Origin: Opitutia bacterium
GTDB taxonomy: Bacteria; Verrucomicrobiota; Verrucomicrobiia; Opitutales; Opitutaceae
Length of the DNA: 64,000 nucleotides
Reading direction: 5' to 3'
Assembly (NCBI GenBank): GCA_016187925.1
Contig: JACPIS010000042.1
Span: 62,001 to 126,000 of the forward strand
Shown here in pieces: positions 1-64,000 of this stretch. The notes beneath the pieces are model-generated. The model made no database searches. It was given only the letters and a program-made list of their open reading frames with translations, and was not told where the DNA came from. Positions within the stretch are counted from its first letter, which is position 1. Each line of letters opens with the position of its first letter. The translations under genes and the position numbers were made by a program.

Positions 1-1
1 C

Positions 2-2314
2 ACCGATACACTGTTGGCGAACGCCATCGCCGTGGCCGGCCTGCACGAGATCGAGGAGCTGGTGTGCGATGAGATGACTTCCAAGCTGCCCGCCGGCGCC
101 AGCCTGCCGCCGATGCCGGCCAAGAAGTCCGCCGATGGGGCGGCCAACGGCAACGGCGCCAAGGCCGACGGCCCGACGCGCGACCTGTTGCTCAGTTTCA
201 CCGCGACGGCGGAGGGGCTCGTGTTCCTCGCCTACTGGAAGCAGGGCAAGAACCGCGTCCCCGCGCTCGGCAACACCACCGTCCACCCGTCCGCCACGGA
301 GCGCGCCAAGCTCATCGCGCTGGCCAGCTACGCGCGCAAGGCCCACTTCCGCTACAACCAGACGACGCACGCCTACGGCATGGAGTCGCTGGCCGACATC
401 CCCGGTTTCCTGCGCGACGTGCTGCCGCACTGGAAAAAGCAGTTTGCCATCGAGCTCGACGGCAAGGTCGACGCCCTCAAGCACGGTGCGCGCACCATCG
501 AGGTCGAGGCCGTGGCCGAGCGCCGCGGCGGCGCGAACGGCGGCGGCGACGGCGCCGGGCTGAACCTGCGCTGGATTTTCCGCGCGGGCGAAAAACTCCT
601 CACCGACGAGCAGGCCGCCGCGCTCCTCAAGCACGGCCGCACGCCGGTGCTCATGCCCGACCTCGGCATCCTCACGATGGAGCCCGAGAAGTGGGAGAGC
701 CTCAACCAGTGGCGCCGCAACCTCGAGGAGACGCAGGGCGCCGACGGCGCGCTGCCGCCCTACCTGATTTTTTCCCTGTTCAACGACCACCGCATCAAGG
801 TCACGCTCGGCGCGGAGATCGAGGCGTGGCGCCAGAAGGTGCTCACGCCGCCGGAGACGCCGCCCGAGCTGCCGGACTATCTCCGCCAATACCAGCGCCG
901 CGGCGTCGAGTGGATGCATCATCTCGGCGAGACCGGCTGCCACGGCCTGCTGGCCGACGAGATGGGCCTCGGCAAGACGGCGCAGGTCATCGCGCTGCTG
1001 AAGACCCGCCCGCTCGCGAAGCTGCGGCACGTCGTCGTCTGCCCGGCGAGCGTCGTGCCCGTGTGGCGCGAGGAGATCGCGCGCTTCTTCCCGGAGGCGA
1101 AGGTCGACACGCTGAAGTCCGGCAACGATTTCACGACAAACAAGGCCCCCGTCATCTGGCTCGCCAGCTACACGCAGCTGCGCAAGCACCGCGCGCTGCT
1201 CGACACCACGGAGTTCGGCTATGCGGTGCTCGACGAGGGCCAGTTTATCAAGAACCCCGACGCCAAGGTCACGCAGGCGTGCTTCGCGCTGAAGGCGAAG
1301 CACCGGCTCGTGCTCACCGGCACGCCGCTGGAGAACCGCCAGCTCGATCTGTGGTCCATCTTCCGCTACCTGCTGCCCGGGCTGCTCGGCTCGCGCACGG
1401 CCTTCGAGTCGGCGCTGGTGCAGGACCGCGAGGGCACGATGAAGCGCCTGCGCACGCAGCTCACGCCGTTCACGCTCCGCCGCACCAAGAACGAGGTCGC
1501 CACCGAGCTGCCGCCCAAGGTCGAGATGGATCTGCTCTGCCCGCTCACCGACGTGCAGCGCGCCGAGTACGCGCGCATCTGCACCGAGGGCCTGGCGCGG
1601 TTGGGCGAGGACATCGGCCTCGCGCTCAAGGAAAAATCCTTCGGCTTCCTCGCGCTGCTCACCCGCCTGCGGCAGGTGTGCTGCGACCCGGACCTGCTGC
1701 CGTGGCTCAACTCGCCGTTGCACGACAGCGGCAAGCTGCAGCTGCTCGTCGAGAAACTCGCCGAGGTCGTGGGCAGCGGCCACAAGGTCGTCATCTTCTC
1801 GCAATTCGTCACGCTGCTCGACCGCGTGCGCAACGCCCTGCAGACGCACTACCCGGACCTGCCGCGCTACGAGATCACGGGCATGACGATCGACCGGCAG
1901 AAGCCCGTGCGGGATTTCCAGACCGCGCCCGGTGCCGCCGCCATGCTCGTGAGCCTGAAGGCCGCCGGCACGGGCATCACGCTGCACGCGGCGGATTACG
2001 TTTTCCTGCTCGATCCGTGGTGGAACCCGGCGGTCGAGGACCAGGCCATCGACCGCGTGCACCGCATCGGCCAGACGAACACCGTGTTCGTCTACCGCAT
2101 GGTGACGGCCGGCACGATCGAGGAGCGCATCCAGGCGCTCAAGGCCGACAAGAAAACGCTGTTCGACCAGCTCGTGGGCGGCCACGGCGGCGACTTCGAG
2201 TGGACCAAGCATTTCAACTCGCTGCAGAGCCTCATCCAGCTCACCGCCACGGAGACGGGCGAGACCGAGCTGCTCAACGCCAGCGTCGCGCGCGGTTCGC
2301 AGGGGAATCCCTGA
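2..2314 (+). CDS. SNF2-family DEAD/DEAH-box helicase, 5' partial
   Basis: This is an ATP-dependent DNA translocase or helicase of the SNF2/Rad54 superfamily. The frame is open from base 2 and the first usable start inside the window is a TTG at 14, so the true N-terminus probably lies upstream. Counting from 14, Walker A (DEMGLGKT) is near residue 315, followed by a DEGQ Walker B box, motif III LTGTPLENR, and a C-terminal helicase domain with SQFVTLLDR, GTGITLHAADYV and the DPWWNP...RVHRIGQ signature typical of SNF2 proteins. The first 280 or so residues are less conserved and include a Gly/Ala/Asn-rich stretch. Many bacterial homologues carry a SWIM zinc finger at the N-terminus, which would lie outside the window. 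The cellular role (repair, or RNA polymerase recycling as in RapA) cannot be decided from sequence. The gene stands alone and is followed by a repeat-rich gap. Confidence 0.93.
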   Translation, partial: TDTLLANAIAVAGLHEIEELVCDEMTSKLPAGASLPPMPAKKSADGAANGNGAKADGPTRDLLLSFTATAEGLVFLAYWKQGKNRVPALGNTTVHPSATERAKLIALASYARKAHFRYNQTTHAYGMESLADIPGFLRDVLPHWKKQFAIELDGKVDALKHGARTIEVEAVAERRGGANGGGDGAGLNLRWIFRAGEKLLTDEQAAALLKHGRTPVLMPDLGILTMEPEKWESLNQWRRNLEETQGADGALPPYLIFSLFNDHRIKVTLGAEIEAWRQKVLTPPETPPELPDYLRQYQRRGVEWMHHLGETGCHGLLADEMGLGKTAQVIALLKTRPLAKLRHVVVCPASVVPVWREEIARFFPEAKVDTLKSGNDFTTNKAPVIWLASYTQLRKHRALLDTTEFGYAVLDEGQFIKNPDAKVTQACFALKAKHRLVLTGTPLENRQLDLWSIFRYLLPGLLGSRTAFESALVQDREGTMKRLRTQLTPFTLRRTKNEVATELPPKVEMDLLCPLTDVQRAEYARICTEGLARLGEDIGLALKEKSFGFLALLTRLRQVCCDPDLLPWLNSPLHDSGKLQLLVEKLAEVVGSGHKVVIFSQFVTLLDRVRNALQTHYPDLPRYEITGMTIDRQKPVRDFQTAPGAAAMLVSLKAAGTGITLHAADYVFLLDPWWNPAVEDQAIDRVHRIGQTNTVFVYRMVTAGTIEERIQALKADKKTLFDQLVGGHGGDFEWTKHFNSLQSLIQLTATETGETELLNASVARGSQGNP

Positions 2315-2358
2315 GCGCAGCGGGGTGGGGCGGGTCGGTCGCTCCCGCGTGTGTGCCA

Positions 2359-2439
2359 AGCCTCGTCGGGCCTGACCTTGCGTCAGGCCTTGGACTGTTG
2401 TGTGGGCTTGGGAGGCTCGACACGAGGTCGAGCCCTACG
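2359..2439. repeat. Composite hairpin repeat, copy 1
   Basis: Two short hairpins lie side by side. The first has arms GGCCTGAC and GTCAGGCC (within 2368-2389); the second has arms GGCTCGAC and GTCGAGCC (within 2412-2435) followed by CTACG. The same pair recurs about 200 bp downstream. The structure resembles REP/BIME-type intergenic repeats; the family is not identified. Confidence 0.7.
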
Positions 2440-2462
2440 TACCGGGCATGCTTTAAATCCGG

Positions 2463-2494
2463 TGTGTCATTCTGAGCGCAGCGAAGAATCCACG
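2463..2494 (+). repeat. Dispersed GTCATTCTGAGCGCAGCGAA-type motif
   Basis: A roughly 28-nt motif containing TCATTCTGAGCGCAGCGAAG followed by AATCC. Partial or inverted relatives occur at 2637-2650, 23430-23456, 57538-57556 and 57586-57612, all between genes. This is a dispersed non-coding repeat; its function is unknown. Confidence 0.65.
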
Positions 2495-2557
2495 CATTCG
2501 CATGCGGCATGGTGCATGGAAACGCGGCACCCTCGCCGCGTATTGCCGAAGGACCGG

Positions 2558-2632
2558 AGCCTCGTAGGGCCTGACCTTGCGTCAGGCCAATGCGTGGCGT
2601 GATCGAGGCGCGACACGAGGTCGAGCCCTACG
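2558..2632. repeat. Composite hairpin repeat, copy 2
   Basis: Second copy of the paired hairpins seen at 2359-2439. The GGCCTGAC/GTCAGGCC stem is at 2567-2588 and the CGACACGAGGTCGAGCCCTA segment at 2611-2630. Together with the flanking dispersed motif it fills most of the 2315-2700 gap, which holds no credible gene. Confidence 0.7.
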
Positions 2633-2701
2633 CGCCGCGCTCAGAATGACCGTGGGGTGAGAGACCCGGAAAGAGCGCGGAGGGCGCGCGTTTTCCCGGT
2701 T

Positions 2702-2745
2702 TGTCACACGGCCGTCACGAAACCGTAACACACGGCCTCTATTCT
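2702..2745 (+). promoter_or_regulatory. Candidate Pho box and -10 for the porin/pstS unit
   Basis: Three half-sites, GTCAC at 2703, GTCAC at 2714 and GTAAC at 2725, are spaced exactly 11 bp apart, matching the PhoB direct-repeat period. A TATTCT element at 2740-2745 starts about 9 bp after the last half-site, where the -10 of a PhoB-activated promoter is expected. The ATG of the phosphate-type porin is about 60 bp downstream. Binding by PhoB is inferred; phoB itself is not in the window. Confidence 0.7.
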
Positions 2746-2808
2746 GCGTCCGTGCACCGGCCCAATCACCGGCGCCAACCCACTCAGGCAAATCCATCGA
2801 ACCCACCT

Positions 2809-4056
2809 ATGTTCAACCTTAAATCCAAACTGTTCGCCGCCTTGGCCGCTCTGCTGTGCGCCGGTACGGCCTTCGCCCAAGACAGCGGCCCGCTGATCGA
2901 CCTGCTCGTGAAGAAGGGCATCATCAATGATCAAGAGGGCGAGGAACTCCGCGCCGACCTGGCCCGCGATTCCGCGGCAGGGATCATCTCGACGATTTCC
3001 GGCGGCAAGAGCACGGTCGGCCTCTCCATCGCCGGCCGCATCCAGGTGCAATATGCCGGCCTCAGCACCGACATCTCGGGCACCGCGGCCGATCCCGCCG
3101 CCACGCAGCACTTTTTCCTGCGCCGCATCTATCTCGGCGCCAAGGCCAACCTCGGCGCGGGCTGGACCTCGAGCATCAACTACGATTTCGCCGGCACGAC
3201 CTTCGACGAGGCCAAGATCACCTGGACGCAGAGCGACCGCCTGAGCGTGGACGTCGGTTTCCGCAAGGTGCCGGTCGGCCTGGAGGAATGGTACACGTCC
3301 TCCGGCAGTCTGAAGGCCATCGAGCGTTCGCCGGCCACCCGCTATTTCGTCGAGGGCAACAACGGCCGCCGGCTCGGTGCGGGCAGCTACCGCATCGGTG
3401 CTTATCTCGGTGGCAAGACCCCCGAAGGCGTCTTCTACAACGTCGCGGTCACGAATCCCGAGCGTAATGAGGATGCCATCGCCGGAGTGAACAGCGCCGG
3501 CAGCGCCGCCAACAACTCGCTCTCCTACTGGGGCAATCTCGGCTACACGGGCAAGGCCAACGAGGGCTGGACCTACACGGTCAGCGGCTCCGTGGGTTTC
3601 CTGCCTGATCAGGGCGGCAAGACCCTCGGCGTGGGCGACAATCTCACCGTCTACAACGCCTTCGCGGAGATCACCGACGGCGCGTTCGACCTGCAGCTGG
3701 AGTATTTCGGCAGCAAGAACGAGCACGGTGTCTCGACCACGCGGGATTCGAGCGGCAGCGCCTACTCGGTCCTGGCGGCCTACAAGAAGGACAAGCTGGA
3801 AGGCGTGACGCGCTTCACCTCCGTCGATTCCGACGGTCGCGGCGTCAACCTCAGCGACGGCATCCGCTCCGCTCCCGGTGGCGGCACCATGGACAAGATG
3901 TCCGAGTGGTTCTTCGGCATGAACTACTACTTCCGCGGCAACGACGTGAAGTGGCAGCTCGGCTACATCCTCGGCGAGTCCAAGGACACGGTCACCGGCG
4001 GCTCCGCCAAGGCCAAGACCCAGGGCGTGCGCAGCCAGCTGCAGGTTAATTTCTAA
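2809..4056 (+). CDS. Phosphate-selective porin O/P family protein
   Basis: Predicted outer-membrane beta-barrel channel of the OprO/OprP type, letting phosphate or polyphosphate into the periplasm. The 415-residue product starts with a clear signal peptide (about residues 1-23, cleaved after AFA-Q), then a short charged helical segment (LLVKKGIINDQEGEELRADL), then alternating aromatic and Gly-rich strands, ending in QLQVNF with a C-terminal Phe, the usual barrel-assembly signal. I chose the ATG at 2809 rather than the open TTG at 2701, because the signal peptide begins there and the upstream bases carry the Pho box. pstS follows 35 bp later, so the two are probably cotranscribed, which supports the phosphate role. 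Anion specificity itself is not visible in the sequence. Confidence 0.88.
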   Translation: MFNLKSKLFAALAALLCAGTAFAQDSGPLIDLLVKKGIINDQEGEELRADLARDSAAGIISTISGGKSTVGLSIAGRIQVQYAGLSTDISGTAADPAATQHFFLRRIYLGAKANLGAGWTSSINYDFAGTTFDEAKITWTQSDRLSVDVGFRKVPVGLEEWYTSSGSLKAIERSPATRYFVEGNNGRRLGAGSYRIGAYLGGKTPEGVFYNVAVTNPERNEDAIAGVNSAGSAANNSLSYWGNLGYTGKANEGWTYTVSGSVGFLPDQGGKTLGVGDNLTVYNAFAEITDGAFDLQLEYFGSKNEHGVSTTRDSSGSAYSVLAAYKKDKLEGVTRFTSVDSDGRGVNLSDGIRSAPGGGTMDKMSEWFFGMNYYFRGNDVKWQLGYILGESKDTVTGGSAKAKTQGVRSQLQVNF

Positions 4057-4091
4057 GCCAATCGTCCCCCAACCCTCAACTGCTTCATTCC

Positions 4092-4907
4092 ATGAAAAAA
4101 TTCGCTCTTCTCGCCGCCGCGCTCGTCACGGTGGCCTCCGTCCAGGCCCAGAAGCTCGTCATCAAGGGCTCCGACACGCTCGGCGCCAAGCTCGTGCCGA
4201 TGCTCGCCGAGGACTACAAGGCCCGCCATGCCGGCGTCGCCTTTGAAATTGCCGCCGAGGGTTCCACCACGGGTATCGCCGCGATTATCGACAGCACCGC
4301 CCAAATCGGCATGTCGTCCCGTCGCGCCAAGCCCACCGAGATGTCCGCCGGGTCCGCCAAGGGCGTGACGCTGAAGCCGATCATCGTCGCCTACGACGGT
4401 ATCGGAGTCATCGTCAACGCCGGCAGCCCGGTCGCGACGCTCACGAAGCGCCAGGTCGAGCAGATCTTCACGGGCGACATCACCGACTGGTCGCAGGTCG
4501 GCGGCGCCCCGGGCAAGATCTCGGTCTACACGCGCAACACCTCGTCCGGCACCTATTCGGACTTCAAGGAGCTCGCGATGAAGAAACGCGATTACGCCGG
4601 TTCCTCCCAGAAGATGGCCGGCAACGAGCAGATCGCCGCCGAGGTCGCCAAGAACCCGAACGGCATCGGCTACGTCGGTCTCGCCTATCTGACCGATCCC
4701 GGCATCAAGACCGTGGCCATCGACGGCGCGCTGCCCAGCGAGGCAAGCGTCATCGCCAAGAAGTATCCCTACGCCCGCCCGACGTTCTACTACACGAACG
4801 GCGAGGCCCAGGGCGAGGCGGCCAAATTCCTCGAGTTCACCTTGAGCGACGAGGGCCAGAGCACTGTGCGGAAGGTCGGGTTCGTGCCCGTGCGTGAGCT
4901 GAAATAA
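4092..4907 (+). CDS. pstS: Phosphate ABC transporter substrate-binding protein PstS
   Basis: Periplasmic receptor that captures inorganic phosphate and hands it to PstCAB. The 271-residue protein has a signal peptide (MKKFALLAAALVTVASVQAQ), the LVIKGSDTLG opening typical of the family, EGSTTGIAAI and SSR phosphate-contact loops, and the NTSSGTYSDFKE motif. It is somewhat shorter than E. coli PstS and belongs to the short phosphate-binding branch. It lies 35 bp after the porin and is followed by a strong hairpin terminator and a second Pho box, so it is probably made from the porin promoter at higher dose than the membrane components. Confidence 0.95.
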   Translation: MKKFALLAAALVTVASVQAQKLVIKGSDTLGAKLVPMLAEDYKARHAGVAFEIAAEGSTTGIAAIIDSTAQIGMSSRRAKPTEMSAGSAKGVTLKPIIVAYDGIGVIVNAGSPVATLTKRQVEQIFTGDITDWSQVGGAPGKISVYTRNTSSGTYSDFKELAMKKRDYAGSSQKMAGNEQIAAEVAKNPNGIGYVGLAYLTDPGIKTVAIDGALPSEASVIAKKYPYARPTFYYTNGEAQGEAAKFLEFTLSDEGQSTVRKVGFVPVRELK

Positions 4908-4935
4908 GCCCTGCCGCCCATCTGCAGCGTATATC

Positions 4936-4973
4936 CCGCCCGCAGCCCTGCCCGGACTGCGGGCGGTTCTTTT
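4936..4973 (+). terminator. Rho-independent terminator after pstS
   Basis: A perfect 10-bp stem CCGCCCGCAG / CTGCGGGCGG (4936-4945 and 4957-4966) with an 11-nt loop is followed by TTCTTTTG. It sits directly before the Pho box of pstC, separating the porin-pstS transcript from pstCAB-phoU. Confidence 0.8.
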
Positions 4974-4990
4974 GTCACACAACTGTAACG
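4973..4990 (+). promoter_or_regulatory. Candidate Pho box before pstC
   Basis: Half-sites TGTCACA (4973) and TGTAACG (4984) are 11 bp apart, the PhoB repeat period, and closely match the box before the porin. No good -10 hexamer is visible in the GC-rich bases that follow. PhoB control of pstC is inferred from this site and the gene function. Confidence 0.6.
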
Positions 4991-5044
4991 CAGGCCGGTT
5001 GACCGGCCGGAAACCCGACCCCGATGCTAGGGGCAAACAAACTG

Positions 5045-6691
5045 ATGCCCGTCGCCACTCCCACCACCGCCTCCGAACGCCTGCCGACCCGCGTGGCGCT
5101 GCTGCGCCGGCGCCGGGGCTGGTTCTTCGGGTTGAGCGGCGACAGCTTCGCCAAGGTCGTCTTTCAGGGCAACGCCGCCGTCTCCATCGTGGTGCTGGCG
5201 CTGATCACGTTCACGATTTTCCGCGATGCGGTGAGCTTCATCCCGCAGAACCGGCACAACCTCGAGATCTACCGGCTGGCCGGCCTGGAGTTCGTCGACC
5301 CGCTGCGCCGGCAGGTGGAGGATTACTCCGCGCTCAACCGCTACCTCGGCACCGTGCGCTCCGCGCGCCTGGAGCAGTTGCAAACGTCCGGCCTCGCGCC
5401 CGCGGCGGCCGTGGCGCAGCTCGCGGACTTCGACGCCTACGCCAACCGCTTCGCCGACGCGGTCGCCGCCCATGAGACCATCCTGGGTGAGATGACCGAG
5501 ATCGCCACCTCCCTCAAGGAGCGGCAGAAGGTCGCGCGGGACACGGTCGAGGCGCGCGGGCATCTGCTGCAGGCCCTGCCGACCGCCACGCCGGAGCGCG
5601 CCACCGAGCTCAAGCGCCAGCTCGACGGTCTCGTCGTCGAGACGATCAATTTCCAGACGGAGGTGCAGGCGCTCAAGGTGCGGCTGCCCGACATCGAGGC
5701 GGCCAACGCCGCGCTCGCCACCGCCCTGCAGGAGGCCGCGCAGACCGCCCCGCGCTTCACCGATGCCGCTTTGCAGCGCAAGATGGAAAAATTCCGCGCG
5801 CTGCTGAAAACCTACGCGGCCAACATGACCGCGACCGCCCGCGAGATGGCGGCGTGGGATCAGGCCAAGCCGGTCTCGTGGTGGGAGTCGGGCCACGCGT
5901 TTCTCTTCGGCCGCGAGTGGATCACGGCGAGTTTCTGGCAGGACTGGTACGGCGTGCTGCCGCTGTTCTTCGGCTCGCTGCTCATCTCGGCCATCGCCCT
6001 GGTCATCGCCATCCCGCTCGGCCTCGCGGCGGCGGTCTATGTCAACCAGGTGGCGCGGCCCTTGGAGCAGAAGTTCATCAAACCCACCATCGAGTTCATC
6101 TCGGCCATTCCGAGCGTGGTGCTGGGCTTCTTCGGCATCGCGGTGCTGGGCGAGTCGCTGCGCAAGCTTTCGCAGCTGCCCGCGCTCGACTGGGTGCCGG
6201 GCTTTCCGTTCTCGGAGCGGTTGAACGCCACCACCGCGGCGTGCCTGCTGGCGCTGATGGCCGTGCCGACGATCTTCTCGCTGGCGGAGGACGCCATCAA
6301 CAACGTGCCGCGCTCCTTCAAGGAGGCCTCGCTCGCCATGGGTGCCACGCGTCTGCAGACGCTCATCCACATCATCATCCCGGCGGCGCTGTCGGGCATC
6401 ATGGCCGCCATCCTGCTCGGCCTCGGCCGCGTGATCGGCGAGACGATGGTGGTGCTGCTTTGCGCGGGCAACCGCATCCAGATCCCGGATTTCACGGCCG
6501 GTCTCGGCACGGCGTTCCAGCCCGTGCACACGATGACCGGCATCATCGCGCAGGAGATGGGCGAGGTCGTGCGCGGCAGCCTGCACTACCGCGCGCTCTT
6601 CATGGTCGGCGTGGTGCTCTTCACCATTTCCCTCCTGATCAACTGGCTCGCGCAGAAAATCGTGCGCCGCTACCGCCTCGCCGCCACCTGA
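5045..6691 (+). CDS. pstC: Phosphate ABC transporter permease PstC, enlarged periplasmic domain
   Basis: Inner-membrane permease subunit of the Pst transporter. The C-terminal half is a standard BPD-type permease domain with several membrane helices ([20 protein letters not shown] and later), an [13 protein letters not shown] segment and the coupling loop around [15 protein letters not shown] that docks PstB. The N-terminal half has one membrane helix followed by about 230 mostly polar, helix-forming residues, so the protein (548 residues) is far longer than E. coli PstC. An ATG at 5045 preceded by AGGGG is preferred; an ATG at 5024 would add seven residues. One base separates its stop from pstA, so translation is probably coupled. 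Confidence 0.93.
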
Positions 6692-6692
6692 C

Positions 6693-7745
6693 ATGAGCGC
6701 CGCCGTCCCTCCGCCCGATCGCCTCTTCGCCCGGCCGACGCTGGCCAAGCGCACCGAGCGCAGCGTGTTCTGGCTGCTGCGCGTCGCCACCTATCTCGTG
6801 CTGGCTTGCGCCGCGGTCGTCTTTCTCGACATCGGCGTGAAGGGCGGGGCCGTGGTCTTCCAGACGAAGGCGCCGTTCATCAACACGACCTTCCTCTCCG
6901 AGTCGCCCGAGACGCTCAACGTCTTCGAGCTCGGCGGCGAAAAACACCAGATGGGCGACCGCGAGTTCCGGCAGTTCAAGGCCCGGCACGAGGCCGAGCT
7001 GAAGAACGTGCGCGTCGAGACCTACGTCTATTCGGCGGGCGGCATCTTTCCGAACATCGTGGGCACGGTCCTGCTGGTCGTGGGTTCCATGGTCATTGCG
7101 CTGGTGCTCGGCGTCATCAGCGCCATCTACCTGAGCGAATACGCCACCGAGGGCCCCTTCATCCGCTTCCTGCGGCTGGCCATCGTCAATCTCGCGGGCG
7201 TGCCGTCCATCGTCTACGGCCTGTTCGGTTTCGGGTTCTTCGTCATCGCGCTGAACTTCGGTGTGTCGCTGCTCGCGGGCTGGCTGACGCTGGCGTTCAT
7301 GGTGCTGCCCATCATCATCACCGCCTCGGAGGAGGCGTTGAAATCCGTGCCGCGCGGCTACCGCGAGGGTTCGCTCGCACTCGGAGCGACGAAACTCCAG
7401 ACCATCCTGACCAACGTCCTCCCGTATGCCCTGCCGGGCATCCTGACCTCGTCGGTGCTCTCCATCGCGCGCGTGGCGGGCGAGACGGCGCCGATCATGT
7501 TCACCGCGGCCTTCGTGGTGCGCGACCAACTGCCCTGGCAGGTGCAGAAGGCCACCGACTTCCTCTTTCAGGGCGTGATGGCGCTGCCGTATCACATCTA
7601 CGTCGTCGCCTCCAAGATCCCCCAGAACGACTACACGCGCGACGTGCAGTACGGCACGGCGTTCGTGTTCCTCTTCACCGTCGCCGCCATCGCCATGACC
7701 TCGGTCGTCCTGCGCGTCCGCCTCCGCCAAAAATACAAATGGTAA
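6693..7745 (+). CDS. pstA: Phosphate ABC transporter permease PstA
   Basis: Second inner-membrane permease of the Pst complex, 350 residues. It has an N-terminal membrane helix (about residues 30-50), a short periplasmic stretch, then the permease core with [29 protein letters not shown] and the ABC-docking loop [16 protein letters not shown]. It starts 1 bp after pstC and its stop codon overlaps a possible pstB start (ATGGTAA), consistent with a tight pstCAB operon. PstA proteins form a heterodimer with PstC and feed phosphate to the cytoplasm at the cost of ATP hydrolysed by PstB. Confidence 0.95.
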
Positions 7746-7753
7746 CCACTCTC

Positions 7754-8605
7754 ATGCCTTCCGAACCTGCCTCCCCCGTCGCCGTCCGCCAAGTCACCGT
7801 GCCGACCACCGTGAGCGCGCCCGCCGCCGGGTCGGTGGCTCCGGCCACCGGTTCCGTCATCGAGATCGACGACGTCGACTTCGCCTACGGCGCGTCCAAG
7901 GCCCTGCACGACATCAGCCTCGATATCCGCGAGCGGCAGGTGACGGCATTCATCGGCCCGTCGGGCTGCGGCAAGAGCACGCTCCTGCGTTGCCTGAACC
8001 GCATGAACGACCTGATCGAGGGCGCGCGCATCACCGCCGGCCAGATCCGCATCGATGGCGTCGACATCCACGATCCGCGCGTCGACGTTATCGAGCTGCG
8101 CAAGCGCGTCGGCATGGTTTTCCAGAAGTCCAATCCGTTTCCGAAATCCATCTACGAAAACATCACCTACGGCCTCCGCATCCAGGGCATCAAGAACAAG
8201 TCCCGGCTCGACGAAGTGGTGGAGCAGAGCCTGCGCGGCGCCGCGTTGTGGGACGAGGTGAAGGACCGCCTGCACCAGAGCGCGCTCGGCCTCTCGGGCG
8301 GCCAGCAGCAGCGTCTCTGCATCGCCCGCGCCATCGCCGTGGAGCCGGAGATCATCCTGATGGACGAGCCCTGCTCCGCGCTCGACCCCATCGCCACCGC
8401 CAAGGTCGAGGAGCTCATTCACGACCTGAAAAAGCAGTTCACCATCGTCATCGTCACGCACAACATGCAGCAGGCCGCCCGCTGCTCGGACCGCACGGCG
8501 TTCTTCTACCTCGGCCGGCTGATCGAATACGACGAGACCCGGAAAATCTTCATGAACCCCTCCAACCCCCAGACCGAGGCCTACGTCTCGGGACGGTTTG
8601 GCTAA
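7754..8605 (+). CDS. pstB: Phosphate ABC transporter ATP-binding protein PstB
   Basis: ATPase subunit energising phosphate uptake through PstC/PstA. Walker A is GPSGCGKST, the Q-loop is [16 protein letters not shown] (a Pst-specific sequence), the ABC signature is LSGGQQQR, Walker B is [12 protein letters not shown], and the switch His is in VTHNMQQA. The first 35 or so residues are an Ala/Val/Pro-rich leader not seen in E. coli PstB. The ATG at 7754 gives 283 residues; an ATG at 7739, overlapping the pstA stop, would add five residues and cannot be excluded. phoU follows after a hairpin-forming spacer. Confidence 0.95.
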
Positions 8606-8612
8606 ATTTGAA

Positions 8613-8688
8613 ACCACGAAATACACGAAACACACCAAAGCGGGCGAAGAAGGATGGACCTTTTTCGTGTCTTTCGTGTGTTTCGTGG
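8613..8688. repeat. Imperfect inverted repeat between pstB and phoU
   Basis: The left arm (8613-8639, rich in CACGAAA) and the right arm (8662-8688, TTTCGTGT units) are near-perfect reverse complements around a 22-nt loop. Each arm is itself built of short CACGAAA-like units. In RNA it would form a long stem before the phoU start, able to affect stability or the relative level of phoU. Similar ACCACGAAA-type repeats are, from memory, common in Verrucomicrobia intergenic DNA. Confidence 0.75.
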
Positions 8689-8701
8689 TGACCCAACCAA
8701 A

Positions 8702-9391
8702 ATGAAACGCTTCTTTGACGCCGAACTCGAGACCATGCGCACCCATCTGCTGCAGATGGGCGACCGGGCCATCGACCAGACCCGCCTGGCCATTCGCGCC
8801 CTCGTGGACAGCGACCTCGCGCTGGCCGACAAAGTCATCGCCGCCGACGACGAGATCGACCGCTTCGAGGTGCAGATCGACGACGAGGCCGTGCGCTACA
8901 TGACGCTGCGCGGCCCCGTGGCCTCGGAGCTCCGGCTCGTCATCGTGGGGATGAAGGCCAGCCACGATCTCGAACGCGTGGGTGACGAGGCCACCAGCAT
9001 CGCCCGCCGCGCCCGCAAGCTCGCCATCGAGCCGCGCCTCGAGCTTTACGCCGACCTCTCGCGCATGAGCAACATCGCCCTCGAGATGCTCCGCGACGCC
9101 CTCGACTGCTTCGTGCAGGACGACGTGAACAAGGCCCTCGCGGTCATCCGCCGCGACCCCGAGGTCGACAACCTCAACCGCGCCATCTACCGCCGGCTCA
9201 CGAGCTATATGATCGAGAAGCCCGACACCATCGCGCGCGCGCTCGAGCTCATGTTCATCTCGAAGTCCCTCGAACGCATCGCCGACCACGCGACCAACAT
9301 CGCCGAGGAGATGATCTACCTCGCGAAGGGCCAGGACGTCCGCCACTCGAACGAAGTCCGCCAGGAACCCACTCAGCCTCCGGCCGAGTGA
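8702..9391 (+). CDS. phoU: Phosphate-signalling regulator PhoU
   Basis: Cytoplasmic regulator that links the Pst transporter to the PhoR kinase and keeps the Pho regulon off when phosphate is plentiful. The 229-residue protein has the usual two PhoU repeats, each a three-helix bundle with acidic metal-binding patches (DEIDRFEVQIDDEAVRYM near residue 60; RDPEVDNLNRAIYR in the second repeat), plus LERVGDEATSIA and LERIADHATNIAEEMIYL, which match the family E/DxxxD signatures. The ATG at 8702 gives the standard MKRFFDAELE start; upstream in-frame codons fall in the hairpin repeat. It is last in the pst operon and convergent with the next gene. Confidence 0.95.
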   Translation: MKRFFDAELETMRTHLLQMGDRAIDQTRLAIRALVDSDLALADKVIAADDEIDRFEVQIDDEAVRYMTLRGPVASELRLVIVGMKASHDLERVGDEATSIARRARKLAIEPRLELYADLSRMSNIALEMLRDALDCFVQDDVNKALAVIRRDPEVDNLNRAIYRRLTSYMIEKPDTIARALELMFISKSLERIADHATNIAEEMIYLAKGQDVRHSNEVRQEPTQPPAE

Positions 9392-9397
9392 GGGCGC

Positions 9398-9919
9398 TCA
9401 GCTTTCCCGGAAGATGTCGTTGCCGGCACCGAAGACGTAGTCTCCGGGGAAAAGCAGCGGGGCGCCTTTCCGGGCGCCGGCCTCGGCTTCGGCGCGAATC
9501 TTCTTTGGAGCCTGCGTCGCGTCGTAGTAGATGAAATCCCGGATGCGCTGCCGGACTACTTCGGGTTGCGCGGCGACAAGGCGGGAGAACTTCTCGACCC
9601 CGTAGGCTTCGCCCAGATTGAGGAAGCTGCTGTAGATGAGCTGGCCGTAGGCCTTCGCATCGCGGTCGAGCTTCTTGAATTTAAGCGAAAACGAGAAAAC
9701 CCGGGCGAGCGCCGCTTCGTCCTTCTGGTAGGCGAGGTTCATGTCGCCCATGAGATCGGCGCCTTCCTTCTGGGCGTAGGCCGTCAGATGATCGAGCTCC
9801 TTCGGACCGATGAGACCGAAGGGCATGCCGGTGTTGTAGCCGGTCGGTGGTTTCGGCTGGGCGATGGCCGGGGAAGCCAGCGCCATCAGTGTCGCAAGGA
9901 TGAGGGCAAGGATTTTCAT
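9398..9919 (-). CDS. Hypothetical secreted protein
   Basis: I do not recognise this 173-residue protein. It has a convincing signal peptide (MKILALILATLMALASPAIA, then QPKPPTG), so it is probably periplasmic. The mature part is charged and mostly helical, with no Cys and no evident catalytic motif. The ATG at 9919 is chosen because the signal peptide begins there. It lies 6 bp from the convergent phoU and about 130 bp downstream of the C39-like gene on the same strand, so it could be the tail of the pit operon. No function can be proposed. Confidence 0.7.
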   Translation of the reverse strand: MKILALILATLMALASPAIAQPKPPTGYNTGMPFGLIGPKELDHLTAYAQKEGADLMGDMNLAYQKDEAALARVFSFSLKFKKLDRDAKAYGQLIYSSFLNLGEAYGVEKFSRLVAAQPEVVRQRIRDFIYYDATQAPKKIRAEAEAGARKGAPLLFPGDYVFGAGNDIFRES

Positions 9920-10048
9920 GTTGGGAGGAGTGGTGCTGTCGACCACATCCAGACGCTTTAAGTTCCCGGGAGCAGAAGCTCCCGGTGGGCCCGTAACACC
10001 CAGGTTGGTGCGAGAAGAAGACGGGGACAACGCCGGAGTGGGCTCCGC

Positions 10049-10468
10049 TCACTTCGCTTCTGCCCGGACCCGGATGAACCATTTCGGCTTCATGCGGCCG
10101 AAGTCCGTGCGGCGGTGCGTGTGCAGCGCCTTCTTCGGATCGAGCACGCAGGCACCAGAGGCATCGCGGACGAATACGACCCAGTGCCAGGCCGGACCGG
10201 TCGGTTCGCGGTGCCACTTGATGGCCAGCAGGGCGAGGTCGGGCAGGGCGTCCCACGACTTGAAACTCTCCTCGACGCGGCCGGCTGGCACGCGGTAGTG
10301 GGCCAGCAGCCGCCGGACAGGCCGCGGGTTGTGCCAGAGTTGCGGATCGGTCACCGCGATGCCGAGCCGGGCGGCCGTCCTTTTCACAGCCGCATAGTCC
10401 CGCCGCGTGAGGGCGGCGACGCTCGCGATGCCACAGCCGGTGGGGTCCTGTTGGACGATGAGGTTCAA
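10049..10468 (-). CDS. Small C39/papain-like cysteine peptidase-fold protein
   Basis: A 139-residue protein with the layout of C39-like peptidases: QQDPTGCGIASVAAL gives a catalytic Cys12 preceded by Gln6/Gln7, WHWVVFV gives His95, and VLDP gives Asp110. The protein has no signal peptide and no transporter domain, so it is a free-standing cytoplasmic domain. It starts at a TTG preceded by CGGAG. Its start is 16 bp after the pit stop codon, which suggests cotranscription with the phosphate transporter. A substrate cannot be inferred. It may equally be a non-peptidase relative such as a thiol hydrolase. Confidence 0.7.
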   Translation of the reverse strand: MNLIVQQDPTGCGIASVAALTRRDYAAVKRTAARLGIAVTDPQLWHNPRPVRRLLAHYRVPAGRVEESFKSWDALPDLALLAIKWHREPTGPAWHWVVFVRDASGACVLDPKKALHTHRRTDFGRMKPKWFIRVRAEAK

Positions 10469-10484
10469 CGCTCCGGGCGCCGGC

Positions 10485-11528
10485 TCACTTCAGGCCGAGA
10501 GAGCGGCAGAGCATCATCGTCAGGTAACCGACGAGGCCGCAGGCGGGCAGGGTGAAAATCCACGCCCACACGATGCGCTCGACCACGCCCCATTTGACGG
10601 CGCCGAAGCGCTTCACGGCGCCGACGCCCATGATGGAGGTGGAGATGGCGTGCGTGGTGGAGAGCGGGATGCCGAGGCCGGAGGCGCCTTGGATGACGAG
10701 GGCCGCGGTGGTCTCGGCGGCGAAGCCGTGCACCGGTTGGAGCTTCACCATCTTGTGGCCCATGGTGCGGATGATACGCCAGCCGCCCGCGGCGGTGCCG
10801 GCGGCCATGGTGAGCGCGCAGGCGATGACGACCCACTGGTCGACCTTGAACTCGGGCGTGCGCAGGAACGCCGCCCACGCGGGCAGATCGGCGAAGACGC
10901 CGGCCTTGGTGCCGGTGAAGAGGGCGAGGGCGATGATACCCATCGTCTTCTGGGCGTCGTTGGAGCCGTGGCTGTGCCCCATGAACGCCGCGCTGGCGAG
11001 TTGCAGCTTGCCGAAGACGCCGTTGACGGTGCGCGGGGTCAGCCGGTGGATGCACATCGTCAGGACGAACATCAGGAACGCGCCGCCGAAGAAACCGATG
11101 ACCGGAGAGGTGAGCATGGGCAGCACGACCTTCGGCCAGAGGCCGGTGGACCAGTGCAGGACGTTCCAATCGCCGTGCGCCGAGGCCAGGGCGGCGCCGC
11201 ACAGTCCGCCGATGAGCGCGTGGCTGGAACTGGAGGGCAGGCCGAGCCACCACGTCAGCAGGTTCCACACGATCGCGCCGACGAGGGCGGAGAAAATCGT
11301 GATCATCGAGACGTAGCTGGTGTCGACGAGCCCCTTGCCGATGGTGGAGGCGACGGCGGTGCCCATGAGCGCGCCGACGAGGTTGAAGAACGCCGCGAGG
11401 GCGATGGCTTGGCGCGGGGTGAGGACCTTGGTCGAGACGACCGTCGCGATGGCGTTGGCGGCGTCGTGGAAGCCGTTGATGTATTCGAAGACCAGCGCCG
11501 TCAGGAGGACGATCAGGAAAATGGTCAT
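10485..11528 (-). CDS. pit: Inorganic phosphate transporter, Pit family
   Basis: Proton- or cation-coupled low-affinity phosphate permease of the inner membrane. The 347-residue sequence has the family signature GFHDAANAIATVVSTK near the N-terminus and its inverted-repeat counterpart GHSHGSNDAQKTMGIIAL in the second half, with about ten hydrophobic segments. It is shorter than E. coli PitA (about 500) and resembles the compact form usual in genomes where the gene is paired with a PhoU-like accessory protein. The accessory gene lies 36 bp upstream on the same strand, and a C39-like gene 16 bp downstream. Confidence 0.95.
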   Translation of the reverse strand: MTIFLIVLLTALVFEYINGFHDAANAIATVVSTKVLTPRQAIALAAFFNLVGALMGTAVASTIGKGLVDTSYVSMITIFSALVGAIVWNLLTWWLGLPSSSSHALIGGLCGAALASAHGDWNVLHWSTGLWPKVVLPMLTSPVIGFFGGAFLMFVLTMCIHRLTPRTVNGVFGKLQLASAAFMGHSHGSNDAQKTMGIIALALFTGTKAGVFADLPAWAAFLRTPEFKVDQWVVIACALTMAAGTAAGGWRIIRTMGHKMVKLQPVHGFAAETTAALVIQGASGLGIPLSTTHAISTSIMGVGAVKRFGAVKWGVVERIVWAWIFTLPACGLVGYLTMMLCRSLGLK

Positions 11529-11564
11529 GGCACGGAGGCTCGGGAGAGGCGGGCGCGGCGTGGC

Positions 11565-12200
11565 TCAGGAATATTTCAGCATGATCTGGAAGACCACCTG
11601 GCCGGCGTCGCGCGCACGGTCGATGGCGGTTTCCACCAGATCGTAGAGTTCCATGAGAATGACGACTTCCTTCGCGTCGTAGGGACCGTTGTAGAGGTCC
11701 TTGACCAGCGAGAGCATGATCTTGTCGGCCTCGCCTTCGGCAAACTGCAGGCGGGAGTGGGCGTCGGTGATGCGCTCGATCTGGGTGCCCTTGCGCAGCT
11801 GCTTCACCATGAAAACGACGCAGTCGGCGGCCTGCTCGAGGAGCATGACCTGCTTTTGCAGGCTCTCCCGCGGCACGCGGGCCGGGCTGATGGTGAGGCG
11901 CTCGACGATTTTCTCGACGGTCTTGGGAATGCGGTAGAGGGCGAGGGAAAGGGCCTCGATGTCCTCGCGCTCCAGCGGCGTGACGAACGTCTTGCAGAGC
12001 TCCTCGGTGATCTGCTGGGTGATGCGCTTGTCCTTGCGGCGGGCCTGGATGATCTCGTGGATGCTCGAAGCCTGCGCGGCGCCCTCGTGGGTCAGGATTT
12101 TTGAGAGCAGCCCGGCGCTGATCTTGGCCTCGTCGGCGCTCGCTTCCAGCAGATCGAAGAATTTCTCCTCCTTGCCCAGGAGTTTTTTGACGGAAAACAT
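11565..12200 (-). CDS. Pit accessory protein, DUF47/PhoU-like
   Basis: A 211-residue all-helical protein of the DUF47 (TIGR00153) family, distantly related to PhoU and nearly always encoded beside a Pit transporter, where it is thought to modulate transport. Typical features are MFSVKKLLGKEEKFFDLLEA at the start, repeated HEIIQARRKDKRITQQI and ELYDLVETAIDRARDAGQVV helices, and no membrane segment. The ATG at 12200 is chosen because the family start matches there; the open frame extends 23 codons upstream through the promoter. A candidate Pho box overlaps that upstream stretch. Confidence 0.92.
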   Translation of the reverse strand: MFSVKKLLGKEEKFFDLLEASADEAKISAGLLSKILTHEGAAQASSIHEIIQARRKDKRITQQITEELCKTFVTPLEREDIEALSLALYRIPKTVEKIVERLTISPARVPRESLQKQVMLLEQAADCVVFMVKQLRKGTQIERITDAHSRLQFAEGEADKIMLSLVKDLYNGPYDAKEVVILMELYDLVETAIDRARDAGQVVFQIMLKYS

Positions 12201-12241
12201 GGTCGGGAGCCGATAGCATCCGCGCGGCGGAGGCGAGGCGA

Positions 12242-12268
12242 ATTTACGAATGTGACAGAACAATGTCA
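12242..12268 (-). promoter_or_regulatory. Candidate Pho box before the pit operon
   Basis: Read on the minus strand, TGACA (12268) and TGTCACA (12257) start 11 bp apart and are followed in register by TAAAT. The unit order resembles the boxes before the porin and pstC. It lies about 42 bp from the DUF47 start. Its position would fit repression or activation, and it also lies about 120 bp upstream of the divergent MCP gene. Binding is inferred. Confidence 0.5.
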
Positions 12269-12386
12269 TGCCCGCGCCAAGGCATGAACCGGGCGCACGG
12301 CCGCTGCTGCGGCGAGGAGCGGCGGAGTTTTGTTACATCTTCATGCCGATGCTCAAGCGGCAGAGGGCCTGACCGATGGCGGAGGC

Positions 12387-14267
12387 GTGAGAAATATCAT
12401 CGGATTTTTTCTGGCGTCGAGTTTGCCGGCGCGACTGCGGTTACTTTTCGCGACGGCTGGTCTGGCCACACTGGGGCTTTGCCTCGTCGTGGTCGCCTAC
12501 CTGACCGGTGTGAGCCGGCAAGTCACCAATCTGGCGGGCGCAGTGGGCGGGCAGGCCGCTCCGGCGTCGGAGCTGATGCGTCTGGCCGACGGCATCGCGC
12601 TCAAGGTGTCGCATTATACGCGCACGCGGGCCGAGCCGGAGCGGGTGGCGGCGTCCGCCGCCTTCCGGTCCGCCCGGAGCGAGGTCGGCCGGATCCGCGT
12701 CACGCTGGCGCGCGAGGCGGGGACCGGTGAGATGGCGCTGATCGCCCGGCAGACGACCCAGCGCCTCGCCGACTGGGAGGCGGCGTTCGACGAGATGGTG
12801 CGGCACTCGCGGCGCTTCGAGGTGGCCATGCGCGGACTGGCCTCGCAAAGCTCGCTCATCTCCACCCTGTTTACCGTGCTGGCCACGGACGACGGCACCT
12901 TGGTCGCCGGCGAGCGCGTGCGGGATCATCGCAAGACTTTCGCCAATGCGCTGGGCGCCCTCGCGGAAATCCAGAACCACGTGATCTTCGCCAGTTCGCT
13001 GCTCGACACCGGCTACGTCGACCGGGCGATCGAGCGGCAGAGAAAGCTGGCGGCCGAGGTGGCCCGCATCCACGAGGCCACCTCTCCCTCCGACCTGCGG
13101 GATTTCATCGAGGAGGTGCTGGGCAAGACCAAGGATATCGGCGACGAGCTGACGAGCATCCGCGGCTCGCCGGAGGCGCGCAACCAGGCGCAGACCGCGC
13201 TGGTCGCCGCCGGCAACACCACGCGCGCCGGGATCGAGCCCGTCATGCAGCGGATCATGGGCGAGACCGCCGTCTCGGCGGACACGGTGCGCGACCGGCT
13301 GGCCCGCGCCGTCCTGATTCTGGCGGGTGCAGCCGTGCTGCTGCCACTCGTCGGACTGGCGGCCGGCCAGCTGTTCGCCGGCGCCGCCGCCCGGAAACTC
13401 GTGCCGCTCACCCGCCGCCTGGGGCAGGCGGTGGGGCTCATCGAACGCGAAACCCAGCAGGCTTGGAACGATGGAACCGCGCTGTCCGAGGCTGCGCAGG
13501 AGCAGACCTCCGCTTTGCGCTCCGCCGGTACCGACGTGGCCAATGTGGCCCGGGCCGCCGTCACCAGCCGCACGCACATCGGGGAAATGGGAAAATTGAT
13601 GGAACGCGCCTCCGCCGACGCGGCCCACGGCGACAAGAGTGTGCGCGAGATGGGCGCGGCCATGAATGACATCGCCCAGGCCAGCCAGCGCGTGCACCAG
13701 GTCGTGGATTCCATCGAGGAAATCGCGTTCCAGACCAACCTGCTCGCGCTGAACGCCGCCATCGAGGCCGCGCGGGCCGGCGAGGCCGGCAAGGGCTTCG
13801 CCGTCGTGGCCGACGAGGTGCGGCAGCTCGCGGGCCGCAGCGCGGCCGCGGCCCGCCAGACCGTCGACCTGGTCAACACCTCGCAGGCCACCAACCGGCG
13901 CGGCATCGAGGCGGCGCAGCACGTGGAGCGCGATTTCCAATCCATCATCAAGGCGGTCGGGGAAGTGCGGAGCCTGCTCGGTCAGACCGAGGGCGTGGCC
14001 CACCGGCAGGCGCAGGCCGCCGAAGCCATGAGCGCGGCATTCAGGCAGTTGGAAGCGCGCACGGTCGATTCGGCCGAACGCGCCCGGCGCTCGGCCCAGT
14101 TTGCCGACACGCTGCACGCGCACGCGCGCCAACTGGAGGAGGAGGCCCGCGAACTCTCCGCCTTCGCCGGGGCGGATGGCGCGGCGGCCGGGTGTGCTGA
14201 TCGTCCGGATTCCGCTATTCCGGACGAGGCGAAGAATCCAGTGGCACGGGAGCCGGCGATCGCGTGA
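12387..14267 (+). CDS. Methyl-accepting chemotaxis protein
   Basis: Membrane-bound chemoreceptor that signals to a CheA/CheW array. An N-terminal helix (about residues 15-37) and a second one near residue 315 enclose a roughly 270-residue periplasmic sensing region with no recognised ligand fold. The C-terminal half carries the hallmark hairpin tip [18 protein letters not shown] followed by [18 protein letters not shown]. The start is uncertain: GTG at 12387 gives a sensible N-terminus, while TTG at 12330 would add 19 residues. No pentapeptide tether for CheR is visible at the end. The last 20 or so codons read through sequence resembling a dispersed intergenic repeat (about 14220-14255). Confidence 0.9.
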
Positions 14268-14325
14268 CCGCATCCGCTGCCGCGCCCGGCGCGACGGGCG
14301 GGCGCGCGAAGCGCCCGTAAGCGCA

Positions 14326-16410
14326 TCAGGCGGTCGCGCCGTCCTCCGTGGCGCGCAACACTGTCGCGCAGGCGGAGCGCACGGCATCCATCGTGAAAGG
14401 CTTGCGGATGACGGGGCAGGGCAGCCGCGCGAGCGATTGATCCAACTCGACGTCTCCGGCGTGCCCGGTGACGAAAATCATTCTCCCCGCCAGGCGGGGC
14501 TGGTGCTCCAGCAGCCAGCTGCGCAGCTGCAGACCGTCGCGCCGCGGCATCCGGATGTCGGAGAGCACGAGGTCGTAGGCGCCGGTTTTCAGGAGCTCGA
14601 TGGCGGCATCGCCGTCGCCCGCGATGTCCACGCGGCAGTTGAAGCAGAGGCGGAGCGCTTCCTGCATGAACTGGCGGACGAACTCCTCGTCGTCGACCAC
14701 CAGTGCCCGCCAGTGCCGGGCGGTGGCATGGCCGGCAGCGGCGGTGACGGCGGACTCGGCGGCCGGCCGGGCGGTGGCGGGCGTGGCGCTGAGCGGCAGC
14801 CGGATGCTGAACGTGGAACCCTGGCCCGGCGTGCTCTCGGCGGTGATGTCGCCCCCGTGCTGGCGGATGAGGTTGGCCGAGATGCTGAGCCCGAGACCGG
14901 TGCCGCGCGGCCCCTTGGTGGTGAAGAACGGGTCGAAGATGCGGGCGAGATTCTCCGGCGGGATGCCGACGCCGCTGTCGCGAACGCACAGCCGGGCGGA
15001 GGAACCGTCGGTCCGCAGCTGCACGGTCAGGCACGGGGCGGGCCGGCCCTCCATGGCGTGCAGGGCGTTCAGCGCGAGGTTGATCAACACCTGTTTCAAT
15101 TGCGCCGCGTCGCCCTGGATGCCGACAGGCTCGGCGGGCAGCTGGAGCTCCACGGCGCATTGCGCTTCGCGCAGCTGGAAGCGCAGCATCTGCAGGGCCT
15201 CGCGGCAGACTTCGCCGAGATCGAGCAGGTCGTGCGCGTTGCCCGCCGGGCGGGAGAGGGACAAGAGCTGGCGGATGATCTGCGCGGCTTCCTGCGCACT
15301 CTGGCTGATGCAGCGCGTGTGGCCATGCAGCGACTCGGGCGCGAGGGTGCGCAGCAGATCGGCGAATCCGAGCACCGGCGTCAGCTTGTTGTTCAGCTCG
15401 TGCGCGACGCCGGCCACGAGGGTATCGAGCATGTTTTGTTTTTCCTGCCGGGCCAGGCGCTGCTCGAGCGCCCGCTGGTCGGTGATATCCTCGAGGAAGA
15501 CGCAGATCTGCCCGGTCTCGACCACCCAGCTCGAGTGCAGTTCGAAGAGGCGCGGGGCGCGGGAAAAATCGAAATGAATCTCCGAGAGCCGCGGCTCGGC
15601 GTCGGGCGCGCCCGCCTCGTGGGTGGCCAGCAGCCGCTGCAGCGCGGGCCGGTCGGCCTCCGTCACCCAATGCGCGAGGTGGAAGCTCGCCGGGACGGGC
15701 CGCTCGGACAGTTGCAGCAATTGCTCGAAACGGCGGTTATGCGCCACGATCATGCCGTCCGTCTGCAGCAGCGCGACGCCGAGGGCGTTGTTCTCGAAGA
15801 GCGCCTTGTAGCGGCCCTGCGACTGGCGGAGCTGGTGGTTGACCTGAAAGAGTTCGAGGTTCTGCTGCCGCAGCTCCTCGTCCTGCGCGACCACGCGCTC
15901 CAGTTGCTCGCCGAACAGCCGCACCTGCAGGTTGGCGAGGCTGGGCACGGGCACGAGGCCGACCAGCTGGCCGTCGGAATCCACCAGCACGATGTCCTCG
16001 AAAAACTCCGAGCCGGTGCGGGAGAACGCCTCGTCGAGTACGAGGCGCGGGGCGGCGCCGGACGGGTAGATCAGCGGCCGGGGCGCGCGGGCGGACCAGA
16101 CCGGACTGTTGCCGTAGAGGGCGAAACCGTAGCGCGATCCCAGCATGATGCCGACCGTGCCCCGGGCGCAAAGTCCGACCACGCGGTCGTCGTCGTCGAC
16201 CATGGCGAGGAAATCGTGGGGATTTTCCTGAAACAGGCGCTGGACCTCCGCCAGAGGCAGGCTCGCCTTGATCGCTTCGCGGTGATGGATCAGCGTGACC
16301 AGATCGAGCGACGCGGCGGTATCGTCAGGCTGGTCGCGCGCGGGCGGGAAAGCGGGATCGGAGGCGGAGGGGGCGCCGGAAATTGAAGAACGTTCGGGCA
16401 GGGCGATCAT
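14326..16410 (-). CDS. CBS-PAS hybrid sensor histidine kinase with receiver domain
   Basis: A 694-residue soluble hybrid kinase. Residues about 38-170 form a paired CBS-like module (LAMVDDDDRVVGLC, then DIVLVDSDGQLVGLVPV), often a nucleotide sensor. A coiled stretch and a PAS domain (about 200-320) follow, then HisKA with the phospho-acceptor His337 in VAGVAHELNN, a HATPase domain (NLALNALHAM, DSGVGIPPENLARIFDPFFTTK, GTGLGLSI), and a C-terminal receiver with VVDDEE and phosphorylatable Asp in DLVLSDIRMP. There is no membrane helix. The start is ATG 16410; a TTG six bases upstream is also open. No cognate output regulator is adjacent, so the receiver probably passes phosphate to a distant partner. 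Confidence 0.92.
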   Translation of the reverse strand: MIALPERSSISGAPSASDPAFPPARDQPDDTAASLDLVTLIHHREAIKASLPLAEVQRLFQENPHDFLAMVDDDDRVVGLCARGTVGIMLGSRYGFALYGNSPVWSARAPRPLIYPSGAAPRLVLDEAFSRTGSEFFEDIVLVDSDGQLVGLVPVPSLANLQVRLFGEQLERVVAQDEELRQQNLELFQVNHQLRQSQGRYKALFENNALGVALLQTDGMIVAHNRRFEQLLQLSERPVPASFHLAHWVTEADRPALQRLLATHEAGAPDAEPRLSEIHFDFSRAPRLFELHSSWVVETGQICVFLEDITDQRALEQRLARQEKQNMLDTLVAGVAHELNNKLTPVLGFADLLRTLAPESLHGHTRCISQSAQEAAQIIRQLLSLSRPAGNAHDLLDLGEVCREALQMLRFQLREAQCAVELQLPAEPVGIQGDAAQLKQVLINLALNALHAMEGRPAPCLTVQLRTDGSSARLCVRDSGVGIPPENLARIFDPFFTTKGPRGTGLGLSISANLIRQHGGDITAESTPGQGSTFSIRLPLSATPATARPAAESAVTAAAGHATARHWRALVVDDEEFVRQFMQEALRLCFNCRVDIAGDGDAAIELLKTGAYDLVLSDIRMPRRDGLQLRSWLLEHQPRLAGRMIFVTGHAGDVELDQSLARLPCPVIRKPFTMDAVRSACATVLRATEDGATA

Positions 16411-16549
16411 GGACAACGGAGGTTGCCCATTCCCTTCGGCGGCGGCAACGGGTGCCCGGTGAAGATTCGGTTACGAGTCGGGCCATGCGCCGCCGGCTGC
16501 GCTGCGCCCGGCCGGATTAAGTGTGCCCCCGTCTCGCGGGAGCAAAAAG

Positions 16550-16627
16550 TGGGGCGACCAACGGGATTCGAACCCGCGACCCCAAGATCCACAATCTTGT
16601 GCTCTAACCAACTGAGCTATGATCGCC
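16550..16627 (-). tRNA. tRNA-His (GTG anticodon)
   Basis: The minus strand folds into a full cloverleaf: 7-bp acceptor GCGATCA/TGGTCGC, D-arm AGCTCAGTTGGTTAGAGC, anticodon stem CAAGA/TCTTG with loop TTGTGGA (anticodon GTG), and T-arm GCGGG TTCGAAT CCCGT. The extra 5' G at position -1 is encoded at 16627 and pairs with C73, the identity signature of tRNA-His. The 3' CCA is encoded (16550-16552), and TTTTT follows. Length is 78 nt including CCA. Confidence 0.97.
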
Positions 16628-16730
16628 GTGAAAAAACGAGCGCGCAACATCCCTAGCGGGATGGCGGCTGTCAACCTTTCTCCCGCCGATTTGCCGTTGC
16701 CGCTCCTAAGCGGCGTTTTAGACTGGGTTT

Positions 16731-17525
16731 ATGAGGCGCTACCGGTTGCTGACCTTCAATATCGCGCATGGCCGGGGCCCGGTGCTGCACCAGACGATGC
16801 GCCGGGAAACGCAGTTCCGGGCCAACCTGCTCAAGATCGCCCGGCTCATCACGCGGCTGGAGGTGGATGTGGTGGCGTTGCAGGAGATCGATCAGGACTC
16901 GCGCTGGAGCGGCAGCTTCGACCACCTCGCCTACCTGAGCGAGCACACCGGCCTGGCCCACGCCGTGCACGGCGTGCACAACCGCCGGGGCGGCCGCTAT
17001 CATCTCAATTACGGCAACGCCCTGTTGTCGCGTTTCCCGGTGCACCACCACGAGAGCGTGTCCTTCGGGCGCGGCACGGTGGGGGAAAAGGGTTTTCTTT
17101 TCGTGGAGATCGAAACGCCTGCCGGCCGCCTGCCGGTGGTGAACGTCCACATGCACCACCGCTCGCGCCCGGCGCGGCTCCGGCAGGTGGCGCACCTGAT
17201 GGATTATCTGGATACCCAGCGCTCGCATCGTGGCGCGCGCTGGCGGACCTGGCCGCTCATCTGCGGCGACCTGAACAACCCTTCGCATCATCCCGACGCC
17301 ACGGCGACGCTGCTCGGCTACCTGGAGCAGTTCGAGAACTACACGCTGCTGCCCAAGGGCAAGGCCGGGCGGGCCGCGCACACGTTCCCGTCGCTCTGGC
17401 CGCAGCGGGCGCTCGATTACATCTACCTGCCCAGCGGTTGCGCGCGGCCGGAGGTGAACGTGGTCCGGAGCTATCTCTCCGACCACCGGCCGGTGTTGGT
17501 GGAGTTCGGCCTGCCGGTCGCCTGA
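16731..17525 (+). CDS. Endonuclease/exonuclease/phosphatase family protein
   Basis: A 264-residue metal-dependent hydrolase of the EEP fold. The catalytic signatures are all present in order: TFNIAHG, LQEIDQD (metal Glu), GNALLSRFP, NVHMHH, GDLNN (catalytic Asp and Asn), LDYIYL, and SDHRPV (catalytic His). There is no signal peptide or membrane helix, so it is probably cytoplasmic. The family includes phosphodiesterases acting on lipids, nucleic acids and inositol phosphates, and the sequence does not tell which substrate is used. The start ATG at 16731 gives MRRYRLLTFN, directly at the first strand. It stands alone between tRNA-His and trpA. Confidence 0.9.
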   Translation: MRRYRLLTFNIAHGRGPVLHQTMRRETQFRANLLKIARLITRLEVDVVALQEIDQDSRWSGSFDHLAYLSEHTGLAHAVHGVHNRRGGRYHLNYGNALLSRFPVHHHESVSFGRGTVGEKGFLFVEIETPAGRLPVVNVHMHHRSRPARLRQVAHLMDYLDTQRSHRGARWRTWPLICGDLNNPSHHPDATATLLGYLEQFENYTLLPKGKAGRAAHTFPSLWPQRALDYIYLPSGCARPEVNVVRSYLSDHRPVLVEFGLPVA

Positions 17526-17613
17526 GGCGCCGGCCGCGTCCGGCGAGGCGCGGGATTTGTGACACAATTCGGCGTTTGCGAAACCTGCGCGCTGTGTTCT
17601 TTTGGCGGTTCCC

Positions 17614-18411
17614 ATGGACCGCATCGCCACCGCCTTTGCCCGCGCCCGCGCCGAGAAACGCGCCGCCTTCGTCGCCTACCTGTGCGCGGGTGATCCGGAT
17701 TTCGACACTTCGCTGGCCGCCTGCCGCGCGGTGCTCGCGGCGGGAGTCGATGTGCTGGAGCTGGGCGTGCCTTTCTCCGATCCGCTGGCCGACGGCCTGA
17801 CCAACCAGCTGGCGGCGCAGCGGGCGCTCGAGAGCGGCATGACCGCGGCGCGCGTGCTGGAACTGGTGCGCCGCATCCGCGAGTTCAGCCAGGTGCCGGT
17901 CGTTTTCTACACTTACTACAACATGGTTTTCTCCAACGGCGTCGAAGCCTACGCCCGCGCGGCCAAGGAGGCGGGCGTCGATGCGTTGCTGACGCTCGAC
18001 CTGCCGCCCGAGGAGGCGCCCGAACTGCAGGCGGCCTGCGCGCAGCACGGCCTCCAGACCGTGTTCATCGTCGCTCCCACGACGCCCGAGGCGCGGCTCG
18101 CCAAGGTCTGCGGCGCCGCGACGGGTTTCATCTATTACGTCTCGCGCGAGGGCGTGACCGGCGCGCGCAGCGATCTGGCGGCAAACATTCCCCAGACCGT
18201 CGCCCGCATCAAGGCGCACACCGCGCTGCCCGTGGTCGTCGGTTTCGGCATCTCGACCCGCGAGCAGGTGCGCCAGGTGGCGCAGGCCGCCGACGGCGTC
18301 GTGGTCGGCAGCGCGCTGGTCAACGTCATCAAGGCCGGCTTGGCCGACCGGGCGGGCATCCCCGCCAAGCTGGGCGCCGTCGCCGCCGACCTGATCGCGG
18401 GCGTGCGCTGA
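17614..18411 (+). CDS. trpA: Tryptophan synthase alpha subunit
   Basis: Cleaves indole-3-glycerol phosphate to indole and glyceraldehyde 3-phosphate, passing indole to TrpB. The 265-residue TIM barrel has catalytic Glu49 and Asp60 in ELGVPFSDPLADG, matching the E. coli numbering exactly, the FYTYYNMVFSNG segment, DLPPEEAPE, and the phosphate-binding GFGIS and VVGSALVNVI motifs. In most homologues DG is followed by PTIQ; here it is LTNQ. The ATG at 17614 gives the usual MDRI start. No trpB or other trp gene is adjacent, so the pathway is dispersed or ordered outside this window. Confidence 0.95.
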   Translation: MDRIATAFARARAEKRAAFVAYLCAGDPDFDTSLAACRAVLAAGVDVLELGVPFSDPLADGLTNQLAAQRALESGMTAARVLELVRRIREFSQVPVVFYTYYNMVFSNGVEAYARAAKEAGVDALLTLDLPPEEAPELQAACAQHGLQTVFIVAPTTPEARLAKVCGAATGFIYYVSREGVTGARSDLAANIPQTVARIKAHTALPVVVGFGISTREQVRQVAQAADGVVVGSALVNVIKAGLADRAGIPAKLGAVAADLIAGVR

Positions 18412-18486
18412 GCGCGCATCCGGTGCGCGCGGCGCGTTGAAAGCCGGCATTGCCTTGCGCCGGGCGCCGTGCTTCATGCTGTCCCC

Positions 18487-19464
18487 ATGGCGGACGAGCC
18501 GGTCAAAAAAATTCTCCTGATCGATGACAGCAGCCAGGTGAACGACCACATGCGGCGCATGGTGCGGTCGTTCAAGCGCGAGCAATGGGAGCTCGAGTGG
18601 GCCGACACCTACGCCGAGGGCCTGAAGAAGCTGCTCACCGGCAAATACGGCGTGTGCCTGCTCGACTACCGGCTCGACGAAGGCCGGGACGGCCTGCAAC
18701 TGATCCGCGAGGCCAACGCGGCGGAGTGCACCACGCCCGTGATTTTCCTGACAGCCGATCCCGACATCGACGAAGCCGCGCTTTCCGCCGGCGCGATGGA
18801 CTTCCTCGTCAAGGCGGGTTTCACGGCGACCGACCTCGAGCGCTCCATCCGCTACGCCCGGCGGCTGAGCGCGATGATGAACCAGCTGCGCCAGCAGGCC
18901 ACGCGCGACAAGCTCACCGGCCTGATCAACCGCCGCGAGTTCGACCGGCTGCTGGACGAGGAGTGGCAGCGCAGCACGCGCTTCAAGCACGGGTTTTCGC
19001 TCGTGATCATCGACATCGATTTCTTCAAGAAGGTGAACGACACCTATGGGCACCAGGCGGGCGATGCCGTGCTTCAGCACGTGTCCAGCCTGCTGGCCGG
19101 ACAGGTGCGGTCAATCGACCGGATCGCGCGCTACGGCGGCGAGGAGTTCGCCGTGGTCATGGTCGAGACCGACCGCGCCCACGCGCGCGACACGATCGAC
19201 CGCCTGCGCGCGTTGCTCGCCGATACGCCCTGCCTCATTCCGGAGAAGAATCTCACGATCCCGGTCACCATGAGCGCGGGTGTCGCCACCGCCCCGGAGG
19301 ACGCGGAAACGCTCCAGCAACTGATCGAGACGGCCGATGCAGCGCTCTACACGGCCAAGAAAAGCGGCCGGAACCGGGTGGTCACGGCCAAGGCGCGCGC
19401 GAGCAAGGATCCGTGGGGCGGAACGCCGCCTGCGCCGGCGGCGGCGGCCGGGCCGGCTACTTGA
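18487..19464 (+). CDS. Response regulator with GGDEF diguanylate cyclase domain
   Basis: A 325-residue PleD/WspR-type output protein that should make cyclic di-GMP when phosphorylated. The receiver (residues 5-125) has acidic pocket IDD, phospho-acceptor Asp60 in VCLLDYRL, and Lys109. The GGDEF domain (about 140-300) has the active GGEEF signature at 217-221, DxD in IIDIDFFKKVND, and an inhibitory I-site RSID at 208-211, exactly five residues before GGEEF, so product feedback is expected. The C-terminal tail is Pro/Ala-rich. The start at ATG 18487 is preferred over a TTG 18 bp upstream. Its 3' end overlaps the convergent lipid kinase gene by 8 bp. Confidence 0.93.
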   Translation: MADEPVKKILLIDDSSQVNDHMRRMVRSFKREQWELEWADTYAEGLKKLLTGKYGVCLLDYRLDEGRDGLQLIREANAAECTTPVIFLTADPDIDEAALSAGAMDFLVKAGFTATDLERSIRYARRLSAMMNQLRQQATRDKLTGLINRREFDRLLDEEWQRSTRFKHGFSLVIIDIDFFKKVNDTYGHQAGDAVLQHVSSLLAGQVRSIDRIARYGGEEFAVVMVETDRAHARDTIDRLRALLADTPCLIPEKNLTIPVTMSAGVATAPEDAETLQQLIETADAALYTAKKSGRNRVVTAKARASKDPWGGTPPAPAAAAGPAT

Positions 19465-20344
19465 GGCCGGCGGGCGGCACCATCACGCGCAGACTGCGCG
19501 GCAGGACCTTGATTTCGAGGCGGGCGGTTTCCGCGCGCGGCTCGCCGTCGGTGTGGATCCAGCCCGCCTTGGGCCGCTCGATGACGAAATGCGTGCCGCT
19601 GAGGCGTGTGACCGGCCGGGCCCGGCCAAAGGATTTCGTGGCGAGCCGCCATACCAGGCCGCAGGCCGTGAAGAAGCCCACGTGCGGGATGGCCATGAGG
19701 TCGAGCCGGCCGTCGTCGACGCGCGCGCCGGGCGCCACGATGGCGTCGTTGCCGTATTGCTCGGAGTTCAGCACCGCGAGCGTGAAGGCCTCGATGCGCT
19801 CCGTGCCGCCCTCGTGGGTGACGGTGCACAGCTCGGCCTCGTGCGAGAAAAACGCCGGCACGCCGACGCGGACGTAGCCGGCCAGGCCGCGGTTGGTCAG
19901 GCGGCTGAAACGGACGGCGATGTCGGCCTCGAAGCCGAGGCCCATGGCGTTGAAGAACGGATTGCTGTTCACCAGGCCCGTGTCGATGGCGACCGGGTGG
20001 CCCTCGCTCAGCGTGCGGAACGCACCACGGCCGGGATTGGGAATGCCGAGATGCCGGCCGAGGCCGTTGCCCGAGCCGCAGGGGATGAGACCGAAGGCAA
20101 CCGGCGTGCCGACCAGCGCGGCGGCGACCTCGTTCATCGTGCCGTCGCCGCCGATGGCGACGACCAGTTCGCAGCCATCGGCGACCGCGCGCTGGGCGAG
20201 CTCGGTGGCGTGGCGCGGATACTCGGTCGAGACGACCGTGGCGTCCCAACCATGGTGCGCGATGAAATCCAGCGCCTTGTCCCGCAGGAAAGGGTTGCCG
20301 CGGTTGCGGCCGGAGTGGGGATTGAAGATGAACCGGGCTTTCAA
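19457..20344 (-). CDS. Diacylglycerol/lipid kinase family protein
   Basis: A 295-residue member of the DAGK catalytic family (YegS/BmrU type), which phosphorylates lipid or sphingoid-like substrates with ATP. The nucleotide-binding signature GGDGTMNEVA follows FIFNPHSGRN at the start, then PCGSGNGLGRHLG and NAMGLGFEADIAV, all family hallmarks. The start is probably TTG at 20344, giving MKARFIFNPHSG; no ATG is available. It diverges from miaA across about 90 bp and overlaps the REC-GGDEF gene tail to tail by 8 bp. The physiological substrate cannot be told from the sequence. Confidence 0.85.
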   Translation of the reverse strand: MKARFIFNPHSGRNRGNPFLRDKALDFIAHHGWDATVVSTEYPRHATELAQRAVADGCELVVAIGGDGTMNEVAAALVGTPVAFGLIPCGSGNGLGRHLGIPNPGRGAFRTLSEGHPVAIDTGLVNSNPFFNAMGLGFEADIAVRFSRLTNRGLAGYVRVGVPAFFSHEAELCTVTHEGGTERIEAFTLAVLNSEQYGNDAIVAPGARVDDGRLDLMAIPHVGFFTACGLVWRLATKSFGRARPVTRLSGTHFVIERPKAGWIHTDGEPRAETARLEIKVLPRSLRVMVPPAGLK

Positions 20345-20437
20345 GCGGAGGCGAGGAGGGCGGGCATTCAGACGGTTCGGCGGGCGGTTGGCAAAAGGAG
20401 TTTTGCAACGATCCCGTGGAGCGCTTGCATCGCAGGC

Positions 20438-21358
20438 GTGAAGCAGACCCTCCATGTCCTCACCGGATGCACCGCCGTCGGCAAGACCGAGCTGGCGCTG
20501 CGCTGGGCGGAGGCGCGCGGGGCGGAGATCGTGTCGTGCGACTCGCTGCTGTTCTACCGCGGCATGGACCTCGGCACGGCCAAACCGACCCCCGCCGAGC
20601 GGGCGCGCGTGCCGCACCACCTGATCGATGTCTGCGACGTGCGTGAGCAGATGGACGTCACGCGCTACGTCGCGCTGGCCCGCGCGGCGGTGGCGGACAT
20701 CGCGGCGCGCGGCCAAGCCGTGCTCGTGACGGGCGGCAGCGGGTTTTACCTGAAGGCGTTCTTTGCTCCCATCGCCGACGACGTCGACGTGCCGCCGGCG
20801 TTGCGCGAGGAGGTGCGGAGCCAGCTCGAGCGCGAGGGACTGGCGGCGCTGGTCGCCGAGCTGCGGGCGCTCAACCCCGGCGGGCTCGGCGCGCTCGATG
20901 TGCAGAACCCGCGGCGGGTCGTGCGGGCGCTGGAGCGTTGCCGCGTCTCGGGCCGGACGCTGGCGGAGATGAAGGAGGATTTCGCGGCGCTGCCCGCGCC
21001 GTTCGCCGATTTTCGGGTAAGGCTGACCGAGCTGGTGCGCGAAAAACCTGAACTGGAGCAGCGCATCGCGGCGCGGGTCGCGGAGATGTTGCGCGCTGGG
21101 CTGGTGGCCGAGGTGCGCGGCTTGCTGGCTGCCGGTTTGAAGGGCAATCCCAGCGCGGCGAAGGCGATCGGCTATCGCGAGACCATCGATTTTCTCGAGG
21201 GCCGGCTGGCCGAGGCGGAGCTGCTGCCGGCGATCGTGCAGAACACGAAGGCGCTGGTGAAGAAGCAGCGCACGTGGTTCAAGACCCAGTTGCCGGAGCA
21301 CGCGCAGGTCGCGGCGGCGACGGCGGACGTCAGCGCGCTCTTCGCGCCCGAAGATTGA
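20438..21358 (+). CDS. miaA: tRNA dimethylallyltransferase MiaA
   Basis: Transfers a dimethylallyl group to A37 of tRNAs reading UNN codons. The 306-residue protein has the P-loop GCTAVGKTELAL, the tRNA-binding DSLLFYRGMDLGTAKP (usual form DSMQVYRGLDIGTAKP), VPHHLIDVCD, VTGGSGFYLKA, NPRRVVRALE and AKAIGYRETIDFL. The start is a GTG at 20438, two codons before the P-loop strand, matching family length. The 3' end overlaps the convergent membrane protein gene by 29 bp. Confidence 0.95.
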   Translation: MKQTLHVLTGCTAVGKTELALRWAEARGAEIVSCDSLLFYRGMDLGTAKPTPAERARVPHHLIDVCDVREQMDVTRYVALARAAVADIAARGQAVLVTGGSGFYLKAFFAPIADDVDVPPALREEVRSQLEREGLAALVAELRALNPGGLGALDVQNPRRVVRALERCRVSGRTLAEMKEDFAALPAPFADFRVRLTELVREKPELEQRIAARVAEMLRAGLVAEVRGLLAAGLKGNPSAAKAIGYRETIDFLEGRLAEAELLPAIVQNTKALVKKQRTWFKTQLPEHAQVAAATADVSALFAPED

Positions 21359-21845
21359 GCCAGACGGTCAGGAAGACCGCGAGGATGCCGCCGAGCAGCG
21401 GCGTGCTGATGAGCAGACTGGCGGCCAGGCCGACGGGCGCGTGCAGATTGCGGTAACTGGTGATTTGCCGGCGGATGGATTCCTCCGTCTCGTGCGCGGC
21501 GCGCCAGTGCTCGACCTTCCAGGCCAGCACCGTGTCGACCCAGCCGGGGTTGAGAAAGAAGGTGTACGCGACCGTGAAGACGTAGATCACGAGCGCGGCG
21601 ATCAAGCTCATGAGCATGGCCTGCAGCACCGCCACCAAGAGGGAAAGCGGCTCGCCCGGCGCCAGCGCGGCCTGCCGCGATTTCAGCAGCAGCCAGAGCG
21701 GCGGCACGAAGACGATGAACGAGGCCGCGTCGGTATATTGCCAGGCATCGAGGTATTTCGTGTGCAGGCCGAGGGCGTATTCGATCAGCATCCACAGACA
21801 GACGGCAAAGCCCGCGAGCAGGCCGTATTTCAGCTCCGCCCTCAC
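21330..21845 (-). CDS. DUF4199-like membrane protein
   Basis: A 171-residue inner-membrane protein with four predicted helices (about residues 7-25, 42-54, 66-95 and 140-162) and a soluble segment between helices 3 and 4 containing WVDTVLAWKVEHWRAAHETE. The overall pattern matches the DUF4199 family of uncharacterised membrane proteins; the match is from memory. The start is a GTG overlapping the stop of the upstream gene (GTGA), so the two are translationally coupled. The 3' end overlaps miaA by 29 bp on the opposite strand. Function unknown. Confidence 0.75.
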   Translation of the reverse strand: MRAELKYGLLAGFAVCLWMLIEYALGLHTKYLDAWQYTDAASFIVFVPPLWLLLKSRQAALAPGEPLSLLVAVLQAMLMSLIAALVIYVFTVAYTFFLNPGWVDTVLAWKVEHWRAAHETEESIRRQITSYRNLHAPVGLAASLLISTPLLGGILAVFLTVWLNLRARRAR

Positions 21846-22423
21846 GAAGCGGCCACCGCAGCGCGCTTGAGCCGCAGGAAAATGATGACGTGCGTCGCGA
21901 TGATGACCGGCACGATGAACGTCGGCAGCAGGCTGAGCGGCAGCACCGTCAGCGCTCTCAGCTGTCCATCACCCGCCAGGCCGTGCCGGGCGGCGGTCAC
22001 GACGACCATCAGGATGTCGGCGAAGCCGATGACATTCCAGATGGTGATGACCCGGTGGCGCAGGCTGGCGCCGAGTGGCAGCACACAGATCAGCAGCGCG
22101 AGCGAGGCGACGATGATGTCGCCCCAGCCGCCGCGCACCGCAAAGTCGTAGGGCAACTGGCCGCGTTCGTAGAGCAGCAGAAAATAGACGCCCACGAAGC
22201 GCGTGAGGTGGAAGAGCACGAGCCCGCGGAGGTCGAGGCCGTCGAGCCACGCGCGCAGGCTGCCGAGTTTGAAGTAGCCGGAGAGCAGCAGCGCGGTCAG
22301 GAGAAAGAGGATGCCTTGCACGGCGGGCAGAGGCAGGGAGGCGAGCGCGCCGGAGTAACCGGCAAACACGGCGGCGAGCAGCCAGGTCCAGATACCGATG
22401 CGGATGGGAAGCGGAGTCGTCAT
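21842..22423 (-). CDS. Multi-pass membrane protein of unknown function
   Basis: A 193-residue protein with about six hydrophobic segments and few polar loops. I do not recognise a named family. It starts with an ATG at 22423, four bases from the TPR gene stop, and overlaps the DUF4199-like gene by 4 bp, so the TPR, membrane and DUF4199 genes form one operon. Residues in the loops (RAWLDGLDLRG, LYERGQLPYDF) give no catalytic hint. Confidence 0.75.
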   Translation of the reverse strand: MTTPLPIRIGIWTWLLAAVFAGYSGALASLPLPAVQGILFLLTALLLSGYFKLGSLRAWLDGLDLRGLVLFHLTRFVGVYFLLLYERGQLPYDFAVRGGWGDIIVASLALLICVLPLGASLRHRVITIWNVIGFADILMVVVTAARHGLAGDGQLRALTVLPLSLLPTFIVPVIIATHVIIFLRLKRAAVAAS

Positions 22424-22427
22424 GAAT

Positions 22428-23165
22428 TCAGGGTTTCTTGGGCTCGGGCTTCTGGTTGATCAATTGGAGCAACCGGGCCTCGGTGGCGTCGGGCGCGGCG
22501 GGAGCGGTCGCAGCGGGAGTCACGGGCGCCGCAGCGCCGGAGACGGCCGGGGCGGCAGGCACCACGCCGCCCATGGGCGTGTTGGCCTGGGCGATCAACT
22601 GGCGCGCGGCGCTGACGTTGCGGCCGTTGGGAAAGCGCGCGAGGTAAAGATTCCAGGTCTCGACGGCCTTCTGCGGGTTGTGCAACTCCTCGAAGTAGAG
22701 TCCGCCGAGGTTGAACAGGCTGAACTCGTGCTGGGGATTCATCTGCTGGGCATGCTGATATTCCGCGAGTGCGTCGTTGGCGCGGCCAGAGAAGCGGTAG
22801 GCGTTGCCGAGATCGGTGCGGAGGTCGGCGTCGTCCGCGCCCTGCTTGAGCGCGGACTCGTAATAGCGGATGGCCTGGGGCCAGTTGTTCTGGTCGTAGT
22901 AGAAATTGCCGAGCGTGCGGTCGGCCTGCGCCGGAGTCATGCCGGCGGTGAGTCCGGCCGGCGGCAGGCCGGTCGCGATGGGGGCCGCGCCACCCGACTG
23001 CTCGCTGAGCGTGACCTGCGCGGGTGCGCGCTGCAGCTGCGGGCGAAGGATCAGCACGGTGCCGATGATGCCGAGACAAACGCCGCACACGCCCACGAGC
23101 GCGTAAGACATCCAGGTCGGATTCGCGCCGGATGAGGCGGTGGGCTGGTTCTTCGGATTCGCCAT
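22428..23165 (-). CDS. TPR-repeat membrane-anchored protein
   Basis: A 245-residue protein with an N-terminal membrane helix (about residues 19-41) and, after a Pro/Ala-rich linker, about four tetratricopeptide repeats (for example QADRTLGNFYYDQNNWPQAI and DALAEYQHAQQMNPQ). The C-terminus is a long Ala/Pro/Val-rich linker ending with an amphipathic LLQLINQKPEPKKP. TPRs mediate protein-protein contacts, here most likely in the periplasm. It is the first gene of a three-gene operon with two membrane proteins. No enzymatic motif is present. Confidence 0.85.
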   Translation of the reverse strand: MANPKNQPTASSGANPTWMSYALVGVCGVCLGIIGTVLILRPQLQRAPAQVTLSEQSGGAAPIATGLPPAGLTAGMTPAQADRTLGNFYYDQNNWPQAIRYYESALKQGADDADLRTDLGNAYRFSGRANDALAEYQHAQQMNPQHEFSLFNLGGLYFEELHNPQKAVETWNLYLARFPNGRNVSAARQLIAQANTPMGGVVPAAPAVSGAAAPVTPAATAPAAPDATEARLLQLINQKPEPKKP

Positions 23166-23250
23166 GCGGGCAGTCTGCCTTTCGGGGCGGCGCCGTCCAG
23201 CGCGGAAGAGCTGGACGAATGGCTAGGCGCAAGGGTCGTTATGGAGGTTC

Positions 23251-23376
23251 GCGCAATAGACTGACGCCCGCGAAACGAAAGGTAGGGCGGAGCGGCCCGC
23301 TCCGCCGCGAGGGTGATATCCCGTTCCCGGCGCACCGGGCCGGCGACAAGTGCGTCAGCCTTGGCGGTGCGCCCTA
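23251..23376 (-). repeat. Roughly 125-bp dispersed structured repeat, copy A
   Basis: Nearly identical, in opposite orientation, to 57361-57484; only a handful of single-base differences and short indels are visible over about 125 bp. It contains a strong internal palindrome around GGCGGAGCGG/CCGCTCCGCC (23287-23307) and GCACCG/CGGTGC arms. It lies between two minus-strand genes and contains no open reading frame of note. It is larger than a typical REP element. Confidence 0.85.
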
Positions 23377-23429
23377 CCCACTGCGTTGCACACGAAGACC
23401 GGGGCGGGGGCGCCCCGGCTCCAAGTCGG

Positions 23430-23456
23430 ATCCTTCGCTGCGCTCAGGATGTCAGG
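23430..23456 (-). repeat. Dispersed TCATYCTGAGCGCAGYGAA-type motif
   Basis: Inverted relative of the motif at 2463-2494, reading CATCCTGAGCGCAGCGAAGG on the minus strand. It sits beside the 125-bp repeat, as the copies near 57538-57612 do, so the two elements occur together twice in this window. Confidence 0.6.
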
Positions 23457-23508
23457 TTGCGGCTCTAAAATGGAGCGGACGGCGGTCATGAACCGCCGCT
23501 CCAGATTT

Positions 23509-24900
23509 TCACGGCGCCAGCAGCGAGCCGTGGGCGGGGGCGAGCTTGGCGGTGAAATGCCGGAGCAGCTCGGGCGCCTCGGTGAGCTTCACGCCGCGGA
23601 TGCGCGACTTGATGCTGTTCACATAGAGCAGTACCTCGGCGAGGTAATCGACGTGGCTCTGGGTATAGACGCGGCGCGGGAAGGCGAGACGGACGAGCTC
23701 CATCGGCGCGGGCTTCTCGGTGCCATCGGGCTGGCGGCCGAACATCACCGAGCCGATCTCGACCGAGCGCACGCCGCCCTCGAGGTAGAGGATGCACGAG
23801 AGCGCCCAGGCAGGAAACTCGCTCTGCGGGATATGCGGCAGCATGGCCTTCGCGTCGATGTAGATGGCGTGGCCGCCGGGCGGCTGCACGATGGGCACAC
23901 CGGCCGCGGTGAGCTTGTCGCCGAGGTAGGCGACCGAGCGGATGCGGTATTCGAGGTAGTGCTCGTCGAGGACTTCCTTCAGGCCGACGGCCAGTGCCTC
24001 GAGGTCGTAGCCGGCGAGGCCGCCGTAGGTGGGGAAACCCTCGGTGAGGATGAGATTGTTGCGACACTTCGCGGCGAGGGCGTCGTCGTTGAGCGCGAGG
24101 AAACCGCCCATGTTCACGAGGCCGTCCTTCTTGGCCGACATGGTGCAGCCGTCGGCGTAGCTGAACATCTCGCGGGCGATGTCGTAGGGCGTGCGGCCGG
24201 ACTGGCCGGGCTCGCGCTGCTTGATGAACCAGGCGTTCTCGGCGAAGCGGCAGCAATCGAGGATGAGCGGCACGCCGTGCTTTCGGCAGAGGGCCGAGGC
24301 CTCGCGGATGTTGGCGAGCGAGACCGGCTGGCCGCCGCCGGAGTTGTTGGTGACGGTGATCATCGCGAACGGCACGCGGCCCTTGTTTTCCGCGAGCGTG
24401 CGTTCGAGCGCGGCGAGGTCGATGTTACCCTTGAACGGCGCGATGAGCGACGGTTGCGTGGCCTCGGCGCAACGCAGGTCGACCGCGGTGACACCGAGGG
24501 CCTCGAGGTTGGCGCGCGTGGTGTCGAAGTGCGTGTTGTTCGGCACGAGCTGGCCCTTGGTGCAGGCGGTGGTGAAGAGGATGCGCTCGGCGGCGCGGCC
24601 CTGGTGCGTGGGGATGATATGCTTGAAGCCCGTGATGTCGCGCGCGGCGGCCTCGAATTTGAAGAACGAGCGCGCGCCGGCGTAGGATTCGTCGCCCTGC
24701 ATCATGCCGGCCCACTGCTGGGCGGACATGGCGCCGGTGCCGGAGTCGGTGAGCAGGTCGATGATCACGTCCTCGGCCTTGAGCTTGAAGAGATTGAAGT
24801 CCGCGGCGCGCAGGGCGGCCTTGCGCTGCTCGCGCGTCGTGAAGCGGATGGGCTCGACGGCCTTGATGCGAAACGGCTCGATGATGGTCTTGAACTGCAT
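23509..24900 (-). CDS. tnaA: Tryptophanase (tryptophan indole-lyase)
   Basis: PLP enzyme that splits L-tryptophan into indole, pyruvate and ammonia. The 463-residue protein has the PLP-lysine site SAKKDGLVNMGG (Lys258), the TNNSGGGQPVSLANI segment and LILDCCRFAENAWFI. Two positions separate tryptophanase from the sister enzyme tyrosine phenol-lyase: HFDTT (Asp126, Thr in the phenol-lyase) and VEIGS (no Arg, where the phenol-lyase has MERG). Both agree with tryptophanase. The ATG at 24900 gives MQFKTIIEPFRIK, the usual start. No tnaC leader peptide or tryptophan permease gene is next to it. Confidence 0.9.
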   Translation of the reverse strand: MQFKTIIEPFRIKAVEPIRFTTREQRKAALRAADFNLFKLKAEDVIIDLLTDSGTGAMSAQQWAGMMQGDESYAGARSFFKFEAAARDITGFKHIIPTHQGRAAERILFTTACTKGQLVPNNTHFDTTRANLEALGVTAVDLRCAEATQPSLIAPFKGNIDLAALERTLAENKGRVPFAMITVTNNSGGGQPVSLANIREASALCRKHGVPLILDCCRFAENAWFIKQREPGQSGRTPYDIAREMFSYADGCTMSAKKDGLVNMGGFLALNDDALAAKCRNNLILTEGFPTYGGLAGYDLEALAVGLKEVLDEHYLEYRIRSVAYLGDKLTAAGVPIVQPPGGHAIYIDAKAMLPHIPQSEFPAWALSCILYLEGGVRSVEIGSVMFGRQPDGTEKPAPMELVRLAFPRRVYTQSHVDYLAEVLLYVNSIKSRIRGVKLTEAPELLRHFTAKLAPAHGSLLAP

Positions 24901-25028
24901 GGGGTGGGGCCGCGCGAGGTGGCGGGGTTGCCCGACAAACAACCCCGAGCGGCGCGCGGCGACAAGGGTTTTATGACACGGAGCCGCCCCGCTGCGGGCG
25001 CGGAGCAGGCGCGAGCGGGCGGCGTTTA

Positions 25029-25054
25029 AGAAAAACGGCGCTCATAGAGCGCCG
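25029..25054 (-). terminator. Rho-independent terminator downstream of the TolC-family gene
   Basis: On the minus strand an 8-bp stem CGGCGCTC/GAGCGCCG with loop TAT is followed by TTTTTC. It lies about 110 bp after the TolC-family stop codon and before the tnaA gene on the same strand, so it should isolate tnaA from read-through. Confidence 0.75.
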
Positions 25055-25096
25055 CTACAGGGCGAGCGGCCTGCGGATAGGGAAAACAGGCGGGCG

Positions 25097-25120
25097 GCCC
25101 GCGGGGACGCGGGCCCTCCA
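25097..25120. repeat. 24-nt GC-rich repeat, copy 1
   Basis: The sequence GCCCGCGGGGACGCGGGC followed by CCTCCA recurs at 26857-26880 with one mismatch, so the two copies flank the TolC-family gene. It contains the hairpin arms GCCCGC / GCGGGC. It is a short dispersed repeat of unknown role. Confidence 0.6.
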
Positions 25121-25163
25121 GGAATGGAGGCGCGGGCAACGTCCCGCCCGGCAAATTTGCGCC

Positions 25164-26651
25164 TTACGGTAGGTTCACGCCGTAGCGCTGGAAGGAGCTG
25201 CCTTCGAGGCGGTGGAGCGCGGCGAGGGAGGTGCGGAGGCTGACCTTGGACTGCAGTTCGGCGACGCGGGCGTTCTCGAGATCGTTCTGCACTTGCAGGA
25301 CGCGGTAAGAGGTGGACAGGCCCGCGTCGAACTTGGCTTTCTCGAGTTCGTACTGCTTCTCGCTGAGTTCGCGGGCTTGGGCGGAGATTTTCACGCTCTC
25401 GAGGTTGGTCTCGACGGCGCGGACGGCGCTGCGAACCTCCAGCTCGATGTTCTGTTCGATCTGGCGGAGGCGGGTTTGCGACTGGCTGAGGACGGCGAGG
25501 CTCTGGCGAAGGCGGGCCTTGTCGCCGACCTGACCCAACGGATAGGTGAACGACAGGTCGACCTGCCACGAGTGGTTGGTGTTGTCGAAGGCGTCGTTGA
25601 TGGCGTCGCTGCTGCTGCCGCGGTGGCCGTTGAGGCCGACGGCGCCGCCGACGCTGAGGCTGGGCTTGGAATTGCTCTTGGCGGCGGTGACGTCGAGCTT
25701 CGCCTGTTCGACTCCCGCCTGCGCGGAGAGGTAGTCGGGCTGGGTCTGCTTGGCCATGTTGTAAGAGGAAGCGAAGAGCGGCACGCTGCCGTCGAGCTCC
25801 TTGAAACGGGCGGCACCGAGCTGCGTCTCGAGCTCGAACTGGCCGATGAGCGCGAGGAGCTGCTGCTCGGTGTCCTTGACGGACTGCTGGGCGAGCAGGA
25901 CACCGCGGCGGGCGTTGGCGACGCCGACCTCGGCCTGCAGGACGTCGAGATCGGTGGCGACGCCGGTGTCGCGGCGGGTCTTGGCCTCGTCGAAGAGACG
26001 CTCGGCGAGGGCGAGGGAGAACTTGCGCACCTCGAACTGTTCGCGGGCGAAAACGACGTTGTAGTAGGCGTTCTCGGTGCTCTGAATGATGTTCAGCGCG
26101 ACGACCTTGTAGTCGAGGTTGGCCTTGTCGAAGCCGATGCGGGCGCGATTCACGGCGGCCTTGTTGGCGTCGGTGCCGAAGCCCTTGAGCAACTGCTGGC
26201 GGACGGAGACGGTAAGGTCGGCGTCGTAGGCGGGGTTGAGGGCGGTGACGGCGGGATCGATGCGTGAGCGGTCGAGCTGGCTGCTGACGCTGACGGTGGT
26301 GCCGGAGTAAAACTGCTGGGTGACGCCGAGGCGCGTGCTGTTGCTGGCGCTCGCGACACCCGGGCTTAGCGTGGTGGCGGCGTCCTTGGTTTCGGAGCGG
26401 CTGGTGGTCACGGACAGGACCGGCACGAAGCCGTCGCGCGCAATCTCGATGGAGTCCTTGGCGATCTGCGGGCCGTAGCGCTGGATCTCGAGGTCGAAGT
26501 TGCGCCGAAGGGCGCGGGCGATGCACTCCTCCAGGGTGAGTTCAGAGGCCGGAGCGGGCGCGTCGCCGGCGGGAGCCTGCGCCAAGAGCGCGGGGCTGAT
26601 CAACGCACTGGCGGCGGCGAGAAGGAGGAGGAAGCGGCGGCTTGGATTCAT
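25164..26651 (-). CDS. TolC-family outer membrane efflux protein
   Basis: Outer-membrane channel component of tripartite export or efflux systems. The 495-residue protein has a signal peptide (about residues 1-24, ending ALLAQ) and two outer-membrane efflux repeats rich in long Ala/Glu/Gln helices, with the conserved LTLEECIARALRRN opening, and a C-terminal part containing STSYRVLQVQNDLENARVAEL, a typical TolC helix. No membrane-fusion protein or inner-membrane pump lies next to it, so its partner is encoded elsewhere. A terminator follows the gene. Confidence 0.92.
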   Translation of the reverse strand: MNPSRRFLLLLAAASALISPALLAQAPAGDAPAPASELTLEECIARALRRNFDLEIQRYGPQIAKDSIEIARDGFVPVLSVTTSRSETKDAATTLSPGVASASNSTRLGVTQQFYSGTTVSVSSQLDRSRIDPAVTALNPAYDADLTVSVRQQLLKGFGTDANKAAVNRARIGFDKANLDYKVVALNIIQSTENAYYNVVFAREQFEVRKFSLALAERLFDEAKTRRDTGVATDLDVLQAEVGVANARRGVLLAQQSVKDTEQQLLALIGQFELETQLGAARFKELDGSVPLFASSYNMAKQTQPDYLSAQAGVEQAKLDVTAAKSNSKPSLSVGGAVGLNGHRGSSSDAINDAFDNTNHSWQVDLSFTYPLGQVGDKARLRQSLAVLSQSQTRLRQIEQNIELEVRSAVRAVETNLESVKISAQARELSEKQYELEKAKFDAGLSTSYRVLQVQNDLENARVAELQSKVSLRTSLAALHRLEGSSFQRYGVNLP

Positions 26652-26856
26652 GGGTCGGGAAAAGAGACGGGCGGAGACAAACAGAAGACACGCCGGGTGT
26701 CGAAAAGTTTGGGAATTTTTCTGACGCCCGGCCGTGCACTCAGTCGTGTCGTATCGCGGTCAAACTATCCGCCCATGACGAAGGGTGGCAGCCCGGGAGC
26801 GGGCAGGCGGTCAAATGCCGGGATGGGCGGCGGCAGGAGCGGTAGCCGGGTCAGCT

Positions 26857-26880
26857 GCCCGCGGGGACACGGGCCCTCCA
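26857..26880. repeat. 24-nt GC-rich repeat, copy 2
   Basis: Differs from 25097-25120 by one base (GACAC for GACGC). The two copies are in the same orientation. Confidence 0.6.
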
Positions 26881-26930
26881 GCGTCGCACCACGCGCGGGA
26901 CCGACAAACGGAGCTCATCGTTCCGCGCCA

Positions 26931-26966
26931 AAGAAAAACGGCGAAGGAGCGGGGCTCCTTCGCCGT
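26931..26966 (-). terminator. Strong rho-independent terminator
   Basis: On the minus strand a perfect 13-bp stem ACGGCGAAGGAGC/GCTCCTTCGCCGT with a 3-nt loop is followed by TTTTTCTTT (part of the T-run overlaps the stem base). It lies about 60 bp after the stop of the SurA_N-type chaperone gene. Confidence 0.9.
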
Positions 26967-27028
26967 AAAGCGGTCGACTGTTTGGGATCGTCCGTCCGGC
27001 TGTGCCGGGCTCGCGATGACCAGGTGGT

Positions 27029-28708
27029 TCAGCGCGCGCCGGGTGCGAGCGGCTCGGACTTCTTGAGCTCGGCCTCGACCATGGCGCCGAGGAGGGCGCT
27101 CTCGTTGGCGGCGGCGGTGAACTTCATCAGCTGCTCGCGGATCTCGGCGTAGCGCGGGCTGGACGGCGAGAGGTCCGGCAGCTTCTTCTGTGCGGCGTAG
27201 ACGAAGTAACCCTTGTCGCCCGTGGCGATCATGTCGGCCACCTGGCCGGCGTTGAGGTTTTGCAGCGCACCGAAGGCGGCGTAGGGCATGTCCTGCGGGG
27301 GCTGGCGCAGGGTGAAGTTGGCGTAGGATTTGACTTCGAGCTTCTGGTCGGCGGCGGCCTTCTCGAAAGCGGTGCCGGCCTTGACGGCGGCCTCGAGCTT
27401 GCTGCGAAGCGTCTTGCCGGACTCGACGAAGCGCTTGCGCTTCTCGCCGTCCTTGTAGTCGGCCGCGACCTTCTCGCGAACCTCGCCGAGGATGGGCTTG
27501 TAGGCGGGGAGGGTGTCGTTCCAGAAGAGGACGACGACGCCGTCGGCGGAGGGCAGCGGGTCGGAGAAGTAGCGCTCCTTGTTCAGGCGGGCGACCTGCT
27601 CGGAGTAATTGCCGAGCCAGGCAGCGTCGGCCGGCGGGGTGTCGGGCGCGAACGGCGCGAGCGCGACCGACGGGCGGCGCTGGCTCGTGACGAACGCGGT
27701 CAACTCGGCCGAGTTGGCTGTGAGCTTGCGCTCATAGAGGGCGACGGTGAATTCGTTGGCGGCCTTCAGGGCGTTGCGCACGGCGCTCTCCTGGCGGAGG
27801 GCGGCCTCGACCTGCGCTCGGACCTTCGGGAAGGCGTCGGTCGCGGCCGGCTTGCTGGCGTCGAGGGCGAGGCTCGGGGCCTTTGCATCCTTCGCGGGCT
27901 CGGCCGGGGCGGGGAAGCGGGCGGGGTTGGCGTTGTAATAGGCGCGCAGCTGCTCCTCGGTCGGGGAACCTTGCGGCATGAACTCACCGGCGGGGAACGC
28001 GACCGCGGTGGCCTTCACGCGCGGCTGCACCTCGTAGCGGAACGAGTTGTCGTCGTAGAATTTTTTGAGGGCGTCCTCGGTCACGGCGATCCCGGCGTCG
28101 TAGGCGGCGTAATCCCACGAGGCGACGGCGACGCTCCAGGAGGAGTCGGCGCGGGTCAGCTGGGTCTGCACGTCGGCCGGCAGCACGTAGCCGGGCCCGC
28201 CAAGGAGCTTGCTCAGCGTCTCGAGCCGGGCGTCGTCGCGCAGCACGCGGTTGGCGTCGGCGGTGGTGAACTGCGGGTTGTTTTTCAGCGAATCGGCGAA
28301 CTTGCCATAGACGGTCTGGTCGAAGTTGCCCTGCGCGTCCTTGAAGACGGGCAGCGTGGCGATGAAGGCGGCGACTTCCTTCTCGGTCGGGACCGGGAGG
28401 TGGAGCGAGTCGGCGAGGGCGAGGCCGGCGACGCGGGTGAGGGCGAACTGCTGCACCTGCTCGGCGCTGGCCTGGAACGCGCCCTTGAGCTGCGCGCTGA
28501 AGCTGCCGTCGCGCATGATGCGGGAGGCCTCGGCCTGGTTGCCGAGGTTGTGGCCGAAGAACTGGCGCTCGAGGAGCTTGTTGCCCGCACGGCCGATGCC
28601 GGGGGCGGCGCCGATCGTGAAGATGAACGAGATGATGGTGACCGCGAGCAGGACCGCGAAGACGAGGCGGAAGTGCTTCTGGAAGTAGGTTTGGATCCAG
28701 GAAATCAT
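27029..28708 (-). CDS. SurA_N/PpiD-like periplasmic chaperone, no evident parvulin domain
   Basis: A 559-residue protein anchored by one N-terminal helix (about residues 13-33), with the rest in the periplasm. Residues about 45-220 form a SurA_N-type chaperone module (QFALTRVAGLALADSLHLPVPTEKEVAAFI). A second SurA-like unit follows (LRAYYNANPARFPAP). In PpiD and SurA this would lead into a parvulin isomerase domain, but the HIL and GGDLG-type motifs are absent and replaced by an Ala/Lys/Asp-rich linker. The likely role is folding or holding outer-membrane proteins, without isomerase activity. It is last on a minus-strand run after the YihY gene (109 bp gap) and has its own terminator. Confidence 0.8.
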   Translation of the reverse strand: MISWIQTYFQKHFRLVFAVLLAVTIISFIFTIGAAPGIGRAGNKLLERQFFGHNLGNQAEASRIMRDGSFSAQLKGAFQASAEQVQQFALTRVAGLALADSLHLPVPTEKEVAAFIATLPVFKDAQGNFDQTVYGKFADSLKNNPQFTTADANRVLRDDARLETLSKLLGGPGYVLPADVQTQLTRADSSWSVAVASWDYAAYDAGIAVTEDALKKFYDDNSFRYEVQPRVKATAVAFPAGEFMPQGSPTEEQLRAYYNANPARFPAPAEPAKDAKAPSLALDASKPAATDAFPKVRAQVEAALRQESAVRNALKAANEFTVALYERKLTANSAELTAFVTSQRRPSVALAPFAPDTPPADAAWLGNYSEQVARLNKERYFSDPLPSADGVVVLFWNDTLPAYKPILGEVREKVAADYKDGEKRKRFVESGKTLRSKLEAAVKAGTAFEKAAADQKLEVKSYANFTLRQPPQDMPYAAFGALQNLNAGQVADMIATGDKGYFVYAAQKKLPDLSPSSPRYAEIREQLMKFTAAANESALLGAMVEAELKKSEPLAPGAR

Positions 28709-28817
28709 GGAATGGAACTGGTTTGGCTAGGCATCGCCCCGGCGGCTGTCAACTGGCTAAGAGACAGGGCGATTTTCCCAATGGCAGCTCGCTGGGAAAA
28801 CAGGCTCCGGAGGCGGC

Positions 28818-30314
28818 CTACGCCGTCGGGAAGGGCGCGCGGGTTTCGCTCGGGGGCAGGGCTTCGAGCAGCTCGTCGAGCGTCTGCCGGCCGAGGGTCT
28901 CGGGCAGGATGGCGGCGAGCTGGCCGTGATAGTGGGCGAGCACGGGGTCGACGTTGTCGAGCAACTCGCCGCTGGGCTCCTCGCCGTAGCGTTCGAACTG
29001 GCGCTTGAAGTCGGCGAGCGTGATCTTCTCCAGCGGACGCGCGGGCTGGTAGCGGTAGTCGGTCGGGTCGCGGCCCTCGGCGGGCGGCAGCTGGGCGATG
29101 AGGCCGAGGTCGCAGAGGCGGTTGAGGCTCTCGTTGAGAATCTGCGAGGGCACGCGGATATGGTGCGAGAGTGCGGTGACGGAGAACGCGGGATGGCAGC
29201 CCTTGAAGCGGCGCGCGACCAGCAGCAGCACGAGCAGAGAAAGGCCCTCGCGCGTGAACTCGTTGATCTTGTGCCACGCGGCCTGGCTGCTGCGGTAGTG
29301 GACGTTCTGCACCGCGTAGGTCAGCTGGCCGCCGACGAGCACGAAGAACCAAAACACGTAGAGGCCGAGCATCAGCACCGGCAGGATGCCGACCGAGCCG
29401 TAGAGGCTCTTGGAGAACATCACGCGCTTGAAATAGAGGAAGGCGAGGTAGTTGTTCAGGAACAGCAGGCCGGTGACGATGATCGCGCCGAGCAGCGCCG
29501 CCATCCAGCGGACGCGCGTGTTCGGCACGGTGCGGTAGAACAGCGTGAGGATGAGCACGAGCAGCAGCACGGACCCGGACGGCAGCATCCACACGAAGAG
29601 GCTCTTGAGCTGCGCGCCGAGCGGCAGTTTCTCGAAGAAGAGATTCACGAACGCGCCCGCCGAGAGCAGCGTCAGCGACGCGAAGAACAGCACGGCGCCG
29701 AGCGTGATGGCGCTCCAGTAATAGACGACGCGCGTCAGCCAGCTGCGTCCGCGGCGCACGCCCCAGATGTCGTTGAAGGTGTTTTCCACCGTCGTGAACA
29801 GCTGGATGACGATGATGAGCAGGGTGAACACGCCGATGATGCCGGCGGCGCCCGAGCGGGAGTGCGTGATGAAGTTGTTGATCAGCTTGACCAGCTCCGG
29901 ATCGGGCGCAGCCTGGTGCGACGGGGCGTTCGATGCCGGAGCGGCCGAGGCGTCGTGCAGCGCGGCGCCGTCGGGTTTGGCCGCGTCGTATTGGGCGACC
30001 TGCGGCGCGATGAAGCTGATGACGCGGTTCAGGCCCTGGGCCATCAACGCCGGGTCGCGGTTGCCGAGGGCCAGGCCCGAGACGAGGACGGCGAGGGCGA
30101 TGAGCGGGCCGAGCGAAAGCAGCGAACTGTAACTCAACGCGGCCGCGCGGATGGCCACATGGATCTCATGCAGGCCGGAGATCGTGATCGAGGCGACGCG
30201 GAGCAGCGCGTAGCAACGGCCGCGCAGGGATTTGTCGCGCCGGCTGGTCGCCAGCCAGATGTCGCGCTGCCAGAGCTGACGCAGCCGCGCGAGGAGAGGG
30301 GAGAGGAGCCGCAT
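28818..30314 (-). CDS. YihY/virulence factor BrkB family membrane protein
   Basis: A 498-residue inner-membrane protein of the YihY/BrkB family, once misnamed RNase BN. Six membrane helices are visible between residues about 55 and 330 (ALSYSSLLSLGPLIALAVLV, then GAAGIIGVFTLLIIVIQLF and VVYYWSAITLGAVLFFASLT). The family motif FNDIWGVRRGRSWL is present. The last 150 residues form a soluble domain with a winged-helix look (FSVTALSHHIRVPSQILNESLNRLCDLGLIAQL), an extension found in some family members. Transport substrate unknown. It starts 27 bp after the GYF-domain gene and is probably cotranscribed. Confidence 0.88.
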   Translation of the reverse strand: MRLLSPLLARLRQLWQRDIWLATSRRDKSLRGRCYALLRVASITISGLHEIHVAIRAAALSYSSLLSLGPLIALAVLVSGLALGNRDPALMAQGLNRVISFIAPQVAQYDAAKPDGAALHDASAAPASNAPSHQAAPDPELVKLINNFITHSRSGAAGIIGVFTLLIIVIQLFTTVENTFNDIWGVRRGRSWLTRVVYYWSAITLGAVLFFASLTLLSAGAFVNLFFEKLPLGAQLKSLFVWMLPSGSVLLLVLILTLFYRTVPNTRVRWMAALLGAIIVTGLLFLNNYLAFLYFKRVMFSKSLYGSVGILPVLMLGLYVFWFFVLVGGQLTYAVQNVHYRSSQAAWHKINEFTREGLSLLVLLLVARRFKGCHPAFSVTALSHHIRVPSQILNESLNRLCDLGLIAQLPPAEGRDPTDYRYQPARPLEKITLADFKRQFERYGEEPSGELLDNVDPVLAHYHGQLAAILPETLGRQTLDELLEALPPSETRAPFPTA

Positions 30315-30341
30315 GACCGGGAGGGGCGCTCCGGCCTGCGC

Positions 30342-31091
30342 TCAGGGAATCGCCATGCTGGCCAGCGCGGCCATGCCACCGATGCCCACGAGGACGGTGA
30401 CGCCGAGTGGAACGATGCTCAGGAAGATGGTGCTGAAGTACAGGCCGACGCAGCCGCCCGCCAGCGCCATCATGGCCGTGACATTGCCCTGCGACCAGAA
30501 GATGAAGCCGAGGAAGCCGAGCCCGAACACGGCGCGGAAGCGCACGAGCGGATAGAGGCTGATCACGCCGAGCAGCAGCAGCACGCCGAGGAACGTGTCG
30601 GCCACGCCGAGGAGGATGAGGGGCTTGGCGAGAATCTTGTTCAGATCGAACGACAGCACGGCGTCGACATTCGGGAGCACGAGGGCGACGGCGCTGAGCA
30701 GCATGATGACGGCGGCGCCGCGGGTGCCCCAGATGGCGGCGCGCATCATGTCGAGATTCTTGTCCTTCTTGCCCTTGGTCTCCTCGGTCTTGCCTTCGGC
30801 GGCGTTGAGGAAGTCCTGGACGGTGATGGGCGGGGCGCTGTCGGTCACCTCCTGGTTGACCGCCTTGAACTCGGCCTGCTTGAAGCCGAGTTTCTTCTTT
30901 TCCGGCCAGATGGCGGCCTTCATGTCGACGTTGCCGCCGATGAGGAGCCACTGCTCGGTGGTGGCGTCGTAATAATAGGTGTCGGTGGTCACCTGGCCGG
31001 CTTCCGCCAGCGAGATGAGCTGCTCGAGACTGAACGGACCGCGGGCCTCCGCGTCGTTGATTCCGCGCACATAGTATTCTTGGCCAGCCAT
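30342..31091 (-). CDS. GYF-domain (DUF4339) membrane protein
   Basis: A 249-residue protein with an N-terminal GYF_2/DUF4339 domain (YYVRGINDAEARGPFSLEQL, then VTTDTYYYDATTEQWLLIG), a binding module for proline-rich or other peptides, followed by a charged linker and four C-terminal membrane helices from about residue 120. The domain faces the cytoplasm if the helices follow the positive-inside rule. It lies between argS and the YihY gene on the same strand. The role is unknown; DUF4339 proteins with membrane tails are common in Verrucomicrobia and Planctomycetes. Confidence 0.8.
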   Translation of the reverse strand: MAGQEYYVRGINDAEARGPFSLEQLISLAEAGQVTTDTYYYDATTEQWLLIGGNVDMKAAIWPEKKKLGFKQAEFKAVNQEVTDSAPPITVQDFLNAAEGKTEETKGKKDKNLDMMRAAIWGTRGAAVIMLLSAVALVLPNVDAVLSFDLNKILAKPLILLGVADTFLGVLLLLGVISLYPLVRFRAVFGLGFLGFIFWSQGNVTAMMALAGGCVGLYFSTIFLSIVPLGVTVLVGIGGMAALASMAIP

Positions 31092-31244
31092 GCCGCCATG
31101 TTGCGGCGCGGGTGGGGCGCGGCAAGAGCGAAGTCAGTGAAAGAAATTACAAACTTCGGGGGCCGATGGCCAAACCGCGGGCCGAGGGACAGGAAACAGA
31201 ACCCCCGTTGGCCTTGGGTGCGTGGGGATTTGACGCTTCTACCC

Positions 31245-32999
31245 TTACATCCGCTCGAGCGTGCGGAGGCCGAGCAGGTGCAGGCCGGTTTCCAGCACGA
31301 TGAGCGTGCGGTGGCAGAGCAGCAGCCGGCGGGCGCGCACGGCCGGGTCGTCCACGATGACCTTGTCCGCCGCGTAGAATCCGCTGTAGGCGCCGGCCAG
31401 CTCGAAGAGGTAAAGGCAGAGGAAATGCGGACGCAGCTGACTGGTGGCGATCTGCACGGCGTCGGAGAACTGCACGAGCTTGCGCGCGAGCGCGAGTTCC
31501 TGCGCGGTCTCGGGCGCGGAGGCGCTGGCGACCGGCGGATGGGCGGGATCGAGCCCGGCCTTGCGGAAGATCGAGCGGATGCGCGCGACCGCATAGAGGA
31601 GGTAGGGCGCGGTGTTGCCGTCGAGCGCGAGCATCTTGTCCCACGAGAAGACGTAGTTGCTGCTGCGGTTCTGGGCGAGGTCCGCGTATTGCACGGCGCC
31701 GACGCCGACGGCGCGGGCGATGTCGCGGCGCTCGGTCTCGGGCAGCTCGGCATTTTTCTCGGTGACGAGGGCGAACGCGCGCTCCTCGGCCTCGTCGAGC
31801 AGCGCCTTGAGCCGGATGGTGCCGCCGTCGCGGGTCTTGAGGGCCTTGCCGTCCTCGCCGGTGACGGCGCCGAAGGTGACGTGGTGCAGCTCGGGCAGGC
31901 GGTAGTTTTTCGCGGCGAACCATTTTTTCACCGTGAGGAAGAGCTGCTCGAAGTGGTCGCCCTGGCGGAAGTCGGTGACGACGACGATGCCGTCGGCCTT
32001 GAAATGCTCGGCGCGATACGCGGCGGTGGCGAGGTCGGTGGAGGCGTAGTTGGAGGCGCCGTCGGCCTTGCGGATGAGGAAGGGCTGGGTCTTGAAGCGC
32101 GGGTGCTCCGGATGGAAGACGACGAGCGCGCCCTCGCTCTCCTGCGCGAGGCCGGTCTCGGTCAGCTCGCGGTAGATGCGCTCGACCTTGTCGTTGTAGA
32201 AGGATTCGCCGAGGTTGTGGTCGAACTTGATGCCGAGGCGGTCGTAGATCTGCTGGAAGGCGGCGAGGCTGACCTCGGAGAACTTGGTCCAGAGCGCGAC
32301 GTTGGCGGGGTCGCCGTTCTGGAGCTTCACGAGTTCGGCGCGGGCTTCCTCGAGTTCCGGCGAGCCGTCGGGCGTGGCGGCGTGGCCGAGTTTATAGAGG
32401 CGCTCGAGCTCCTCGATGGGGTCGGCGGCGAGCGCGGCGGGATCGGCCCAGCGCTTGTAGCCGTAGATGAGCTTGCCGAACTGCGTGCCCCAGTCGCCGA
32501 GGTGGTTGTCGCGGATGACGCGCGCGCCGGTGAAGGCGAGCATCCGGCAGATGGCCTCGCCGATGACGGCGGAGCGCAGGTGGCCGACGTGCATCTGCTT
32601 CGCGGTGTTGGGCGACGAGTAATCGACGACCCAGGTCTGACCGGCGTGGGCGGCGGCGGCGGCGGCTTGGAGGTGTTCTTCGCTGTCGTAGGTCTGGAGC
32701 CAGGCGAAGAGTGCGGCGGGTTTGAGGCGGAAGTTGATGAAGCCCGGGCCGGCGAGGCTGATGTCGAAGTCGGCCTTCACGGAGGCGTCGAGTGCGTCGA
32801 CGATTTGCTGGGCGAGGGCGCGCGGGTTCTGTTTCTCGCGCTTGGCGAAGGCGAGGGCGCCGTTGGCCTGGAAGTCGCCGTGCGCCGGATCGGCCACGCG
32901 CACCTCGGGCGAGAAGCCTCGGCCGGCCAGACCAACGGTGTTGGCGGCGGCTTGAAGAGCGCTGTCTAGGTGGCTGGCGACATGAAACGGCAGGGACAT
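31245..32999 (-). CDS. argS: Arginyl-tRNA synthetase
   Basis: Class I aminoacyl-tRNA synthetase charging tRNA-Arg. The 584-residue protein has the N-terminal Add-1 domain (residues 1-90), SPNTAKQMHVGHLRS with the HVGH form of the HIGH motif, GDWGTQFGKLI, a DGKALKTRDG loop in place of KMSKS as usual for ArgRS, and a DALR anticodon-binding domain ending LLGLRTLERM. Length matches the family. It is divergent from the thymidine phosphorylase gene across about 200 bp. Confidence 0.96.
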   Translation of the reverse strand: MSLPFHVASHLDSALQAAANTVGLAGRGFSPEVRVADPAHGDFQANGALAFAKREKQNPRALAQQIVDALDASVKADFDISLAGPGFINFRLKPAALFAWLQTYDSEEHLQAAAAAAHAGQTWVVDYSSPNTAKQMHVGHLRSAVIGEAICRMLAFTGARVIRDNHLGDWGTQFGKLIYGYKRWADPAALAADPIEELERLYKLGHAATPDGSPELEEARAELVKLQNGDPANVALWTKFSEVSLAAFQQIYDRLGIKFDHNLGESFYNDKVERIYRELTETGLAQESEGALVVFHPEHPRFKTQPFLIRKADGASNYASTDLATAAYRAEHFKADGIVVVTDFRQGDHFEQLFLTVKKWFAAKNYRLPELHHVTFGAVTGEDGKALKTRDGGTIRLKALLDEAEERAFALVTEKNAELPETERRDIARAVGVGAVQYADLAQNRSSNYVFSWDKMLALDGNTAPYLLYAVARIRSIFRKAGLDPAHPPVASASAPETAQELALARKLVQFSDAVQIATSQLRPHFLCLYLFELAGAYSGFYAADKVIVDDPAVRARRLLLCHRTLIVLETGLHLLGLRTLERM

Positions 33000-33204
33000 C
33001 GGGTCATTGAGGAATTGCGCTTGGCCCTGAGCAAGAACGATTTTTGTGGATGAACTGATGCCTATGAACGGGATAAATCAGTCATTGGATTTAGCGCGCG
33101 AATCGGGTATTTTTGTCTCGACAATTTCCGCAAAACTTATTGCCTCTGCGGGCTTTGCGCCGCACGGCGCGATCCAGTTTACATACACAGTGAGCACATC
33201 CTCC

Positions 33205-34545
33205 ATGAGAAAACGTCCCATTCCGGCGCGCCGATTCATCAAGCCGTCGTTTACCTCCCTGATTGAGAAGAAACGCGATGGCCAGGAATTCACGCAGGAA
33301 GAGATCCGTTACATTATCGACTCCGTCCTCGACGGAGAGATGCCGCAGCATCAGCAGGCCGCCCTGCTGATGGCGATCTACTTCGCCAACATGTCCGCGC
33401 AGGAGACGGCGATCCTGACCGAGGAGATGATGCTGTCCGGCGAGGTCATCGACCTCTCGCACATCGCGAAGCCGAAGATCGACAAGTACTCGACCGGCGG
33501 CGTGGGCGACAAGACCGCCCTCGTGCTCGCCCCGCTCGCCATGGCCAGCGGCGTCGTCGTGCCGATGATGTGCGGCGTCGAACAGCAATACGTCGTCAAC
33601 ACGCTCGACAAGCTCTCCGCCATCCCGGGCTTCAAGAGCCACATGACGATCCAGCATTTCCAGGATCAGCTCGCGCGCGTCGGCGGCGCCATCGCCGAGC
33701 AGAGCAAGGAGCTCGCGCCGGCCGACCAGATTTTCTACGACCTGCGCCTCGAGACCGGCACCATCCCGAGCCTCCCGCTCATCACCGGCTCCGTCCTCTC
33801 GAAGAAACTCGCCGAGGGCGCCGAAGGCCTCGTGATCGACGTCAAGTGGGGCAACGGCTCCTTCATCAAGGATCTCGAGCAGGCCAAGCAGCTCGCGCGC
33901 TCCATGACTCGCGTCGGCCGCTCCATGAAGCGCCGCTGCGTCGCGCTCGTCACCGACATGAACCAGCCGCTCGGCGACACCGTCGGCACCGCGCTCGAGA
34001 TCAAGGAAGCCATCCAGCTCCTCAAGGGCGAGGGCCCCGAGGACATGAAGGAACTCGTGCTCAAGCTCGGCATGGAGATCGTCCGCCTCGCCGGCGTCGC
34101 CGGCTCCACGCTCTCCGCCAAGCAGACCGTGCAGCGCCACCTCTCCGACGGCTCCGCCCTCGAGAAGTTCAAGGACATGGTCAAGGCCCAGGGCGGCGAC
34201 ACGTCCTTCATCGATCACCCGGAGAAATTCCCGACCGCGCGCCACATCCGCAAGCTGCCCGCCCCGAAGCGCGGCTACGTGCACACGATCAACGCCGCGT
34301 TCATCGCGCAGGGCGTCTCGATCCTCGGCGCCGGCAAGGACGCGCACGGCAAGATCGACCACGCCGTCGGCGTCTCCGAGATCAAGAAGGTCGGCACGCA
34401 GGTCAAGCAGGGCGAGCCGCTCATGATGATCCATTACAACGACGAGTCGAAGCTCGAGCAGGCGCTGGAGTATTTCAAGAACGCCTACCGCCTCGCGCCG
34501 AAGCGCCCGATCCCGCCGCCGCTCATCGTCGAGCGCGTCGCGTAA
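33205..34545 (+). CDS. Thymidine/pyrimidine-nucleoside phosphorylase with divergent active site
   Basis: A 446-residue NP-II family phosphorylase, which normally splits thymidine or uridine with phosphate into base and pentose 1-phosphate. The fold is clear: FIKPSFTSLIEKKRDGQ, KYSTGGVGDKT, NTLDKLSAIPGF, LPLITGSVLSKKLAEG and VIDVKWGNGSFIKDL. Compared with E. coli DeoA, Arg171, Ser186 and Lys190 have counterparts (Arg181, Ser196, Lys200), but His85 is Tyr95 and the usual SGRGLGHTGGTLDKLE motif reads CGVEQQYVVNTLDKLS. The nucleobase or sugar pocket is therefore altered, and the substrate may differ. The ATG at 33205 is chosen from the family start; the frame is open 53 codons upstream. A strong terminator follows. 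Confidence 0.85.
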   Translation: MRKRPIPARRFIKPSFTSLIEKKRDGQEFTQEEIRYIIDSVLDGEMPQHQQAALLMAIYFANMSAQETAILTEEMMLSGEVIDLSHIAKPKIDKYSTGGVGDKTALVLAPLAMASGVVVPMMCGVEQQYVVNTLDKLSAIPGFKSHMTIQHFQDQLARVGGAIAEQSKELAPADQIFYDLRLETGTIPSLPLITGSVLSKKLAEGAEGLVIDVKWGNGSFIKDLEQAKQLARSMTRVGRSMKRRCVALVTDMNQPLGDTVGTALEIKEAIQLLKGEGPEDMKELVLKLGMEIVRLAGVAGSTLSAKQTVQRHLSDGSALEKFKDMVKAQGGDTSFIDHPEKFPTARHIRKLPAPKRGYVHTINAAFIAQGVSILGAGKDAHGKIDHAVGVSEIKKVGTQVKQGEPLMMIHYNDESKLEQALEYFKNAYRLAPKRPIPPPLIVERVA

Positions 34546-34571
34546 GAATTTGCCGCCATTGCTTTCGGCTT

Positions 34572-34609
34572 AAAAAGGCCGGCCCCGTTCGCGGGGCCGG
34601 CCTTTTTTT
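34572..34609 (+). terminator. Bidirectional rho-independent terminator
   Basis: An 11-bp stem GGCCGGCCCCG/CGGGGCCGGCC with a TTCG loop is flanked by AAAAA on the left and TTTTTTT on the right. It can stop transcription of the phosphorylase gene (plus) and of the sigma-factor operon (minus), whose last stop codon lies at 34609. Confidence 0.95.
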
Positions 34610-34971
34610 CACAACGGCACGAAGCGCCGCAGGTCCGACCAGAAGACGTAGGCCAGCGAGATCAGGCTCACCCCGAGGGCCAGGCCGACCGTGGGCGTGG
34701 CCAGCTGGCCGGCCGCGGCGTGCAGTGATTGCGCGAGCGCGGGGAGGCCGCCGGCCTGTAGCAGCTTGAACGAGGCGACTCCCGTGCCGGCGAGTGCGCC
34801 GGCCGCACAGAGCCAAAGGCGCCGGGCGGATCGTGGGGCGGACGGCAGGGCGGTGAGCACGCGCTGCGAGAAGCCGTCGTCGGGCAGCGGGGGCAGGGAG
34901 GCGTTGGCGCGCAGCCAGGCATCGAGAGCCGGATCGTCGGGCGGAGCGGATTTCAGGTCGTCGGGTTCCAT
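34609..34971 (-). CDS. Small membrane protein of the ECF sigma operon, possible anti-sigma factor
   Basis: A 120-residue protein with a roughly 60-residue acidic, Pro-rich N-terminus (MEPDDLKSAPPDDPALDAWL) and two hydrophobic helices (about 65-80 and 95-112). There is no zinc-binding HxxxCxxC motif. The ATG at 34971 overlaps the sigma-factor gene by 19 bp, so the two are coupled. By position and topology it could anchor or inhibit the sigma factor; this is inferred, not visible as a known domain. Confidence 0.65.
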   Translation of the reverse strand: MEPDDLKSAPPDDPALDAWLRANASLPPLPDDGFSQRVLTALPSAPRSARRLWLCAAGALAGTGVASFKLLQAGGLPALAQSLHAAAGQLATPTVGLALGVSLISLAYVFWSDLRRFVPL

Positions 34972-35489
34972 GACAGGAGGAGCGGTCGGAGTTTTGCTTT
35001 GCCGCGGTGCAGGTGGGTTTTGACGGTGCCGAGCGGCCATTGCAGCACGTCGGCGATTTCGGCGTGGGAGAGGCCCTGCTGGTAGCAAAGGTGCAGGGCC
35101 GTCCGCTCTTCCTCTGCGAGCGTGCTCATCGCGTGGCTGAGGTCGTGCCGCAGATCACTGAGCGGAGCGGGTGAGGGGGCGGGTTCGAGCGCGGCGAGGT
35201 GCTCCGGCTCGACCGGCACCGTGCGCTGCTTGCGACGGGCATTGCGCCAGCGGTTGTGGGCGATGCCGAGCAGCCAGGTCGGGAAACTCGAATGGCCGGC
35301 GAACTGCGCCAGTCCGCGCCACGCCTGCACGAAGGTTTCCTGCGCGAGGTCGTCGGACAGCGCGGCGTCTCCCCGGGTCAGGTGCCGGAGGAAATGGCGC
35401 ACGGAGGACTGGTGGCGGCGGACCAGGTCCCCGAACGCGGCGTGATCGTCGGAGACGAGCACGCGGGCGATCAGTGCGGAATCGGTCAC
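34953..35489 (-). CDS. ECF-type RNA polymerase sigma factor
   Basis: A 178-residue sigma-70 family protein of the extracytoplasmic-function class. Region 2 (about residues 20-90) contains FGDLVRRHQSSVRHFLRHL and DDLAQETFVQAWRGLAQF with WLLGIAHNRWRNARR, and region 4 (about 115-170) contains LAEEERTALHLCYQQGLSHAEIADVLQWPLGTVKTHLHRGK, the helix-turn-helix that reads the -35 element. It starts at a GTG overlapping the stop of the upstream DUF6249-like gene (GTGA) and overlaps the small membrane protein downstream, forming a three-gene operon. Confidence 0.92.
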   Translation of the reverse strand: MTDSALIARVLVSDDHAAFGDLVRRHQSSVRHFLRHLTRGDAALSDDLAQETFVQAWRGLAQFAGHSSFPTWLLGIAHNRWRNARRKQRTVPVEPEHLAALEPAPSPAPLSDLRHDLSHAMSTLAEEERTALHLCYQQGLSHAEIADVLQWPLGTVKTHLHRGKAKLRPLLLSWNPTT

Positions 35490-36010
35490 GATTGCGGCGG
35501 GCGTTCGGCGGGCGGCCGGTTCTTGGGCTTGGAGCCGAAAAGGGTGTTGTACAGGGGATGGATCAGCAAGGCCACGCCGATGAAGCCCGGGATCGCGCCA
35601 ACGTATCGCACCTGCGGCGCTCCGATGGAGACGAAGAACAGCGCCAGGCTGACACCGATGGCGATCAGGATCAGTCCGGAGCGGATGTCGTTCCGGTTCT
35701 CCTCAATCCGATCATGTTGGGTTGGCTCGTCGGGGTTGGGAGGGATGGGTTGCCCTTTTTCGAGGGCGACGCGGACCGTCTCATGCCATAGCTCGTGGCG
35801 GCGCTGCGCGAACTTCAAACCGGAAACAATGATGACGGCGATGAGCAGGACGCCGCTGATGATGGCGACGATGGCGATGATCTGGCCGTTGCTGAAGGCT
35901 TCGGCGAGGAGGGGAGGAGTGGGCATGATGACGGAAGAAGCAGACTCGTTGATAATGTTGGAAACAGGCATGGCAACCGTAGCGGGAAGGAGGAGGGGTG
36001 GCATGGACAT
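35486..36010 (-). CDS. DUF6249-like membrane protein
   Basis: A 174-residue protein with three membrane helices (about 43-65, 111-127 and 134-152) and a charged cytoplasmic segment (RRHELWHETVRVALEKGQPI) between the first two. This layout matches DUF6249 proteins often found beside ECF sigma factors in Bacteroidetes and Verrucomicrobia; the family match is from memory. It is first in the sigma operon and overlaps the sigma gene by 4 bp. The ATG at 36010 is used; an ATG at 36004 is also possible. Function unknown, possibly in sensing or restraining the sigma factor. Confidence 0.75.
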   Translation of the reverse strand: MSMPPLLLPATVAMPVSNIINESASSVIMPTPPLLAEAFSNGQIIAIVAIISGVLLIAVIIVSGLKFAQRRHELWHETVRVALEKGQPIPPNPDEPTQHDRIEENRNDIRSGLILIAIGVSLALFFVSIGAPQVRYVGAIPGFIGVALLIHPLYNTLFGSKPKNRPPAERPPQS

Positions 36011-36114
36011 GGGATGGTTACAGAGTGAGTGTCGTGGGGCGGGCGTTTGGATTCAGAAAATCGCCCAAGGCCTTTTTCTTTGCCCTCGGGGCTGTGGCCG
36101 CTTTGCGTGGGCAA

Positions 36115-37404
36115 ATGGCCGAAGAATTCGACGACCTGGAAAACGCCCCCGAAGCCGCCCCCGAACCCAACGCGCTGATGCGCGAGAAGGCGCGCCTCGC
36201 CACGCCCGAGGACAAGGCGCAGTGGGCGCGGCCGTGGGCGCAGCTGAAGTTCGTCAGCTTCCAGCCGGCCATCTTCCCGCGCATGCTGGGCGAGACCTCG
36301 CGCGACGCGAAGCCGGGCGACCTCGTCAACGTCTACGACAAGTTCGGCAACCGCGTCGGCATCGGCCTCTACAACCCGCGCGCCAAGATGCCGCTGCGCG
36401 TCGTCACGCACACCGCCGAGCCGCTGGGTGAGGAGTATTTCGAGACGGCCCTGCGCCGCGCCGTCGCCCTGCGCCGCGACATGTTCAAGCTCGACGCCGC
36501 GACCGACGCGTATCGCGTCATCAACTCTGACGGCGACGGCGTCAGCGGCCTGACCATCGACCGTTACGCCGACACGCTTTACTGCGACGTTTATTCGCTC
36601 GGCATCTTCCAGCGTCTGCCCAAATGGCTGCCGCTGCTGCACGGGTTGCTCGGCACCAAGCACGTCCGCGTGCACGTCGACCACGACCTCGGCAGCCTCG
36701 AGGGCATCAAACCTTCGATGATGAAGGAGATCACCTCGACCGCGCCGAACAAGGTGCGCATCCGCGAGCACGGCGTGAAGTTCGAGGTCGATTTCGCCGA
36801 AGGGCACAAGACCGGCTTCTTCTGCGACCAGCGCGACAACCGCCACCGCTTCGGCACACTGGTGAAGGATGCGCGCGTGCTCGACCTCTGCAGTTACACG
36901 GGCGGTTTTTCCATCAACGCCATCCTCGGCGGCGCCAGCGAGGTGACGGCGGTGGACCTCGACGAGAAGGTCATCGCGCAGGGCCGCCGCAACGCGAACC
37001 TCAACCAGGTTTCGCCCAACAAGCTCAAGTGGGTGCACGCCGACGCCTTCGCCTACGCCCGGCAGATGCAGAAGAACGGGGAGAAATTCGACGCCGTGCT
37101 GTGCGACCCGCCGAAGTTCGTGATGACGCGCGAGCCCGCCGGCGCCGCCGAGGGCATGCGGAAATACGCCGATCTGAACACCATCGCCGCCGGCCTGGTG
37201 AAGCCGGGCGGGCTGTTCGTCACCTGCTCGTGCTCCGGCCTCGTCTCGCTCGAGACGTTCGAGGAGTGCGTCATCAAGGGCGTGCACCGCCTCAACCGCC
37301 GCCTGCAGATCTTCGACCGCACCGGCCCCGGCGTGGATCATCCCGTCTATTCGAACTGCCTCGAAAGCCGTTATCTGAAGCTGCTCTGGGCGCGGGTCAT
37401 GTGA
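36115..37404 (+). CDS. Class I SAM-dependent rRNA methyltransferase, RlmI-like
   Basis: A 429-residue methyltransferase with the layout of RlmI/YccW: an N-terminal PUA-like RNA-binding part, an EEHD-like middle (YRVINSDGDGVSGLTIDRYADTLYCDVYSLG), and a C-terminal Rossmann domain with SAM motif CSYTGGFSINAILGG and the catalytic-loop signature DPPKFV. CSCSGLVS near the end is typical of the m5C branch. E. coli RlmI methylates C1962 of 23S rRNA; whether the same base is used here is not shown. The ATG at 36115 gives the best fit, since upstream codons lie over the promoter of the divergent sigma operon. Confidence 0.85.
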   Translation: MAEEFDDLENAPEAAPEPNALMREKARLATPEDKAQWARPWAQLKFVSFQPAIFPRMLGETSRDAKPGDLVNVYDKFGNRVGIGLYNPRAKMPLRVVTHTAEPLGEEYFETALRRAVALRRDMFKLDAATDAYRVINSDGDGVSGLTIDRYADTLYCDVYSLGIFQRLPKWLPLLHGLLGTKHVRVHVDHDLGSLEGIKPSMMKEITSTAPNKVRIREHGVKFEVDFAEGHKTGFFCDQRDNRHRFGTLVKDARVLDLCSYTGGFSINAILGGASEVTAVDLDEKVIAQGRRNANLNQVSPNKLKWVHADAFAYARQMQKNGEKFDAVLCDPPKFVMTREPAGAAEGMRKYADLNTIAAGLVKPGGLFVTCSCSGLVSLETFEECVIKGVHRLNRRLQIFDRTGPGVDHPVYSNCLESRYLKLLWARVM

Positions 37405-37419
37405 GCGCGGCGGGCGGGC

Positions 37420-38223
37420 TCAGCCCTTGCGGTAGAGCGCCACGCGCACGGCGAGCGTGGCCTCGAGCGTTTCGGGAAGCAGGCTGCGCCAGTCGCCGCC
37501 CTCGCGGGTCAGACGGTGAATGGAGGGCGACATCTCGACCAGATCGGCCAGCAGGGCGCGCGTGAGCGGGCGTTTTTCGGTGACGTTCCGCTCGGTCACG
37601 AGCGTGAAGCCCGTGAGGTCCGTCGCGCCGGGTTTCTCCGCGCCGATGCCGGCGAGCGGTACGAACGCACGGAGCTCCTGCCAGTGCCCGGCGTGCGGAT
37701 GCACGAAGAGCGCATGGCCGCCCGGGGCGAGCACGCGGCGGATTTCCGCCAGCGGACGCGGCGCGAAGATCGACACGACCAGGTCGAGGCTGGCGTCGGC
37801 GAAGGGCAGCGGCTGCAGCAGGTCGGCGCGCAGGATCAGCGAAGCCTGCCGGGCTTTGGCGGCGAGCTTCACGGCGTCGACTGAAAGATCCAAACCGTAG
37901 CTCGTCGCGATGCCAGGGGTGCGCGCCAAGTGGCCGAGGAAGAAGCCTTCGCCGCAGCCAAGTTCCAGGACGGAATGCGGCGGCGGAGTCAGCGGCAAGG
38001 CGGCGAGGGCCGCGACCAGCGGTGCGAACACGCCGGCGCGGTGCACTCGGTCGCGCGCCAGGATCATCGCCTTGCTGTCGCCCCGGCCGTCGCCCTTCTG
38101 GCGGCCGTGCAGCAGGGAGAGATAGCCTTCCTTCGCGACATCGAAGCTGTGGTCGAGCGCGCAGCGGTAGGCCGTGCCGACCGGTTGCAGGGCGCCTCGA
38201 CAATGCGGACAGATCAGCGCCAT
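37420..38223 (-). CDS. rlmA: 23S rRNA (guanine-N1)-methyltransferase, RlmA family
   Basis: A 267-residue protein combining an N-terminal zinc finger (Cys5, Cys8, Cys21, His25) with a SAM-binding domain (VLELGCGEGFFLGHL). The order, spacing and length match RlmA/RrmA, which methylates N1 of guanine 745 or 748 in 23S rRNA. Other family marks are CALDHSFDVAKEGYLSLLH after the finger and LTGFTLVTERNVTEKRPLT near the end. It is convergent with the RlmI-like gene, 15 bp apart. Confidence 0.85.
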   Translation of the reverse strand: MALICPHCRGALQPVGTAYRCALDHSFDVAKEGYLSLLHGRQKGDGRGDSKAMILARDRVHRAGVFAPLVAALAALPLTPPPHSVLELGCGEGFFLGHLARTPGIATSYGLDLSVDAVKLAAKARQASLILRADLLQPLPFADASLDLVVSIFAPRPLAEIRRVLAPGGHALFVHPHAGHWQELRAFVPLAGIGAEKPGATDLTGFTLVTERNVTEKRPLTRALLADLVEMSPSIHRLTREGGDWRSLLPETLEATLAVRVALYRKG

Positions 38224-38546
38224 GGATGACGGAGTTCTCCGCGGTGAACGGGACGGTCGCGCGGCATGAGGAGGAGCGGGTCCGGATAGTTCACCGGGCG
38301 CGGGGTGTCGTGGCGGGCGCTTCCCAGCCGAGGACGTTTGAGTGTGGCGCAGCCGTGGGTGGTTTAGCTGTCATCGCGAAGTGATGGGGAACAGGATTCA
38401 CGGACAGGGAGGCGGGGATGGCAAGGCAGGGCGCGGGTCAGCTGCGGCGTGCTCCAGATTGCGGAGGGAGCAACGGCGGTGTCGGCCGGCGGGCCCCCGG
38501 TGAGGAAACGGTCGCCAAGCCGGGTCGCGAGTGCTAGGTTCACATC
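38224..38546. other. Intergenic region, nothing recognised
   Basis: 323 bp between the divergent rlmA gene and a small secreted protein gene. It should hold both promoters, but I see no clear hexamers, hairpin, repeat or credible gene. Confidence 0.4.
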
Positions 38547-39116
38547 ATGAAAGTCGCCGCCCGTCTGGTCTTGATCGCGGCCCTCTGCCTCGGTGGCACC
38601 GTGGCCGGCTTGTGCTCTGCGGAGCAGGAACGCCCTGAAATGACTCCGCAGCAGCGGATCTATTATTTCGAGCACATGCTGCTTCCGCGGTGGACCCATG
38701 AGTCGGAAGGCGCGTTTCCCGCCGATATGGAAAAGGGGAACACGTCCGGCTTGATGCGGGTTGCGGCGGAAATCGCCGGGCGGGAATTCGCCGACGCGCT
38801 GCAGGTCAGGGCGCTGCCGGAGCCGGCCGGGGCGTTGATCGTGTTTGCGAAGCCGACGCGGGTGACGGAGTGCTACGCCGTCGCCGTGCTCCGCGACGAG
38901 TCTGGCTTCAGGTATTTCACGCTCGAATTGGCGGAGGAGGGGATTGGCGAGGGGATCAAGAGCTTCCTGTGCGAGTGGACGTACAAAGCCGGCAAGCTGG
39001 CGCACGCCAACCTGGGCGGCCGGAGTTATGTCGACGAAGCGCGTTTCGCTGCCGATCTTCGGCTCATCATGGAGAAAACGAGGAAACCCGCCGAGATGCC
39101 CGAACCCAAGGATTGA
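38547..39116 (+). CDS. Hypothetical secreted protein
   Basis: A 189-residue protein with an N-terminal signal peptide (MKVAARLVLIAALCLGGTVAGLCSA), so it is exported. The mature part is mixed alpha/beta, with a hydrophobic strand pair around ALIVFAKPTRVTECYAVAVL and an acidic, Lys-rich end. I do not recognise the family. It stands alone; the next gene on this strand is the DUF1428 gene about 110 bp away. The function cannot be inferred. Confidence 0.65.
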   Translation: MKVAARLVLIAALCLGGTVAGLCSAEQERPEMTPQQRIYYFEHMLLPRWTHESEGAFPADMEKGNTSGLMRVAAEIAGREFADALQVRALPEPAGALIVFAKPTRVTECYAVAVLRDESGFRYFTLELAEEGIGEGIKSFLCEWTYKAGKLAHANLGGRSYVDEARFAADLRLIMEKTRKPAEMPEPKD

Positions 39117-39225
39117 GTTCGTTATCAGGACGTGTCCGGAATAGCCGGTATGATTCATAGTAATCAATGAGGGCCGCGATTGATTCGCCCGGCCCGCCAA
39201 CCCCAACCCTAATCCCCACCCCCCC

Positions 39226-39588
39226 ATGCCCCAGTACGTCGATGGTTTCGTCATTCCCGTGCCCAGGAAAAAACTCGCCGCCTACCGCCGCATGGCCGTG
39301 AAGGCCAGCAAGGTCTGGCGCGAGCTGGGCGCCCTTGATTACAAGGAGTGCGTCGCGGAAGACTCCTCCGCGAAATTCGCCCTTTCTTTTCCGAAGGGCA
39401 TCAAGACCAAGGCCGGCGAGACGGTCGTGTTCTCCTACATCGTCTACAAATCCCGCGCCCATCGCGACCGGGTCAATGCCGCCGTCATGAAGGATCCGCG
39501 CATCGCTGCGATGTGCGATCCCAAGGACATGCCCTTCGATTGCAAGCGCATGCTCTACGGTGGCTTCGAGGTCATGGTGTCCGGTTGA
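39226..39588 (+). CDS. DUF1428 family protein (YbaA-like)
   Basis: A 120-residue cytoplasmic protein matching DUF1428: MPQYVDGFVIPVPRKKLAAYRRMA at the start, VWRELGALDYKECVAED, VFSYIVYKSRAHRDRVNAAVMKDPRI and KRMLYGGFEVMV at the end are family hallmarks. It has the dimeric alpha/beta-barrel type of fold. Members are widespread but of unknown biochemical role. It is a single gene, with 217 bp of hairpin-rich sequence downstream. Confidence 0.92.
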   Translation: MPQYVDGFVIPVPRKKLAAYRRMAVKASKVWRELGALDYKECVAEDSSAKFALSFPKGIKTKAGETVVFSYIVYKSRAHRDRVNAAVMKDPRIAAMCDPKDMPFDCKRMLYGGFEVMVSG

Positions 39589-39805
39589 GCGTCACCCGGT
39601 GAACGGTGCATCCCGCCGGGGACGTGCGCACCCGCTACGAACTCTTTTCAAATCCGGCATTGCGCGGCGTGTCCCGGAGCAGGACTCCGGCGCAATCCGG
39701 CTGGATCGCGCCAAATGCGCCAGTCTTGGCGGCGCCGCTCGGTGTTGTCGCGCTCGCAAAGACAGGGCGGCTTGCGTGGATCGAATCCTCACCGCTCCCG
39801 CCGGG

Positions 39806-41650
39806 TCAGGGTCGCGGGCACTCGGTCAGCACGACACCCCAACGGGCGGGAATGGAAATCTGGAGGGCGCCGTAGCTCGGCTGGTAGTGCCGGCCGCTGA
39901 TCTCGTCGACGTAACACGCGTCGGCGAGCTGCCCGAACTCGTAGTTTGCCGCCTGCCCGGAGTTGTTCAGCACGACGATGACGCGGTCGCCGGCGTCCGT
40001 GCGTTCGAAGGCGAATAGTCCGCGCGCGTCGTCTGCCGTGAGGGTGTGGTAGTCGCCGTGAAGCAGGGCCGGGTGCCGGTTGCGGAGGGCGATCATCCGC
40101 TTGTAGTGCTCCAGCAGATCGGGGCGAATGGCGACCTTGTCGGGTGCGTGGCGGGTGTGCATGTCAGCGCCGTATACCTCGTCGGCGTAGGTGAGGTCGG
40201 GCCAGAGCATCGGCTTGCGGCAGTCGGGGTCGTTGGCGCCCCACAGGCCGACCTCGTCGCCGTAATAGATCATGGGCGCGCCGAGGTAGGTCATCTGGAA
40301 AATCACAAAAAACTTTTGCAGCGCGACGTCGGCGTCGTCAGGCCGGCGCGGGCTGTAGGCGGGATTTTCGGCGGCTTTCGACAACTCGGGGTAAGTTTTC
40401 CAGTCGCGGTACCGGCCGATGCCGCGATTGACGATGAGTGAGCCGACGCGGTTGGTGTCGTGGCTGCCGATGAGGTTCATCTGCACCTCGGCGACACCGG
40501 GCGGGTAGGCCTCGCGCAGTTCGCAGAGCTGCCGGTCGAACTCCGACGGACTCAGGCGCGCCGGGCCGGGCTCGAAGAAAAACTCCGCGCAGGCGAACCC
40601 CCAGTTGTAGTTCATGTCGGCGTCGAACTCGTCGCCTTGCAGGTAGGGCGCGGTCTTCGCCGGCACGTCGTTGACCTCGGCGGTGAGGTAGGCCGCGGGG
40701 TTGAGATGGCGGACGTGGGTGCGCCACGCTTTCCAGAACGGGTGTGCGATGCAGAACGCCACGTCGAGCCGCCAGCCGTCGATCCCGTGCTGCGCGCCGC
40801 GGCCCTTGGGGTTCATCCAGCGCTCGGTGGCGGCAAAGATGTAGGCGCGCGGGCCGGCGACGATGCCGTTCTCGTCCTCGCGCAGCTCTGGCAGCGACTT
40901 CGCGCCGAACCAGCCTTCGTAGTCGAAGGTCGTGCCCTTGGCCGCGTCGTCCCAGGATTTGACGGTGAACCAGTCGCGGTAGGGCGAGCGCTGCTGGTTT
41001 CGCACGAGATCGCGGAAGGCAAAGCTGTTTCGTCCCATGTGATTGAAGACGCCGTCGAAGATGATGCGCAGGCCGGCGGCGTGCGCGGCGTCGATGAGCC
41101 GCAGCGCAAGTTCGTCGGCGCGCGTCCAGACCCACGTGGCGGGAACGAGCGGATTTTCCTTCGCCATCAGGGCCCGGTCGCCGGCGGGATCGGGGCCGAA
41201 GATCGGGTCGATGTGGTGGTAGCTGGCGCCGTCGTATTTGTGCAGGGAAGGCGAAGCGAAGACCGGGTTGAGATAGAGTGCGGTGACGCCGAGTTCCTTG
41301 AGGTAAGGCAGCTGGTCGATGACGCCCTGCAGGTCGCCGCCGTAGCGCCGGCGCTGAAGATGCTTCCAGCGTTCGGTCTCGCCGTTCTGCTTTTCGTAGG
41401 GTTGCAGCTCATACCAGTCGCTGCCCCACGGATGGATCTGCCACGCCTTCGGCGGGTCGACCGGATCGGCCCCCGCCAGATCCGCGAGTTGCGGGTCGTT
41501 CTGCGGGTCGCCGTTGCGGAAGCGCTCGGGGAAAATCTGGTACCACACCACGGACTTCGCCCAGGCGGGGACGAACTCGGTCCGGACGGCTGCGGTGGCG
41601 GCGACGGGGCCGGCGAGGGCGAGGAGCAGGAACAGCAGGGGAGACTTCAT
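39806..41650 (-). CDS. Secreted GH13 alpha-amylase family protein
   Basis: A 614-residue glycoside hydrolase with a signal peptide (MKSPLLFLLLALAGPVAATA), so it acts in the periplasm or outside. All four family-13 regions are visible: GLRIIFDGVFNHMG, GWRLDVAF with nucleophile Asp, TAEVND with acid/base Glu, and IGSHDTNR with the transition-state Asp. The WYQIFPERFRNGDPQND opening and YGGDLQGVIDQLPYLKELG resemble neopullulanase and cyclomaltodextrinase types, which cut alpha-1,4 glucans and cyclodextrins. A C-terminal beta-domain follows. It is divergent from the carbonic anhydrase gene. The exact substrate is not determined. Confidence 0.92.
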   Translation of the reverse strand: MKSPLLFLLLALAGPVAATAAVRTEFVPAWAKSVVWYQIFPERFRNGDPQNDPQLADLAGADPVDPPKAWQIHPWGSDWYELQPYEKQNGETERWKHLQRRRYGGDLQGVIDQLPYLKELGVTALYLNPVFASPSLHKYDGASYHHIDPIFGPDPAGDRALMAKENPLVPATWVWTRADELALRLIDAAHAAGLRIIFDGVFNHMGRNSFAFRDLVRNQQRSPYRDWFTVKSWDDAAKGTTFDYEGWFGAKSLPELREDENGIVAGPRAYIFAATERWMNPKGRGAQHGIDGWRLDVAFCIAHPFWKAWRTHVRHLNPAAYLTAEVNDVPAKTAPYLQGDEFDADMNYNWGFACAEFFFEPGPARLSPSEFDRQLCELREAYPPGVAEVQMNLIGSHDTNRVGSLIVNRGIGRYRDWKTYPELSKAAENPAYSPRRPDDADVALQKFFVIFQMTYLGAPMIYYGDEVGLWGANDPDCRKPMLWPDLTYADEVYGADMHTRHAPDKVAIRPDLLEHYKRMIALRNRHPALLHGDYHTLTADDARGLFAFERTDAGDRVIVVLNNSGQAANYEFGQLADACYVDEISGRHYQPSYGALQISIPARWGVVLTECPRP

Positions 41651-41761
41651 AGCGGGGCGTTCAGTGCGGACAGCGTGCCGGGACGGGCGGTGCGGCACAA
41701 GACCGGGGTGAGGAAGGATTGGCTTCCCTCGGCTGGTGAGTTCCGCCAACTTCGCCGGCAC

Positions 41762-42409
41762 ATGCAGCGGCTCCCGCATCTCTTCGAGCAGAACAAAGTC
41801 TGGGCCGACGCCATCAAGCGACGCGACCCGGACTTTTTCCAAAAACTCTCGCGACAGCAGACGCCGGAATATCTCTGGATCGGCTGTTCGGACTCGCGCG
41901 TGCCGGCCAACGAAATCGTCGGCCTGCTGCCGGGCGAGGTGTTCGTGCACCGCAACATCGCGAACGTGGTCGTGCACACGGACCTGAATTGTCTCTCGGT
42001 CATCCAGTTCGCCGTCGATCTGCTGAAAGTGAAGCACATCATGGTCGTGGGTCACTACGGTTGCGGCGGCGTGCAGGCGGTGTTGCGCTGCCAGCGCGTC
42101 GGCCTGGCGGACAACTGGCTGCGCCACGTGCAGGACGTAAAGGAGAAACACGCCGACTGCCTGTGCCGGCTCCACGACGAGACAGCGCAGAGCGCGCGGC
42201 TGAGCGAACTCAACGTCATCGAGCAGGTCGCCAACGTCTGCTCGACCACCATCGTGCAGGATGCCTGGGCGCGCGGACAGGAGCTGACCGTGCACGGCTG
42301 GATCTACGGTCTGCGCGACGGCTTGCTGCGCGACCTGCACGCGACGGCGAGCAGCGCCGCGGAGGCCGCGTCGGCCTGCCAGGTGGCCGTGAGGGCGTTG
42401 AACGGCTGA
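41762..42409 (+). CDS. Beta-class carbonic anhydrase
   Basis: Zinc enzyme interconverting carbon dioxide and bicarbonate. The 215-residue protein has the full beta-class zinc site: Cys42 in GCSDSRVP with Asp44 and Arg46 as the catalytic dyad, and His98 with Cys101 in VGHYGCGGV. It has no signal peptide and is probably cytoplasmic. The ATG at 41762 gives MQRLPHLFEQNKVWA, a family-typical beginning. EKHADCLCRLHDETAQSARLSELNVIEQV corresponds to the conserved C-terminal helices. The next gene is convergent efp with a terminator between. Confidence 0.95.
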   Translation: MQRLPHLFEQNKVWADAIKRRDPDFFQKLSRQQTPEYLWIGCSDSRVPANEIVGLLPGEVFVHRNIANVVVHTDLNCLSVIQFAVDLLKVKHIMVVGHYGCGGVQAVLRCQRVGLADNWLRHVQDVKEKHADCLCRLHDETAQSARLSELNVIEQVANVCSTTIVQDAWARGQELTVHGWIYGLRDGLLRDLHATASSAAEAASACQVAVRALNG

Positions 42410-42435
42410 AGGCGCTGGCGCCGTGCCGCGCGGCT

Positions 42436-42469
42436 GAAAACAAAAAACCCGCGGCGCGGGCCGCGGGTC
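42436..42469 (-). terminator. Rho-independent terminator of efp
   Basis: On the minus strand a stem ACCCGCGG/CCGCGGGT (42447-42468) is followed by TTTTTTGTTTT. It lies about 40 bp after the efp stop codon. Confidence 0.85.
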
Positions 42470-42508
42470 GGGAAGTTTCGGGTTTACGCCGGTGATTTAT
42501 CGGGGCGC

Positions 42509-43066
42509 TCAGGCGCGGCCGAGGTACGAGGCGTCGGCGGTGCTGACCTTGATGAGTTCGCCTTCCTTGATGAAGAGCGGGACCTGGACGACGAGACCGG
42601 TCTCGGTCGTGGCCGGCTTCTGGACGTTGCTGGCGGTGTCGCCCTTCACGCCGTCGGCGCTCTCGATGACCTTGAGCGTGACGGTGGAGGGAAGATCGAT
42701 CGTGACCGGGGCCTCGTTGATGAAGAGCACGTCGGCCTTGCCGTTGGCGACGAGGTAATTCTTGGAATCACCGATCAGCGTGGCGCCGATTTCGAAGGTC
42801 TCGAAGGTCTCCGGGTCCATGAACGTGAAGGTGTCGCGGTCGGCGTAGGAGAACTCGAGGGTGCGGCGGTCGGTCGGGAGAACCTCGACGGGATCGGGCG
42901 AATTGAAGCGCTGCTCGAGCGACTTGCCGTAGCGGAGATTGCGCATCTTCACCTGCACGAAGGCGCGCAGGTTGCCGGGCGTGCGGTGCTGGGTCTCCAT
43001 GACGAGGTGCGGCTCGCCGTTGAACTTGATGACTTGGCCTTTGCGGAGGTCGTTGGCTGCGGGCAT
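42509..43066 (-). CDS. efp: Translation elongation factor P
   Basis: Ribosome-binding factor that relieves stalling at polyproline stretches. The 185-residue protein has the three EF-P domains with NDLRKGQVIKFNGEPHLV, MRNLRYGKSLEQRFNS, TFMDPETFETFEI and the end GELIKVSTADASYLGRA. The domain I loop that reaches the peptidyl-transfer centre reads TPGNLRAFV; the position equal to E. coli Lys34 (modified by EpmA/B) is Asn32, not Lys or Arg. It has its own promoter-like upstream region and a strong terminator, so it is monocistronic. Confidence 0.95.
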   Translation of the reverse strand: MPAANDLRKGQVIKFNGEPHLVMETQHRTPGNLRAFVQVKMRNLRYGKSLEQRFNSPDPVEVLPTDRRTLEFSYADRDTFTFMDPETFETFEIGATLIGDSKNYLVANGKADVLFINEAPVTIDLPSTVTLKVIESADGVKGDTASNVQKPATTETGLVVQVPLFIKEGELIKVSTADASYLGRA

Positions 43067-43106
43067 GACGGAATCGGATCGAAGATTGGTGTTTAGTAAA
43101 GGGACA

Positions 43107-43136
43107 GGAATACCCAGCGCGTTTCGGCGATGTCAA
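43107..43136 (-). promoter_or_regulatory. Candidate sigma-70 promoter of efp
   Basis: On the minus strand a perfect -35 TTGACA (43136-43131) is followed after 18 bp by TATTCC (43112-43107), a weak -10. The start point would fall about 30 bp before the efp ATG. Confidence 0.45.
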
Positions 43137-43329
43137 CAGCGGTCTCGGCGTTCGGGCGATTGAGCTGGAGAAGTCCGGCTGGATTCTGGGTGAGACTGGG
43201 GCTGCTGGCAGATTGGCCCAGTCTGCAGGTGCGAACAACGACATCTCCAAGCTTATCGTGTCCAAGCGGTTTGGCACATGGAGCGAACCGGCCGCGCCAG
43301 GATAGTCGTTGATCAGACCGGCATGGCTA

Positions 43330-43364
43330 AAGAAAAGCGCCGCAGCCTGAGCGAGCTGCGGCGC
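43330..43364 (-). terminator. Rho-independent terminator of the VWA protein gene
   Basis: A perfect 10-bp stem GCGCCGCAGC/GCTGCGGCGC (43337-43346 and 43355-43364) is followed on the minus strand by TTTTCTTT. It lies just after the VWA gene stop. Confidence 0.85.
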
Positions 43365-43390
43365 GAGGTGCTTTGGAAGGTCTGCTCTGA

Positions 43391-46300
43391 CTATGGTTGC
43401 GACTGACGACGGCGCAGCAACAGGAGCAGCACGATCAGAATCAGGAGGCCGATGACGATTCGCCACAGCCATTTGACGACGGAGCAAGGCAGGCACTCTT
43501 TCCCGTCCGGTCCGCCGGGTGTGCCGGGCGGGTTGCGGGGCGGAGGGGTGAGCGAAACGTAGCGGGTGGCCTGGCGTGGGGCGAGTTCACCCCGGTCGTT
43601 GTGCCCGATGGCATTGAAGAAGAACTTGTAGCTGCCAGCCTGGCTGGTCTGACCAAACAGGGTCGTCCAAGTGCCATCGCCGGCGGCCACGTCGCCGTGA
43701 GTGCCGTCGTCGTAGAGCGTGATGCCGTTCACCGGAGTGCCGTCAGGTTTGGTGGCGTCCACCGTCACAGTGCCCGTGACCGACGGCCAGTGGCGGTCCG
43801 AGAGGCCGGCGGTCAAGGTGATGGTGGCACCGGGCTCGTAGGGCGAAGCGGTGGCGGAGACTTCGAGCCGGTAGTTGGAGCCGACGGCGGCGCCAAATCC
43901 AACGGGAGCGAGACCATTATATCCGTTGAAGATCGGGTCGGAGCCGCTCGGCTGATTCCCGGCGACGTGCGTGGTGGCGCCTGGCTTGCGCGGTTGCCAC
44001 TTGCCATTGGGGACAAGCATCAGCTTCCACTGGCCGACGTAGCTCGAGGAGAGGGAGAGATCGGGGAAGACGACTTTCAGGATGCGATAGTTGTCGTGCT
44101 CCGTGATCTGCACGGGGACTCCGCCCACGTTGGCGCCGACGGTCATCACGTTGCCGTTCGGATCCATCAAGGACAGGTCGTAGTAGGGACGCAACGCCGG
44201 CTCGTCCATGATGAGGAAGATGGCCGAAAGGTCCGAGCTGCACACCTGGGCGGTGGAAACAACCTGGGCGTTGGGAGTCGCCAGGCTGACGGCATAGGTG
44301 GGATCGACGACGAGCTGCCAATCTGCGCTATCCACGAATATTTTGAAATAAAACGTGTTGAGATCGTAGCGCTGGGTGCCGGAGAGGCTGCCGGTGACCT
44401 GATGGTAGCCGTGGGCTTGCGTCGTGATTGATTGGAGCTTGCTGACCTCGGCGTCGTCACCGAGTCCCAGCGAGTAGATCTTGAGCCTGTTGTCCGCGGC
44501 GACGATCCCGGGCAGTACATCAAGGATGTAGGGCGTGCGATTCTCGATGCCGTCGGTCAGAACGACGAGGATGTGCTTGCGCGCGGGCGTGCCGGGGGCC
44601 TCCAGCGGATTGTTGCGCAGCATGTCGGCGCCGCGTTGCATGCCGCCGCCGATGCCGGTGGCGTTGTCGGGCTTGAGCCGGTTGATGTCTGCGCCCGCCG
44701 CGGAATCGAAATTGTTGAGCAAATTCGTCCGGTGGGCGGCGGTTAGCAGCTGCAGGGGCATGTATTCCTGGTTGGTGTCGTTGTACTTCACCACGCCCAT
44801 GGCGTCGCCGAGATTGCTGCCCGTCTCCAGGCGCAGGAGGGAGGTCCAGATATTCGCCGCGTTGAGCAGGGCGGACATCTTGGAAACGGGTCCGGCGGAG
44901 TCGGCCATGCTGCCGCTGCGGTCGAGCACGAGCACGCTGTTGAGCGGGATCGGCGCCTGGCCGTTGCCGGTGAGGAGCATATCGACCGGGGGAGGCAGCG
45001 TCGGATGGTTGGTGCCGGCGACGCGCAGGGTCAGGGCGTAGTTGCCGAGGGCCTGCGGGGTGAAAGTCTGGATCTGATCGCTGGCCGCGCCGGGCGCGAC
45101 GGTCACGCCCGCCGGGGTGCTGAGCTGCGACCATTGGGGGCGGACGGGATTCGCGGGATCGGCCTCGGTGATGTCGAAGACCAGCGGCGCATCGCCGTCG
45201 TTGTGCACGATGATGCCGAGCGAGTAGGAGAAGCCGATTTCGACGTCATGGTAGTCGAGCACGTGCGATACGGGCTCGACGCGGATGATGGGGCGCGGTT
45301 CGTGGGCCTTGCCGGAGAAATTGCAGATCAGCACGGGCTCGTCGGGATCGTCGGAGTGGACTTCCAGATGGCCGTTAAAAACCTGATCCTGGCTGGAGGT
45401 GACGGGCGGCGTGAAGCTGAGATTGAAATCCCGGGTGCCGTTGGCGGCGAGCGGGGAGAGATCGGGCGCGCCGGCCAGGGCGAACGCGTTCGCGGGGTTG
45501 TCGTTCACGAGGACGGGCGCGCTGGTGAAGGTGAGGGACTGGGTGCCCTGGTTTTTCACCCGCACCTTGAAGGGCTTGGTCTCGTTGATGACGTAATTCG
45601 CCACGATGGGACTGGGCACGGTGCCGACGTAATGGATGTCGGGTACGCGCTTGTCGGTGGTGCCCTGGATCGAGACCAAAACATCGGAGACGGGTGTGCC
45701 GGCGGGATTGCTGGTCCCTCTGACGCGGATGACGGCGTTGCGCGTCACATGGGTTTGGCTGCCGCTGATGGTGCCGGCATTGAACTGGGCCTTGAACGTG
45801 ACGGGGGCGTTGCTGGCGCTCGCGGGCAGGTTCGACAGGCTGAAGAAGGAGGCGTCGGCGCCTTCGATCGTCGCGGTGACGCCGTTGACATCGAGGTCGC
45901 CGCTTTTGCTGACGTTGAAGGTGAAGGCGGAGGAGGAATCGCTCTCCAACTCGTGACCGAAGTCGTGACTGTTCGGGCTGACACCGATGCTCGCGGTCCG
46001 GTTGTACTCGATGGAGTACGTGCCCTCTCCCATGCCGAAATAGTTAATGCTGATATTGTAGGTCCCCGGGTTGAGGAAATACGTGCCGCTCGTCACCCCC
46101 GAGGTGGTCAGCGCGTATTCGATGAGGTTGCTCGGATCGGTGTGGAGATAGAAATCGTTGCCGTTACAGGGTCCGGGGGCGAATCCGTAGGTGGCGGTCC
46201 AGAGAATCGTCTGGGCCGTGCCGATCGTGAATGTGGGATTGCCAGTGACGGTGGCGGGGGTGCTGCCATTGCACTGCTTGGTCACGCTGATCGACTGGGA

Positions 46301-46417
46301 GGCGTGAAGGGCCGGAGAGAGTAAACCGCAAGACAGGGCCAGAGCGAACAACAGAGAGAAAACACGCGGGCACCACGAACGCGGCCGCAGGGATGAGAGC
46401 ACGGATGAAGAGTCCAT
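43391..46417 (-). CDS. Large surface protein with VWA domain and C-terminal anchor
   Basis: A 1008-residue exported protein. After an N-terminal signal sequence (VFSLLFALALSCGLLSPALHA) come several Ig-like or choice-of-anchor-D/ASH-type beta domains (about residues 40-450, with SIGVSPNSHDFGHELESDSSS and NQGTQSLTFTSAPV), a von Willebrand A domain with the MIDAS motif DRSGSMADS and LVVLTDGIENR-like strand (about 490-690), further beta domains, and a C-terminal Pro-rich linker, membrane helix and RRRQSQP tail. The VWA domain probably binds a partner through a metal ion. The ATG at 46417 is used since the signal sequence follows it. Function unknown; adhesion or an extracellular complex is plausible. 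Confidence 0.85.
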   Translation of the reverse strand: MDSSSVLSSLRPRSWCPRVFSLLFALALSCGLLSPALHASQSISVTKQCNGSTPATVTGNPTFTIGTAQTILWTATYGFAPGPCNGNDFYLHTDPSNLIEYALTTSGVTSGTYFLNPGTYNISINYFGMGEGTYSIEYNRTASIGVSPNSHDFGHELESDSSSAFTFNVSKSGDLDVNGVTATIEGADASFFSLSNLPASASNAPVTFKAQFNAGTISGSQTHVTRNAVIRVRGTSNPAGTPVSDVLVSIQGTTDKRVPDIHYVGTVPSPIVANYVINETKPFKVRVKNQGTQSLTFTSAPVLVNDNPANAFALAGAPDLSPLAANGTRDFNLSFTPPVTSSQDQVFNGHLEVHSDDPDEPVLICNFSGKAHEPRPIIRVEPVSHVLDYHDVEIGFSYSLGIIVHNDGDAPLVFDITEADPANPVRPQWSQLSTPAGVTVAPGAASDQIQTFTPQALGNYALTLRVAGTNHPTLPPPVDMLLTGNGQAPIPLNSVLVLDRSGSMADSAGPVSKMSALLNAANIWTSLLRLETGSNLGDAMGVVKYNDTNQEYMPLQLLTAAHRTNLLNNFDSAAGADINRLKPDNATGIGGGMQRGADMLRNNPLEAPGTPARKHILVVLTDGIENRTPYILDVLPGIVAADNRLKIYSLGLGDDAEVSKLQSITTQAHGYHQVTGSLSGTQRYDLNTFYFKIFVDSADWQLVVDPTYAVSLATPNAQVVSTAQVCSSDLSAIFLIMDEPALRPYYDLSLMDPNGNVMTVGANVGGVPVQITEHDNYRILKVVFPDLSLSSSYVGQWKLMLVPNGKWQPRKPGATTHVAGNQPSGSDPIFNGYNGLAPVGFGAAVGSNYRLEVSATASPYEPGATITLTAGLSDRHWPSVTGTVTVDATKPDGTPVNGITLYDDGTHGDVAAGDGTWTTLFGQTSQAGSYKFFFNAIGHNDRGELAPRQATRYVSLTPPPRNPPGTPGGPDGKECLPCSVVKWLWRIVIGLLILIVLLLLLRRRQSQP

Positions 46418-46487
46418 GGGTACAAGGGGTTGACGGGATGGGCTGATACTGGGGGAAACGGGGCAAACACATGACTGCATGTGATCC

Positions 46488-46524
46488 CCGGTGGTGACCC
46501 GCTGGCCCGGGTGGTGACCCACTG
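46488..46524. repeat. Two direct repeats, 20 bp apart, upstream of the VWA gene
   Basis: CCGGTGGTGACCCGCTG (46488-46504, allowing for its leading bases) recurs as CGGGTGGTGACCCACTG 20 bp later; the exact core GTGGTGACCC is at 46491 and 46511. Twenty base pairs is two helical turns, as for a regulator bound twice to one face. They lie about 75 bp before the VWA start in the 286-bp gap shared with lpxC/fabZ. Confidence 0.5.
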
Positions 46525-46703
46525 ACGAGGCGTGTATGCCACTCTCGCTGCCGTCCGACAAGGCCACTGTCTATAATGGGAGAAACGTATCAGGTGTTAT
46601 CCTCATTCGTGCATGACACCGCTTCAGCTTCGGTGAGCTGCGCCGGCCATCTCCAAGCTTGTCATTTCCAAGGCGTTTCCGACACTCCGCCGTCACACCA
46701 CCC

Positions 46704-48035
46704 ATGAAGCAGCGCACCCTCTTGCGCGAGGTCTCCATCAAGGGCAACGCCCTGCATACCGGAGACGCCGTGCATATGACTTTCAAGCCCGCCCCCGCCA
46801 ACCACGGCATCGTGTTCAAGCGGACGGATCTGCACGGCCAGCCCGAAATCAAGCCGCGGGTCGAGTTCGTCACCGACCTCGTCCGCGCCACGACCATCCA
46901 GCAGGGCCACGCCAAGATCCACACGGTCGAGCACGTGCTCAGCGCGCTCAGCGGCTGCGGTGTCGACAACCTCCTCATCGAAATGGACGCCGGCGAGCCG
47001 CCGATCATGGACGGCTCCGCCCGCGAGTTCGTGAAGCTCATCCAGCAGGGCGAGCCCGTCGAGCAGGACGCCGAGCGCGAGTATTTCACGCTCACCGACA
47101 CCGTCTCCGTCTCGCGCGGCAACTCCTCCGTCATCGCGCTGCCTTACGACGGCCTGAAGATCACCTGCACGAGCGCGGACGACCGCGGCATCCACACGCA
47201 GCACCTCTCACTCACCATCGATCCCGACACCTATGTCACGCAGGTCGCCGCCTCGCGCACCTTCACGATCTACGAGGACATCGAGGAGCTCATCAAGATG
47301 GGCAAGATCAAGGGCGGTTCGCTCGACTGCGCCGTCGTCATCAAGGGCGACAAGATCATCTCGAAGGAGCCGCTGCGTTTCGCCGACGAGTTCGTCCGCC
47401 ACAAGATCCTCGACATCATCGGGGACATCACGCTGCTCGGCCTCCCGCTGAAGGCGCACATCGTCGCCACGCGCCCCGGTCACGCCATCAACGCCGAGCT
47501 CACCAAGCTGCTCCACGAAAAATACGAGGCCTGGAAGAAGGGCGGCAAGAAGGCCGCCAAGCCCGCCACGCCGAAGGCCGAGATCACCACCGAGACCACG
47601 CTCGATATCCGCCGCGTGCTCGATCTGCTCCCGCACCGCTACCCGTTCGTCATGCTCGACCGCGTCGTCGAGGTCAGCGACGACACGCTCACCGCCATCA
47701 AGAACGTCACCATCAACGAGCCGTTTTTCCAAGGCCACTATCCCGGCAACCCGGTCATGCCCGGCGTCCTCCAGGTCGAGGCCATGGCCCAGGCCGCGGG
47801 CATCCTGCTCATCCGCCGCACCAGCATGGAGGGCAAGACCGCCCTCTTCATGAGCTGCGACAAGGTGAAGTGGCGCAAGCCCGTCCGCCCCGGCGACCAG
47901 CTCAGCATCGCGGTCAAGCTCACCAAAATCCGCGGGCCCATCGCCTGCGCCGAGGCCGAGTGCAGCGTCAACGGCCAGGCGGTCTCGTCCGCCGACCTCA
48001 TGTTCACGTTCGTCGACAGCTCGGCGCTCGACTGA
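46704..48035 (+). CDS. lpxC/fabZ: Bifunctional LpxC deacetylase / FabZ dehydratase fusion
   Basis: A 443-residue fusion of two enzymes. Residues 1-275 are LpxC, which commits UDP-3-O-acyl-GlcNAc to lipid A by zinc-dependent deacetylation; zinc ligands are His77 (TVEHVLSAL), His233 and Asp237 (HKILDIIGD). A Lys/Ala/Pro-rich linker (about 277-297) leads to FabZ, the 3-hydroxyacyl-ACP dehydratase of fatty acid synthesis, with [14 protein letters not shown] and catalytic His345 and Glu359 ([20 protein letters not shown]). Such fusions are known from Bacteroidetes, Verrucomicrobia and relatives. The two activities share a branch point of acyl-ACP use. lpxA follows 2 bp later. Confidence 0.96.
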
Positions 48036-48037
48036 TC

Positions 48038-48823
48038 ATGGCTTCAACCATCCACCCCACGGCGGTCGTCGAGCCGGGCGCCAAGCTCGGCGAAAACGTG
48101 CAGATCGGCGCCTACGCCTACGTCGGCCCGCGGGTCGAGCTCGGCGACGGCTGCGTGCTGCACCACCACGCCAACGTCGAGGGCCTGACCACGCTCGGGC
48201 GCGAGAACGAGATTTATCCGTTCGCCTGCATCGGCATGAAGACGCAGGACCTCAAGTTCAAGGGCGGCAGCCCCGGCACGCGCATCGGCGACCGCAATGT
48301 CTTCCGCGAATACGTCAGCGTCCACGGCGCCACGAAGGACGGCGAATGGACCGTCATCGGCAGCGACAACCTGCTGCTCGCCTATGGCCATGTGGCGCAC
48401 GATTGCCAGCTCGGCAGCCACATCATCGCCAGCAACTCCGTCGGTCTGGCCGGTCACGTGATCATCGAGGACCACGTGACGATGGGCGCCAAGTCCGGCG
48501 TGCACCAGTTTTGCCGCATCGGCGCCCATGCCATGCTCGGCGCGATGTCGAAGATCGTGCAGGATGTGCCGCCCTACATCATCGCCGACGGCAACCCCGC
48601 CATCGCCCGCTCGATCAACAAAATCGGGCTCGAGCGCCACGGCTTCACGGCCGAGCGGCAGGAAGCGATCAAGCAGGCGTTCCGCGTTTTCTACCGCGCC
48701 GGCTACAACCGCACGCAGGCCTTCGAGCGGATGCACGCCCACACGCTCGCCCAGACGGAGGACTTTCAGCGTTTCCTCGTGTTCGTCGAAAAAAGCGAAC
48801 GCGGTGTCGTGGCCGGGCGGTGA
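48038..48823 (+). CDS. lpxA: UDP-N-acetylglucosamine acyltransferase LpxA
   Basis: First enzyme of lipid A synthesis, moving a 3-hydroxyacyl chain from ACP to UDP-GlcNAc. The 261-residue protein is a left-handed beta-helix of hexapeptide repeats (IHPTAVVEPGAKLGENVQIG) with catalytic His121 in HVAHDCQLG (E. coli His125), NVFREYVSVHGAT for substrate binding, and the C-terminal helical acetyltransferase domain. Only 2 bp separate it from lpxC/fabZ, so the two are one operon, coupling synthesis of the substrate to the committed step. Confidence 0.97.
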   Translation: MASTIHPTAVVEPGAKLGENVQIGAYAYVGPRVELGDGCVLHHHANVEGLTTLGRENEIYPFACIGMKTQDLKFKGGSPGTRIGDRNVFREYVSVHGATKDGEWTVIGSDNLLLAYGHVAHDCQLGSHIIASNSVGLAGHVIIEDHVTMGAKSGVHQFCRIGAHAMLGAMSKIVQDVPPYIIADGNPAIARSINKIGLERHGFTAERQEAIKQAFRVFYRAGYNRTQAFERMHAHTLAQTEDFQRFLVFVEKSERGVVAGR

Positions 48824-48922
48824 GGGCGCGGGGCGCGGGGTCCGACTTCGTGTCTGACCTTCGCCGGCCACAGGCGGGGCGGGTTCTCCGCACGAGCCGA
48901 TAGCAGGAGGGGAGCCGCTTCG

Positions 48923-49234
48923 CTACGCGGGCAGATCGCCGAGTTTGCGCAGCAGCTCGTAGCTGTAGAGGCCGGTGTTGTGGCCGTCACTGAAATCGAA
49001 ACGGATGGCGTAGTTGCCGACCTGTTCCCAGCTGGTCACCTCGACGCCGCGGAAATCCTGCGGCGCCTCGCCGCCGTATTGGTGGCCGAAGATGTCGCGC
49101 TCGCCGCGCACCTCGGCGCTGGGTGAGGCGGCGCGCAGGGTGGCGTAAGTGATGAAGCTTTCGCGGCCGTCGCTCCAGCGGAGCGCGACCTCGGAGCCGA
49201 TGAGCTGCACGTCGAGAGGATGGAGGGCTTCCAT
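48923..49234 (-). CDS. DUF971 family protein
   Basis: A 103-residue protein matching DUF971 (GBBH-like N-terminal): ALRWSDGRESFITYATLRAA near the start and VGNYAIRFDFSDGHNTGLYS, with YELLRKLGD at the end, are family hallmarks. Proteins with this domain alone are found widely; some are associated with iron-sulfur cluster assembly or Mrp proteins, but the role is not settled. It is convergent with lpxA, about 100 bp apart. Confidence 0.9.
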   Translation of the reverse strand: MEALHPLDVQLIGSEVALRWSDGRESFITYATLRAASPSAEVRGERDIFGHQYGGEAPQDFRGVEVTSWEQVGNYAIRFDFSDGHNTGLYSYELLRKLGDLPA

Positions 49235-49564
49235 GACAGCCTCACCCGTAGTCGGTCCGCCGGGAGGAAGGAAGTCCCGAAAAGCCGCCGCGGCGGGCCG
49301 GTCACCGTCTGCAAAGGATGCGCGGGGTTGGCCAAGCCCTGCGAGGTTGAACCGGGTGGGGATGCGGTATATTCAGGTTCACATGAACCCGGCTTGCCCA
49401 GCGGCGGTGCGGGGGGAAACGATGGCCTCGTGCTGCGCTCGGGCCGGATGCGGCGGGTGCCGCCATGAACCTGCGGCCAGACTGCGCGCTCGGCTCCCGC
49501 TCGGTCCGCCGGGGCGGATGAATGAATTTAACTGAAGCCGGTGCCGTAGCCCTGCCATTTCGTC
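49235..49564. other. Intergenic region before the multi-PAS kinase
   Basis: 330 bp between divergent genes. The right half holds a promoter-like TATATT and an operator-like palindrome (49368-49389). I see no gene in it. Confidence 0.5.
49368..49389 (+). promoter_or_regulatory. Promoter-like -10 with overlapping palindrome
   Basis: TATATT (49368-49373) is followed immediately by GGTTCACATGAACC (49376-49389), an inverted repeat of two 6-bp arms around CA. A TTGAAC lies upstream but the spacing (15 bp) is short. A palindrome at the start point suits a repressor. It is about 180 bp from the kinase ATG. Confidence 0.35.
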
Positions 49565-54573
<5,009 letters not shown>

Positions 54574-54577
<4 letters not shown>

Positions 54578-55035
54578 ACCATAAAATCATCCTGCTCGTC
54601 GAAGACAATCCGGACGACGTCAAACTCGCCCTGCACGCCTTCAAGAAATGCAATATCGCCAACCAGGTCGTTGTGGTCGGCGATGGCGTGGAAGCGCTGG
54701 ACTACCTGTTCGGCACCGGCGCCCATGCGGGGCGCGATACCAGCGTCCAGCCTTCCCTTGTCCTGCTCGACCTGAAGCTGCCCAAGCTCGACGGCAAGGA
54801 GGTGCTGCGCCGCATGCGCGCCGATCCCCGGACCAAACTCCAGCCGGTGGTGATCCTGACGAGTTCGAAGGAGGAGCAGGATGTCACGCGCTGTTACGAT
54901 CTCGGCGCCAACAGCTACATCCGCAAGCCGATCGACTTCGATCAATTCATCGAGGCCGTCCGCCAGCTGGGACTGTACTGGCTGCTGCTGAACGAACCAC
55001 CGCCCGAAGGGAAGGAGTCATGCCAACCCCGCTGA
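54574..55035 (+). CDS. Single-domain response regulator, Rcp1-like
   Basis: A 153-residue lone receiver domain. The acidic pocket is VEDNPDD, the phospho-acceptor is Asp66 in SLVLLDLKLP, and the Thr/Lys switch positions are in VILTSSKEEQD and YIRKPID. This DNPDD/LDLKLP type is the one usually paired with PAS-GAF kinases and phytochromes. It overlaps the kinase by 4 bp and the next regulator by 16 bp, so phosphate transfer from the kinase is the natural assumption. It has no DNA-binding or enzymatic output. Confidence 0.94.
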
Positions 55036-55445
55036 GAGCGCTGCTGATCGAAGACTCCGAGGACGATGCGCGCCTGATCGCGCACGCCCTGAAGTCCGGC
55101 GGCTACGACGTCGAGTGGGAGCGCGCCGACACCTCCGCCGCGATGCAGGCGGCACTCGACCGGCACGAATGGGATGTCGTCCTCGTCGACTACCGGATGC
55201 CGCACTTCAGCGGGCCGGCGGCGCTGCAGCTGTTGAAGGCCACTCGCAAGGACATCCCGCTGATCCTCGTTTCGGGCAAGATCGGCGAGGAGATCGCCGT
55301 CGACGCCATGCGGGCGGGCGCGAGCGATTTCGTGATGAAGGACCGGCTCGCGCGCCTGGCCCCGGCGGTGGAGCGCGAACTGCGCGACGTCCGGGTCCGG
55401 CGCGAGCGCCACGGCATGGAGGAGCGGCTCCGGCTCGAGCAGTAG
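55020..55445 (+). CDS. Response regulator receiver, N-terminal part of a TAG-interrupted hybrid kinase
   Basis: A 141-residue receiver domain with IEDSEDD, phospho-acceptor Asp57 in VVLVDYRMP, and a Lys in VMKDRLARL. A GGAG lies 3 bp before the ATG. After the receiver the chain runs into a coiled-coil linker (RRERHGMEERLRLEQ) and stops at a TAG (55443-55445). The same frame stays open beyond the TAG and continues as PAS-PAS-kinase-receiver (next entry). In related proteins LRLEQ is usually followed by ERFRALVE, so a single GAG to TAG change explains the break. It may work alone as a receiver. Confidence 0.85.
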   Translation: MPTPLRALLIEDSEDDARLIAHALKSGGYDVEWERADTSAAMQAALDRHEWDVVLVDYRMPHFSGPAALQLLKATRKDIPLILVSGKIGEEIAVDAMRAGASDFVMKDRLARLAPAVERELRDVRVRRERHGMEERLRLEQ

Positions 55446-55478
55446 CGTTTCCGCGCGCTGGTCGAGAAATCCTGGGAG

Positions 55479-57323
55479 GTGATCTCGCTGACGGACCGGG
55501 CCGGCTGGCTGATCTACACCAGCCCGGCGATCCAGCGCACGCTCGGCTACCCGGTGGAGGAGTTCGTCGGCCGGAATTTTTCGGACTTCGTGCATCCGGA
55601 GGATCTCGGCGGCGTGCAGGAGGATCTGGCCGGCATCCAGCGGCAGCCGGCCGAGACGCGCCGGCGGGAGTTCCGCTGCCGCAACCGGGACGGTACCTGG
55701 CGCTGGCTGAGCGCGATCATCTCGAACCTGCTGGATGACCCGGGCGTGCGCGGCATCGTGATCAACTACCGCGACATCTCCGAGCGCAAGCAGGCCGAGG
55801 AGACCATCCACCGCCGCGAGCAGGAATTCCGCGCGCTCGTGCAGCAGGCGCCCGACACCATCGCGCAGTTCGACCGCCAGCAGCATTGCCTCTACATCAA
55901 CCACCGGCGGGAGGACGGGGCCAGTCTGCCGCTGGAAGACTTGAACGGGAAGCCCGCTGCGGCGCCCGATTCGTTGCCGGCGGGCGACCAGTCCCTGCGC
56001 CGTTCCATCGAGGAGGTGTTCGGTTCCGGCCGCGAAGTCACGATCGAATACGAACAGCCCGGCGAGCACGGCAGCCGCACCTACCAGACCCGGCTCGCCC
56101 CCGTGCTGGCCAAGGACGGCGCCGTGGAATCCGTCATCGCCATCGCGCGCGACATCACGGCCGGCCGCCAACTGGAGGAGCAATACCGGCAGGCGCAGAA
56201 AATGGAGGCCATCGGCCAGCTCGCCGGCGGCATCGCCCATGACTTCAACAATATCCTGACCATCGTCCAGATGCAGTCCTCGCTGCTGCTCGCGACACCA
56301 GGCCTCGCGGACAGGCTTGTCGTCGGCATCCGGCAGATCCAGGAGGCCGCCAAGCGCGCGGGCAACCTCACGCGGCAGTTGCTCACGTTCAGCCGCCGCC
56401 ACGTCAAGCAGGCGCGCGACATCCATCTCGCGGAGGTCGTCGGCCCCATGGTCAAGCTGCTCCGCAGCATGCTCGGCGAGGATATCGAGCTGAAGACGGC
56501 ATTCGCGCCGGAACTCCCGCCGGTCAACGCCGACCCGGGCATGATGGAGCAGATCCTCATGAACCTGGCCGTGAACGCGCGCGACGCCATGCCCGGGGGC
56601 GGGCGCCTGACGGTCGGCCTCGAGGCCGCGGAGATCGACGCCGCGCGCGCCGCGGCCCACGCGGTCTCTCCCGGCCGGTTCGTGTGCCTGTGGGTCAGCG
56701 ACACCGGTTGCGGCATCCCGCGGGAAAACGTACCGCGCCTGTTCGAGCCGTTCTTCACGACGAAGGAGGTCGGCAAGGGTACGGGCCTCGGCCTCGCCAC
56801 CGTCTTCGGCATCGTGCAGCAGCACCACGGCTGGATCGAGGTCGACAGCGAGGTGGGCAAGGGAACGGACTTCCGGGTGTTTCTGCCTGCGCTCGCCGTC
56901 GCCGGCGCTCCGGTCCAGGCCGAGGCCGGGGTCCCCAGCATACCCGGCGGCACGGAGACCATCCTGCTCGTCGAGGACGACGCGACCGTGCGCACGCTGG
57001 TACGCTTCGTCCTCGAACACTACGGCTACACGGTCCTCGAGGCCGACGGCCCCGCGGCGGCGCTGAAAATCTGGGAGGCGAAGGAACAGTCGATCAACCT
57101 GCTCGTCACCGATCTCGTCATGCCCGGCGGCATCACCGGCCGGCAGCTGGCGGACCGGTTGATCGCGCTCCGGCCGGACTTGAAGATCATCTACACCAGC
57201 GGCTACAGCAACGAGGTCGTCACGCAGCAACTGACCCTCGGTCCCGGCCGCACGTTCCTGCACAAGCCGTATCCCGCGCACGATCTCGCGCTCGCCGTCC
57301 GCCGCTGCTTCGACGGCGGCTAG
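55479..57323 (+). CDS. PAS-PAS hybrid histidine kinase with receiver, downstream part after the TAG
   Basis: A 614-residue protein in the same frame as the receiver gene before it. It has PAS domains at about 1-110 (MISLTDRAGWLIYTSPAIQRTLGYP) and 115-235, a HisKA domain with His254 in LAGGIAHDFNN, a HATPase domain (MNLAVNARDAMPGG, DTGCGIPRENVPRLFEPFFTTK, GTGLGLATVFGIV), and a C-terminal receiver (LLVEDDATVRTL, LLVTDLVMP, HKPYP). The first possible start, GTG at 55479, has its GGAGG immediately adjacent, so initiation is weak, and 11 sense codons of the PAS linker lie between the TAG and this codon. The ancestral gene was probably one protein of 767 residues. Either a recent nonsense mutation, a sequence error or read-through is possible. 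Confidence 0.85.
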   Translation: MISLTDRAGWLIYTSPAIQRTLGYPVEEFVGRNFSDFVHPEDLGGVQEDLAGIQRQPAETRRREFRCRNRDGTWRWLSAIISNLLDDPGVRGIVINYRDISERKQAEETIHRREQEFRALVQQAPDTIAQFDRQQHCLYINHRREDGASLPLEDLNGKPAAAPDSLPAGDQSLRRSIEEVFGSGREVTIEYEQPGEHGSRTYQTRLAPVLAKDGAVESVIAIARDITAGRQLEEQYRQAQKMEAIGQLAGGIAHDFNNILTIVQMQSSLLLATPGLADRLVVGIRQIQEAAKRAGNLTRQLLTFSRRHVKQARDIHLAEVVGPMVKLLRSMLGEDIELKTAFAPELPPVNADPGMMEQILMNLAVNARDAMPGGGRLTVGLEAAEIDAARAAAHAVSPGRFVCLWVSDTGCGIPRENVPRLFEPFFTTKEVGKGTGLGLATVFGIVQQHHGWIEVDSEVGKGTDFRVFLPALAVAGAPVQAEAGVPSIPGGTETILLVEDDATVRTLVRFVLEHYGYTVLEADGPAAALKIWEAKEQSINLLVTDLVMPGGITGRQLADRLIALRPDLKIIYTSGYSNEVVTQQLTLGPGRTFLHKPYPAHDLALAVRRCFDGG

Positions 57324-57360
57324 GGGTTTTATTGAGCCTCGCGTATCAGACAGACAGGCA

Positions 57361-57484
57361 GGGCGCACCGCCAAGGCTGACGCACTTGTCGCCGGCCCGG
57401 TGCGCCGGGGAACGGGATACACCCTCGCGGCGGAGCGGGCCGCTCCGCCCTCCCTTCGTTTCGTGGGCGTCAGTCTATTGCGCG
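57361..57484 (+). repeat. Roughly 125-bp dispersed structured repeat, copy B
   Basis: Opposite orientation to 23251-23376 and nearly identical, with single-base differences near its middle and right side. The GGCGGAGCGGGCCGCTCCGCC palindrome is in the right half (57430-57450, allowing for flanks). See copy A. Confidence 0.85.
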
Positions 57485-57537
57485 AGCCTCAATCAAGTCG
57501 AAGTGCGGTCGTGGCGGACGCAGTTCGGCCGGATTCC

Positions 57538-57556
57538 TCGCTGCGCTCAGAATGAC
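57538..57556 (-). repeat. Dispersed motif, short inverted copy
   Basis: On the minus strand this reads GTCATTCTGAGCGCAGCGA, the core of the motif at 2463-2494. Confidence 0.6.
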
Positions 57557-57585
57557 GGGAAATAGAAATCCTATTCGGTGCGTGT

Positions 57586-57612
57586 CATCCTGAGCGCAGT
57601 GAAGGATCCAGT
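57586..57612 (+). repeat. Dispersed motif, direct copy
   Basis: TCATCCTGAGCGCAGTGAAG followed by GATCCAG, two changes from the copy at 2463. It lies 30 bp from the inverted copy, so the pair could form a hairpin. Confidence 0.6.
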
Positions 57613-57675
57613 GCCACGTCGCTCAACGCGACCACGGGATCTCTGAAACTGCTGTGGGATGCCGCCCGGTCCGGC

Positions 57676-58047
57676 TTATCTGCCCGGGCCGATGAGGCGC
57701 GCCACTTCCGCGATGATCTCGGCCAGCGGCCGGGTCTTCTCGATATAGCTGGAGACCAGCCGGCCCACGGTTTCGCGCGCGACCTTCGGATCGATCAGGA
57801 CGCCGGTCAGGAGGATGACGGGGACATCGGGGCGGATCTCGTGCAACTGGGCGATGGTCTTCAGGCCGTCGGCCTCGTCGAGCTGGAGATCGGAAATGAC
57901 CAGATCGGGGGCGTGCTCCTTGGCCGCGGTCAGCGCCTCACCGGGCGTGGCGACCGAAATCACGCGGTAGCCCTGCGCGGTGAGCAGCTCGCCCACGATC
58001 TCGCGAATGGCTTCCTCGTCGTCGATATGCAGGATGGTCTTGCTCAT
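57676..58047 (-). CDS. Single-domain response regulator
   Basis: A 123-residue lone receiver with IDDEE acidic residues, phospho-acceptor Asp53 in LVISDLQL, LLTG (Thr switch) and a Lys in SYIEKTRP. It starts with an ATG that overlaps the stop of the CHASE3-PAS gene (ATGA), so the two are coupled. As that partner lacks a kinase core, the phosphate donor is probably another kinase, such as one of the hybrid kinases upstream. Confidence 0.92.
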   Translation of the reverse strand: MSKTILHIDDEEAIREIVGELLTAQGYRVISVATPGEALTAAKEHAPDLVISDLQLDEADGLKTIAQLHEIRPDVPVILLTGVLIDPKVARETVGRLVSSYIEKTRPLAEIIAEVARLIGPGR

Positions 58048-59201
58048 GCCGGTTGGGATTTGTCTTGGTCGGTGGAAAAGGAAACCTGCACCACGGCGAC
58101 GCCGCCGACAACCTTATCCTGATCCCGCAGCGGGATGAGCGTCAATCGGCCGGCGATGCGGCGTCCGGCCTGGCCCAGGACGGTGACGGGATGGTGGTGC
58201 ACTTCGCGCCCCTCCAGCAGGGCGCGGGCGAGGGGGTCCAGTCCGGTGACCGGATCACGGGCCGCCTCCACGATGTGGGTGAGCGGCGCGGTGAGGATCA
58301 CTTCATCCTCGCGCCCGGTGAGCTGCACGACGGCGGCGTTGATCCGCGTCACGGTCATGGCCTTGGTCAGGACGAAGACGAGGTCGTTGACCGAATTGAC
58401 GATCAGCCGGTTGTAGCGGAGCTGATGTTCCTGGGAGGTGATGGTCCATTTGCGCTCCAGGTTCTCGGCCTGCAGCTTGGCGTTGGCCGTCCGCAACTCG
58501 GCGGTGCGGGCCTGCACCTTTCCCTCGAGCAGGGCGTTGGCCTCGGCGAGCGCGGTGGCGGCGCGCTGCCGCGCGGCGAGGTCGTCGCGCAGCAGCCAGC
58601 CGACCGAGGCCAGCAGGATGAAGTTGAGCGCGACGCCCACGCCGACCACCCAGCGGGTCGTCTGGGCCCGGACGAAGAAGACATGGTCGCGCGCGCTGAG
58701 CAGCTCGTATTGCTGGTCGCGCAGCCGGTCGAGTCCGCGCTCGATGGTGGCCACGGCATCCGAGCCGGCGTCGGCGGCGAGCAAGGCGCGGACTTTTTCC
58801 GTCTGGCCGGAGCTGCGCGCGGCCCACACGGCCTGCGCGAGCGTCTCGCGCTCGCGGACCTGGGCTTCGATTTTCAGGAGCGCCTGGCGGGTGCTCGCCT
58901 CGTCCCGCGTGAGGGCCTTCGCGGTGTCGAAGTGCTCGCCGAGCCGCGCAAAGGTCTCGCGCGAGGCGGCCAGGTCGCTCGCCTCGCCGGTGAGCGCGTA
59001 GGTGCGCATCAGGCCCTCGCCGAGGCGCAGGCGGGAGACGATGTTCTCGAACTCGTAGATCGTGGCGTAGGAGTGGTTCACCCAGTCGCTGCTCTCCACG
59101 GAGCGGTTGATGGTCCGCAGGGCGTAGATGGTCATGCCCGTGATCACCGCGAAGATGACGAGGAAGATGATGAAGACCCGCGTGAGGATGTGGTGGTGCA
59201 A
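58044..59201 (-). CDS. CHASE3-PAS membrane sensor without kinase domain
   Basis: A 385-residue protein with a membrane helix at the N-terminus (about 8-27), a CHASE3-type periplasmic four-helix region (about 30-175, INRSVESSDWVNHSYATIYEFENIV), a second helix (about 185-203), a long coiled coil (ATALAEANALLEGKVQARTAELR), and a PAS-like domain (about 260-380). It ends there, with no HisKA, HATPase, GGDEF or EAL motif. The start is a TTG at 59201; no better start is visible. It may pass its signal through the coiled coil to a kinase in trans, and it is coupled to the receiver gene downstream. Confidence 0.85.
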   Translation of the reverse strand: MHHHILTRVFIIFLVIFAVITGMTIYALRTINRSVESSDWVNHSYATIYEFENIVSRLRLGEGLMRTYALTGEASDLAASRETFARLGEHFDTAKALTRDEASTRQALLKIEAQVRERETLAQAVWAARSSGQTEKVRALLAADAGSDAVATIERGLDRLRDQQYELLSARDHVFFVRAQTTRWVVGVGVALNFILLASVGWLLRDDLAARQRAATALAEANALLEGKVQARTAELRTANAKLQAENLERKWTITSQEHQLRYNRLIVNSVNDLVFVLTKAMTVTRINAAVVQLTGREDEVILTAPLTHIVEAARDPVTGLDPLARALLEGREVHHHPVTVLGQAGRRIAGRLTLIPLRDQDKVVGGVAVVQVSFSTDQDKSQPA

Positions 59202-59222
59202 GGCTGGAGGGGTGGGGGTGGT

Positions 59223-59837
59223 TCAGCGGTTGGCGGGCCGGTCGGGGTCGCGTTCCGGGGGATCGGTTTTCACGACGGTCCGGACGGCGCGTTGCCGGCC
59301 TTCGGCGTAACTGTAGGTGTATTCCGTGGCGCTCGTCCAATTTTTCTCAAAGGAATCGGCGACCTTGGTCGCGATCTCCCGGATGCTCGGGCTGCTGCGC
59401 TCGAGATTGAAGGCGTACTTCCGGTTGTTGAAATCGAGGTAGACCTTTTTCTCCATGACGTAGCAGACGGCGTGGTTGATGCGGGTGCCGACCAGCTCCA
59501 CGCGGATGAGGCGGGTCTTGAAGTTCCGCCGGCTGAGGATGTAGTCGGCGAGGATCGCGTAATCGTCGCAGTCGCCCGAGCGGGTTTGCAGGAAGGTGTC
59601 CGGCGCTTGGACATACGGGTAATAGTCGTAGGCGAAATCCTCGAAGAGATCGGCGAAGTGACCGGGGGTCATGTTCGGTTCGCTTTCGAGCTCCTTCAAA
59701 TCAAAACGTTCCGTCGGCTTCAGGGCGAAGGCGCCGGGGACGGCGAGCAGCAGGCCGAACCCGACCACGCCCGCGCGCAGCCGCGCCGCCGCTCGGGTGG
59801 GCGGATGGATGGGCGGTGGTTTTGCCTGCGGAGCCAA
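59223..59837 (-). CDS. Transglutaminase-like cysteine protease (BTLCP-type)
   Basis: A 204-residue protein with an N-terminal hydrophobic segment (VVGFGLLLAVPGAFAL, signal peptide or anchor) and a papain/transglutaminase-like domain with Cys90 in SGDCDDYA, His122 in INHAVCYV and Asp135 in YLDFNN. This order matches bacterial transglutaminase-like cysteine proteinases, which include LapG. LapG proteins cut surface adhesins under c-di-GMP control; here the match is to the fold and not to LapG in particular. The start is a TTG at 59837 with no alternative, so it is uncertain. It lies 21 bp upstream of the CHASE3-PAS gene on the same strand and is probably cotranscribed. Confidence 0.78.
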   Translation of the reverse strand: MAPQAKPPPIHPPTRAAARLRAGVVGFGLLLAVPGAFALKPTERFDLKELESEPNMTPGHFADLFEDFAYDYYPYVQAPDTFLQTRSGDCDDYAILADYILSRRNFKTRLIRVELVGTRINHAVCYVMEKKVYLDFNNRKYAFNLERSSPSIREIATKVADSFEKNWTSATEYTYSYAEGRQRAVRTVVKTDPPERDPDRPANR

Positions 59838-60644
59838 GATCGGGTGGTAAGACGAGTCTACTCATCCGATAACGGTTCGCGAGTGGCGAGGCTGTTTTGC
59901 GGCGCGGCTGCCGCGTGGTGCCGAGGAGGGAAAGTTCCCCTGCGCGGGTGGTGCAGCCGCGCCGGGAGAACACCAGCAGACAAAGCGGGGAGATGATTCT
60001 GGTCCGGACGGATTCTTCGTCTGCATTTCCCTCCGACTTATGTGACTTTGAAGAAGTGCCCAATGTCTGTCCAAAACCGCGACACTTTGTGAGTCACGAT
60101 CACCCGAAACTCGTTGTGAGATAGACAAAGCGGGCGCCGTTATGGAGCCTTGGCACCATTTGACTCCGCCTGTCCGAGTTTCCTTCACCAATAAGCCGTG
60201 TCGCTGACACGCCCGCCGTAAACAACAATCTACAATCTAATCAGGAAAACTACTATGCTTAAGCATAGTAGTCGGAGATGCGATAGTGGCTCGACGCTGT
60301 CCCCCAATAACATTAAAAATTTACCGTTCACGGGCCAACGAGAACACGCCCATGAACTATGCGACAATCCGGGGGCTGCGATGTGCCGGAGCGGGCTTTT
60401 TGATAAATGAAAGGTGCTTCCCGCGGACACTCAGTCCAGCTTGGAGAGCGGATTCTTTCGTGGCCGGCCGCCTCCCTGAGACCGGACGAGATACTGGCGC
60501 TTTGCAGGAGCCGCTCCGCGACATAGTTTCAGGGATTACAGTTTTTGATTACTCGGATCGCGCCGACTCGTTGGCAGCCGGTCCTGCGTTCATTCGCGTC
60601 GTGTTGGAACCGCACGAGGCGGGCAGAGACTGCATCGGATACAT
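59838..60644. other. Large intergenic region upstream of the Che operon
   Basis: 807 bp with no gene I can support. The middle (about 60200-60350) is visibly richer in A and T than the rest of the window. It holds a 24-bp perfect palindrome (60249-60272) and short hairpins. A 120-codon frame (60286-60648) runs into the cheW start but has no family support and is listed among the rejected items. Confidence 0.6.
60249..60272. repeat. 24-bp perfect palindrome
   Basis: All 12 pairs around the centre (60260/60261) match; the middle reads ATGCTTAAGCAT. There is no loop and no U-run after it, so it suits a dimeric DNA-binding protein better than a terminator. It lies in AT-richer DNA about 370 bp before the first che gene. 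Confidence 0.7.
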
Positions 60645-61124
60645 ATGACAAAATTTCCGCCAGAGTCTGGCGCTCGCATCCTCGTCCTGCGAACGAACCG
60701 GTACGTGTGTGGCTTGCCACTAGCTTGTGTGGAAGAAGTGATGCGGCCGCTGCCGATGGAATCCTTGGCCGGAGCATCTGCGGCGGTACGCGGGTTGACG
60801 ATCATTCGTGGCCGGCCGACGCCCGTGGTTGATCTCGATTTTTTACTCTCCGATGAGAAAACCCAGACGCCTGAGCCAACGCGCTTCATCACGCTAAAAC
60901 TAGGAAGCCGAACCGTGGCGCTTGGAGTCCAAGCGGTGCTTGCGGTCCGGACACTCGCGGACGCCGCATTCGAAGCTCTGCCGCCGCTCTGGCGGGGCGC
61001 ACATCCACCGGCAGTGGCTTCGCTGGGCGCACTCGACAACAAATTGTTCCTCGTGCTCGAGGCCGCGCGCTTGCTGCCTGACGAGCCGGAGGGCATCCGC
61101 GAGCCGGGAGGGGGCGCGGCATGA
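60645..61124 (+). CDS. CheW-like adaptor protein (first)
   Basis: A 159-residue single CheW domain, the adaptor linking chemoreceptors to CheA. The CheW pattern is visible: YVCGLPLACVEEVMRP, AVRGLTIIRGRPTPVVDLD and FLVLEAARLLPDEP. The ATG at 60645 is the first in-frame start fitting the domain. It overlaps cheR by 4 bp (ATGA) and is first of four genes in a row, all with ATGA overlaps. In Wsp-type operons two CheW genes flank a CheR gene in the same way. Confidence 0.88.
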   Translation: MTKFPPESGARILVLRTNRYVCGLPLACVEEVMRPLPMESLAGASAAVRGLTIIRGRPTPVVDLDFLLSDEKTQTPEPTRFITLKLGSRTVALGVQAVLAVRTLADAAFEALPPLWRGAHPPAVASLGALDNKLFLVLEAARLLPDEPEGIREPGGGAA

Positions 61125-62638
61125 AGCCGGTCGGCGAATCCGAACTGCTCGAGTTTCGCGCGCTTATCGCGCGGCGGCTCGGTTTGTGGTTCGACGATCA
61201 TCGGCGCGATTTTCTCGCGAGCGTCTTGAGTGATCGCACTGCCGCGCAACGCTGCGCCGATCCGGTTTCGTATCTGCGTGGATTGGATGGAGCGGCCTGG
61301 CGTGACGAATGGACGGTGCTGGCGGGGACGATCACCATTACGGAAACCTATTTCCTCCGCGGGCCGGAGCATTTTCGCGCGTTGGCCGAGACAGTGCTGA
61401 CTATCTGGCAGCACCGTGATGCCACAGTGCGCCCGTTGCGTTTGCTTTCAGCCGGGTGTTCCTCGGGCGAAGAAGCATTTTCGCTGGCCATCGCGCTGCG
61501 TGAGCAAGCGCCCTGGCTAGACCAATGGCGCGTGGAGATCGTGGGCATCGATGCCAACCGCGAGATGCTCGCCAAGGCGCGGCAAGGCCGATTCGGCGTA
61601 TGGTCGTTGCGTGAGACTCCGCCCGCGCTCCGTGAACGCTACTTTCGTCCGGCCGGGCCGGACTTCATGCTGGACGATAAAATTCGCACCATGGTCTCGT
61701 TCGTCGAACGCAATCTGGCGGAGGCCAACGACGATCTCTGGCAGCCGGCGGCATTCGACGTGGTGTTTTGCCGGAACATGTTGATGTATTTCACGCCCGA
61801 AGCGGCAGAAGCACTCGTGCGCCGCATCCAACGCGCGTTGGTGCCGAGTGGTTTTCTTTTTCTCGGCCACGCGGAAACGCTTCGCGGACTGTCGCGGGCA
61901 TTTCGACTCTGCCAGAGTCACGGTGCATTCTATTATCAGTTGGGGAGCGATGTGGACGTCGGGCGTCCAGACTCGTTTCTCGAAGGCGAAGCTATCGAAG
62001 CAACGTTGCCGGCGAGCCGGCCTGCGCCTGTCGCGGGCACGAACTGGTTCGACGAGATCGGTCGGGCCGCAGCGAAGATCGAGACACTTTCCTCCCAGGC
62101 TTCGCGTCGGCCTTGCGTGGGGCCCGCCCCTGCACCAAACTGCGAGGCCATTGGCCGGGCGCTCGATCTGCACCGACAGGAGCGGTTCGCGGAAGCCCTG
62201 GCCCAATTGCAGAGCTGCCTGTCCGGTGCGGCTACCGATCCGGACCTGCAGGTCTTGCAGGCGGTCTTGCTCGTGAATTGCGGGCGGACGGACGAGGCGG
62301 AAGCGTTGTGCCGGCCGTTGCTCGGCCGCCTGGACGCGGGCGCGCACTACGTCGCCGCGCTTTGCCGCGAACACGCGGGCGACTACGCGCCGGCCGCCGA
62401 CCACGCCGCGACCGCGGCGTATCTCGATTCGCAGTTCGCGATGCCGCGCTTCCATCTCGGCTTGATTTGCAAGCGCCAAGGCCGGGAACGCGAGGCCCTG
62501 GGCCACTTCCAAGAGGCGCTCGCGTTGCTGGTGAAAGAAGACCCCGCCCGTCTGCTGCTTTTCGGCGGAGGTTTCACCCGGGAAACGCTGGTGCAGGCCT
62601 GCCGGGCCGAAATCCGGCGGCTGGGAGGCGAATCATGA
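61121..62638 (+). CDS. CheR-type methyltransferase with C-terminal TPR repeats
   Basis: A 505-residue protein. The first 270 residues are CheR, which methylates glutamates of chemoreceptors using SAM: ITITETYFLRGPEHF, the SAM loop LLSAGCSSGEEAFSLAI and DVVFCRNMLMYF. The last 180 residues hold TPR-like repeats (ALDLHRQERFAEALAQLQ, HFQEALALLVKEDP) after an acidic linker. CheR-TPR is characteristic of WspC and other non-flagellar chemosensory systems. It is coupled on both sides by ATGA. Confidence 0.93.
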   Translation: MKPVGESELLEFRALIARRLGLWFDDHRRDFLASVLSDRTAAQRCADPVSYLRGLDGAAWRDEWTVLAGTITITETYFLRGPEHFRALAETVLTIWQHRDATVRPLRLLSAGCSSGEEAFSLAIALREQAPWLDQWRVEIVGIDANREMLAKARQGRFGVWSLRETPPALRERYFRPAGPDFMLDDKIRTMVSFVERNLAEANDDLWQPAAFDVVFCRNMLMYFTPEAAEALVRRIQRALVPSGFLFLGHAETLRGLSRAFRLCQSHGAFYYQLGSDVDVGRPDSFLEGEAIEATLPASRPAPVAGTNWFDEIGRAAAKIETLSSQASRRPCVGPAPAPNCEAIGRALDLHRQERFAEALAQLQSCLSGAATDPDLQVLQAVLLVNCGRTDEAEALCRPLLGRLDAGAHYVAALCREHAGDYAPAADHAATAAYLDSQFAMPRFHLGLICKRQGREREALGHFQEALALLVKEDPARLLLFGGGFTRETLVQACRAEIRRLGGES

Positions 62639-63174
62639 GCGCTGCGCCGCTTCCGTCGATGTCAGTTCGCGTGCACGATCTCCGGGCAGAGTTTGATGCC
62701 ACGTTCGTCCGCCCGATACCACCCTCGCCGCCGGCCGCGAGCGCGCTCTTGTTGCTGTGTGCCGGAGGCGAGCGTATCGCCGTGAAACGCGACGAGACGA
62801 CGGGTTTGGTGCGGGCGGATAACGTGGTCCCCACGCCAAGCCGTTCGCCGGGTTTCGTCGGTCTGGCCGGCATACGCGGCGAGCTTTATCCGGTCTGGAG
62901 TCTGGCTGGCTTGCTTGGGCGCGAGCCGTGTCCGGTCGAGGGCGACACCGGCTGGCTAGTACTGGCGGCGGCGCGGCCCGGGGTACCGTGCGCGTTCGCC
63001 TGCGAGACATTTGACCACATGGCCTTTATTTCGGCGCAGGATATAGCTCCGCCAGGCGGTAGCCGCCCGATGGTCTCCTGCGACGGCGCGCTGGTACCGC
63101 TGATCGATTTAGCCGCCTTGGAGGCGGAAATTCACCGATGCAGGGGCACAAACCCATCAAGGACACCGCCATGA
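62635..63174 (+). CDS. CheW-like adaptor protein (second)
   Basis: A 179-residue CheW-domain protein with an N-terminal extension of about 40 residues (PPSPPAASALLLLC at its end) before the CheW core (GERIAVKRDETTGLV, GFVGLAGIRGELYPVWSLAGLLG, VSCDGALVPLIDLAALEAEI). It overlaps cheR and the following MCP gene by ATGA each. Similar pairs of CheW proteins occur in Wsp systems (WspB and WspD). Confidence 0.85.
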   Translation: MSAAPLPSMSVRVHDLRAEFDATFVRPIPPSPPAASALLLLCAGGERIAVKRDETTGLVRADNVVPTPSRSPGFVGLAGIRGELYPVWSLAGLLGREPCPVEGDTGWLVLAAARPGVPCAFACETFDHMAFISAQDIAPPGGSRPMVSCDGALVPLIDLAALEAEIHRCRGTNPSRTPP

Positions 63175-64000
63175 ACATACGCTGGACGTTTGGGCAAAAA
63201 ATCGCCGCCGGCTTCACCGCTGTCGTGGCTCTCACTCTCATTGGCAGCGTGGTCAGCGTGCGAGCGCTGCGGACCGTCGTGGCCGACAAGGACCGCGTGA
63301 TCACGGAAAACGCCACGAAGCTGATCGCCGCCGAGAAACTGCGGACAGCTATCGAGATGAAGGTGGCTGCGAGCCGTGGCTTCCTCCTGACCGGCAAGTC
63401 GCTTCATCTGGAGCGCTTCGAGGCCGCGAGCGCCGAGGCCGGCCGGCACATGGAGCAACTGCGGCCGCGCATCGCAACCCCCGAGGGCAAGGCGCTCCTG
63501 ACGCGAATCGAAGCAGCATCGAAAGATCACAACCAGGCCGCCGCGCATGTCATTGAGCTGCGACAGGGTGGAGCCACGGTGGAGGAGGTGGGCAAAGTCT
63601 TCGATGAAGCTGTGAGCCCGAAGCGAATCGCGCTCGATCAACTTATCGACGAGTTCGTGCAACTGGAGGAACGCCTGCTCGAACAGGCCAAAACGGCAGC
63701 GACCGACGAGGCGAGCGCGGCCACACGCGTCGTTGTGGTGTCGGCGGTGGTCGTCGTGCTCGTGGCGGCATTTCTTGCGCTCTTCCTTTCGCGCCGGCTG
63801 GCGCGCGACATCGGCGCTGCGGTCCAGCACATCCGCAGCTCTTCTGCGGAGCTGCAATCGGCGGCGAACCAGCAAGTCACCAGCGCGCGCGAGCAGGCCA
63901 CTTCAATGAGCGAGATCAGCACGACCGTGAGCGAGCTGCTCGCCACGTCGCGCCAGATCGCGGGCAGCGCTCAGCGCGTGGCGCACATCGCGGAGGAGAC
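63171..64000 (+). CDS. Methyl-accepting chemotaxis protein, 3' partial
   Basis: The frame is open from the ATG at 63171 to the window end, giving 276 residues without a stop. An N-terminal membrane helix (about 10-30), a helical ligand-binding region of the CHASE3/4HB type (TKLIAAEKLRTAIEMKVAASRGFLLTG), and a second helix (about 187-208, VVVVSAVVVVLVAAFLALFL) are followed by HAMP-like sequence and the beginning of the coiled-coil signalling domain (EQATSMSEISTTVSELLATSRQIAGSA). The conserved MCP tip lies beyond the window. It is fourth in the operon, coupled to cheW by ATGA. In Wsp systems the receptor is WspA; a CheA-receiver protein would be expected next. Confidence 0.88.
   Translation, partial: MNIRWTFGQKIAAGFTAVVALTLIGSVVSVRALRTVVADKDRVITENATKLIAAEKLRTAIEMKVAASRGFLLTGKSLHLERFEAASAEAGRHMEQLRPRIATPEGKALLTRIEAASKDHNQAAAHVIELRQGGATVEEVGKVFDEAVSPKRIALDQLIDEFVQLEERLLEQAKTAATDEASAATRVVVVSAVVVVLVAAFLALFLSRRLARDIGAAVQHIRSSSAELQSAANQQVTSAREQATSMSEISTTVSELLATSRQIAGSAQRVAHIAEE

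Follow-up and report, generated by a model that had tools for sequence, protein, structure and literature searches.

The Cnr system of Cupriavidus metallidurans combines an anti-sigma factor that has one membrane helix with the periplasmic sensor CnrX. Class II anti-sigma factors, represented by CnrY, have none of the class I bundle, and about 44% of the class I anti-sigma domains are devoid of a zinc motif, according to the available sections of PMC7406223. In CnrY, two short alpha-helices contact the sigma factor (available sections of PMC7406223 and PMC8103513). A further, non-classical type of membrane anti-sigma factor is encoded next to the gene for an ECF sigma factor; the accessible text of PMC13088901 and PMC13114119 describes long proteins that reach the outer membrane and carry a C-terminal beta-barrel.

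The locus compared here with these systems lies in a stretch of 64,000 nt from an Opitutia bacterium (GCA_016187925.1, contig JACPIS010000042.1, positions 62,001-126,000 of the forward strand), referred to as the window. On its minus strand, from 36010 to 34609, three overlapping ORFs encode a DUF6249 protein, an ECF sigma factor and a small membrane protein (Table 1). The first-pass annotation had described this locus as overlapping genes for a DUF6249-like protein, an ECF sigma factor and a 120-residue membrane protein with two helices, and this description was correct. The overlap comprises 4 nt between the DUF6249 and sigma genes and 19 nt between the sigma gene and the third gene, for which a longer in-frame ORF of 159 aa, starting from TTG, is also present. 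The operon is flanked by a divergent SAM-dependent methyltransferase gene (plus strand, ending at 37404) and by a convergent pyrimidine nucleoside phosphorylase gene (plus strand, 33046-34545). The hairpin at the end of the operon has a predicted folding energy of -33.1 kcal/mol (z -5.67), and 0 of 200 shuffled sequences were as stable. It probably terminates transcription of the operon and, read from the opposite strand, also that of the convergent phosphorylase gene. A consensus promoter and terminator scan of the locus missed this hairpin; it returned one sigma-70-like site on the other strand, which occurs by chance, and one weak hairpin, neither of which is related to the operon. In our estimate, the probability is about 60% that the locus encodes a self-regulated ECF sigma/anti-sigma module with DUF6249 as an extra conserved membrane partner.

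Table 1. Features of the operon, with positions in the window.
Feature	Position	Strand	Description
DUF6249 membrane protein	35486..36010	-	174 aa; PF19762; three predicted membrane helices; alignment A1, AlphaFold2, positive-inside count
ECF sigma factor	34953..35489	-	178 aa; GTG start; regions 2 and 4; Pfam and NCBIfam
Presumed anti-sigma factor (third protein)	34609..34971	-	120 aa from ATG; alignment A2, AlphaFold2
Promoter-like element TGAATCC-N17-CACTCA	36026..36055	-	-35 at 36055-36049, -10 at 36031-36026; presumed autoregulatory ECF promoter
Very stable hairpin between runs of A and T	34566..34612	-	RNA fold; probable terminator

The sigma factor belongs to the ECF (group IV) sigma-70 proteins, as it contains regions 2 and 4 and no other sigma regions. 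The Pfam models Sigma70_r2 and Sigma70_r4_2 matched residues 22-89 and 116-167 of 178 with 60.8 and 57.8 bits, respectively, and the NCBIfam model sigma70-ECF (TIGR02937) matched with 90 bits, compared to a cut-off of 42.9. The relatives in the PDB include SigH, RpoE and CnrH (E 7.9e-11 for the latter).

The first protein is a member of the DUF6249 family (PF19762, 62 bits versus a curated cut-off of 33). AlphaFold2 predicted a core of three long helices (pLDDT 88, pTM 0.58), and a Foldseek search with this model yielded 84 matches at E<=10 and none at E<=0.001. The motif RR.ELWHETARxALEKGQPLPP is conserved, and the invariant residues of the core in alignment A1 (25 sequences) are H37, A43, K46, G47, P51, G73 and G106. 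On counting lysine plus arginine in 63 sequences, we obtained 9.9 for the first loop, which joins helices 1 and 2, versus 0.4 ahead of helix 1, 0.7 for the second loop, which joins helices 2 and 3, and 2.6 for the end of the protein. Because the positive charges are concentrated in the first loop, the HETARxALEKGQPLPP part is predicted to be on the cytoplasmic side. In three loci (L056, L090 and L091), a signal-like N-terminal stretch was seen by eye ahead of helix 1, which is consistent with an outside N-terminus of DUF6249.

The first-pass annotation had proposed that the same triplet be looked for in other genomes, and it was recovered: among 70 distinct DUF6249 loci, 61 contained all three genes in the same order, and 67 had an ECF sigma gene directly downstream of the DUF6249 gene. 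The triplet occurs in two classes of the Verrucomicrobiota, in Caulobacteraceae and in Myxococcota. For the Opitutaceae, including the window, 31 of 34 loci contained the sigma gene and 27 all three genes; the respective numbers were 29 and 28 for 29 further, best-scoring loci of Caulobacteraceae, and seven and six for seven other loci, including that of Brevundimonas lutea. The Caulobacteraceae loci that were read represent the 30 best-scoring DUF6249 matches only. A locus that was reached in two ways was counted once (L060-L089 and L092-L096 were left out as repeats of earlier loci), and the count also leaves out L084, L088 and L089, which have no DUF6249 match, as well as L098-L106, which have sub-cut-off DUF6249 matches and no such neighbours. 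L043 was scored as a triplet despite the presence of the DUF6249 and sigma matches in one ORF, and L048 despite a weak sigma match (3e-29). The single ORF of L043 (3396-4016) is shortened, as if the two genes had been fused, either by a deletion that kept the frame or by an error of assembly.

The three loci in which no sigma gene was found are broken (L025), unlinked (L027) or located at a contig end (L030). For six loci with a sigma gene, the count includes no third gene: three are cut off by the edge of a contig (L004, L007 and L057), one contains the third gene and an interrupted sigma gene (L009), one contains the third gene out of frame (L132), and in one no third gene is present in spite of available room (L039). 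Seven of the Caulobacteraceae loci (L116, L119, L120, L122, L123, L131 and L136) contain a second ECF sigma gene on the same strand within about 1 kb upstream.

Among 150 genomes of the family, DUF6249 was found in 26, the sigma factor (E<=1e-25) in 24 and the third protein (profile A2) in 25, and all three genes occurred together in the same 24 genomes. Profile A2 was built from loci found via DUF6249, so that the presence of the third protein there is by construction; the informative point is that almost all other genomes lack it. DUF6249 without such a sigma factor occurred in G020 (a weak, unlinked match, L027) and in G146 (sigma fragments, L025). The third protein alone was found in a single genome (G040), in which a different ECF sigma gene directly precedes the third-like gene (L084). 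Within the genus of the window, DUF6249 was detected in 2 of 13 genomes with profile A1, and the module therefore comes and goes. In named genomes, a search with the single DUF6249 protein retrieved no relative, and a search with alignment A1 retrieved 27 loci. Four of these do not belong to the Verrucomicrobiota; they come from Brevundimonas lutea, Anaeromyxobacter oryzae and two Myxococcales MAGs. Of 387 genomes of the phylum, 18 had a PF19762 match, 9 of them over the cut-off; the triplet was present at L090 and L091, which are from the same class as the window, and at L097 from another class, and nine weak sub-cut-off matches (L098-L106) had neither sigma nor third-gene neighbours. DUF6249 was detected in 91 of 99 genomes of the Caulobacteraceae, the family of Brevundimonas, and, among the control genomes, in Caulobacter vibrioides. 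The triplet is a conserved unit, recurring more often than by chance, and probably constitutes a genuine, little-studied signalling module with one of the membrane proteins holding the sigma factor in check.

The third protein is predicted to consist of about 48 cytoplasmic residues followed by two membrane helices. In the Opitutaceae (alignment A2), these N-terminal residues contain the most conserved motif, L..LLR...LPDDGF(S/T)xRVLAALPP, and an arginine-rich stretch lies between the motif and the two membrane helices. Across 49 sequences of the third protein, the 25 residues that precede helix 1 contain 4.7 lysines plus arginines. For the protein of the window, AlphaFold2 predicted short N-terminal helices at 14-23 and 34-41 and long helices at 49-74, 76-90 and 93-109, with a mean pLDDT of 84 and a pTM of only 0.38. 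A comparison of the profiles A2 and A4 showed the third proteins of the Opitutaceae to be related to those of the Caulobacteraceae, with a probability of 95% and an E-value of 3.3e-8 over 96 columns. The best Pfam match of the window protein was DUF5056 (PF16479) with 22.1 bits, which is under the cut-off of 28 and does not place the protein in this family. DUF5056 matched 16 of 22 third proteins of Opitutaceae when hits with E<=0.1 were accepted (the lowest E-value being 9e-7) and, in contrast, none of 28 third proteins of Caulobacteraceae. Both DUF5056 and DUF6249 were matched in Bacteroides ihuae.

The curated anti-sigma models of Pfam and NCBIfam did not match the third protein, a Foldseek search with its model had no match at E<=10, and the solved structures included no credible relative (best E 0.021, a designed protein). 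A HxxxCxxC motif was absent from all 61 third proteins and from all 70 DUF6249 proteins. The earlier statement that neither membrane protein has a classical zinc anti-sigma motif was thus borne out, and the third protein is not a member of the zinc-binding class I. The further suggestion that this absence implies a different type of anti-sigma control was not supported, because about 44% of the class I domains are zinc-free and class II functions without the bundle, according to the sections of PMC7406223 mentioned above; the absence of a zinc motif is by itself not new. The class I arrangement, a three-helix bundle plus a fourth helix, was not found: the model of the window protein (pTM 0.38) has solely the short helices 14-23 and 34-41 before the membrane helix 49-74. 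This predicted anatomy, two short helices and no bundle, resembles that of class II (CnrY type), although neither a sequence nor a fold match links the two. The CnrY type is further characterized by a complex in which helix 1 lies on sigma4 and helix 2 on sigma2.

The module resembles the CnrH-CnrY pair in its zinc-free, membrane-anchored, presumed anti-sigma factor with two short helices, which are predicted for the third protein and described for CnrY in the excerpts cited above, and CnrH is among the PDB relatives of the sigma factor. It differs from the Cnr system in having two predicted membrane helices and a DUF6249 partner, and its third protein has no detectable sequence similarity to any solved chain. 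It shares with RseA-RpoE and with zinc-free class I factors the N-terminal cytoplasmic part, which is presumed to bind sigma, and the position of the membrane protein gene directly after the sigma gene; unlike these class I proteins, it has two short predicted helices in place of the bundle. In contrast to the beta-barrel type, the window protein has 120 aa and no such domain. Two further systems were considered and set aside. Caulobacter SigV, which has a calcium-binding neighbour, is a different locus as far as the available text describes it, and the accessible text on CirY/CirZ of Phocaeicola gave no sign of DUF6249.

The third protein is the better candidate for the anti-sigma factor than DUF6249, as judged from the sequences, because its gene follows the sigma gene, because it has a conserved motif in its predicted cytoplasmic N-terminus, and because a third-like gene exists at L084 without DUF6249. 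At that locus (L084:908-1821), the other ECF sigma gene overlaps by 4 nt with the gene for a 111-aa third-like protein. It is possible that DUF6249 holds the sigma factor as well. A stronger version of this idea is that DUF6249 and the small protein form a joint two-part anti-sigma complex, in which the small protein would provide the sigma-binding helices, DUF6249 would be needed for hold or release, and neither would work alone. Such a complex would account for the gain and loss of the three genes together in the family genomes, and also for the location of the most conserved part of DUF6249 (H37, A43, K46, G47 and P51), which is in the predicted cytoplasmic loop, on the side where sigma would be located together with the N-terminal part of the third protein. 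However, the pair at L084 combines a sigma factor with a third-like protein without DUF6249, and the partial correlation of distances across 25 loci of Opitutaceae was weaker for sigma and DUF6249 (0.24) than for sigma and the third protein (0.52); the respective values for 29 loci of Caulobacteraceae were 0.42 and 0.51, and both sets of values come without a significance test and track the species tree. We regard the joint complex as a tentative and rather unlikely alternative.

The first-pass annotation had also suggested that an autoregulated promoter might be found before 36010, and a conserved promoter-like element was present there. The element TGAATCC-N17-CACTCA ends 15 nt before the start of the DUF6249 gene, and the pattern TGAATCCN{16,18}CACTCA has one exact match in its own genome, at 36055-36026 of the window. 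In the Opitutaceae, all 13 letters of TGAATCC-N17/18-CACTCA were found in 22 of 30 scored loci and at least 12 letters in 25 of 30, and none of 600 dinucleotide shuffles exceeded 11 letters. The consensus was read from the scored loci themselves, so that these numbers measure conservation and are not an independent test; the scoring leaves out L018, L025, L030 and L039, because of contig ends or a failed motif search. The counterpart in the Caulobacteraceae is GCATCC-N17-CCTCTT, for which at least 11 of 12 letters were found in 22 of 30 loci compared to 3 of 600 shuffles, with a spacer of 17 in 28 of 30 loci. A non-circular cross test was possible with the 12-mer of the Opitutaceae -35 region: in 8 of 30 Caulobacteraceae loci, the upstream region contained a match of 10 or more of the 12 letters, compared to 6 of 600 shuffles. 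In the Myxococcota, TGAATCC-N17-CGTC was seen by eye at L051 and L057 and was absent at L056. The conservation of the element just before the operon argues for autoregulation, and it fits an ECF promoter that is used by the sigma factor itself and has been kept over long times.

Several observations concern the surroundings of the element. The ATG of the DUF6249 gene follows the -10-like CACTCA very closely in the window (36010-36031), and the distance is about 5 nt in L026; the operon mRNA may be nearly leaderless, or the start of DUF6249 may be a later in-frame ATG. In the Caulobacteraceae loci L110-L139, a conserved A/T-rich element lies about 10-25 nt upstream of GCATCC, and a pattern search located TTACGAAnnTTTCA in 14 of the 30 loci; in other loci of this family, AAAACTTAAT or ATTTTATTTAAT was seen by eye ahead of the -35 region. 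This element may be an UP element or the site of a second regulator. Five genomes of Caulobacteraceae (G567:C509, G533:C66, G511:C1, G558:C27 and G575:C299) share a sequence of 29 identical bases, GCATCCCCCCCTCTTCCTCTCTACCTCTT, which does not look like the promoter of this sigma factor. One genome without a DUF6249 match (G121) contains a copy of the element with the typical spacer beside the same methyltransferase gene (L142:2475-2504), and this copy is probably a relic of a lost triplet.

The distribution of the element bears on what the sigma factor transcribes. In the 150 family genomes, the exact element occurred at 49 places in 41 genomes, 20 of them before DUF6249 genes, and the reversed control gave 3 places. 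A wider regulon was not seen in the Opitutaceae with a looser form of the element, which, outside the operon, occurred 8 times in 24 genomes that have the module versus 12 times in 24 genomes that lack it. In the Caulobacteraceae, the exact element occurred at 44 places in 35 of 99 genomes, 24 of them before DUF6249-type genes (including a place in G537 assigned by reading L153), and the reversed control gave 7. Ten of the 20 places away from DUF6249 were inspected, and four of these were, by eye, close before ORFs with signal-like N-termini. These four are too few to claim a regulon. Exact copies of GCATCC-N17-CCTCTT were noted at L145, L146 and L149, close before genes for exported proteins that, judged by eye, are serine hydrolase-like, erythromycin-esterase-like and amidohydrolase-like, respectively, and that are possible regulon members.

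One could argue from the apparent lack of a wider regulon that DUF6249 is the main output of the system and itself a protective effector, that the sigma factor drives few other genes and that the third protein is the sole regulator. The promoter-proximal position of the DUF6249 gene and the exact element, which in the genome of the window occurs solely before DUF6249, are in line with this possibility. We consider it improbable, as the promoters of a regulon may differ from that of the operon, and as 20 of the 44 exact matches in Caulobacteraceae are away from DUF6249, with signal-like ORFs after four of the ten inspected. It is very unlikely that both membrane proteins are bystanders in the operon and that sigma is controlled transcriptionally or by a protein encoded elsewhere: some ECF groups are indeed controlled otherwise, without an anti-sigma factor (available text of PMC8999054), but the strict co-occurrence and order across phyla and the translational overlap speak against this explanation.

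For the self-regulated module with its additional membrane partner, the third protein is best read as an anti-sigma factor that lacks zinc, is anchored in the membrane and would bind sigma through a very short segment, and DUF6249 as a co-regulator or sensor. The sigma factor would transcribe its own operon from TGAATCC-N17-CACTCA. DUF6249 would be made first, coupled to the sigma gene by the 4-nt overlap. In the resting cell, the 120-aa protein, with two membrane helices and a cytoplasmic N-terminus, would bind sigma, and the contact would be made by the short helices 14-23 and 34-41, around the LPDDGF.QRVLTALP motif. The bound sigma factor would presumably be kept off RNA polymerase. DUF6249, located in the membrane with the conserved helix HETARxALEKGQPLPP on its cytoplasmic side, may modulate this hold upon a change in the membrane.

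According to the predicted topology, neither membrane protein of the window has a sizeable periplasmic domain. It is conceivable, though we hold this with low confidence, that DUF6249 and the two-helix protein form a minimal two-part membrane sensor/anti-sigma complex with almost no periplasmic part. DUF6249 would read the state of the bilayer, and its cytoplasmic helix would free sigma from the CnrY-like segment without the usual stepwise periplasmic proteolysis. The design, including the promoter, would be ancient and common to Verrucomicrobiota, Alphaproteobacteria and Myxococcota.

A literature search on DUF6249 and DUF5056 retrieved one unrelated paper only, and the module was not named in the retrieved literature on ECF and anti-sigma factors; the main ECF re-classification lay outside this search and may catalogue the group. 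The components are of known kinds. What is new is the gene combination, the very short zinc-free part that presumably binds sigma, and the DUF6249 partner across phyla. DUF6249, a family without known function, gains a strong functional context from its ECF sigma partner in nearly all (67 of 70) loci, and the module points to a very short zinc-free type of anti-sigma factor. The promoter-like element makes a reporter assay feasible, and the presence of DUF6249 in Caulobacter vibrioides makes the idea testable in a standard laboratory species.
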